A DNA stretch of 33,551 nucleotides from Paracoccaceae bacterium. Its GTDB lineage: Bacteria; Pseudomonadota; Alphaproteobacteria; Rhodobacterales; Rhodobacteraceae. Both the position numbers and the translations under genes were made by a program. Positions 1 through 33,551 of the stretch are shown piece after piece. Location: NCBI GenBank assembly GCA_019090795.1, contig JAHRVG010000083.1:1-33551 (forward strand). Direction: 5' to 3'. The notes beneath the pieces are model-generated. The model was not told where the DNA came from, searched no databases, and saw only the letters and a list, made by a program, of their open reading frames with translations. Within the stretch, counting starts at the first letter, position 1. Each line of letters begins with the position of its first letter.

Positions 1-4
1 GAGT

Positions 5-37
5 TCGTCGGCAGCGTCAGATGTGTATAAGAGACAG
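5..37 (+). other. Nextera transposase adapter (sequencing artefact)
   Basis: Bases 5-18 match the Illumina Nextera read-1 tail and bases 19-37 match the 19-base Tn5 mosaic end (AGATGTGTATAAGAGACAG). This is library sequence rather than genome. It marks base 1 as an untrimmed contig end, and genomic sequence starts at about base 38. Confidence 0.97.
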
Positions 38-39
38 CT

Positions 40-768
40 CCCGCCCCGCAAATTCCTGCTACAGTGGAAAAAGCCGAAGCCGTTGCGATTGCCAAACACC
101 CGCGCATTCTAGGGGCGCAGTTTCAAGCCAAAGCTGCCGAAATTGCCCTGCAATCCTCAAACAAAAACCGTCAGCCGCAAATTGACGCCTCCCTCACCCA
201 TACGTTGGCAGATACCCGCAGGACAGGCAGCGGATACACCAATAATTCCGTGACCGCAGATATTACCGGCCAAATGACCTGGTATGCGGGCGACAAACTG
301 AACAGCGCCCGACGGCGTGCGCTCGCCAATTTTGAACGCAGCCAGTCCAACCTGCAATTGCAGGGCTATCTCACCCGCCAAAGCCTGCGCAATGCTTTTA
401 CCGGTTGGCAGGTAGCGCGGGCATCCATTGTATCGGGCCGCGAACAGGTCCGCGCAGCGCAGGTGGCCTTTGAAGGCGTGCGCGAAGAGGCCAAGCTCGG
501 AGCCCGCACCACACTGGACGCGCTGGACGCGGAACAAGAAGTCCTGACAGCGCGTTCCAATCTGGTGGCGGCCATCCGGAACGAATATCTGGCCACATAT
601 TCTGTTCTTTCAGAAATGGGTCTGCTGACCGCGCAACACCTCAAACTCGGCGTCCCGATCTATAATCCGGATGTAAACTACGCCAAGGTCACCAAAAACC
701 AAGCCAATCCATTAGGTCTGAAACGCCTCAAAATTTTCGACAAATTGAAAAAGCGCAAAAGCAATTAG
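40..768 (+). CDS. TolC-family outer membrane efflux/type I secretion channel, 5'-truncated
   Basis: This is the C-terminal part of a TolC-type outer membrane channel, the exit duct used by type I secretion systems and RND or MFS efflux pumps. The frame is open right up to the adapter, so the GTG at 64 is probably not the real start and the N-terminal half is missing. About 240 residues remain, against roughly 450 in complete family members. They form the second of the two TolC repeats: a long amphipathic helix, a beta-barrel stretch with alternating Thr/Ser, then a helix containing GARTTLDALDAEQE, a hallmark of the second helical hairpin. The tail LGVPIYNPDVNY followed by a Lys-rich end is typical of alphaproteobacterial TolC. 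A hairpin terminator follows the stop. The RTX protein at the far end of the window is the kind of substrate such a channel exports, but the two need not be partners. Confidence 0.88.
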   Translation, partial: PAPQIPATVEKAEAVAIAKHPRILGAQFQAKAAEIALQSSNKNRQPQIDASLTHTLADTRRTGSGYTNNSVTADITGQMTWYAGDKLNSARRRALANFERSQSNLQLQGYLTRQSLRNAFTGWQVARASIVSGREQVRAAQVAFEGVREEAKLGARTTLDALDAEQEVLTARSNLVAAIRNEYLATYSVLSEMGLLTAQHLKLGVPIYNPDVNYAKVTKNQANPLGLKRLKIFDKLKKRKSN

Positions 769-777
769 GCGGTGTTT

Positions 778-812
778 ATGTCCAAACCACAACAGGTGGT
801 CTTGGACATTTT
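778..812 (+). terminator. Rho-independent terminator after tolC-like gene
   Basis: The arms 778-790 and 796-809 pair over 13 bp with a single bulged C around the loop AACAG, and a TTTT run ends at 812. The hairpin begins 10 bases after the tolC stop. It separates that gene from the PopZ-like gene, whose promoter should therefore lie between about 813 and 875. Confidence 0.65.
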
Positions 813-889
813 GAATACTCTCTAAATCGCTGTTGTTTGGAATCACCTGTTTGCGTAGAATGCGTTTGAGGCAAAAAAGGAGAGGGCGA

Positions 890-1663
890 ATGTCCGACGC
901 AGGCAGAAAAATGGATGTAGAGGACGTTTTATCGTCGATCCGTCGGCTGGTTTCTGAGGAAGCCCGCACCGTAGCAGAAAAAGAAACCTTTGAAAAACAG
1001 GCGGTTGACCAAGTGCAGGTACCGCGCGAACCCGTGATCGAAAAGCTGGTTTTGACCCCTGCTTTCAGGGTGAGCGAGCAACCAGCCGAAAATCCTATAG
1101 CAGCCGAGTTTGAATCGCAAGCCGCCCAGAATGAATTTCCCGAAAACACAGAAATTCCTCAAGCCCCTATAGCGCAAGAAGAATTTCAGCCTACTGAACC
1201 AGATAACCAGCCAATTGCTGAAATGGCCCCCATAAAAGAAGCGCCATTTGAAGACGTGATCCCCGACGAGCCGACACTATCTGAAGAACCGTTTCACCCC
1301 GAACCCGTCGCCAATTTTGAACCAGAGATGCCAGAACCGGTTGAGCCCCTCGAAATGCCCGAGCCAACAGCAGAATTCTCAGCTCCCTTTGAGGAAGTCA
1401 AAGATGAGGAAAAGGGTGCACCGGAACCGGAAGCCGCAGCACAACCAACACCAGAAACCGTAGCGTCAGCCTATAACCACACCGAAATGGATTACACTGC
1501 CGACACGGATACTTATCTGGACGAAGAAGCCCTGCGCGAATTGGTTTCGGAAATGGTGCGCTCGGAATTGCAGGGCGAATTGGGCGACCGAATCACCCGA
1601 AACGTGCGCAAATTGGTGCGCCGCGAAATCCACCGTGCATTGGCGTCGCGAGATTTCGACTAG
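890..1663 (+). CDS. PopZ-like / DUF2497 family polar organising protein
   Basis: This is a 257-residue protein with the layout of the alphaproteobacterial PopZ/DUF2497 family. In Caulobacter, PopZ self-assembles at the cell pole and tethers the chromosome partitioning machinery. A short conserved N-terminal helix (KMDVEDVLSSIRRLVSEE, about residues 8-25) is followed by about 180 residues of Pro/Glu-rich, low-complexity linker. The C-terminal helical domain (LDEEALRELVSEMVRSEL, then a basic helix ending RREIHRAL) is the probable oligomerisation part. I chose the ATG at 890 because AAGGAGA (877-883) sits six bases upstream; the frame is also open further 5'. A bidirectional terminator follows. 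In related genomes I recall valS following this gene, but here a - strand beta-helix gene does. The family assignment is good; polar function is inferred. Confidence 0.8.
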   Translation: MSDAGRKMDVEDVLSSIRRLVSEEARTVAEKETFEKQAVDQVQVPREPVIEKLVLTPAFRVSEQPAENPIAAEFESQAAQNEFPENTEIPQAPIAQEEFQPTEPDNQPIAEMAPIKEAPFEDVIPDEPTLSEEPFHPEPVANFEPEMPEPVEPLEMPEPTAEFSAPFEEVKDEEKGAPEPEAAAQPTPETVASAYNHTEMDYTADTDTYLDEEALRELVSEMVRSELQGELGDRITRNVRKLVRREIHRALASRDFD

Positions 1664-1681
1664 CCGATTATGCTGACAACC

Positions 1682-1710
1682 AAAACCCGCGCCAACTTAG
1701 CGCGGGTTTT
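1682..1710. terminator. Bidirectional rho-independent terminator
   Basis: A perfect 11-bp stem AAAACCCGCGC (1682-1692) pairs with GCGCGGGTTTT (1700-1710) around a 7-base loop. The T-run on one side and A-run on the other let it work on both strands. It lies between the convergent PopZ-like and beta-helix genes. Confidence 0.88.
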
Positions 1711-1726
1711 CTCTTTGCTTCTTACT

Positions 1727-4021
1727 CTAGATATTGTCGTCACAGCGCAAAACACAGCGCACGGAACCCTTCACAGCCTCTGACCACTTCAGATCAAACT
1801 CGCTGCCGTTGGTCCCCTTGCTGCCCTCAAAATATGGCTGCGTATAGACCTTTACATTTGATGCGTTCTTGATCGCCCCGATCGGAACAGCCGCCGTCAT
1901 ATTACGTGCATGGCCTTTGAAAGGCATGTATTTTGCAGCATCCGTTCGCCAACTATTGCTGGGCGAACTTTCCGTTGCGACCATATGCACCGGATTGATG
2001 AAGGGATTTTGCACATTTGTGAATGTATTCCCCTCAACGGTGATATTGCGGTATTTATCCAGCCGCATCGTTGCAATTGATGTATCCAGTTCCTCGACCC
2101 GGTCTAGCTCTGGCCCCGAGAAAGCTTTGAAAACATTGCCAATTATCGACAAGCCATTAATAAAATGGCCCGTACCATGTGGTTTGATCTGTATCCAGGT
2201 GAACCAGCTTGCCGCACCAGACGAGGTGAAATGATTGCCGGTAAAGCTCAGCCCCCCAAAGGAAAACCCCGACACAATATCCGGTGTCGCATCGTGTTCG
2301 TTGGTCCACTCGATAAAACAGTTATCAACGTAATTGCCAAAAAAGCTGGTTTTCGGGTGGTTATGGGCAAAGACCAAACCGGCTGAACGGGCCGTCCCTC
2401 CTGCCGAATCCTCTTGGAAAAAATGGTTGCCAGTAATGATCCCACCGCGACCAGAGATCACGCCCCAATGCTTGAACCTAATGGCCCGGTTATCCCGAAT
2501 TTTGGGATCGCTTGCATTGATATTGAAGCCGATGGATTTCCGGTCATCCACCCCCAGTTGCTGCTCGTTTGAGAGCCACTGGTTCCGGTCCAACAGAATG
2601 CCGGAACAGCCAGTGCCCGCGGATGTCAGGCCGCGATCTTTGGGGGCCGAAAAATAACAGTCCTTCACATGAAAAATCAAACCCTCATCCGCCAGCATCA
2701 ACCCGCTGCATTTACCGCCGCAAGAAAAGTTGAGGTTGTCGATTACAAAGCGCTTCAACGAAGTAAAGCCCGAAAAATCAAGCTGATACTTGAAACGGGT
2801 AAAGCTGTAGGTCTGGCTTGCTGGTGCGCCCCACAATTCGCGGCTCAGCGTGATTGTATTGGCACTGGTGTTCACAGAACGCACATAAACCTCGCGCCCC
2901 ACGCCGGTGCCAGTGATCAACGCTCCGACCGGAATCGTATTGATGTTGTTAACCCCTGTTAGCTGGTTGGGGTTGTCTGGGTCATAGCTCGCTGTTGCCG
3001 TCACTAGCGTGTCATTCCAATCCGAACTTGTTGCCGAATTTAGCTGCCCGTTACAGATCACCCGCCGATTGGAAAAGTCGTTCTTGTTACCGACCACGGT
3101 ATGCACATCGACAGGCCGGGTCAGTTCAACACTGCGTCCACATAGATCCAGCTGGACATGGTCGGTGAAATTGAACATCGCCTGCAAGGCCTTCTCGAAC
3201 CCCAATTGCTCATTGCCAAAAGCGGTGAAATAGGTCGGATAGTCGAAATTCTGGATAAGCTGTAGAATTGCGCTGTCGGGCATGGTCACAGTACCCTGAA
3301 ACCGGATTTCCGAGTTTATGGTCACGGTTCCACCCAGAAAGTAAATTCCCTCCGGAACCAAGACAGAGCGTCCTGCTGCCGCCGCATCTGCCGCCTCGAA
3401 TGCCGCTTTATCATCCGTTACACCGTCACCGATTGCGCCGAAATCACGGACATCGACAACATCAATTTTGGATCCCTGAAAAAACGACGTGACATCTTCA
3501 ATAATAATATCATCAATGCGCACCACACCACCATTTACGCCGGTCAGATCAATCCCAAAGTGGCCAAAAGTCGGCACCTGCCCCCAAGGCATATCCACAC
3601 CCGTTCGCGAGCCTGAACCAACAATCGCCGTGATTTCAACCACTTCCCCATAGGTGGTTAGCGCTACCGAACTGCCTGTCTCGAAAACACCGGCCACATG
3701 GGCACCGCCCGCCTGCCCCGCCCAGGCCGCAACCCGAACCGAGGGCAGCGGCCCGCTGATCGCCTTGACAAAAACCCGTACCCGCCAATAGCACCCAACC
3801 AGCATCGGCGTTTCACCAGTATAACGCAGCTTTTGCGTACTGCTGGTCTTTTGCAGCTCCAGACAGCCGCCAAAATCCGCATCTGCGGCGATCAAGGTAG
3901 CGTTGCCGGCCCCGTCATAGGTTGCTGATCCCGGCGTGCCGTCCTCGCTTGACCAGACAGTCAACCCAAATTCAAACGCAGGTGGCATCAACTGAATACC
4001 GTCGGTAATTGCCTTGTTCAT
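1727..4021 (-). CDS. Pectate-lyase/GH28-related right-handed beta-helix protein
   Basis: This is a large protein of 764 residues. The N-terminal ~185 residues look like a beta-sandwich or carbohydrate-binding module, with many aromatics and a VVRIDDIIIEDV end. Near residue 190 comes VVDVRDFGAIGDGVTDD, the signature opening of pectate-lyase-superfamily and glycoside hydrolase 28-related beta-helices. Asn- and Gly-rich helix turns follow (GNHF, GNVF, EGNTF). I see no signal peptide, so any export would need another route. ATG at 4021 is preferred over the TTG one codon earlier because AAGGAA precedes it at a normal distance. Similar proteins are widespread in Rhodobacteraceae, usually annotated as GH28-related. 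The substrate is not readable from the sequence, and enzymatic activity should not be assumed. The gene stands alone between two terminators. Confidence 0.75.
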   Translation of the reverse strand: MNKAITDGIQLMPPAFEFGLTVWSSEDGTPGSATYDGAGNATLIAADADFGGCLELQKTSSTQKLRYTGETPMLVGCYWRVRVFVKAISGPLPSVRVAAWAGQAGGAHVAGVFETGSSVALTTYGEVVEITAIVGSGSRTGVDMPWGQVPTFGHFGIDLTGVNGGVVRIDDIIIEDVTSFFQGSKIDVVDVRDFGAIGDGVTDDKAAFEAADAAAAGRSVLVPEGIYFLGGTVTINSEIRFQGTVTMPDSAILQLIQNFDYPTYFTAFGNEQLGFEKALQAMFNFTDHVQLDLCGRSVELTRPVDVHTVVGNKNDFSNRRVICNGQLNSATSSDWNDTLVTATASYDPDNPNQLTGVNNINTIPVGALITGTGVGREVYVRSVNTSANTITLSRELWGAPASQTYSFTRFKYQLDFSGFTSLKRFVIDNLNFSCGGKCSGLMLADEGLIFHVKDCYFSAPKDRGLTSAGTGCSGILLDRNQWLSNEQQLGVDDRKSIGFNINASDPKIRDNRAIRFKHWGVISGRGGIITGNHFFQEDSAGGTARSAGLVFAHNHPKTSFFGNYVDNCFIEWTNEHDATPDIVSGFSFGGLSFTGNHFTSSGAASWFTWIQIKPHGTGHFINGLSIIGNVFKAFSGPELDRVEELDTSIATMRLDKYRNITVEGNTFTNVQNPFINPVHMVATESSPSNSWRTDAAKYMPFKGHARNMTAAVPIGAIKNASNVKVYTQPYFEGSKGTNGSEFDLKWSEAVKGSVRCVLRCDDNI

Positions 4022-4200
4022 CAAAATTCCTTTCCAGTTCGCCCAGACGCCAGCAGCGGGTTACCCGCCTGCTTCACCTTTTCAGGCTTTGCGTAATAAT
4101 CACGAAGTCTCACAGATTTGACCGGACGCCAGATCGCGCGCCGGAATGCTTTGGAAATAGCAATTTTGACTTAATTTATTGTAAGAGTAGCGCACGCTCC

Positions 4201-4234
4201 AAAAAAAACGCAGCCACCCTGCAAGGTGGCTGCG
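4201..4234 (-). terminator. Rho-independent terminator after the universal stress gene
   Basis: A perfect 10-bp stem CGCAGCCACC (4209-4218) pairs with GGTGGCTGCG (4225-4234) around a 6-base loop. On the - strand an eight-base U-run (4208-4201) follows it. The hairpin lies 38 bases after the usp stop and ends that single-gene transcript. The rest of the gap to 4021 shows no clear promoter for the beta-helix gene. Confidence 0.92.
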
Positions 4235-4271
4235 CTAGAATCAGTGGTGCAAGGTTTGTCGTGCTATAGCC

Positions 4272-4679
4272 TTAGCGAACGACGTGAACCGAACAAGGCG
4301 CATGGCGCACGACCCGCGCGGCGGTTGAGCCAAGGAAATAGTCTTGCAAACCGGGGCGATGCGACGCGACAACAATACAATCCGTTTCATGTTCGCGGGC
4401 AAATTCAACGATTTTCTGCCCCGGGCTGCCAAACAGAACCTGACGCTTAACACCCGGAACATGCTCTACCGCAGCTTTCAGCCCGTCTTTCAATCCGACC
4501 CGGCGCTCTTCTTCATAGCCGTTGGGCAGATAACTGGTAGCAAAAGTCGGGATTGGCTCATCTACATACACAGCCGTAATTGTACCGCCCTCACTCAACA
4601 AAGCTTGCGCTGCTTCCAACGCGCGCGGGGTGTTGCGTTCTTGGTCCAATGATACGGGCACGAGAATATTTTTATACAT
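4272..4679 (-). CDS. Universal stress protein, UspF/UspG type
   Basis: This is a single-domain cytoplasmic universal stress protein of 135 residues, the usual length. The start MYKNILVPVSLD is the first beta strand of the family. The C-terminal ATP-binding segment reads VASHRPGLQDYFLGSTA, followed by ARVVRHAPCSVHVVR. The ASHRP-x5-LGS form is that of the UspF/UspG nucleotide-binding subgroup rather than UspA itself. ATG 4679 has AGGAGAG a few bases upstream. The gene is transcribed alone, with a strong terminator downstream. An FNR/FnrL-type box centred 63 bases before the start codon suggests induction under low oxygen, as known for several Usp genes. The cellular role is otherwise undefined. 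Confidence 0.92.
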   Translation of the reverse strand: MYKNILVPVSLDQERNTPRALEAAQALLSEGGTITAVYVDEPIPTFATSYLPNGYEEERRVGLKDGLKAAVEHVPGVKRQVLFGSPGQKIVEFAREHETDCIVVASHRPGLQDYFLGSTAARVVRHAPCSVHVVR

Positions 4680-4735
4680 GAGGCTCTCCTATTTTAGGTT
4701 GTTTGTAATCTTACCATGTTCACCAAAGCACAGCT

Positions 4736-4749
4736 TTGATGCATGTCAA
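4736..4749 (-). promoter_or_regulatory. FNR/FnrL-type operator upstream of usp
   Basis: Read on the - strand this is TTGAC-ATGC-ATCAA, one base from the FNR consensus TTGAT-N4-ATCAA. It lies within an 8-bp-arm inverted repeat (4732-4739 and 4746-4753). A possible -10, TAAGAT at 4713-4708, sits where a class II FNR promoter would need it (operator centre about 41 bases before a start site near 4701). The match is seen; oxygen regulation is inferred. Confidence 0.68.
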
Positions 4750-4791
4750 AGCTATTTCAAGGCCCAGCCTAGCAATTTTTTTCCACCACAA

Positions 4792-4818
4792 GGCGCAATG
4801 CCGCGCGCCCATTGCGCC
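4792..4818. repeat. Perfect 9-bp inverted repeat in the lysK-usp gap
   Basis: GGCGCAATG (4792-4800) and CATTGCGCC (4810-4818) flank a GC-rich 9-base loop. It lies about 100 bases after the lysK stop and has no U-run on the lysK side. It could be a weak 3' end for lysK mRNA or a protein site. I see nothing else in 4750-4919. Confidence 0.5.
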
Positions 4819-4919
4819 GCCCGGATCCAGTACTGTGATCAGCCAGACAATCGGGCGAAACCACAGCGGCACTTTTGCGGCTTCAAAGTGTTCAGCGGTT
4901 CATGGCCTGTGGTCGTACT

Positions 4920-6506
4920 TTATTCTTTCTTCAGGAAATCCCCGTTCAACCCTTGTTCGATCAGGGTGACAGTCTCCGGCACACCGTAAAGCGCGATAAA
5001 ACCGCCAAAGCGCGGCCCTTGTGAGGCCCCGAGCAGAACCTCGTAGATCGCTTTGAACCAGTCACGCAAGGGATCAAAGCCGTGCTCTTTGCCCACCGCG
5101 AAAACCAGTGATTGCAGTGCATCGGCGTCTGCGTCAGCGTCCCAGCCGGACAACTGCGTCGCCAAATCAGCCAGTGCGGCGTGCTCAACATCGCTTGGCG
5201 CACGATATACCTTTTTGGGTTTCACAAAATCATGGAAATAGCGCACCGCATGTCCCGCTGCTGCATCCAGCCCCGGATGGGTTTGCGGTGTTGCATCGGG
5301 CGCATATTTATTGATGAACCCCCACATCTGTTCTGTGTTTTCCGCGCTCGAAGCAGATGCCAGGTTAAGGAGCATCGCAAATGGCACCACCATATCAGAC
5401 ATAGGCGGCTGGCCATTATGGATATGCCAGACCGGGTTATTCAGTTGCGCTTTCAGATCCTGCGTCACAAAAGCCCGCAATTGCTGGTGATACTCGTCCA
5501 CCATTTTCGGGATCACGTCAAAATGCAACCGTTTCGCAGTTTTGGGTTTTTGATACATGAAATAAGACAGGCTCTCAGCGCTGGCATAGGTCAACCACTG
5601 GTCAATCGAAATCCCGTTGCCCGAGGATTTCGAAATTTTCTGGCCAACTTCGTCCAGAAACATCTCGTACACAAAATGCGCTGGGGCCGGCACGCCTAGA
5701 ATGCGGCAAATTTTGTCATAAATATGGGTATTGGTGGAATGGTCCTTGCCATACATTTCAAAATCCACCCCCAGCGCTGCCCAACGCGCACCAAAGTCCG
5801 GCTTCCACTGCAGTTTCACCTGCCCGCCTGTGACCCGTTGGGTGATTTCCTCGCCATCCTCGTCATCAAAGGTAATCGTGCCCGCCGCCGCATCCACTGA
5901 TTTCATCGGTACATATAAAACCCGTCCGGTTTTTTGCGATATCGGCAGGAAACAGGAATAGGTTTCGCGGCGCTCCTCGCGCAGGGATTTCAACATCACT
6001 TCCATGATCGCATCGTATTTTTCGACACAGCGCAGCAGGATTTCGTCAAACTTGCCACTCTTGTAAAACTCAGTCGCTGAAATAAACTCGTATTCAAACC
6101 CAAAGGTATCCAAAAACCGCCGTAGCATCGCGTTGTTATGCCCGCCAAAACTGTCAAATTCTCCAAATGGATCCGGCACCACCGAGAGCGGTTTTTGCAA
6201 ATGCTCTTGTAACGCATCGGGGTTCGGCACATTGCTCGGCACCTTGCGCATCCCGTCCATGTCGTCAGAAAAACAAATCAGACGCGTGGGAATATCGCTC
6301 ATCGCTTCAAATGCACGCCGGATCATCGTGGTGCGTGCCACTTCGCCAAAAGTACCGATATGGGGCAGGCCCGACGGCCCATAGCCGGTCTCAAACAGCA
6401 CATAACCCTTGCTCGGCCCGTCCTTGCCGATACGCTTCAAAATCTTGCGCGCTTCCTCAAAGGGCCAGGCTTTAGAGGTCATGCACAGATCACGCATTTC
6501 AGACAT
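4920..6506 (-). CDS. lysK: Lysine--tRNA ligase, class I
   Basis: This class I lysyl-tRNA synthetase (LysRS1) charges tRNA-Lys with lysine in the cytoplasm. It is the form found in most alphaproteobacteria in place of the class II enzyme of E. coli. At 528 residues it has the normal length. The class I signatures are visible: the HIGH motif as PHIGTFGE (about residues 48-55) and the KMSKS motif as KISKSSG (about 290-296). The conserved block [21 protein letters not shown] lies between them. ATG 6506 (MSEMRD) is chosen because AAGCGGAA lies upstream and homologues start with similar residues before [10 protein letters not shown]. The ATG at 6524 would add six residues but has no visible ribosome site. 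The gene appears monocistronic and diverges from the TerB-like gene. Confidence 0.95.
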
Positions 6507-6606
6507 TGGTTCATTCCGCTTCATTTTGGGTTACAGCCCACTCCCTATTGCCCCCAGCCCTCGCGGTCAATAATATAGCCGGGAATAACCCCTGAAAGGG
6601 ACTACA

Positions 6607-7038
6607 ATGCCAGCACAAATCTCCCCGCCGTCATCTTGGAGCCTGCAGGATGCGCTTGTCGCAATGATGGTGGCAACCTCGATATCGGACGAGCACATCC
6701 GAACGCTTGAGCTGCTCTCCATCGAACGGGTTATCAACCACCTGCCGATTTTTGCGGACTATGACTTGGATCGGTTGCGGATTGTATCACAAGCGGTTTT
6801 CGACCTGATGGAAGACGAAGACGGCCTTGATGCCCTTTTCGGTCTTGTGCGCGACTCCCTGCCCAGCCGTTTTTACGAAACTGCCTACGCCCTGAGCTGC
6901 GACGTCGCTGCTGCCGATGGCCGCCTGCGCGAAAGTGAATTGCGTTTCCTGGCGGAAACCCGCTATCAGTTGGAAATTGACCGCCTTTACGGTGCCGCAA
7001 TTGAACGCGGCGCACGGGCGCGGCACATGACCGAGTAA
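6607..7038 (+). CDS. TerB-family protein
   Basis: This is a small, all-helical, cytoplasmic protein of 143 residues resembling the TerB (tellurite resistance) fold. The diagnostic part is ALSCDVAAADGRLRESELRFL (about residues 96-116), where the AAADG stretch and downstream Glu form the metal-binding loop of TerB-like domains. No other ter genes are nearby, so tellurite resistance should not be inferred. Stand-alone TerB proteins are common in Rhodobacteraceae and have no assigned job. GAAAGGGA upstream of ATG 6607 supports the start. The gene converges on the PBP4-type gene with four bases between the two stops. Confidence 0.75.
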   Translation: MPAQISPPSSWSLQDALVAMMVATSISDEHIRTLELLSIERVINHLPIFADYDLDRLRIVSQAVFDLMEDEDGLDALFGLVRDSLPSRFYETAYALSCDVAAADGRLRESELRFLAETRYQLEIDRLYGAAIERGARARHMTE

Positions 7039-7042
7039 CCCC

Positions 7043-8548
7043 CTACGCCACCCCGTATTCCAGCGCCCAGCGGCGCAGCAGTTTTTGCTGCATCCGTTTG
7101 GCGCGCCTGCTCCAACTGCGCCCCCCTTCGGGACGTTCGCGTTGGGCTTTGGAAATCTTGTCGCGGCGCGCCAGATCAGCAGTAAAGATCGTGAACGCCA
7201 GCTTGCGCCCATTCGGGCAGTCAATATAGCCAGACAGCGCTGAGGCAAAATTCAGTGTGCCGGTTTTGGCCACCACTGAAACTCCCTTGATCGGCGCGCG
7301 CTTGCCCTTGGAATTGACCAGTCGGATATCCTTGAGCAACGGGCGAAGCGCCCCGTTCCAGCCGGTTTTGACCAAGACATCCGTCATCTGCCCCGCCGAA
7401 ATCCGCGTCTTGTCGCCCAGCCCCGAATGGTCAACAAATTTCGCTCCCTTAATGCCATAGGCCCCCTGCGCCCAAGCGGTCATAACCCGCGCCGACCCCA
7501 CCAGCGTGCTGGCCTTTGCGCCGCGTGCCTGTGTTGCTGACAAGCCTGAAACTTCGGCGGTCAGGTTGGTGGAATACTTTAACATCGCGCGCAACACAGC
7601 CCAGACGCGGCCCCCGTCGCCCTGCGCCAGAACCGTCCCCGACGGTGTCGTTGTGATTTCTGATCCCCGTGGCAGGGTCAGCCCGTGGCGTGCTGCAAGC
7701 GCGCGGAAAACCTCGCCCGCGTAATGCCCGGTATCGCGCACCGGCAACCAACGCCCGCCGCCCTTGCCCAGTGCCGTTTGCGCCACAGTCCAATTCTCGC
7801 TATTTTTACCCTGTTTGTAGGTAAACAAGGGCGATTTACGGTTCACCACGGTCATCTTGATGCTGCGCACCAGTGGGCGATACAGCTCGCCTCGCGCGTC
7901 CATTGTAACAGAATAGCCCTCTGTACTGCGCTTCCATTCAAAATATACTCGGTTGAAATTCAGGTTCAGGCCGGAAATCGCCGGGTTATAGCCCACATGA
8001 TCCGGCTGCCCCGGATCAATCACCCGCTGATAGGGCAGCGCCCTGTCGTAAACCCCGAACTTGCCGGTTATCCGCTTGATACCCCGCGCCTTGAGCTGTG
8101 CCGCCAGTGTTCCCAAACCATCGCTGTCAAGGTGGGGATCACCACCGCCAACAAGCAGAATATCCCCCTTTAGAACACCGTTCACCACCGGCCCTGTGCC
8201 AATGATTCTGGTGGCAAAACGATGCTCACCCCCCAGACTGTCCAACGTATAAAGCGAGGTGATCGCCTTGGCGACACTGGCCGGCGGCAGGCTGGTTTTC
8301 GCGCCATGGGATTCCAGCACTTTTCCGCTTGTCGCATCAGCCACAACCACGCTCATCTTGCCCGACAGCTTTGCTTCGCGCAAAATCCTATCCAGCGCTG
8401 GCTGCTCATGGCGTTGCTTGATTGACTTGGCGGATACTCCTGCAGGGCGTGGCACCGGCCGCAGGGATTTCAGGGGCGCACCAGCAAAGGCAGGCAAGGC
8501 TGCGCTGGTCATCATTCCTGCAATCAATGCTCTACGGGTCAAAAACAT
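7043..8548 (-). CDS. dacB: D-alanyl-D-alanine carboxypeptidase/endopeptidase, PBP4 (peptidase S13)
   Basis: This is a periplasmic low-molecular-mass penicillin-binding protein of the S13 family. It removes terminal D-Ala from peptidoglycan peptides and can cut D-Ala-mDAP cross-links. The three serine-penicillin-binding motifs are present in order: SVAK (serine nucleophile and Lys, about residues 91-94), STN in KYSTNLTAE, and KTG in VVAKTGTLNF. The N-terminus TRRALIAG followed by a hydrophobic stretch ending AFA looks like a twin-arginine or Sec signal peptide. I take ATG 8548 as start because the only earlier candidate, TTG 8560, abuts the GAGGA element. The gene lies 49 bases downstream of nadD on the same strand and is probably the last gene of the Na/Pi transporter-nadD-dacB unit. 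Confidence 0.9.
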   Translation of the reverse strand: MFLTRRALIAGMMTSAALPAFAGAPLKSLRPVPRPAGVSAKSIKQRHEQPALDRILREAKLSGKMSVVVADATSGKVLESHGAKTSLPPASVAKAITSLYTLDSLGGEHRFATRIIGTGPVVNGVLKGDILLVGGGDPHLDSDGLGTLAAQLKARGIKRITGKFGVYDRALPYQRVIDPGQPDHVGYNPAISGLNLNFNRVYFEWKRSTEGYSVTMDARGELYRPLVRSIKMTVVNRKSPLFTYKQGKNSENWTVAQTALGKGGGRWLPVRDTGHYAGEVFRALAARHGLTLPRGSEITTTPSGTVLAQGDGGRVWAVLRAMLKYSTNLTAEVSGLSATQARGAKASTLVGSARVMTAWAQGAYGIKGAKFVDHSGLGDKTRISAGQMTDVLVKTGWNGALRPLLKDIRLVNSKGKRAPIKGVSVVAKTGTLNFASALSGYIDCPNGRKLAFTIFTADLARRDKISKAQRERPEGGRSWSRRAKRMQQKLLRRWALEYGVA

Positions 8549-8597
8549 GTTAGCATTCAATCCTCTACCGTCAAATCTACTGTATCACAAACAGGTG

Positions 8598-9200
8598 TTA
8601 TCCCCAACTTCCGTTGTTGCGTATCTCTGTTGATGAAATATCAACCATTGGCCCGTTCAGCAAGCTCCAGCAAGGCGCGGTTCGAAATGGCAACGCGGTT
8701 GCGCGTCGCGTCGGCAATCGCGATTGATGATAGCGCCGCGCCACCCGTGAACAGCCCGCAGCCAGTTGTTCCTCGGGGCGCGCCAAAACCCCGACTGGCA
8801 AGGCGTGCATGATCCAGTTCCAATCTTTCCAGCGGTGAAAACCCGCCAGATTATCCGCCCCCATCAACCACACGAACCGCACACCGGGATAGCGCGGCAG
8901 CAACGCCCGCAGGGTTGCCGAGGTATAGCGTGTGCCCAAACGCGCCTCGAGATCGGTAATTTTGATGCGCGGATCATCCACCAAGGCATGACATGCCGCA
9001 ACACGCTGCTCCAAGGGCGCAGGCCCACGCGATTTCAGTGGGTTGCCAGGGCTGACCATCCACCAGACCTGATCGAGCCCAAATGCCTTGAGCGCCCAGC
9101 GTGAAATATGCAAATGCCCCCGGTGCGGCGGATCAAACGACCCCCCAAGCAGCCCGACACGCAGCCCATGGGTTGCGAAAGGAAAACCATATCCCGCCAA
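8598..9200 (-). CDS. nadD: Nicotinate-nucleotide adenylyltransferase
   Basis: This enzyme transfers AMP from ATP to nicotinate mononucleotide, giving deamido-NAD in NAD synthesis. It has 200 residues, the normal length. The nucleotidyltransferase signature GGSFDPPHRGH is near residue 19 and the second motif ISSTEIR is at the C-terminus. The frame has no ATG before the catalytic motif. The likely start is TTG 9200, five bases after the TGA of the upstream Na/Pi transporter gene, so translation is probably coupled to it. The AAGGTG upstream is a rather distant ribosome site. The unit usually sits in a conserved nadD neighbourhood, but the partner rsfS is not seen here. Confidence 0.92.
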   Translation of the reverse strand: MAGYGFPFATHGLRVGLLGGSFDPPHRGHLHISRWALKAFGLDQVWWMVSPGNPLKSRGPAPLEQRVAACHALVDDPRIKITDLEARLGTRYTSATLRALLPRYPGVRFVWLMGADNLAGFHRWKDWNWIMHALPVGVLARPEEQLAAGCSRVARRYHQSRLPTRRATALPFRTAPCWSLLNGPMVDISSTEIRNNGSWG

Positions 9201-9205
9201 ATTCG

Positions 9206-10858
9206 TCAGTTTTTCACCTTCTTAAGCCGCGTTTTGCGCAACTCGCCCGCCTGCTCCAGCACCGGATAAGCCACCGCCGTAATATGTGAATGCACCCGGC
9301 GCAAATCACGCAAGGTATCCAGATGCAGAGCGCTAGTCGCCATGGTTTCCGGCGTCTCGTCGCGCAACCGTTCCATGTGGCTTTGCGTTAGGCCGCTTTG
9401 TAGCTTGTTCACCGAGGTTTTTTCCTCCAGTAACATCCGCGCCACCGATGCCTCGCCCGACATAAACACGCCGGTCGCCAGATTGAGGTTGGCCACCACA
9501 CGGGCGTGCAATTCCTCGATCTCGGCCTGCCCTTGTTCCGAAAACACCAGATTATCCGAAATCCGTTTTTCCGAAATCGTCAGCAGGTTTTCCACAATAT
9601 CACCGATGTGCTCCAGATTGGTGGTAAACAACAGAATTTCTGCGGCTCGCGCGGTCTCCGAATTGCTCATTTCCTGTTTGGTAATTTGCGTCACGTAGAA
9701 TTTAATTTCCTCATAATACTGGTCAATCACATCCTCGTGGCTGCGCAGTTGCACAATCGGGGCCTTTTCGGTGCTTTCCATCGCTGTGCTAACCCCCCGC
9801 AGCATAGTCTCTACATGGGTTGCCATGTTCAAAACCTCGCGCGAAGCCGCGTTCAGTGATAGCACCGGCGTCTCGATCAGCGCCTCATCCAGATAGCGCG
9901 GCCCCTCTTCGGTTTCAGGCGTTTCCGGCTCCTGCACAAAACGCTCCAGCTGTGCGCCGATGATCCCTACAATCGGCAAGAAAAACAGCGCTAGCAAAAT
10001 ATTGAAAGCCATGTGGAAATCAATCACCAGCCTCTCGGCCCCAATACCCATTTGCCGGGCGCTTTGCTCGATTAATCCCGCAAAAGGCATCAATACAATC
10101 ACCCCAATCGTTTTGATCGCCGCATTGCCCAGCGTCACCCGTCGTGCAGTTATTCCGCTTTTGAGCGTTGCAATAATCGGTGCGATTGTGCCACCAAGGT
10201 TGGCCCCCAGCACCAGATAAATCCCCAGAATCAACGGCACAACCCCAGAGGAAACCAAAGAGGAAACCAGCAAAACCGTCGCCAGAGAGGAATGGGTGAC
10301 CCACGCCAGAACTGCCACCAGAAGAACCGCCAGAATAGGTTCGGATTCCAAAGACACAAGAATATCCTGCAACACCACAGACTGGCGCAAAGGTTCGGCC
10401 GACAGCAGAATAAAGCGCAAGGCAAACAGCATTAACCCAAGGCCGATAAAAACCCGCCCCAACTGACGATAGCGCAGGGTTTTCGCCGTTCGATGCATCA
10501 CAAAGCCAAGGAACGTCAGAATAAACGGCACCAAGGACAGATCCAGCGACAGCAATTGTGCCACCAGTGTGGTTCCCACATCCGCCCCAAGTATAATCGC
10601 AATTGCTGCCACCAGCGTCACCAACCCGTGGCGCGCAAAAGTCGAGGTAATAAGCGCCGTGGCGGTGCTGCTCTGCACCAGCATCGTCACCACCACCCCG
10701 GCAGCAAAGGCCCGCAACCGGTTGCCGGTATTGGCCTGCACGATCTGGCGCAGCTCTGTACCGAACCCGCGGTTGATCCCAGTCTGCACCATCCGCAATC
10801 CCCACAAAAGCAAAGTCACAGAACCGATGATCTGTATCAATGTCTCGGTAGCACCCAT
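9206..10858 (-). CDS. Na/Pi cotransporter family protein with C-terminal PhoU-like domain
   Basis: This inner-membrane sodium-phosphate symporter of the NptA/YjbB type has 550 residues. Two inverted repeats carry the QSSTAT-type substrate motif: QSSTATALITSTFA in the first and THSSLATVLLVSSL in the second, with about nine hydrophobic helices over residues 1-320. After LERFVQEPETPETEEG comes a cytoplasmic helical domain of about 200 residues that resembles PhoU and is expected to gate or sense phosphate. ATG 10858 is preceded by a GGGGGGAG ribosome site. The gene heads a - strand unit with nadD and dacB and diverges from ettA across about 160 bases. No Pho box was recognised in that gap. YjbB-type proteins can also act as exporters, so direction is uncertain. 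Confidence 0.88.
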   Translation of the reverse strand: MGATETLIQIIGSVTLLLWGLRMVQTGINRGFGTELRQIVQANTGNRLRAFAAGVVVTMLVQSSTATALITSTFARHGLVTLVAAIAIILGADVGTTLVAQLLSLDLSLVPFILTFLGFVMHRTAKTLRYRQLGRVFIGLGLMLFALRFILLSAEPLRQSVVLQDILVSLESEPILAVLLVAVLAWVTHSSLATVLLVSSLVSSGVVPLILGIYLVLGANLGGTIAPIIATLKSGITARRVTLGNAAIKTIGVIVLMPFAGLIEQSARQMGIGAERLVIDFHMAFNILLALFFLPIVGIIGAQLERFVQEPETPETEEGPRYLDEALIETPVLSLNAASREVLNMATHVETMLRGVSTAMESTEKAPIVQLRSHEDVIDQYYEEIKFYVTQITKQEMSNSETARAAEILLFTTNLEHIGDIVENLLTISEKRISDNLVFSEQGQAEIEELHARVVANLNLATGVFMSGEASVARMLLEEKTSVNKLQSGLTQSHMERLRDETPETMATSALHLDTLRDLRRVHSHITAVAYPVLEQAGELRKTRLKKVKN

Positions 10859-11019
10859 GGCTCCCCCCCATTTCGATGTGCGAGCGCAGCACTATTCCCC
10901 AGGTAATTGTAAACTTCAAGGCCGAAACGCTACAGGTGTTATGGTTATTGCTGTCTGACCTGCAAGCCGCTAAAAGCCAACCAAACATTCAACTGGCGCT
11001 GGCCAAAAGGGTTCTGAAC

Positions 11020-12675
11020 ATGGCTTCTTATCAATATGTCTACCACATGGAGGGTGTCTCTAAAACCTACCCCGGTGGCAAAAAATGCTTTGAGAATATC
11101 CATCTCTCTTTCCTGCCCGGCGTAAAAATCGGCGTTGTCGGCGTGAATGGCTCGGGTAAATCCACCCTGATGAAAATCATGGCGGGGCTGGATAAGGATT
11201 TCACCGGCGAGGCATGGGCCGCCAAGGGGGCCAAGGTTGGCTATCTGCCACAGGAACCCAAGCTGGACGAGAGCCTGAATGTGCGCGAAAACGTGATGCT
11301 GGCGGTGGCTGACAAAAAGGCCATTCTGGATAAATACAACGAACTGGCGATGAATTATTCCGAGGAAACCGCCGACGAGATGGCCCAGTTACAGGACCAG
11401 ATCGACGCTGATGATCTGTGGAATCTCGACGCCAGCATCGACATCGCGATGGAGGCATTGCGCTGCCCGCCCGATGACGCTGACGTCAAAACCCTGTCAG
11501 GGGGCGAAATGCGCCGCGTTGCCCTGTGCAAACTGCTGCTCGAGGCCCCCGACATGTTGCTGCTCGATGAGCCGACCAACCACCTGGACGCAGAAACCAT
11601 CGCTTGGTTGCAAAAACACCTGATGGATTACAAAGGCACCTGCCTGATCGTGACCCACGACCGCTATTTTCTTGATGATATCACCAGCTGGATACTGGAA
11701 CTCGACCGGGGTCGCGGCGTTCCCTATGAGGGCAATTACACCGCATGGCTGGAACAAAAAGCCAAGCGTCTGAAGCACGAGGCCAAAGAGGATAAATCTC
11801 GCCAGAAAACACTGGAACGGGAACTCGAATGGATTCGCCAAGGCACCAAAGCACGCCAAGCCAAGCAGAAAGCGCGGATCAATTCCTATAATGAACTGGC
11901 CAACCAGTCCGAGCGCGAGAAAGTTGGCCGCGCCCAGATCGTCATTCCCAACGGTCCCCGTTTGGGCGGCAAGGTGATCGAGGTTGAAGGCATATCCAAG
12001 GGCTTTGGCGAAAACCTTCTGATCGACGATCTGACATTCTCCCTGCCACCCGGCGGCATCGTAGGAGTCATCGGCCCCAATGGGGCAGGTAAATCAACCC
12101 TGTTTAAAATATTCACCGGCCAGGAAAAACCCGACGCAGGTACGGTTGAATACGGCGACACGGTCAAGTTGTCCTACGTTGATCAATCCCGCGACTCGCT
12201 CGATGACAAGAAAACCGTTTGGGAGGAAATTTCCGATGGGTTAGACATCATCAAACTGGGGGATGCTGAAGTAAACTCCCGCGCTTACTGCTCGTCTTTC
12301 AACTTTAAGGGCGGCGATCAGCAGAAAAAAATGGGCCTGCTATCGGGGGGCGAACGCAACCGCGTTCATTTGGCCAAACTGCTGCGCGACGGTGGCAACG
12401 TGTTGCTGCTCGATGAACCAACCAACGATCTTGACGTGGAAACCCTGCGCGCGTTGGAGGATGCCCTAGTAGATTTCGCCGGCTGCGCCGTGGTCATCTC
12501 GCACGACCGCTTTTTCCTAGACCGTATCTGTACCCACATGCTGGCTTTTGAAGGCGACAGCCACGTTGAATGGTTTGAGGGCAACTTCGCGGATTACGAA
12601 GAGGACAAAGTGCGCCGCCTAGGGCCAAATGCACTGGAACCGACTAGGGTTAAATATAAGAAATTTACACGTTAA
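11020..12675 (+). CDS. ettA: Energy-dependent translational throttle protein EttA (ABC-F)
   Basis: This soluble ABC-F ATPase binds the ribosomal E site and gates entry into elongation according to ADP/ATP level. At 551 residues it is close to the E. coli length. Two ABC cassettes are seen: Walker A GVNGSGKST (about 41-49) and GPNGAGKST (about 352-360), signatures LSGGEMRR and LSGGERNR, and Walker B ending LLLDEPTNHLD and LLLDEPTNDLD. Between them is the basic linker that contacts P-site tRNA, which separates EttA from export ABC proteins. I use ATG 11020 (MASYQYVYHMEGVSKTY, the family start) with AAGGG upstream; earlier in-frame codons up to 10876 lie in the intergenic region. The stop overlaps the 3' end of the convergent transposase-like gene by 11 bases. 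Confidence 0.96.
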   Translation: MASYQYVYHMEGVSKTYPGGKKCFENIHLSFLPGVKIGVVGVNGSGKSTLMKIMAGLDKDFTGEAWAAKGAKVGYLPQEPKLDESLNVRENVMLAVADKKAILDKYNELAMNYSEETADEMAQLQDQIDADDLWNLDASIDIAMEALRCPPDDADVKTLSGGEMRRVALCKLLLEAPDMLLLDEPTNHLDAETIAWLQKHLMDYKGTCLIVTHDRYFLDDITSWILELDRGRGVPYEGNYTAWLEQKAKRLKHEAKEDKSRQKTLERELEWIRQGTKARQAKQKARINSYNELANQSEREKVGRAQIVIPNGPRLGGKVIEVEGISKGFGENLLIDDLTFSLPPGGIVGVIGPNGAGKSTLFKIFTGQEKPDAGTVEYGDTVKLSYVDQSRDSLDDKKTVWEEISDGLDIIKLGDAEVNSRAYCSSFNFKGGDQQKKMGLLSGGERNRVHLAKLLRDGGNVLLLDEPTNDLDVETLRALEDALVDFAGCAVVISHDRFFLDRICTHMLAFEGDSHVEWFEGNFADYEEDKVRRLGPNALEPTRVKYKKFTR

Positions 12676-13183
12676 CTACACTCCATTGAGGTGCGTGAGT
12701 TTCACGCACCCTACCCCAATCCTTGCTCACCCTCCCCTCCCGCACATCGCGCTGAAAAGACGAATACGGCCAATCCACCACATTTTTCACCAGCCCATTC
12801 ACCACCGGTGCTTGCCAACAAAACCGCACATGCGCCCAGTAATCGGCGCGATTGTTGATGTGGTGTTCGTGAAAGCTGCGTTGCCAGACGCTGCGCGCCA
12901 CCCGGCGTGGCCCCTTGGGCAGTTGGCGTGAAAACCGGCCCTTGATCACCCGCCAGCGGGTAGCGTAATCCATATCATCCAGCGGCAAGCTGACCACGGC
13001 ATGCAATTTATCAGGCAGCACCACAATGGAATCAAAACCCCACGGGCGTTTCAGCCAAGTGCGGTGAAACGCTGCGCGCAGGGTGTCTATTTCGCGGGTC
13101 AGCAGATCAGAGCCACGTTGCGCCAGATTGACGGTAAAAAAGAGCGTGGCAGCGGGGTTTGGGCTGTTCAAGAAATCAGGCAT
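12665..13183 (-). CDS. REP-associated tyrosine transposase (RAYT)-like protein with altered catalytic residues
   Basis: This protein of 172 residues is clearly related to the RAYT branch of Y1/HUH transposases, single-copy relatives of IS200/IS605 TnpA that process REP palindromes. Family landmarks are IVVLPDKLHAVVSLP, TRWRVIKGRFSRQL, a VWQRSFHEHHI stretch and GLVKNVVDWPYSSF. The HUH motif, normally PDHLH, here reads PDKLH, so the first metal ligand is Lys59 (read from the codon AAA). The helix that usually reads HVDYIHWNPVKHGLV reads HVRFCWQAPVVNGLV, placing Phe121 where the nucleophilic Tyr is expected. The protein may therefore be inactive or act only as a DNA binder. A REP-like hairpin with a GTAG head lies inside its last codons, and an inverted repeat covers its start codon. 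It lies after the acs terminator. Confidence 0.88.
   Translation of the reverse strand: MPDFLNSPNPAATLFFTVNLAQRGSDLLTREIDTLRAAFHRTWLKRPWGFDSIVVLPDKLHAVVSLPLDDMDYATRWRVIKGRFSRQLPKGPRRVARSVWQRSFHEHHINNRADYWAHVRFCWQAPVVNGLVKNVVDWPYSSFQRDVREGRVSKDWGRVRETHAPQWSVVNV
12690..12714 (-). repeat. REP-like element with GTAG head inside the RAYT-like gene
   Basis: Read on the - strand: the tetranucleotide GTAG (12714-12711), then GGTGCGTGA, the loop AAC and TCACGCACC, a perfect 9-bp stem (12710-12702 with 12698-12690). A GTAG or GGAG head before a palindrome is the known layout of RAYT-linked REPs. This copy overlaps the RAYT-like coding end and lies just past ettA, so it may also end ettA transcripts. 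I found no second copy in the window. Confidence 0.72.
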
Positions 13184-13201
13184 GCCCCAGTTAGCCTGAT
13201 T
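13174..13201 (-). promoter_or_regulatory. Inverted repeat over the RAYT-like translation start
   Basis: AATCAGGC (13174-13181) pairs perfectly with GCCTGATT (13194-13201). In the mRNA the CTGGGG ribosome site lies in the 12-base loop and the start codon (13183-13181) sits at the loop-stem border. This could limit translation; a role as a recognition site for the protein is equally possible. Confidence 0.45.
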
Positions 13202-13222
13202 CTGATTACGGTTCCGTTAACG

Positions 13223-13254
13223 CAAAACGCGGCACCCGTTGGCACCGCGTTTTG
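13223..13254 (-). terminator. Rho-independent terminator after acs
   Basis: A perfect 10-bp stem CAAAACGCGG (13223-13232) pairs with CCGCGTTTTG (13245-13254) around a 12-base loop, with A/T arms able to act on both strands. It lies 19 bases after the acs stop and closes the transporter-acs operon. Confidence 0.82.
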
Positions 13255-13272
13255 TTCTTATTTACAGATGCC

Positions 13273-15219
13273 TTAGCTCCGGTTCATCCGGTTCTCGATC
13301 AGCTCTTCCACCACGCTCGGGTCTGCCAAGGTCGAGGTATCCCCCAGCGCATCGAAATCATCCTCGGCGATTTTGCGCAAGATACGGCGCATGATTTTAC
13401 CAGAGCGGGTTTTGGGCAGACCCGGCGCCCATTGCACCAGATCCGGCGTCGCAATCGGGCCGATTTCCTTGCGCACCCATTGGCGCAGCTCAGCGCGCAG
13501 GTCGTCGGTGTATTCCGCGCCTTCCATCAAGGTAACATAGCAATAGATGCCTTGGCCCTTGATCTCATGGGGATAGCCGACAACAGCGGCTTCGGACACT
13601 TTGGGGTGCGCCACAAGGGCACTTTCGACCTCGGCCGTGCCCATACGGTGACCGGAAATATTGATTACGTCATCTACCCGCCCGGTAATCCAGTAATGGC
13701 CATCCGCGTCTCGCTTACAGCCGTCACCGGCAAAGTAATAGCCTTTGTAATCCGCGAAATAGGTTTTGATAAACCGCTCATGATCGCCATAAACCGTGCG
13801 CATTTGGCCGGGCCAGCTGGATTTGATCGCCAACACGCCCTCAGCCGGGCTGGTGTGGATTTCTTCTCCGGATGTTGGCTCCAGAACTACAGGTTCGACG
13901 CCAAAGACCGGCACCATGCAGGAACCCGGTTTGGCGGCATGGGCACCGGGCAACGGCGTCATCATGTGACCACCGGTTTCGGTCTGCCACCATGTATCCA
14001 CAATCGGGCATTTGCCTTTGCCAACAATGTCATTGTACCAGTTCCAGGCCTCCGGATTGATCGGCTCGCCGACCGTTCCCAGCAAGCGAATGCTGGAGAG
14101 GTCGCATTTGGTTACCCATTCGTCACCCTTTGCCATAAGCGCGCGAATTGCGGTGGGGGCGGTGTAGAACTGGTTGACCTGATGCTTGTCGCACACCTGC
14201 CAGAACCGCGACGCATCGGGATAAGTTGGCACGCCTTCAAACATCAAAGTTGTCGCACCATTGGCCAGCGGGCCATAGATGATATAGCTGTGGCCGGTGA
14301 CCCAACCCACATCTGCGGTACACCAGAAGATATCGCCCTCGTGATAATCAAAGGTGTATTTATGGGTCATGGAGGCGAAAACCAGATACCCGCCGGTGCT
14401 GTGAACAACGCCTTTAGGGGTGCCTGTGGAACCAGAGGTATAGAGAATAAACAGCGGATCTTCGGCTGCCATTGGCTCCGGTGGGCAATCAGCCGAGACC
14501 TCTTTTTCCAGTTCATGCAGGTAAAAGTCGCGGTCATTAATCCACGTAGTTTGCCCGCCCGTGTGCTGCACTACCAACAATTTTACGTGGTCATTGCAGT
14601 GCAAAAGCGCCGCATCCGCGTTTGATTTCAGCGGCGTATCGCGCCCCCCCCGTGGGGCGTAATCAGCCGTAATAACCACCCGCGCGCCGGAATCATTGAC
14701 CCGGTTGGCCAGTGCATCGGGCGAAAACCCGGCAAACACGATTGAATGCACCGCACCGATACGCGCACAGGCCAGCATAGCAAAGGCTGCCTCGGGGATC
14801 ATTGGCAAATACAGGATGACCCGGTCGCCTTTGCTAACGCCCATACCCTTGAGGACATTCGCAAACTTGCTGACCTTTTCGTGCAGCTGATTATAGGTGA
14901 TTTTTTTGTCCACCTCGGGATTGTCAGATTCCCAGATGATTGCGGTTTGGTCGCCGCGCTTTTCCAGATGGCGGTCAACACAGTTGGCGCAGACATTCAA
15001 AAGACCGTCTTCATACCATTTGATCGACACATCCGGGTGTTCAAAGGTGGCATTGCGCACAATGCTGTAGGGCTTGATCCAGTCCAGCCGTTTACCATGT
15101 TCTCCCCAAAACTTGTCGGGATCAGCAATCGACTCTTTGTACATTGCCTCGTAGCCCGCCAAATCAACGTGGGCGTTGGATGTAAATTCGTCGGATGGGG
15201 GATATGTCTCTTGGCTCAT
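13273..15219 (-). CDS. acsA: Acetate--CoA ligase (acetyl-CoA synthetase)
   Basis: This AMP-forming synthetase makes acetyl-CoA from acetate, ATP and CoA via acetyl-AMP. The length of 648 residues is standard. Motifs seen are the P-loop-like [12 protein letters not shown], the acetate-pocket region [18 protein letters not shown], the hinge-side [23 protein letters not shown], and the C-terminal [11 protein letters not shown]. In the last, Lys608 corresponds to the lysine acetylated by Pat/AcuA-type enzymes and reactivated by sirtuin deacylases. ATG 15219 follows AGAGGA. It is the last gene of a - strand operon with a binding protein and four Liv-type components. A hairpin in the 100-base gap before it (15276-15313) may partly uncouple its expression. 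No ActP-type acetate permease gene is present in the window. Propionate use is possible, but the sequence fits AcsA best. Confidence 0.95.
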
Positions 15220-15275
15220 GGCGTCCTCTTGGGGTTAGACCAACGGTCAGAAATGGGGTTAGCGAAAAGAAACCG

Positions 15276-15313
15276 GATTTCCGGCGTTACCGCAAGGGGG
15301 CACACCGGAAATC
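15276..15313 (-). terminator. Hairpin (possible attenuator) between livF-like gene and acs
   Basis: CCGGAAATC (15305-15313) and GATTTCCGG (15276-15284) form a perfect 9-bp stem with a 20-base loop. On the - strand a U-rich stretch (CGGTTTCTTTT) follows. It would trim some transcripts before acs, or protect the transporter mRNA end. Confidence 0.5.
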
Positions 15314-15319
15314 TGTAGT

Positions 15320-16078
15320 TTAAATGGCCAGATAATCGTGGCGCAGTTGCTCGTTTTCCAGAACTTCCTGGGCAGTGCCGTCAAACACTACCTTACCCGT
15401 GTCCAGAATAACGGCGCGGTCGGCCAGCTTCAGTGCCGCAATAGCATTTTGCTCCACGATGATGGTGGTCATGCCTTGCTCGCGAATGTGTTTCAGGGTT
15501 TTCTCGATTTCCTGAACAATCACGGGAGCGAGGCCCTCATAGGGTTCGTCCAGCAACAACAGCTTGATGTCACGCGCCAGCGCACGGCCAATCGCCAGCA
15601 TTTGCTGCTCGCCACCCGACAGGGTGGTGCCCTCTTGCTTGCGGCGCTCGCCCAGACGCGGGAACAGCTCATAAATGCGTTCAATCGACCAGCCGATGGG
15701 TTTTTCAATCTGCGCCAATTGCAGATTTTCCTCAACAGTCAGACCTTGGATGATCCGGCGATCTTCTGGCACCAACTGCATACCCAGTTGCGCCGCCTGA
15801 TAGGCCTTCATAGTGTGCAGCGGTTGGTGATCAAGCCAAACTTCGCCCTTTACCAGCATCGGGTCGGCAAGGCGTGCGATTGCACGCAAGGTCGAGGTTT
15901 TTCCCGCCCCGTTGCGGCCCAATAGAGCCAGAATTTCACCCTCTGCCACGTTGAAAGTAACACCTTGAACGATGTAACTCTCGCCGTAATAGGCATGAAT
16001 ATCATGGGCCGAAAAATAGGCCGGTTCAGAGCGCGGCTTATCCACACCCATGGTGTTTGTATCTAGTCCGAGCGTCAT
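15320..16078 (-). CDS. Liv-type ABC transporter ATP-binding protein (LivF-like)
   Basis: This is the second ATPase of a branched-chain-amino-acid-type (HAAT family) importer, acting at the inner face of the membrane with the LivG-like partner. It has 252 residues. Walker A is GRNGAGKT, the signature LSGGEQQM, Walker B LLLLDEPYEGLAP, and the H-loop region follows in IIVEQN. EGLAP after Walker B and the VPEDRRIIQGLTVEENL stretch are LivF features. The N-terminus carries about 20 extra residues before the usual start of the fold (YFSAHDIHAYYGES), so a later start is possible. ATG 16078 overlaps the stop of the LivG-like gene by four bases (ATGA), indicating coupled translation. The transported substrate is not readable from the ATPase; position before acs suggests a carboxylate or a compound that yields acetate. 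Confidence 0.93.
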   Translation of the reverse strand: MTLGLDTNTMGVDKPRSEPAYFSAHDIHAYYGESYIVQGVTFNVAEGEILALLGRNGAGKTSTLRAIARLADPMLVKGEVWLDHQPLHTMKAYQAAQLGMQLVPEDRRIIQGLTVEENLQLAQIEKPIGWSIERIYELFPRLGERRKQEGTTLSGGEQQMLAIGRALARDIKLLLLDEPYEGLAPVIVQEIEKTLKHIREQGMTTIIVEQNAIAALKLADRAVILDTGKVVFDGTAQEVLENEQLRHDYLAI

Positions 16079-16833
16079 TCCGCTGCCTCCCCAAGATAGG
16101 CTTCCTTGACCTTTGGATGGCCTTTGATATTTTCCGGCAAGTCTTCGACAATCACCGTACCCTGAGCCAACACCGATATTTTTTGTGCCAGTGAGAACAC
16201 TACATGCATGTCATGCTCAATGATCGCCATGGTGATGTGGCGACGTTCCTGAATACGGGCCAACAGCTCGATTGTGTTGTTGGTATCCGCGCGCGCCATG
16301 CCCGCTGTAGGTTCATCCAGCAACAACAACTGCGGGTCTTGCGACAGGCACATGGCCATCTCAAGACGCCGCTTGTCACCGCGTGACATGCTGCTGGCGG
16401 TCATATGCATCTTGTCGGCCATATCCACATCCAGCAGCATCTTTTCTGCCTTCTCGCGGATGTCGACCTCTTGCTCTACCCGTTCAATCGCGTGCATACG
16501 AAACGCGCCATCGCGTTTGGCAAAACAGGGGATCATCACGTTTTCAAACACCGTCAGGTCGCCAAAGATCTCGGGTGTTTGAAACACCCGGCTAACGCCC
16601 ATCTGGTTGATGTCATAAGGCTTTTTTCCCAGCAGGCTTTGCCCGTTAAACGTCACTGATCCTGTGTCCGGCACCAGTTTGCCGACGAAACAGTTCAGCA
16701 GGGTTGATTTACCGGCCCCGTTGGGACCGATGATTGCGTGAATTGTGCCTTCCTCAACGGAGAGGTTCACGTTTTGCAACGCTTTCAACCCGCCAAAGCT
16801 TTTGTTCACATTCTGGACTTCAAGAATTCCCAT
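16075..16833 (-). CDS. Liv-type ABC transporter ATP-binding protein (LivG-like)
   Basis: This is the first ATPase of the HAAT-type importer and has 252 residues. Walker A is GPNGAGKST (about 36-44), the signature is SRGDKRRLEMA rather than the usual LSGG form, and Walker B is LLLLDEPTAGMA. The switch His is in IIEHDMHVVFSLA. The divergent signature SMSRGDKRR is notable: the Leu is Met and the first of the two Gly residues is Arg. This variant is seen in some Liv-like ATPases linked to urea or amide transport, but I cannot confirm its distribution. The start ATG 16833 has GGAG upstream; the gene is 11 bases after the LivM-like stop and overlaps the LivF-like start by four bases. Confidence 0.93.
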   Translation of the reverse strand: MGILEVQNVNKSFGGLKALQNVNLSVEEGTIHAIIGPNGAGKSTLLNCFVGKLVPDTGSVTFNGQSLLGKKPYDINQMGVSRVFQTPEIFGDLTVFENVMIPCFAKRDGAFRMHAIERVEQEVDIREKAEKMLLDVDMADKMHMTASSMSRGDKRRLEMAMCLSQDPQLLLLDEPTAGMARADTNNTIELLARIQERRHITMAIIEHDMHVVFSLAQKISVLAQGTVIVEDLPENIKGHPKVKEAYLGEAAE

Positions 16834-16844
16834 TATGTGTCTCC

Positions 16845-18035
16845 TTATTCAGCAGGTTTTGTGGTTGAAGCGCCGGTCTCGTCGATGTCGCCCTTGCTAC
16901 CAAAGCGGTTGCGGATGCGCTCTGCGCCCTCCATCAGACCACCGGGCAGGAAGATCACCACCATCATGAACAACAAACCAAGGGTCAGGTGCCAGCCATC
17001 GCCGGTAAAGCGGGCAAATACCCAGACCAAGAGGTTTTCCAGGCCGTCAGGCAGGAAATCAAACCAACCGTGCAACACGTTCTCGTTGATCTTGGAAAAA
17101 ATGTTTTCCAGATACTTGATCGCGCCTGCACCCAATACTGGCCCAAGCAACGTTCCTGCGCCACCAAGGATGGTCATCACAACCACCTCGCCGCCCACAG
17201 TCCATTGCATCCGTTCAGCCCCCGCCAAAGGGTCCATGCTGGCCAGCAAACCACCCGCCAAACCGGCATACATGCCCGAAATCACAAAGGCAGCCAGGGT
17301 GTATGGGCGTGGGTTCAGGCCGGTATAGCTCATCCGGTTTTGGTTGCTTTTCACCGCCCGAAGCATCAGCCCGAAAGGTGAGCGGAAGATGCGCAAGGAC
17401 AGATAGAACGAGCAAATCGCGATGAAGGCACAAACATAAAAGCCAACGTTAAAGGTGAACAAGTGGCCCCAGACCTCCCATTTGGCAGAGCTGCTCATTT
17501 GCAGGCCAAACAGGTTGGTGTAGGTGGAGCTGCCTTCCCCATCCAAAATGCGCAGGTCATTGGGACGAATTTGCAACCCGGTCTCGCCATTGGTGATCGG
17601 GGTGAGTACCGAATAGGCAAGGTTATAGGACATTTGCGCAAAGGCCAGCGTCAGGATCGAAAAGTAAATCCCCGACCGTCGCAGGCTGATATAGCCGATC
17701 ATCAAGGCAAACAGGCCCGACATAATCACGGCCAGAATAATCCCCGGAATGATGTTCATCGACAACAGCTTGAACATCCAGACCGCAGAATAGCTGCCCA
17801 CACCCAGAAACGCGGCATGACCAAAGGACAGATAGCCCGTCAGGCCAAACAGGATGTTGAAACCTATGGCAAAGATGCCAAAGATCGCCACACGCTGCAT
17901 CAGGTCAGGATAGCCCCCGTTGAACTGCGCCATTGCGCTGCTCTCGGAAAACGGCTGCATCACAAAAGGCGTGCTCAGCGTCAACAGGATCACGATGATC
18001 AGGAACTTGGTGTCTTTATTGTTTAATCCCAGCAT
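16845..18035 (-). CDS. Liv-type ABC transporter permease (LivM-like)
   Basis: This integral membrane permease of the HAAT-type importer has 396 residues and about nine or ten hydrophobic helices. The LivM signature is seen: [22 protein letters not shown] (about 60-81), [19 protein letters not shown], and [13 protein letters not shown] followed by a cytoplasmic loop. The C-terminus is hydrophilic (about 25 residues after FLPGGLMEG). ATG 18035 is preceded by GGAGG inside the end of the LivH-like gene, three bases after its stop, so the two permeases are made together. It should pair with LivH-like in the heterodimeric channel. Confidence 0.93.
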
Positions 18036-18038
18036 GGT

Positions 18039-19073
18039 CTAATCCTCCATCACGCCTTTTTTACCCATCAGACCGCGCGGACGGGTCAAAAGGATGATGA
18101 TTGCAACAAGGTAGATGATGATTTGGTCAATGCCCGGCAAGATCGATTTGATCTCGTTCATCGAGGCAAAGCTTTCCAGAATACCCAGCATGAACCCCGC
18201 CAGAATGGCTCCGGGCAGGCTGCCCATGCCGCCAACAACCACCACTACAAAGCTCAGCACAAGAAAATCCATCCCCATGTGATAGTTCGGACTGTTGATC
18301 GGCGTGTACATCACACCCGCAAGCCCGGCAACTGCCGCCGCCACACCGAACATAATGGTGAAACGCTTGTCGATGTTGATGCCCAGCAGGCCAACGGTTT
18401 CGCGGTCCACCATACCCGCGCGCACAACCATCCCGAAGGTGGTAAAGCGCAAGAAGGAGAACACGCCACTGATAATGATGACCGAGAACACGAAATAGAC
18501 GATCCGCCAGAAAGGATAGATGATTTTATTCGCCTCGAACCCTAACATAGTGCCAAAATCAAACGAGCCTTTGAACACATCAGGCGCGGGGGTCGGGATC
18601 GGGTTGGCGCCGTAGAATTGTTTGATAACCTCTTGCAAAACGATTGCCAGACCAAAGGTCACAAGGATCTGATCCGCGTGCGGACGATTATAGAAATGCT
18701 TGATCAGCCCGCGTTCCATCGCCCAGCCGATAAACAGCATGATCGGGATCGCAAACAGGATCGCCAAAGGCACCGACCAGTCAATGATCGCCTGACCCGT
18801 TGCCTCGCCAAACCACACTTCGACATAAGGGGTTTTGACTTTCAGCGCATTGCCAAGGAAATCCGTCTTGCTTTCGTCAATGGTGATCTGCGAGATCATC
18901 AGGATCTTTTGCAAAGTCACTGAGCAGAAAGCCCCGATCATAAACAGCGCTCCGTGGGCAAAGTTCACCACGCCCAGCGTGCCAAAAATCAGCGTCAGAC
19001 CCAAGGCAATCAGTGCATAAGCGCTGCCTTTGTCCAAGCCATTCAATAGTTGAAGAATTATCTGGTCCATCAT
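18039..19073 (-). CDS. Liv-type ABC transporter permease (LivH-like)
   Basis: This is the other permease of the importer and has 344 residues. It begins MMDQIILQLLNGLDKGSAYALIALGLTLIFG and continues GVVNFAHGALFMIGAF, the LivH hallmark, with about eight hydrophobic helices. It shows a longer loop than E. coli LivH between helices (residues ~75-105, ISQITIDESKTDFLGNALKVKTPYVEVWFGEATG). ATG 19073 or the immediately following ATG 19070 is the start; GGGCGGGG precedes them. The reading frame is open further 5' into the end of the binding-protein gene, but that part is not LivH-like. A hairpin with a U-run lies between the binding-protein stop and this start. Confidence 0.92.
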   Translation of the reverse strand: MMDQIILQLLNGLDKGSAYALIALGLTLIFGTLGVVNFAHGALFMIGAFCSVTLQKILMISQITIDESKTDFLGNALKVKTPYVEVWFGEATGQAIIDWSVPLAILFAIPIMLFIGWAMERGLIKHFYNRPHADQILVTFGLAIVLQEVIKQFYGANPIPTPAPDVFKGSFDFGTMLGFEANKIIYPFWRIVYFVFSVIIISGVFSFLRFTTFGMVVRAGMVDRETVGLLGINIDKRFTIMFGVAAAVAGLAGVMYTPINSPNYHMGMDFLVLSFVVVVVGGMGSLPGAILAGFMLGILESFASMNEIKSILPGIDQIIIYLVAIIILLTRPRGLMGKKGVMED

Positions 19074-19087
19074 CCCCGCCCGATGTG

Positions 19088-19123
19088 AAAAAATAGAGTC
19101 TGGCCGCGCAAAGACGCGACCAG
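19088..19123 (-). terminator. Intercistronic hairpin between binding-protein gene and livH-like gene
   Basis: On the - strand CTGGTCGCG (19123-19115) pairs with CGCGGCCAG (19108-19100) over 9 bp with one U-G pair around a 6-base loop, with a six-base U-run at 19093-19088. It would stop or protect part of the transcripts so that binding protein exceeds permease, as is usual in such operons. Confidence 0.62.
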
Positions 19124-19146
19124 AATTTCTTAGTCGTGTAGAGCGC

Positions 19147-20490
19147 TTATGCGCCTGGGTTACACTTACCCAATTCGCCACCAGCAAACATTGGGTGATC
19201 CGGTGCGTATTCAACCTGCGCACGTGGGGTCACTTCAACAACTTCCAGAACGTCAAACTCGGATGTGGGGTTCTCTTTACCCTTCACAACCAACACGTCC
19301 TTAAAGCACTGGTGGTCTTCGGCGCGGTATTCAGTTTCACCGTTGCCCAGACCATCAAACTTGAAGCCTTCCAATGCTTCACCAACACCACAAGGATTGT
19401 GGGTGCCAGCGCGCTCACACGCATCCGCATAAAGCAGAGTTTGGCAATACACAGTGTGTGCAGCCTGCGAAGGAGGGAAGCCGTATTTTGTACCGAAGGA
19501 TTTAACAAAAGCTTTGGAGCCTTCATCCTGCAGCGACCAGTGCCAGTTGGTTGAACCAAAGATACCTTTAACGTTCTCACCCGCACCTTTCGCCATCAGA
19601 CGAGAGTACAGAGGCACAACGATTTCAAAGTTATTGCCGTTTACAACTTTGTCACGCAGACCAAACTGAACCGCAGCAGTCAACGAGTTGATCATGTTAC
19701 CGCCGTAGTGGTTCAGAACCAGAATATCGGCTCCGGAGTTCAGCACAGGCGCTACATATGACGAGAAGTCAGTTGTCGCCAGCGGGGTTAGCACGTTGTT
19801 TACGGTTTCCCAGCCTTTGGCTTCTGTTGCAGCCTGGATGGACTCTTGTTGTGTCCAGCCCCAGGTGTAGTCAGCAGTCAGGTGATAGGCACGACGGTCT
19901 TTGCCATACATTTTTTCCAGCACTGGTGCCAAAGCCGCGCCAGACATATAGCCGTTAAAGAAGTGACGGAAGCCGTTGGCTTTCTTATCTTTACCGGTTG
20001 TGTCGTTGGAGTGGGTCAGCCCGGCCATGAAGATTACGCCAGCTTCTTGGCACAGACCTTGAACAGCAATCGCAACACCCGAAGAAGAGCCGCCAGTGAT
20101 CATCACTGCGCCATCTTTTTCGATCATGGATTTCGCAGACGCACGCGCCGCATCCGATTTGGTTTGCGTGTCACCGGTCACAAAGGCCACCTTGTTGCCA
20201 AGGATACCGTTACCCTTCAGCGCATTGGAGCTGAAAGTGTTCATCATGCCGCCATCACCGCCACCGTTCAGGTGCTCGACTGCCAGCTCGTATGCGCGCA
20301 GCTCATCCGCACCCTCGTCGGCGTAAGGGCCGGTTTGGGGAACGTTAAAGCCCAGCGTAACTTTGCCGCCCGATGGGGCGTTCGTATATGCGTTCGCTTG
20401 CGAGGTGAAGAATGTTGGCATTGCCAGACCGGCACCAACAACAGCACCACCCTTAAGCAGGCCGCGACGGGTTGTTTTATTATGAGACAT
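19147..20490 (-). CDS. ABC transporter substrate-binding protein (Leu/Ile/Val or amide-type), Tat signal
   Basis: This periplasmic binding protein of 447 residues belongs to the type I periplasmic-binding fold of HAAT importers. The N-terminus TTRRGLLKGG (RR at residues 8-9), then a hydrophobic stretch ending SQANA, is a twin-arginine signal, so the protein is exported folded. The mature part opens GKVTLGFNVPQTGPYADEG, the ligand-cleft strand of the family, and contains GGSSSGVAIAVQGLCQEAG. Several Cys occur (EAGVIFMAG region, VYCQTLLYADACERAGTHNPCG, HQCFKD), which is unusual for a periplasmic protein and fits Tat export. ATG 20490 is preceded by GGGAGGAAATCT. It is the first gene of the operon and directly faces the palindromes at 20637-20673. 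The ligand is unknown; linkage to acs suggests a short-chain carboxylate or precursor. Confidence 0.92.
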   Translation of the reverse strand: MSHNKTTRRGLLKGGAVVGAGLAMPTFFTSQANAYTNAPSGGKVTLGFNVPQTGPYADEGADELRAYELAVEHLNGGGDGGMMNTFSSNALKGNGILGNKVAFVTGDTQTKSDAARASAKSMIEKDGAVMITGGSSSGVAIAVQGLCQEAGVIFMAGLTHSNDTTGKDKKANGFRHFFNGYMSGAALAPVLEKMYGKDRRAYHLTADYTWGWTQQESIQAATEAKGWETVNNVLTPLATTDFSSYVAPVLNSGADILVLNHYGGNMINSLTAAVQFGLRDKVVNGNNFEIVVPLYSRLMAKGAGENVKGIFGSTNWHWSLQDEGSKAFVKSFGTKYGFPPSQAAHTVYCQTLLYADACERAGTHNPCGVGEALEGFKFDGLGNGETEYRAEDHQCFKDVLVVKGKENPTSEFDVLEVVEVTPRAQVEYAPDHPMFAGGELGKCNPGA

Positions 20491-20626
20491 AGATTTCCTC
20501 CCAATCATCTCGTGAACCGGATCAGCGTGAATAGAAGCGTGAATCCAGAGTTGTCAGTGTAGACCAGTGCATTGTCGCGCCTTTTGTGAATAAATCAATA
20601 AATACTTGCTTTTCCTATATTTTTTT

Positions 20627-20640
20627 GTAAATTCCTTTAC
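20627..20640. promoter_or_regulatory. Imperfect operator half-site pair next to the palindromes
   Basis: GTAAA (20627-20631) and TTTAC (20636-20640) form an inverted repeat with a 4-base spacer. The centre is 11 bp, one helical turn, from the centre of the next palindrome, extending the array towards the binding-protein gene. Confidence 0.45.
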
Positions 20641-20652
20641 TGTATACAGTAA
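20637..20652. promoter_or_regulatory. Perfect 16-bp palindrome, likely ScfR-type regulator operator 1
   Basis: TTACTGTATACAGTAA is a perfect palindrome in the divergent gap between the binding-protein operon and the XRE/ScfR regulator operon. Its centre is 21 bp from that of the second palindrome, so both face the same side of the helix. Position next to the regulator gene suggests autoregulation and control of the transporter-acs operon. Confidence 0.7.
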
Positions 20653-20657
20653 TAAAC

Positions 20658-20673
20658 TGTAAATATATTTACA
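20658..20673. promoter_or_regulatory. Perfect 16-bp palindrome, likely ScfR-type regulator operator 2
   Basis: TGTAAATATATTTACA is a second perfect palindrome, sharing the TGTA ends and TTTAC half-site with the first. It lies 38 bases before the regulator start codon, so binding here would affect the regulator's own promoter. The A/T-rich stretch 20575-20636 towards the binding-protein gene should hold that operon's promoter, but I cannot assign -35 and -10 boxes. Confidence 0.7.
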
Positions 20674-20710
20674 ACAACGCGCCAAACCAAGGCAAACAAA
20701 GGAAATTTTA

Positions 20711-21985
20711 ATGGTCCGCACTCTAGTCGGCAGCCGCATTCGCGAACGCAGACGCGCCCTCAAACAGACACAATCGGCGCTCGCGCAGGCTGTCGGCATT
20801 TCAGCTTCCTACCTAAATCTGATCGAACACAATCGCCGGGGAATCGCTGGTCGCACGCTTTTGGCGCTGGCAGCAGAGCTGGAAGTGGACATCAGCGAGC
20901 TGTCAGAGGGGGCGGATGGCGTGTTGGTCAACCGCCTGACCGAAATCGCCAAAACCAGCAGTGAAATTCCGGAGATCGAGCGTACAGAAGAATTCATCGG
21001 CCGCTATCCGGGCTGGGCGAAACTGCTGGCCAGCGTCGGCAAAACAGCCCAGAGCCAACGGGAAAATCTGGCGGCCCTGACCGACCGGATGAACCACGAC
21101 CCGTTCTTATCCGAAACCATGCACCAGATCCTGTCCAATATCACCGTGATCCGCTCCACCGCCGGAATTCTGGATACCACACCGGATATTTCCGATGAAC
21201 ACCGCACCCGTTTCCTGAAAAATATCCGCACCGAAAGTCAGCGCCTCTCGACCACAGCACAGGCCATGGTGGATTTCTTTGACGCCCCGCAGACCGAAAC
21301 CACCGCCACACCTCACCCAGAAGATGAATTCTGGGTGCAGCTCAAACATCACCTCCCGGAACTGGAGGCAGGCATCACCACCATCGAGACCCTGCTGGAC
21401 CAGCAACCGAAGCGCACCGCTACCAGTACCAGTGCCTTGCAGCATTCCCTGCAATACTATCGCGACGTGGCGCGCGATCTGCCGCTCGACGCTTTTCACA
21501 GGGCGATCAGCAGCACCGCTTGCGATCCGCTGGCGCTGGCCCAGCATTTCAACACTCCGGTGATCAACGTGTTGCACCGGCTGGCCCATTTGCCCGCATC
21601 CCCTGACACCCCCGCCTTTGGCCTGATGGAGTGCGACATGTCCGGCGCAATCCTGCTGCGCAAGGAAATCCCCGAATTCGCCCTACCGCAATATTCCAGC
21701 GCCTGCCCGCTCTGGCCGATCTACCGCGCCTTCGCCGCCCCCGGTCAACCGATCCGAGCGGTGCTGGAAATGCCAACCGGGGTGCAAGTCACCACCTTCA
21801 GCATCGCCCGCACCATCACAAGTGATCGTTATGATCTGCCGCCGCTGCTGCGATCCACGATGATCTTCACCACCGACCCTCGCGCCGCCCTGCCCACCAG
21901 CCCGCCAATCCTTGCAGGGTTGCATTGCTCTGTCTGCCCACGCAAGCACTGCGCGGAGCGGCGCATCGACTATATACTTTCGTAG
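20711..21985 (+). CDS. XRE-family ScfR-type (short-chain fatty acid) transcriptional regulator with DHp-like segment
   Basis: This DNA-binding regulator has 424 residues. Residues 8-64 are a Cro/CI helix-turn-helix (RIRERRRALKQTQSALAQ, then SASYLNLIEHNRRG). The C-terminal part (about 270-424) matches the ScfR/DUF2083 region of RamB- and PrpR-like regulators of acetate and propionate metabolism: ALAQHFNTPVINVLHRLAHL, SSACPLWPIYRAFAAPGQPI, LEMPTGVQV, and a Cys cluster HCSVCPRKHC at the end. Residues 130-191 are unusual. They resemble the HisKA dimerisation hairpin of histidine kinases (FLSETMHQIL, IRSTAGIL, RTESQRL) and align without gaps to residues 668-729 of the kinase encoded 2.7 kb downstream. 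No ATPase domain is present. ATG 20711 has AAAGGA upstream. Probably the first gene of a four-gene operon. Confidence 0.88.
   Translation: MVRTLVGSRIRERRRALKQTQSALAQAVGISASYLNLIEHNRRGIAGRTLLALAAELEVDISELSEGADGVLVNRLTEIAKTSSEIPEIERTEEFIGRYPGWAKLLASVGKTAQSQRENLAALTDRMNHDPFLSETMHQILSNITVIRSTAGILDTTPDISDEHRTRFLKNIRTESQRLSTTAQAMVDFFDAPQTETTATPHPEDEFWVQLKHHLPELEAGITTIETLLDQQPKRTATSTSALQHSLQYYRDVARDLPLDAFHRAISSTACDPLALAQHFNTPVINVLHRLAHLPASPDTPAFGLMECDMSGAILLRKEIPEFALPQYSSACPLWPIYRAFAAPGQPIRAVLEMPTGVQVTTFSIARTITSDRYDLPPLLRSTMIFTTDPRAALPTSPPILAGLHCSVCPRKHCAERRIDYILS
21098..21283 (+). other. DHp/HisKA-like hairpin inside the ScfR-type regulator
   Basis: These bases encode residues 130-191. Position-by-position comparison with kinase residues 668-729 gives 18 identities in 62 without a gap. 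These include the phospho-accepting His (His138 against His676), FLS before it, IR and IL after it, and TES-x-RL in the second helix. The Glu and Pro after the kinase His are not conserved. Whether the His is phosphorylated is unknown. Confidence 0.6.
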
Positions 21986-22053
21986 CGTATCCACCTTGCC
22001 AGCACCCCGACAATCACCTTATGCTAAAACTGCCATTGAACTGGGAGGAAGAC

Positions 22054-22419
22054 ATGGCCGGTAAAATCCTTCTGATTGAGGATGAGCCCCACATCGTAGA
22101 AGCTTTGTCCTTCCTGTTGGAGCGAGAGGGCTGGCAGGTGGTTGCCCATTCCAATGGCGCTGATGCGGCGCAAGTGGCGGCGCTGCGCCAACCGGATGTG
22201 ATTATCCTCGACGTCATGCTGCCCAACAAAAGCGGCATCGAAATCCTCAGGGAAATCCGCGCCAACACGCAAACCGCGCAAAAACCGGTGCTGATGCTTA
22301 CCGCCAAAGGGCAGGCCCGCGACCGCGCGGCAGCACAAGAAGCCGGCGTCAGCGTCTTCATGACCAAGCCGTTTTCCAATCAAGCCATCATCGACACTGT
22401 CAGGTCGCTGGCCCAATGA
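22054..22419 (+). CDS. Stand-alone response regulator receiver domain (CheY-like)
   Basis: This single receiver domain of 121 residues has no output domain. It has the acidic pair (Glu9-Asp10, with Glu11), the phosphorylation site Asp53 in VIILDVMLP, Thr83 in MLTAK and Lys105 in MTKPF, so it should be competent for phosphorylation. ATG 22054 is preceded by GGGAGGAA. It lies 68 bases after the ScfR-type regulator and overlaps the small membrane-protein gene by four bases (ATGA), so the two are translationally coupled. In CbrAB and CrbSR systems the regulator paired with this kind of kinase has a DNA-binding output. Here the output is missing, so the signal must pass to another protein. Confidence 0.93.
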   Translation: MAGKILLIEDEPHIVEALSFLLEREGWQVVAHSNGADAAQVAALRQPDVIILDVMLPNKSGIEILREIRANTQTAQKPVLMLTAKGQARDRAAAQEAGVSVFMTKPFSNQAIIDTVRSLAQ

Positions 22420-22670
22420 GCAGCGAGACCTCCAGCTTTCTTGAGCGCGACCAGCAAGCACAACGCAAACGCAAAACCCGCGAGGCAGCGGCCTTCCTGC
22501 CAATCCTCGGCGTCATTTTGCTACTCACCCCGATGATCTCTGTCTTCACCCAGGACACCCGCACCGGCGGTATACCCAATGCGGTGTTCTATGTTTTTGG
22601 CGTCTGGCTGCTGCTGATTGGTCTGACCTTTCTGATCGCCCCACGCCTGCAACAGGACGACAAAGACTGA
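22416..22670 (+). CDS. Small two-helix membrane protein upstream of the symporter-kinase
   Basis: This protein of 84 residues is not confidently assigned to a family. A basic N-terminal segment (QQAQRKRKTREA) is followed by two hydrophobic helices, about residues 26-44 (FLPILGVILLLTPMISVF) and 57-75 (VFYVFGVWLLLIGLTFLIA), with a charged C-terminus. By the positive-inside rule both ends should be cytoplasmic. It overlaps the receiver gene by four bases and the kinase gene by one base (TGATG), so all three are made together. The position matches small subunits of sodium/solute symporters (DUF4212) and the small coupled cbrX gene before cbrA in Pseudomonas. A role as accessory subunit of the kinase's transporter domain is inferred. 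Confidence 0.75.
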   Translation: MSSETSSFLERDQQAQRKRKTREAAAFLPILGVILLLTPMISVFTQDTRTGGIPNAVFYVFGVWLLLIGLTFLIAPRLQQDDKD

Positions 22671-25333
22671 TGCAGCCGTTTAACCTGCTCGTCACCATTT
22701 GCCTGATCTATGTTATTGGTTTGTTTGTCATCGCCTATGTTGCGGAAAAAGGCGCAGCCGAGGGCAGGCTGACCTTTCTGCGCTCCCCCGTGGTCTATAC
22801 CCTGTCGCTTTCGGTCTATTGTACCGCATGGACATTTTACGGCGCGGTTGGTTCCGCAGCCCGCAACGGCCTGGAATTTGTCGCCATTTACCTAGGCCCT
22901 ACCCTCGTTTTCATGGGCTGGTGGTGGCTGTTGCGTAAACTGGTGCGCATCGGGCGCACCCAGCGTATCACCTCGATTGCCGATCTGATCTCCTCGCGCT
23001 ATGGAAAATCTAACACGCTGGCGGTGATCGTCACCTTGATGGCGGTGATCGGCACCACACCCTATATTGCGCTGCAACTGCAATCCCTCACTCTCAGCTT
23101 TTCAGCCTTTACCGCCGATAGCGGCCAATCCATCCCCTCCCCCGCCGTCACCGCTTTCTGGGTCGCTGTTGGCCTTGCGGTTTTCACCATTTTTTTCGGC
23201 ACCCGCAATTTGGATGCCAATGAGCGCCACCACGGCGTTGTCACGGCCATCGCGGTCGAGGCGGTGGTCAAACTGGTCGCTTTGCTATCGGTTGGCATAT
23301 TCGTGGTCTGGGGCGTGGCCGATGGCCCCTCGGATATCTTTTCACGCATGGATCCAGAGCTGCTCAAGGGGGGGCAAATTTTCACCCCGCGTTGGGTAAC
23401 TTTGATGTTTCTGTCCTCCACCGCGATCATCTGCCTGCCGCGCATGTTTCAGGTGGTTGTTGTGGAAAATTCCGTCGAAAAACATCTGGCAACGGCCAGC
23501 TGGGCCTTCCCGCTGTACCTGTTCGGGATGAGCCTGTTTGTATTGCCCATCGCCATCGCGGGCCAAAGCGAGCTGCCCGTCGGTGCAAACCCCGACCTGT
23601 ACGTGATGACGGTGCCCTTGGCCAAAGAGCAAACCGGCCTTGCTGCGCTGGCTTTTCTGGGGGGGTTTTCCTCGGCCACGAGCATGGTCATCGTTGCTGC
23701 CATTGCCCTTTCAACCATGATGTCCAACCACATCGTGTTGCCGCTTTGGCTGACCCTGAACAGAGGCCGCAACCCCCAGAGCGACGACGTGCGCACCTTA
23801 CTGTTGCGCGCGCGCCGGCTCAGCATAGGTGGCATTTTGGCGCTGGGGTATTTTTACTATCAGATCACCGGTGGCACCGATGCGCTGGCTTCTATCGGGT
23901 TGATCGCCTTTTTGGGCGTGGCACAGGTCATGCCCGCCCTTTTGGGTGGTATTTTCTGGCAAGGCGCCACCCGCAAAGCTGCCATCGCAGGGATCACTAC
24001 CGGCTTTGCTCTATGGGCCTACACCCTGTTCTTGCCCAGTTTTGGCGGTGCCTTTATCCTGTCCCAGACCACAATCGACCACGGCCCGCTTGGCATCGCT
24101 CTGCTGCGTCCCTACGGGTTGCTGGGATTGAACATCCCGGACCATCTGGTACATGCGGTCAGCTGGTCTATTGGCATGAACACACTCGTGTTTATCACAA
24201 CCTCGCTGTTCACCACACCGCGTCCGATCGAGCGCCGCCAAAGCGTGCAATTCGTTAATGTCTATGGTCGGTTCTCACCGCGCAGTGGTAGAAGCCACAG
24301 TGCAGAACCCGAAGAATTGCTGGTTCTGGCACAGCGCATTCTGGGACGAAATACGGCCATTAAACTGTTCAACGAAACCGCCGCAGAACAAGGCAAATCG
24401 CGGGGCCTGCCCGACCCCACCGACAGCTTTATGGAAAAACTGGAGCGGGATTTCGCCGGTTCTGTAGGGGCTGCGACCGCCCATGCGATGCTGGGGCAAA
24501 TCACAGGCGGCCCGGCTGTATCCGTCGAAGATATGATGGCCGTGGCCGATGAAACCGCCGGAATCATGGAATATTCCGCCCGCCTGAAAGCCCAATCGGA
24601 AGAGCTGACCAAAACCGCACAACAACTGCGCAAAGCCAACCTGCAACTGATGGAGTTGGGCGAACAGAAAGACACGTTTCTCAGTCAGGTCAGCCATGAA
24701 TTGCGCACGCCCATGACCTCTATTCGTGCCTTCTCCGAAATCCTGCGCGACAGTGATCAGCTAGAACCCGACCAGCTGAAACATTTTTCGGGCGTGATCC
24801 ACACTGAAAGCATCCGCCTGACCCGTCTGCTCGACGACATTCTGGATCTGAGCTTTATGGAAAACGGCCAAGTGAAGCTGAACATCCGGAGAACTGACCT
24901 CGGAAGCATTATAGATCGCGCCATCACCACCACAGAAACCCACCTGCAAGAGCGCAAAATTCTGCTCAAGCGGGATCTGGATCACGAGGCGATTACCGTG
25001 AACACCGATCCGGACAGGCTGGCGCAAGTATTAATTAACCTGATTTCCAATGCCGCGAAATATTGTAGCGCCCAAAAGCCTGAGGTCTCAATCAGTTGTG
25101 GGCGCAGTGCTAGCGCGGTACTCATAGACGTGGCTGACAACGGCAGTGGTATCGAAGCGGCAGACATCGACCTGATTTTCCAGAAATTTTCCAGACTTAG
25201 CGGCGTGTTTTCTGCCGGTAGCGCCGGTCTGGGGCTACCGATCAGCCGTGAAATCATGCGAAACCTCAAGGGCACGCTGACCTATGTGCCCACTGCAAAG
25301 GGCGCATTGTTCCGGATTACCCTTCCCCTGTAA
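22670..25333 (+). CDS. Sodium/solute symporter (SLC5)-type sensor histidine kinase, CbrA/CrbS-like
   Basis: This is a membrane fusion protein of 887 residues. Residues 1-515 form a sodium:solute symporter domain with about 13 hydrophobic helices (opening LLVTICLIYVIGLFVIAYV, with YSLS-like YTLSLSVYCTAWTFYGAVG and RYGKSNTLAV). Residues ~545-645 look like the STAC linker found between SLC5 and kinase parts (LAQRILGRNTAIKLFNETAAEQG; ERDFAGSVGAATAHAM). A coiled-coil leads to HisKA with H-box FLSQVSHELRTPMTSIR (His676) and a HATPase with N-box NLISNAAKY, DNGSGI, FQKFSR and GLGLPIS. No PAS domain is seen, unlike CbrA. Kinases of this type sense histidine (CbrA) or acetate-linked metabolism (CrbS, which controls acs in Vibrio and Pseudomonas). 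Being next to an acs operon suits a CrbS-like role, but the cognate regulator here is only a receiver. Confidence 0.93.
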   Translation: MQPFNLLVTICLIYVIGLFVIAYVAEKGAAEGRLTFLRSPVVYTLSLSVYCTAWTFYGAVGSAARNGLEFVAIYLGPTLVFMGWWWLLRKLVRIGRTQRITSIADLISSRYGKSNTLAVIVTLMAVIGTTPYIALQLQSLTLSFSAFTADSGQSIPSPAVTAFWVAVGLAVFTIFFGTRNLDANERHHGVVTAIAVEAVVKLVALLSVGIFVVWGVADGPSDIFSRMDPELLKGGQIFTPRWVTLMFLSSTAIICLPRMFQVVVVENSVEKHLATASWAFPLYLFGMSLFVLPIAIAGQSELPVGANPDLYVMTVPLAKEQTGLAALAFLGGFSSATSMVIVAAIALSTMMSNHIVLPLWLTLNRGRNPQSDDVRTLLLRARRLSIGGILALGYFYYQITGGTDALASIGLIAFLGVAQVMPALLGGIFWQGATRKAAIAGITTGFALWAYTLFLPSFGGAFILSQTTIDHGPLGIALLRPYGLLGLNIPDHLVHAVSWSIGMNTLVFITTSLFTTPRPIERRQSVQFVNVYGRFSPRSGRSHSAEPEELLVLAQRILGRNTAIKLFNETAAEQGKSRGLPDPTDSFMEKLERDFAGSVGAATAHAMLGQITGGPAVSVEDMMAVADETAGIMEYSARLKAQSEELTKTAQQLRKANLQLMELGEQKDTFLSQVSHELRTPMTSIRAFSEILRDSDQLEPDQLKHFSGVIHTESIRLTRLLDDILDLSFMENGQVKLNIRRTDLGSIIDRAITTTETHLQERKILLKRDLDHEAITVNTDPDRLAQVLINLISNAAKYCSAQKPEVSISCGRSASAVLIDVADNGSGIEAADIDLIFQKFSRLSGVFSAGSAGLGLPISREIMRNLKGTLTYVPTAKGALFRITLPL

Positions 25334-25443
25334 CCAGTTGTCTGTGGTTTTTCACCAATCCCTGCCGAAAAATGGACAATGCCGCGCAATGCCACCTTGT
25401 CACCGCCGGTGCAGCGGTTAAAATAGACGCTGGTTAATAGAAA

Positions 25444-25458
25444 TCCTATCCGATAGGA
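25444..25458. promoter_or_regulatory. 15-bp pseudo-palindrome upstream of gcrA
   Basis: TCCTATC-C-GATAGGA is symmetric about base 25451, 53 bases before the gcrA start. A second small hairpin (CCGGC 25469-25473 with GCCGG 25479-25483) follows it. It could be an operator. I saw no GANTC methylation site in 25334-25503. Confidence 0.4.
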
Positions 25459-25503
25459 CAAGTTCGGACCGGCAACGCGCCGGGGAACATCAGGAGCATA
25501 AAG

Positions 25504-26082
25504 ATGTCGTGGACAGATGAGCGTGTCGAGCTGTTGAAAAACATGTGGGGCGAGGGCCGCAGTGCCAGCCAGATTGCCAAGGAATTGGGCGGCGTGACGC
25601 GCAATGCGGTGATCGGCAAAGTGCACCGTCTGGGCCTGTCCAACCGGGCAACTCCAGCCAAAGCGGCCAAGGAAAAACCCGCACCGAAGGAGGCCGCGAA
25701 GCCAAAACCCAAACCAAAGGCGGCCGCGCCAGCGGCGCCGACGCCAGTGGAGCCGGAGTCCAACACCCACGCCGTGGTCAAGGCCGTCAGCATCCCACCG
25801 CGCAAGCCAATTATCACGGCAGGCAAACCCCTGCCACCACAACCCTCGACCAACGAGATCAGCAAAGAAGCGCTGGCCAATGTGGCTTTGGTTGAGAAAA
25901 AGGCCAAAAAGCTGACCTTGATGGAACTAACCGAGCGCACATGCAAATGGCCGATCGGCGACCCTGCAACGGATGATTTCTGGTTTTGTGGTCTGGGTGT
26001 GCAACAAGGAAAACCTTACTGCGAAGCCCACAACGCGGTCGCTTTCCAGCCCATGTCTGCGCGGCGCGACCGTCGTCGCTGA
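25504..26082 (+). CDS. gcrA: GcrA cell cycle regulator
   Basis: GcrA is an alphaproteobacterial transcription factor that binds sigma-70 and GANTC-methylated promoters to drive S-phase genes. The protein has 192 residues. Residues 1-46 form the DNA-binding helix-turn-helix: MSWTDERVELLKNMW, then SASQIAKELGGVTRNAVIGKVHRLGLSNR, the family signature. A Lys/Ala/Pro-rich linker (about 50-110) follows. The C-terminal sigma-interacting part contains TLMELTERTCKWPIGDP, FWFCGLGVQQGKPYCEAH. ATG 25504 follows AGGAGC. It is a single gene with a pseudo-palindrome in its upstream region, 170 bases after the kinase gene; it is not part of that operon by function. Confidence 0.96.
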   Translation: MSWTDERVELLKNMWGEGRSASQIAKELGGVTRNAVIGKVHRLGLSNRATPAKAAKEKPAPKEAAKPKPKPKAAAPAAPTPVEPESNTHAVVKAVSIPPRKPIITAGKPLPPQPSTNEISKEALANVALVEKKAKKLTLMELTERTCKWPIGDPATDDFWFCGLGVQQGKPYCEAHNAVAFQPMSARRDRRR

Positions 26083-26139
26083 ATTGCAACAGGCCCGCAA
26101 AGCATTACTTAACACCCATAAGCTATATGGGGCTACAGA

Positions 26140-26568
26140 ATGATTTGTTACACGCTCAAATGCGCCGATGACCACCGGTTTGACAGCTGGTTCCAGTCGG
26201 CAGAGGCGTTCGACAAGCTGATGGCCGCAGGCATGGTGACCTGTTCCGTTTGTGGTGCGCTTGGGGTGGAAAAGGCGATTATGGCCCCACAGGTGCGTAC
26301 GGCCCGCAAACAGCCCCAAAAACCCGAGGCGCCGCTATCGGCACCTGCCTCTCCCGCCGAACAGGCGCTTACGGAGATGCGAAAAATGGTTGAGGCCAAC
26401 TCAGAAGATGTTGGTGATAATTTCGCCGATGAGGCCCGCGCCATTCACGACGGCGATGCCCCGGAACGTTCAATTTACGGCCAGGCCAAACCGGAAGAGG
26501 CCAAAGCCCTGATCGACGACGGCATTGAGGTCTCGCCACTACCTTGGGGCAATAAACGGACGAATTAG
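26140..26568 (+). CDS. DUF1178 family protein (zinc-ribbon-like)
   Basis: This conserved alphaproteobacterial and betaproteobacterial protein of 142 residues has unknown function. It opens MICYTLKCADDHRFDSWFQSAEAFDKL, the family signature. Cys8 and His12 together with Cys35-x2-Cys38 in TCSVCGALGVEKAIMAP form a probable zinc site. A Pro/Ala-rich linker precedes a helical domain (EMRKMVEANSEDVGDNFADEARAIH) and the end GEIEVSPLPWG-like tail (here DGIEVSPLPWG). The ribosome site before ATG 26140 is weak (GGGGCT). The gene lies 57 bases after gcrA on the same strand and could be cotranscribed. I have no function to offer. Confidence 0.9.
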   Translation: MICYTLKCADDHRFDSWFQSAEAFDKLMAAGMVTCSVCGALGVEKAIMAPQVRTARKQPQKPEAPLSAPASPAEQALTEMRKMVEANSEDVGDNFADEARAIHDGDAPERSIYGQAKPEEAKALIDDGIEVSPLPWGNKRTN

Positions 26569-26667
26569 AGGCTGTTTGTGAGGCGCCATCGCCCCTTCCT
26601 CCTTGCCCCGCGCCCCTTTCACCGCTAAGACGTTCCCGACTGAAAATCTAGGTTCGAGAGCAATACT

Positions 26668-27909
26668 ATGCCCCGCTTGGTGATGAAATTTGGCGGCACA
26701 TCCGTGGCCGATCTGGAGCGGATTAAAAATGCCGCTCAAAAAGTAAAGCAAGAGGTCGAAAACGGCTTTGAGGTGATTGTTATTGTCTCGGCCATGTCTG
26801 GCAAAACCAATGAAATGGTGGGCTGGGTGCAAGAGACCTCGCCGCTTTATGATGCACGCGAATATGATGCGATTGTGTCCTCGGGCGAGAACGTCACCGC
26901 TGGCCTGATGGCGCTGACCTTGCAGGAAATGGATATCCCCGCGCGCAGTTGGCAAGGTTGGCAAGTACCGCTGAAAACCACCTCCGCCCATGGTGCAGCA
27001 CGGATTGAGGAAATCCCCACCGACAATCTGGATGCCAAGTTTGGCGAGGGTATGAAAGTTGCGGTGGTTGCAGGCTTTCAGGGCATCGCAGTAGATGGCC
27101 GGATTACCACACTGGGGCGTGGCGGTTCCGACACCACAGCAGTGGCTTTTGCGGCAGCATTCAGCGCCGCGCGTTGCGATATCTACACTGATGTGGACGG
27201 CATTTACACCACCGACCCGCGGGTTGTGCCCAATGCAGCCAAGCTGAAAAAAATATCTTACGAGGAAATGCTGGAACTGGCGTCCCTTGGGGCCAAGGTG
27301 CTGCAAACCCGCTCTGTTGAGCTGGCGATGCGTTTCAAGGTGCCGCTCAGGGTTCTCAGCTCGTTTGAGGCCGACATATCAACAAACGCCGGAACACTGG
27401 TGTGTGATGAGGAAGAGATCATGGAAAACAATGTCGTAAACGGTGTCGCCTTCGTGCGGGACGAGGCAAAAATGACCCTGGTATCCGTGGCTGACCGTCC
27501 GGGCATTGCCGCTGCGATCTTTGGGCCGCTGGCGGATGCGGGCATCAATGTAGACATGATCGTGCAAAATATTTCCGAGGAAGGGCGTACAGACATGACG
27601 TTTTCCTGCCCGGTAGATCAGGTGCTGCGCGCCGAGAAGGCCCTGAACGGGGCCAAAGAAAGTGGCGAGATTAATTATCATGGGCTGGTGTCGGACAAAG
27701 ACGTAGCCAAGGTCTCGGTTGTCGGCATCGGCATGCGCAGTCACGTAGGCGTGGCCAAGCAAATGTTCGACGTTTTGGCCCGCGAAGGCGTGAACATCAA
27801 AGTGATCACAACCTCCGAAATCAAAATTTCTGTGCTTGTGGACCGAAAATATATGGAATTGGCAGTCAGGGCGTTGTATGATGAGTTTGAACTCGAACAT
27901 GCAACTTAA
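26668..27909 (+). CDS. lysC: Aspartate kinase
   Basis: This enzyme phosphorylates aspartate, the first step to lysine, methionine and threonine and to diaminopimelate for the cell wall. It has 413 residues, the usual size of the bacterial single-function type. The kinase domain opens VMKFGGTSVADLERI, with VSAMSGKTNEMV, SSGENVTAGL and GRGGSDTTAVAFAA. Two ACT domains follow (about 265-330 and 345-410: VSVADRPGIAAAIFGPLADAGINVDMIVQN and VGIGMRSHVGVAKQMFDVLAREGVNI). They are the sites of lysine and/or threonine feedback. The upstream ribosome site is weak. The gene is 12 bases before ptsP, an arrangement I recall as common in Rhodobacterales and which suggests cotranscription. Confidence 0.97.
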   Translation: MPRLVMKFGGTSVADLERIKNAAQKVKQEVENGFEVIVIVSAMSGKTNEMVGWVQETSPLYDAREYDAIVSSGENVTAGLMALTLQEMDIPARSWQGWQVPLKTTSAHGAARIEEIPTDNLDAKFGEGMKVAVVAGFQGIAVDGRITTLGRGGSDTTAVAFAAAFSAARCDIYTDVDGIYTTDPRVVPNAAKLKKISYEEMLELASLGAKVLQTRSVELAMRFKVPLRVLSSFEADISTNAGTLVCDEEEIMENNVVNGVAFVRDEAKMTLVSVADRPGIAAAIFGPLADAGINVDMIVQNISEEGRTDMTFSCPVDQVLRAEKALNGAKESGEINYHGLVSDKDVAKVSVVGIGMRSHVGVAKQMFDVLAREGVNIKVITTSEIKISVLVDRKYMELAVRALYDEFELEHAT

Positions 27910-27921
27910 GCGAGAATTATT

Positions 27922-30168
27922 TTGAGACTGGCAGGCCAAGACAGCAGGAAACTGCTCACAAAGCTGCGCGACACGCTGGCAGAAGATGGCGACGGACAAG
28001 AACGGCTGGACCACATCACCCAGCTGGTTTCCAAGAGCATGGGCACGCAAGTTTGCTCTATCTACTTGCGTCGCGACCGCCAGACACTGGAACTTTGCGC
28101 TACTCAGGGGCTCAAGAAGGCCTCGGTTCACCAGACCCGTATGCGCTATGGCGAAGGGCTGGTGGGGCGTGTGGCTCAGGAGGCCATTCCGATCAACGCC
28201 GAGGATGCCACAAAAGAAAAGGGCTTCCGCTACATGCCCGAAACCGGCGAGGAGCGCTATTCATCCTTGCTCGGGGTGCCGATACAGCGGCTTGGCGAAG
28301 TCTTGGGCGTGTTGGTTGTACAGAGCCGCAAAAAACGGAAATTCACCGACGACGAAGTCTACGCCCTTGAAATCGTTGCGATGCTGATTGCCGAAATGAA
28401 GGAACTTGGCGCCTTTGTCGGTGCTGGCGAAGCCATGACCGCCCCGCATCAGCGCGCATTGATGTTTCAAGGCGCGTCTGCTCAGGAAGGATCGGCTCAG
28501 GGCACTGTTTTGTTGCATGACCCGCAAATCGTAATCGCAAACCCGGTTGCCGATAACCCTAAGGCCGAAAAAAAACGCCTGAGCAAAGCGATGGACCAGT
28601 TACGCATATCCATTAACGATTTGCTGAAGGCGAACAAGGCCTCTGCGGCAAATGACGAACAGCGTGATGTGATGGAAGCCTATCGCATGTTTGCCAACTC
28701 CAAAGGCTGGATGAAACGTCTAAGGGCAAGCATCGACAGTGGTTTGGCGGCTGAGGTTGCGGTGGAAAAAGAACAATCTGCCACCCGTGCACGCATGGCG
28801 CGCGTTCCCGATCCCTATCTGCGCGAACGTCTACATGATCTGGATGATCTGTCCAACCGGCTACTGCGTCAATTAACTGGCCAGGGACGTCAGGCAGGGG
28901 ACGCAATACCGGAAAATGCGGTTTTGGTGGCGCGTAATATCGGCCCTGGTGAATTGCTGGAATACGGAAAATCCCTCAAAGGTATCGTACTGGAACAGGG
29001 GTCCGTGGGGTCTCACGCCGCGATTATCGCGCGGGCCTGGGCGATTCCGATGGTGATCCACGCCAAGAGAATAACCGTCGATGCACTGAATGGCGACGCC
29101 ATTTTGGTGGATGGCGATCAAGGTATCGCCCACTTGCGCCCCGACGAATCAATCACGGCTGCCTACAGCGAAAAAATGGCCATGGCGACCCAGGCCAAGG
29201 AGCGCTATGCGACGATCAAAGACAAACCGGCACTGACCAAAGACGGTGTGCGTTTTGAATTGTTGATGAACGCTGGGCTGATGGTGGATTTGCCGAGCCT
29301 CAAAAGCTCCGGGGCCGAAGGTGTTGGTCTATTTCGCACCGAATTGCAGTTTTTGATACGCAATAAAATGCCGATGCGCGACGAACTTGCCGGTCTCTAT
29401 GAACACGTGTTCGATGCCGCCGATGGCAAGCCTGTCACCTTTCGCACCCTTGATATCGGGTCTGACAAAGTGCTGCCCTATTTCCGCCCCGAGGAAGAGC
29501 CCAATCCCGCCATGGGTTGGCGCGCCATTCGTGTCGGGCTGGAACGCAAGGCGGTTATGCGGATGCAGTTACAAGCGCTTTTGCGCGCCTCCAAGGGGCG
29601 CCCGATGCGGATCATGTTTCCGTTTGTGGCACAATTCGAAGAATTCCAGCAAGCCAAGGCAATGCTGAATAAGGTTTACAAGAATGAGAAACGTCTGGGC
29701 CACCGCGTGCCCTCTGAACTCAAGGTCGGGGCGATGCTGGAAACCCCGTCACTAGCTTTTGCCCCGAACCAGTTTTTCGAGATGACCGATTTCATTTCCA
29801 TCGGAGGTAATGACCTAAAGCAGTTTTTCTTTGCCGCAGATCGTGAAAACGAACGGGTACGCAGTCGCTACGACACCCTGAACGTTAGTTTCCTGACCTT
29901 TCTGGAACTGATCTGCAAACGCTGTTTTGACCTCGGAACCCCCGTCAGTTTTTGCGGCGAGGATGCGGGTAAACCCTTGGAAGCCCTGTGCTTTGCCGCC
30001 ATGGGGCTGCGTACGATCTCCATGCGCCCCTCCTCGATCGGGCCGGTCAAAAACATGCTGCGCGGAATCAATTTGGCCGAGGCACGCAAGGTTATCGACG
30101 CGGCACGCGTATCTGGAGACCAATCGGTGCGCAAAACCATGCAAGCATGGCTGGATCAGCAATCCTAG
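27922..30168 (+). CDS. ptsP: PEP--protein phosphotransferase of the nitrogen PTS (EI-Ntr)
   Basis: EI-Ntr takes phosphate from phosphoenolpyruvate and passes it to NPr, then to EIIA-Ntr. It links carbon, nitrogen and potassium state. The 748 residues show a GAF domain (about 20-165: QVCSIYLRRDRQTLELCATQGL, SLLGVPIQRLGEVLGVLVVQ), which senses nitrogen compounds in related enzymes. The enzyme I domains follow, with the active-site His365 in GSVGSHAAIIARA, the PEP-binding GLFRTELQFL, and Cys678 in PVSFCGEDAG. TTG 27922 is the likely start, since the frame has only GCG AGA ATT ATT before it after a stop. The other parts of the system (NPr, EIIA-Ntr) are not in the window. It follows lysC by 12 bases. 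Confidence 0.95.
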   Translation: MRLAGQDSRKLLTKLRDTLAEDGDGQERLDHITQLVSKSMGTQVCSIYLRRDRQTLELCATQGLKKASVHQTRMRYGEGLVGRVAQEAIPINAEDATKEKGFRYMPETGEERYSSLLGVPIQRLGEVLGVLVVQSRKKRKFTDDEVYALEIVAMLIAEMKELGAFVGAGEAMTAPHQRALMFQGASAQEGSAQGTVLLHDPQIVIANPVADNPKAEKKRLSKAMDQLRISINDLLKANKASAANDEQRDVMEAYRMFANSKGWMKRLRASIDSGLAAEVAVEKEQSATRARMARVPDPYLRERLHDLDDLSNRLLRQLTGQGRQAGDAIPENAVLVARNIGPGELLEYGKSLKGIVLEQGSVGSHAAIIARAWAIPMVIHAKRITVDALNGDAILVDGDQGIAHLRPDESITAAYSEKMAMATQAKERYATIKDKPALTKDGVRFELLMNAGLMVDLPSLKSSGAEGVGLFRTELQFLIRNKMPMRDELAGLYEHVFDAADGKPVTFRTLDIGSDKVLPYFRPEEEPNPAMGWRAIRVGLERKAVMRMQLQALLRASKGRPMRIMFPFVAQFEEFQQAKAMLNKVYKNEKRLGHRVPSELKVGAMLETPSLAFAPNQFFEMTDFISIGGNDLKQFFFAADRENERVRSRYDTLNVSFLTFLELICKRCFDLGTPVSFCGEDAGKPLEALCFAAMGLRTISMRPSSIGPVKNMLRGINLAEARKVIDAARVSGDQSVRKTMQAWLDQQS

Positions 30169-30281
30169 CTTGAATCGGGTATCCACCATTTTTAGGGCAA
30201 AACGGCATATTTCTAGCTTGAGGTATTGTCGCATTGAGGGCATATATCGTCGCAAACAACCCATTGCCGGAGAAGCGCGGT

Positions 30282-30902
30282 TTGGATCTTAATTCTGTAA
30301 GAACATCATATCGGGCATGGGCACCGGTCTATGACAAGACATTTGGCGCGGTAACTTCTCGGGGGCGTCGCCAAGCTATCAAACATATCAACCATCACCA
30401 CGGACGTGTGTTGGAGGTTGGCGTTGGAACTGGGTTATCTCTCAAACATTATGACCCCCATCTGGAAGTGACCGGCATCGACGTTTCCACCCATATGCTG
30501 GCAAAGGCCCGTAAAAAGGTGCAAAAAAGGGCGTTGAACCACGTAACTGGCATCCATGAAATGGATGCGCGGGCCATGGAATTCCCCGACAACCACTTTG
30601 ATGTTGTGGTTGCAATGTACCTGATTTCCGTAGTGCCGGACCCCGAAAAGGTGATCGCGGAAATGGCGCGCGTGTGCAAAAACGGCGGCGAAGTGGTGAT
30701 CGTCAACCATTTTGCCCATGAAAAAGGTGCGCTATCGGTTGTCGAAAAGGTGATTGCACCCTTTGCCAATAAAATCGGCTGGCACAGCGATTTCGCCATT
30801 CAGCAGACACAGGGATCAAAAGATCTGGTTCTGCGTGAAAAATCAAAATGTTCGCCACTTGGCATGTTTACCTTCATGCGCATGGAAAAGCAGGCCGCTT
30901 AG
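30282..30902 (+). CDS. Class I SAM-dependent methyltransferase, PmtA-like (phosphatidylethanolamine N-methyltransferase)
   Basis: This protein of 206 residues resembles the Rhodobacter-type phosphatidylethanolamine N-methyltransferase (PmtA), which makes phosphatidylcholine at the membrane by three methylations. Motifs are YRAWAPVYDKTFG near the N-terminus, the SAM-binding motif I VLEVGVGTGLSL, GIDVSTHMLAKARKK, and PDNHFDVVVAMYLISVVPDPEKVIAEMARVCKNGG. I chose TTG 30282 because GGAGAA (30269-30274) sits seven bases upstream and the length then matches family members (~200). A TTG at 30234 would add 16 residues with no homology. PmtA is preferred to a generic methyltransferase (UbiE-like) because of the YxxWAPVYD start, but only enzyme tests would settle it. 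Confidence 0.82.
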   Translation: MDLNSVRTSYRAWAPVYDKTFGAVTSRGRRQAIKHINHHHGRVLEVGVGTGLSLKHYDPHLEVTGIDVSTHMLAKARKKVQKRALNHVTGIHEMDARAMEFPDNHFDVVVAMYLISVVPDPEKVIAEMARVCKNGGEVVIVNHFAHEKGALSVVEKVIAPFANKIGWHSDFAIQQTQGSKDLVLREKSKCSPLGMFTFMRMEKQAA

Positions 30903-30922
30903 ACGTTGGTCGCCAAAACCCT

Positions 30923-31417
30923 TTAGTCAGCCCACCTTTGGATCAACCCAACCACCTGATCCATCGCCCCATCGCAGAGCGCCAGCGCAAGCAGGCGATC
31001 CGGATTTGTTGGCGGCGGATACTCCAGCCCTGGCATTTTCTCAAAACCAAACCGCCGGTAATACGGCGCATCCCCCACCAGAATAACCCGCTTCCAGCCG
31101 ATCTCGCGCGCCTTGGCCAGCGAATCGCGGATCAGAACCCCGCCCAAGCCTTCACCCTGATAGGTCGGATGTACCGCCACCGGCCCCAGCAACAGTGCCG
31201 CATCCCTGCGCTTACCCACCTGCACCGGCCAATAGCGGATCGCGCCCGCCAGCACATCATATTGATCTCGCGCCACCAGACAAAGTTCTGAAACCGGCGC
31301 CACCCCATCGCGCAGACGATAGGAACTCAACGCTTCACGTCCCGGCGCAAAGGCCAGATCATAGAGGTTTTCAACCTCGTACCAATCATCATCCGTTTCC
31401 GGCGCAAGGCGAAACAT
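30923..31417 (-). CDS. GNAT family N-acetyltransferase
   Basis: This cytoplasmic acetyltransferase of 164 residues uses acetyl-CoA. The substrate is unknown. The fold is seen in MFRLAPETDDDWYEVENLYDLAF, then RYWPVQVG, and the acetyl-CoA-binding motif A LGPVAVHPTYQGEGLGGVLIRDSL, with the C-terminal VGDAPYYRRFGFEKM common to YhbS-type members. ATG 31417 is supported by GAGG at a distance of about nine bases and by homology beginning there; the frame stays open for 29 more codons. It diverges from the flavin reductase-like gene across 107 bases and converges on pmtA with 20 bases between. Confidence 0.92.
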   Translation of the reverse strand: MFRLAPETDDDWYEVENLYDLAFAPGREALSSYRLRDGVAPVSELCLVARDQYDVLAGAIRYWPVQVGKRRDAALLLGPVAVHPTYQGEGLGGVLIRDSLAKAREIGWKRVILVGDAPYYRRFGFEKMPGLEYPPPTNPDRLLALALCDGAMDQVVGLIQRWAD

Positions 31418-31524
31418 AGGGGTGGCCTCTATCCTGTGTGACGCCACAAATGGCGAAACTTCTGGCTCTGGCGATAGCATGGGGTTACACCTTGGGCAAA
31501 CCAACAGTTTACCAAGGTGCCCGA

Positions 31525-32127
31525 ATGTTTTACCGCCCGACCGAAGACGGCCATGGCCTGCCCCACAACCCGTTCAAAGCCATCGTTTCACCCCGCCCCA
31601 TCGGCTGGATTTCCAGCCGCGATGCTGCAGGGAACGCCAACCTTGCACCCTATTCGTTTTTTAACGGCGTCGGCGAAGCCCCGCCAATGGTGATGTTTGG
31701 CGCAGGCAACCAGAAGATCGGCCAGAATGAACGTAAAGACAGTGTCGCCAACATTCTGGAAACCGAAGAATTTTGCGTCAACATGGTCTCAAGCGACTTG
31801 GCCGATGCGATGAACATCACCAGCGGCCATTACCCGCGCGATGTGGATGAGTTCGCGCGCGCAGGTCTGAGCAAGGCGACCGGCAGGGTTGTTGACGTTC
31901 CCTATGTCCGTGACGCCCCCGCTGTTCTGGAGTGCAGGCTTTTCAAAGTGATTGACCTGCCCGGCAGCTCGCGCATGGTAATCGGCGAGGTCGTTGGTAT
32001 TCACATCAATGACGCCCATCTGAAAGACGGCATTCTGGACGTCACCAGCTATCGGCCTCTGGCGCGTCTTGGTTACAAAGATTACACTTCCGTCTCCGAA
32101 GTTTTTGCGCTTGAAAGGCCGGAATAA
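31525..32127 (+). CDS. Flavin reductase-like / FMN-binding split-barrel protein
   Basis: This protein of 200 residues resembles the flavin reductase domain family (FMN-binding split barrel). It opens MFYRPTEDGHGLPHNPFKAIVSPRPIGWISSRDAAGNANLAPYSFFNGVGEAPPMVMF; the PRPIGWISS and NLAPYS(F)F stretches bind FMN. The rest includes NILETEEFCVNMVSSDLADAMN and the C-terminal RLGYKDYTSVSEVFALERP. Members reduce flavin for a partner oxygenase or simply bind FMN; no such partner is beside it. ATG 31525 has AAGGTG upstream; the frame is open 29 codons further. It diverges from the GNAT gene. Confidence 0.9.
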   Translation: MFYRPTEDGHGLPHNPFKAIVSPRPIGWISSRDAAGNANLAPYSFFNGVGEAPPMVMFGAGNQKIGQNERKDSVANILETEEFCVNMVSSDLADAMNITSGHYPRDVDEFARAGLSKATGRVVDVPYVRDAPAVLECRLFKVIDLPGSSRMVIGEVVGIHINDAHLKDGILDVTSYRPLARLGYKDYTSVSEVFALERPE

Positions 32128-32221
32128 CCGGCTCTGTTCACAATATGGAAACTCACTGTTTCTGCACCCAATTGGGTTAACCTTGAGTTCTCCTTGAAAT
32201 AACCGACATTTTGCCGCAAGT

Positions 32222-32257
32222 TTGACACAAAGCGTTTCGACTTAACATCGAAGCGTT
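32222..32257 (+). promoter_or_regulatory. Possible promoter with direct repeat upstream of the RTX gene
   Basis: A perfect -35 hexamer TTGACA (32222-32227) lies about 100 bases before the RTX start. TAACAT (32243-32248) is a candidate -10 but at a short spacing of 15. The heptamer AAGCGTT occurs at 32230-32236 and 32251-32257, 21 bp apart, two helical turns. I see nothing else clear in the gap 32128-32329. Confidence 0.35.
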
Positions 32258-32329
32258 CCAAATACTCAGGTCTGCTGCACCCTTCATTCCTGTCAAAACG
32301 TAATTATTTCGTTTAAAGGAGTACTCCCC

Positions 32330-33346
32330 ATGCCTATAACTTTCAACGCCGGGATTTTCACTGACTACGCCTTCTTCCAAACCATCAGCGTTCTGGGCGA
32401 TGGCATCTCCGCCAGGACAACCCTTGATGCACAACCGGATTTCCTGCTGCTGGATATTCTCGGGACGTCCTTGCGCATAGAGGGCACGGGCCTGACCTAT
32501 GTTGTTGTGTCCGGTAAAACCATTCTGACCGGCGGGACAGTTGAAAGCGTTCTGGTGCATTCAGGCAGCGATCTGATCGGCTCTTTCACCGGCCTGTCCC
32601 TGCCTGCAACCGATTATGCCGCCGCCATCGCTGCGGAATATCTGGGCACCAACATGACCGCGCTGGAAGAACAGTTTTTTCAAAACAATTTCATCTTTCA
32701 AGGCACCAACACCAAGGATTTCCTGCTGCCCGGCCGCCAAACCGATGACGGTTTTCTGATCGAACCGGAGGGCGATGACATTGCCTATTTGCGCGGTGGC
32801 AACGATCGTTTTGCCATGGGGCGTGGCGATGACATTGCTTATGGCGGCACCGGGCGTGATAAAATTTGGGGCGGACAGGGCTATGACACCCTGTATGGGG
32901 GGTCCGGCAGCGACACGCTTTGGGGCAATGACGGCAAGGATGTTCTTTTCGGTGGCACCAGCAATGACAGTTTGTTTGGTGGCAACAGCCGTGATCTTCT
33001 AAACGGCGGCTCTGGCAATGACGATCTGTTCGGCGGGCGCAACAAAGACACGTTGTTGGGCGGCAAAGGCGATGACAAACTAACCGGTGGCACCAACAAC
33101 GACATCCTGACCGGTGGTGCGGGTGCGGATATGTTCATTTTTGGTCGCGGTGTGCGCGAAGGCAACGATATCATTACCGATTTCGAGGTTGGCGTTGACA
33201 CTCTGATCATCGAGATCGCCCGTGGTTTCAACATCGAGGATACGGTTTCCGGCGCGCGGATCACCGTCAACGGGCTCAACACTGTCCTTCTGGAAGGTGT
33301 GTTTGAGGCCGATCTCGATCCGCTCACCGATATTCAATTCGGCTGA
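32330..33346 (+). CDS. Short RTX (hemolysin-type calcium-binding) secreted protein
   Basis: This protein of 338 residues has two parts. Residues 1-150 have no catalytic motif that I recognise; they form a beta-rich N-domain (TLDAQPDFLLLDILGTSLRIEG, then LTGGTVESVLV and GLSLPATDYAAAIA) of a sort common in Rhodobacteraceae RTX proteins. Residues 155-271 are 13 tandem nonapeptides of the RTX type GGxGxDxLx that bind calcium outside the cell. The C-terminus DIITDFEVGVDTLIIEI is the usual cap. There is no N-terminal signal, so export is expected through a type I system using a TolC-type channel and a C-terminal signal. ATG 32330 follows AAAGGAG. I see no protease or lipase domain; it may be a surface or matrix protein. 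Confidence 0.93.
   Translation: MPITFNAGIFTDYAFFQTISVLGDGISARTTLDAQPDFLLLDILGTSLRIEGTGLTYVVVSGKTILTGGTVESVLVHSGSDLIGSFTGLSLPATDYAAAIAAEYLGTNMTALEEQFFQNNFIFQGTNTKDFLLPGRQTDDGFLIEPEGDDIAYLRGGNDRFAMGRGDDIAYGGTGRDKIWGGQGYDTLYGGSGSDTLWGNDGKDVLFGGTSNDSLFGGNSRDLLNGGSGNDDLFGGRNKDTLLGGKGDDKLTGGTNNDILTGGAGADMFIFGRGVREGNDIITDFEVGVDTLIIEIARGFNIEDTVSGARITVNGLNTVLLEGVFEADLDPLTDIQFG
32792..33142 (+). repeat. Thirteen RTX nonapeptide repeats
   Basis: A 27-base coding period encodes GGxGxDxLx units from RGGNDRFAM to GAGADMFIF. Several central units are non-canonical (NDGKDVLFG, GTSNDSLFG, GNSRDLLNG, GRNKDTLLG), with Asn or Ser replacing the second Gly. This may weaken calcium binding there. Confidence 0.9.
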
Positions 33347-33445
33347 AACCACCGCACGCAGCTACAACGAAATATTGAGACATCTGGCTGTATAACCCTT
33401 CTCGACGTCAAAACGTGGTTCAAGGATGATCCTCCAACTAACAAG

Positions 33446-33541
33446 GGGTTTCACCCAAGATTTCGGGCAACTCGGGTTATCACCCCGACCGGAATCGCCA
33501 AAATCACCGAGATTCGAACAGGTGCAGGGCTTTCACCCCTG
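33446..33541. repeat. Three related GGG/CCC hairpins at the window end
   Basis: Hairpins lie at 33446-33456 (GGG-TTTCA-CCC), 33472-33488 (TCGGG-TTATCAC-CCCGA) and 33525-33541 (CAGGG-CTTTCAC-CCCTG). The loops are similar while outer stem pairs differ but still match (T-A and C-G against C-G and A-T). Longer units 33458-33488 and 33510-33542 also resemble each other, both starting AGATT. No gene was recognised in 33347-33551, and no clear terminator for the RTX gene apart from these hairpins. Confidence 0.5.
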
Positions 33542-33551
33542 AACGGCAACA

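Follow-up and report, generated by a model that had tools for sequence, protein, structure and literature searches.

How could a response regulator that consists of a receiver and has no output domain reach DNA? The question is raised by a locus in a 33,551-nucleotide stretch of DNA (the window) from a Paracoccaceae bacterium (GCA_019090795.1, contig JAHRVG010000083.1, positions 1–33,551, forward strand), in which such a receiver is encoded between a ScfR-family DNA-binding regulator and a symporter-like histidine kinase (Table 1). A first-pass annotation had noticed that a segment of the regulator resembles the DHp hairpin of the kinase, and had proposed that the phosphorylated receiver docks on this segment or passes its phosphate to His138. 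The analysis of sequences presented here suggests that the receiver probably controls the regulator of its own operon by docking on the hairpin, because this hairpin is the docking element of a sensor kinase, built into the regulator.

Table 1 Features of the regulator–receiver–kinase locus and its divergent neighbors (window coordinates).
Feature	Position	Strand	Basis or details
ScfR-family regulator, 424 aa	20711..21985	+	HTH 10–64, DHp-like hairpin 131–191, ScfRs domain 303–419
DHp-like helical hairpin, regulator residues 131–191	21101..21283	+	HisKA match, AlphaFold2 helices, family conservation
His138 codon of regulator	21122..21124	+	His in 171/179 rows
CX2CX4C motif of regulator (Cys406, 409, 414)	21926..21952	+	Column conservation, PrpR motif
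Receiver-only response regulator; Asp53 codon 22210–22212	22054..22419	+	Motifs, ORF
Small 84-aa protein, two hydrophobic stretches	22416..22670	+	ORF, relatives at other loci
Symporter-like histidine kinase, 887 aa; HisKA 666–733, HATPase 779–887	22670..25333	+	Pfam matches
Operator-like box 1, TGTAAA-N4-TTTAC	20626..20640	unstranded	Pattern in own and same-genus genomes
Operator-like box 2, TGTAAA-N4-TTTAC	20658..20672	unstranded	Pattern in own and same-genus genomes
16-bp perfect palindrome, between boxes and overlapping both	20637..20652	unstranded	Read from sequence
ABC-transporter substrate-binding protein (Peripla_BP_6), divergent, probable target	19147..20508	-	Profile match, position
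Divergent transporter: two permease and two ATPase genes	15320..19073	-	ORFs, profile matches
acsA, acetate--CoA ligase	13273..15219	-	TIGR02188 1005.9 bits, cut-off 724.95

Recomputation confirmed the coordinates and reading frames of the first-pass annotation, together with its gap-free alignment of regulator residues 130–191 and kinase residues 668–729, in which 18 of 62 positions are identical and His138 lies opposite His676. When the regulator segment was shuffled 2000 times, no shuffle reached the local alignment score of 72 (maximum, 65). The helical hairpin that had been proposed was also recovered by AlphaFold2 modeling of the single regulator chain, with helices spanning residues 131–156 and 162–191. 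The expected relationship to Pfam HisKA (PF00512; cut-off, 26.9 bits) held for two distant regulator orthologues, L254 and L256, at 38.7 and 38.3 bits, whereas the window protein itself remained below the cut-off both at full length (17.4 bits, E 0.0047) and as the segment by itself (20.9 bits, E 3.9e-4). Moreover, profile–profile comparison of the hairpin with the DHp of the cognate kinase gave a probability of 99, and a profile of the regulator hairpin searched against its own genome placed the kinase of the operon at the top (50.4 bits; runner-up kinase, 27.2 bits). In a phylogenetic tree, the regulator hairpins and cognate kinases formed one clade with a support of 0.90, apart from 21 other rows from the same genome. 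By these sequence comparisons, the resemblance of the two hairpins is homology. Chance similarity is ruled out by the shuffles, the ranking in the own genome and the clade, and a likeness to histidine kinases in general is unlikely because the margin of the cognate kinase within its own genome is 23 bits. The regulator gave no match at E ≤ 1 to HATPase, the ATP-binding CA domain that follows the DHp in histidine kinases. A Foldseek search with the whole regulator, in which the hairpin was not isolated, returned PrpR and HTH proteins and no histidine kinase among the best 50 of 626 rows.

In agreement with the first-pass annotation, the receiver has intact phosphorylation residues and no output domain (Pfam), and Asp53 is found in all 160 receivers of the family; judged from the sequence, its start is probably the ATG at 22054. 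The small gene overlaps the stop codon of the receiver gene as well as the beginning of the kinase gene, and a relative of it is present as an ATG-started ORF in 113 of 129 loci. The window kinase lacks a receiver domain and had no match to SSF (PF00474) at E ≤ 1, while its orthologue L064 scores 37 bits with this family (cut-off, 22.8). Pfam reported no STAC domain in the window kinase. The operon layout is kept in 153 of 179 rows, and the kinase is present in 44 of the 45 surveyed genomes that have the regulator, unlinked cases included. Linkage or co-occurrence with receiver and kinase speaks for the first-pass annotation, with one exception: genome G011 retains the regulator, its His and the boxes, and no kinase was detected in it.

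A phospho-acceptor-type His, as annotated at the H-box, occupies helix 1 in 171/179 regulator rows (163/171 distinct rows). The other eight rows have Phe (as in L253, L257 and L262), Tyr or Gln at this position, seven of them are not operon-linked, and the losses fall into about four lineages. Phosphotransfer to His138 cannot be universal, because these lineages lack the His and one genome lacks a detectable kinase; because some lineages lost the His, they also provide a natural test of docking versus histidine phosphorylation as the signal. The window regulator has a degenerate H-box (HQILSN, without the Pro of the HELRTP type), and that of L254 and L256 reads HELRT. In helix 1, mean entropy is 0.98 bits at the presumed receiver-docking positions, compared with 1.38 bits in the core and 2.44 bits at other exposed positions; in helix 2, the same class of docking positions has a mean of 1.81 bits, near the whole-hairpin mean of 1.88. 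In the full set, covariation of the receiver docking positions ranked helix 131–156 first of 80 windows, and it was weaker in subsets, where 4/80 and 6/80 windows reached its value. These values come from filtered runs; entropy-normalized mutual information was dropped, as it was dominated by near-invariant columns. Covariation between receiver and hairpin sequences is thus present but modest. Together with the HisKA homology, the predicted hairpin, the conserved His, the linkage and the docking-face entropy, it lends partial support to the interpretation first proposed, in which docking of the receiver on the hairpin, or transfer of phosphate to His138, would control the regulator.

An IrrE/M78-like middle domain is part of the canonical ScfR/IsaR architecture. 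The window regulator has no M78 (IrrE-like) match in Pfam, and such a match was found in 8 of 57 regulator orthologues. Its HTH and ScfRs (PF09856) matches both exceed the Pfam cut-offs, at 36.6 and 52.9 bits. In addition to the three Cys residues of the CX2CX4C motif, Cys332 is kept, each of the four occurring in 175 or 176 of the 179 rows. In PrpR, CX2CX4C is a [4Fe4S] ligand motif (PMC6765138), and the four kept residues appear to match the ligand pattern of that protein. By analogy to PrpR and RamB only, the regulator may bind CoA thioesters and a [4Fe4S] cluster.

The stretch between the regulator and the divergent ABC-transporter operon contains two palindromic boxes; the first-pass annotation had overlooked them, as well as the probable target operon and the small fourth gene. 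This double box, 38–67 bp upstream of the regulator, is present in the own genome and in 20 of 24 other genomes of the same genus. A search of the own genome for the single palindrome with at most one mismatch found five places, of which two are the described boxes and three seem to be inside or next to coding ORFs; as a regulon search, it gave strand counts of 5 and 5 versus 6 and 6 for the reversed control, that is, no excess. The binding-protein gene is divergent from the regulator in 143/179 loci and absent in 36/179. In the window, acsA follows the divergent transporter operon, and where the upstream flank reaches 6300 bases or more (69 loci), acs was found in only 28, most flanks being too short to decide. 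The named NCBIfam models all scored below their cut-offs for the transporter genes, and the nearest solved relatives of the binding protein are of the branched-chain amino acid and urea type. From position and conservation, the most likely targets of the regulator are the genes of the divergent ABC transporter, acsA and its own operon. The portion of the C. sphaeroides transposon study at hand does not mention the locus.

Based on these data, we consider it fairly likely that the locus is a compact case of DHp reuse, in which a symporter-like kinase acts through a receiver that docks on a regulator of acetate assimilation of the acyl-CoA type and may also phosphorylate it. The transcription factor would have taken over the DHp hairpin of the kinase as its input module. 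As the intact motifs suggest, the kinase would autophosphorylate and then phosphorylate the receiver at Asp53. The phosphorylated receiver would dock on the regulator hairpin via the face that it uses on the kinase, as the conservation and the modest covariation suggest, and docking would change the hold of the regulator on the two intergenic boxes, or its use of them. In lineages that keep the His, the odds are about even that phosphotransfer to His138 accompanies docking. The C-terminal ScfR domain, by homology to PrpR and RamB, may contribute an acyl-CoA input. The net result would be an alphaproteobacterial acetate-uptake switch acting in the manner of CrbS/CrbR, except that the response regulator is split into a receiver and a separate DHp-bearing DNA-binding protein. 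We propose more tentatively that the captured DHp is an input domain that takes phosphate on its His from a receiver-only shuttle. The DNA-binding protein would itself be a phosphohistidine protein, and DHp hairpins would serve as exchangeable effector adaptors of the kinase–receiver pair (a ScfR regulator in some lineages, a PAS-pseudokinase-exonuclease in others).

Other arrangements would account for part of this evidence. RetS forms a mixed four-helix bundle with GacS, and the regulator hairpin could form one with the kinase DHp; the regulator would then be tethered to the membrane or receive phosphate directly from the kinase ATPase domain, while the receiver serves another branch. The closeness of the hairpin to the cognate DHp and the conserved His would agree with such a bundle, but helix 1 is better conserved on its presumed receiver-docking face than in its core, the hairpin shows covariation with the docking positions of the receiver, and the linked receiver gene has no output of its own; we regard this arrangement as unlikely. 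A mere dimerization module would be a captured DHp that persists as a relic and receives no two-component input, in an operon held together for other reasons. Against it, the presumed docking face and the exposed His are both more conserved than the core, and the kinase is almost always present, even where unlinked. Such DNA-binding proteins do require a dimerization module, and the mostly unlinked rows without the His, as well as G011, would suit a relic, which nonetheless seems quite unlikely. Very improbable, in our judgment, is a regulator that acts as a sink or phosphatase for the phosphorylated receiver and feeds back on the kinase branch, with DNA binding answering acyl-CoA only. An HExxT/S-like motif is suggested by Ser/Thr at H+4 in 173/179 rows and Glu/Asp at H+1 in 99/179, but H+1 varies freely across the family (E, Q, L, R and others), and the receiver would be left without an output encoded at the locus.

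If control by docking on the hairpin is correct, it would explain how an output-less receiver reaches DNA. It would also reverse roles, in that a DHp, usually the kinase end of a pathway, delivers the signal to a DNA-binding protein as its input domain. The CrbS/CrbR and RpuS/RpuR systems (SLC5/STAC kinases; PMC5715377, PMC5436829 and PMC9100948) likewise have a symporter-like kinase and a gene order linked to acs. In S. fredii, however, the kinase is a hybrid protein that includes PAS and receiver domains, and a LuxR-type response regulator is the output (PMC9100948); the window kinase lacks a receiver domain, and its output consists of a separate receiver together with the ScfR regulator that bears the DHp. 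With PrpR (PMC6765138), RamB and PccR (PMC10370305), the window regulator shares the HTH, the ScfRs domain, CX2CX4C and a two-box operator; it differs in the DHp-like hairpin between the HTH and the C-terminal part and in the missing M78 match. Residues 81–154 of PrpR were not visible (PMC6765138). VadK, the kinase beside prpR, was considered as an earlier example of a ScfR protein phosphorylated on His and set aside, since its deletion is reported to leave cycle-gene transcription unaltered. In Caulobacter, phosphorylated DivK is also a receiver-only protein that docks on a DHp other than that of its kinase, but DivL, a pseudokinase whose His is replaced by Tyr, has no DNA-binding domain (PMC4211667), whereas here His138 is kept and the DHp lies inside a transcription factor. 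In Sphingomonas, the single-domain receiver SdrG gives phosphate to a conserved His of the phosphotransferase-type protein PhyT, which hands it on to the PhyR receiver (PMC5898713); at the present locus, the protein with the His would itself bind DNA. If the proposed route holds, it would also explain how coupling between a symporter-like sensor and acyl-CoA sensing next to acs might be achieved in many alphaproteobacteria. Pden_1785 of Paracoccus denitrificans, a ScfR-network protein only touched on in the text at hand of PMC10370305, which notes no hairpin, is reported there to cluster with a two-component system and is probably an orthologue of the window regulator.

The alignment that the first-pass annotation had claimed between residues 130-191 of the ScfR-family regulator and residues 668-729 of the symporter-like histidine kinase was borne out, with 18 identities in 62 positions and His138 facing His676. 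The local alignment score of the regulator segment against the kinase is 72, a value reached by none of 2000 segment shuffles. Pfam analysis identified HTH_3, and ScfRs at the C-terminal end of the regulator. In the suggested HisKA search, the profile matches regulator residues 132-188 below the cut-off, with E = 0.0047, or 3.9e-4 when the segment is searched by itself. The NCBIfam model of the kinase CreC matches the same stretch (E = 2.8e-4), under its own cut-off. The anticipated helical hairpin was recovered by AlphaFold2 (57-row alignment, mean pLDDT 87.4), which predicts helices at 131-156 and 162-191, preceded by another at 100-129. The top Foldseek match of this model is Mycobacterium tuberculosis PrpR, and histidine kinases are absent among the best 50 of its 626 matches. 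HK853 is the first entry for the hairpin profile against PDB sequences (E = 0.0011).

When the regulator was used as the search query, matches came from 74 of 101 genomes, a count that includes paralogues. HisKA matches at E ≤ 0.01 were obtained for 17 of 57 aligned regulator orthologues (best, 3.5e-8), and the distant regulators L254 and L256, at 38.7 and 38.3 bits, exceed the HisKA cut-off of 26.9. Both of these HisKA-bearing chains also carry M78 and ScfRs, with HTH_3 in L254 too; L256 begins at a contig end. Profile-profile comparison of regulator hairpins with cognate kinase DHps gave a probability of 99. Within the genome of the window, the regulator-hairpin profile ranks the regulator itself first, followed by the operon kinase (50.4 bits) and another kinase (27.2 bits). 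A tree was built from the hairpins of 50 regulators and the DHps of 54 cognate kinases, together with the other HisKA places in this genome; of these 22 places, one yielded no row, leaving 21, of which the L279 row looks wrong-frame. Regulators and cognate kinases form a single clade (support 0.90), and the regulators form another (0.91). When the tree is rooted by the other HisKA rows, the main kinase clade holds 49 of the 54 cognate kinases; the five outside it hint at, and do not prove, capture of the regulator hairpin from within the cognate kinase family.

The synteny survey proposed earlier supports the linkage, with receiver and kinase near the regulator on the same strand in 128 of 141 loci. 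A set of 179 regulator rows (8 of them duplicates) was assembled from the window, 60 loci from relatives, 80 named loci and 38 from a class survey. The operon layout is present in 153 rows, comprising 151 scored as such plus L044 and L127, two rows with over-long receiver ORFs that were therefore reassigned manually; some non-operon rows (L098, L133, L155 and L256) are cut by contig ends. Among nine genomes without the full layout, the kinase is present in eight, each time adjoined by a receiver gene; it was not found in the ninth, G011 (L078/L101, rated 98% complete), although the regulator is kept there with its His and a double box. Genome G061 (loci L066 and L184) has two such receivers, one adjoining the regulator and the other the unlinked kinase. 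Across 385 class genomes, the hairpin profile matches 54 at E ≤ 1e-10, and by a frame length criterion the regulator is present in 45, of which 44 also have the kinase; the one without it, G128, has a completeness of 68%.

Of the 179 rows, 171 have His at position 138, and the other eight have Phe (4 rows), Tyr (2) or Gln (2). With duplicates removed, His is kept in 163 of 171 sequences; after clustering at 90%, it is kept in 154 of 161 clusters. His loss accompanies linkage loss in these rows: His is replaced in 7 of 26 rows outside the operon layout versus 1 of 153 within it, the replaced rows representing about four lineages, so that they are not independent and row-based Fisher statistics overstate independence. 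The replacements are Phe in L069, L253, L257 and L262, Gln in L259 and L261, and Tyr in L067 and L260, and all these loci except L067 have lost the operon layout. Docking offsets were taken from passages on DivL-DivK, HK853-RR468 and EnvZ-OmpR (PMC4211667, PMC2991266), the exact position sets being our choice. In helix 1, the presumed receiver-contact and specificity positions have a mean entropy of 0.98 bits, versus 1.38 for core and 2.44 for other exposed positions. The three helix-2 docking positions average 1.81 bits, close to the hairpin mean of 1.88, and add no support to docking.

Covariation was analyzed in 160 regulator-receiver-kinase triples with windows of 26 residues, 80 of them along the regulator. 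The receiver docking positions covary most with regulator residues 131-156, first of the 80 windows, and the value of the kinase helix, a positive control, is reached by 4 of 173 windows. When the 123 triples of the core family are taken alone, the values are reached by 4 of 80 regulator and 0 of 172 kinase windows, and with the genus of the window left out (132 triples) by 6 of 80 and 9 of 173. Common ancestry being removed just partly, these data are supportive, not decisive, for receiver docking on the hairpin.

Nine class genomes have the kinase and no regulator match (loci L280-L288). In all nine, the kinase has a receiver of the type in the regulator operon nearby, and in seven (L281-L286 and L288) a long ORF separates the two. 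Four of these ORFs were scanned; all contain an RNase_T exonuclease and PAS, and three match HisKA under the cut-off (E = 5e-4 to 0.011). Both hairpin profiles match all seven in a search of the seven sequences, and the His column, read by eye, holds Glu, Thr or Ser. The L283 protein, modeled with low confidence (pLDDT 68), matches exonucleases and histidine kinases. The exonuclease protein is matched along nearly its full length (above 500 bits) in 11 of 385 genomes, three of which (G128, G143 and G399) also have the regulator; thus, the two are not mutually exclusive. In G067 and G248, where the regulator is present, the exonuclease protein aligns only to parts 17-270 and 491-719 of the profile, the hairpin region missing. 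DHp-bearing effectors may therefore have been exchanged around one kinase-receiver pair. The kinase-adjoining ORFs of L281 include a VC_2705-family symporter (729 bits versus a cut-off of 320.75) and an ORF start that looks CBS/DUF294-like by eye.

Coordinates of features in the window and in surveyed loci
Feature	Locus	Position	Context
PAS - DHp-like hairpin - CA-like - DEDDh exonuclease protein	L282	2651-4726	between receiver and symporter-like kinase
PAS - DHp-like hairpin - CA-like - DEDDh exonuclease protein	L283	8436-10511	between receiver and symporter-like kinase
PAS - DHp-like hairpin - CA-like - DEDDh exonuclease protein	L284	1759-4338	between receiver and symporter-like kinase
PAS - DHp-like hairpin - CA-like - DEDDh exonuclease protein	L286	2164-4263	between receiver and symporter-like kinase
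ORF	L281	432-2222	adjoins kinase, regulator-less lineage
ORF	L281	3379-4851	adjoins kinase, regulator-less lineage
TGTAAA-N4-TTTAC box	window	20626-20640	shared intergenic region
TGTAAA-N4-TTTAC box	window	20658-20672	shared intergenic region
16-bp palindrome	window	20637-20652	same intergenic region
Small gene	window	22416-22670	between receiver and kinase

The two boxes between the regulator and the divergent binding-protein gene are 17 bp apart; ScfR operators are described as two near-identical boxes, with a spacer of 18 bp for RamB (PMC10370305). Among 141 upstream regions, 32 contain the dyad GTAAA-N4-TTTAC, and no dyad exceeded 2 in one mononucleotide shuffle. A double-box pattern was built from the window site, which it therefore matches by construction, and 41 genomes were searched with it, allowing at most 3 mismatches. 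In this genome and in 20 of 24 others of the genus, it was found upstream of the regulator at a distance of 38-67 bp. Matches elsewhere fall in two places, G006:C83 and G065:C30, and the reversed control gave 4 matches in 3 genomes. Since G065 is the only match among the 16 genomes searched outside the genus, the exact box is, on these sequence matches, a genus-level feature.

The starts of the regulator and of the divergent substrate-binding protein gene are about 200 bp apart; the latter gene is present at this place in 143 of 179 loci, including unlinked or His-lost ones (L061, L069, L078, L253, L257 and L259-L262). In the window it is followed by two permeases, two ATPases and acsA. Among loci whose upstream flank spans 6300 bases or more, 28 of 69 (window counted) have Acs divergent and upstream; many of these flanks stop at or before the Acs place, so this share may differ from the true one. 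Among the 36 loci without the binding protein, the nearest divergent gene is Acs in L118 and L058 and, in L068, one matching the sodium/solute symporter superfamily under the cut-off. The divergent genes of L254 and L258 begin with similar-looking sequence; the L254 gene is truncated where the locus ends and gave no NCBIfam match at E ≤ 1e-30. Neighbors of the remaining loci, where identified, varied.

The receiver was confirmed from its sequence as intact and lacking an output domain, alongside an intact kinase and a regulator hairpin homologous to the kinase DHp. We propose a plausible signal chain in which the kinase would act on the receiver, the receiver on the regulator, and the regulator, positively or negatively, on the transporter and acs genes. 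The ScfR domain and its conserved cysteines point, through homology, to a possible acyl-CoA co-input to the regulator. As published accounts describe, a phosphorylated receiver acts by docking on the DHp of DivL, a protein that is not its cognate kinase (PMC4211667), and can transfer its phosphate to a histidine in a different protein, as for PhyT (PMC5898713). Among the matches listed in the open-access literature, none describes a DNA-binding regulator whose DHp hairpin is served by a receiver. Pden_1785, an ScfR-network protein clustered with two-component genes, is left aside in the relevant sections of its report (PMC10370305). The small gene between receiver and kinase, conserved in 113 of 129 loci, encodes two hydrophobic stretches and weakly matches Pfam TMEM_230_134, under the cut-off.
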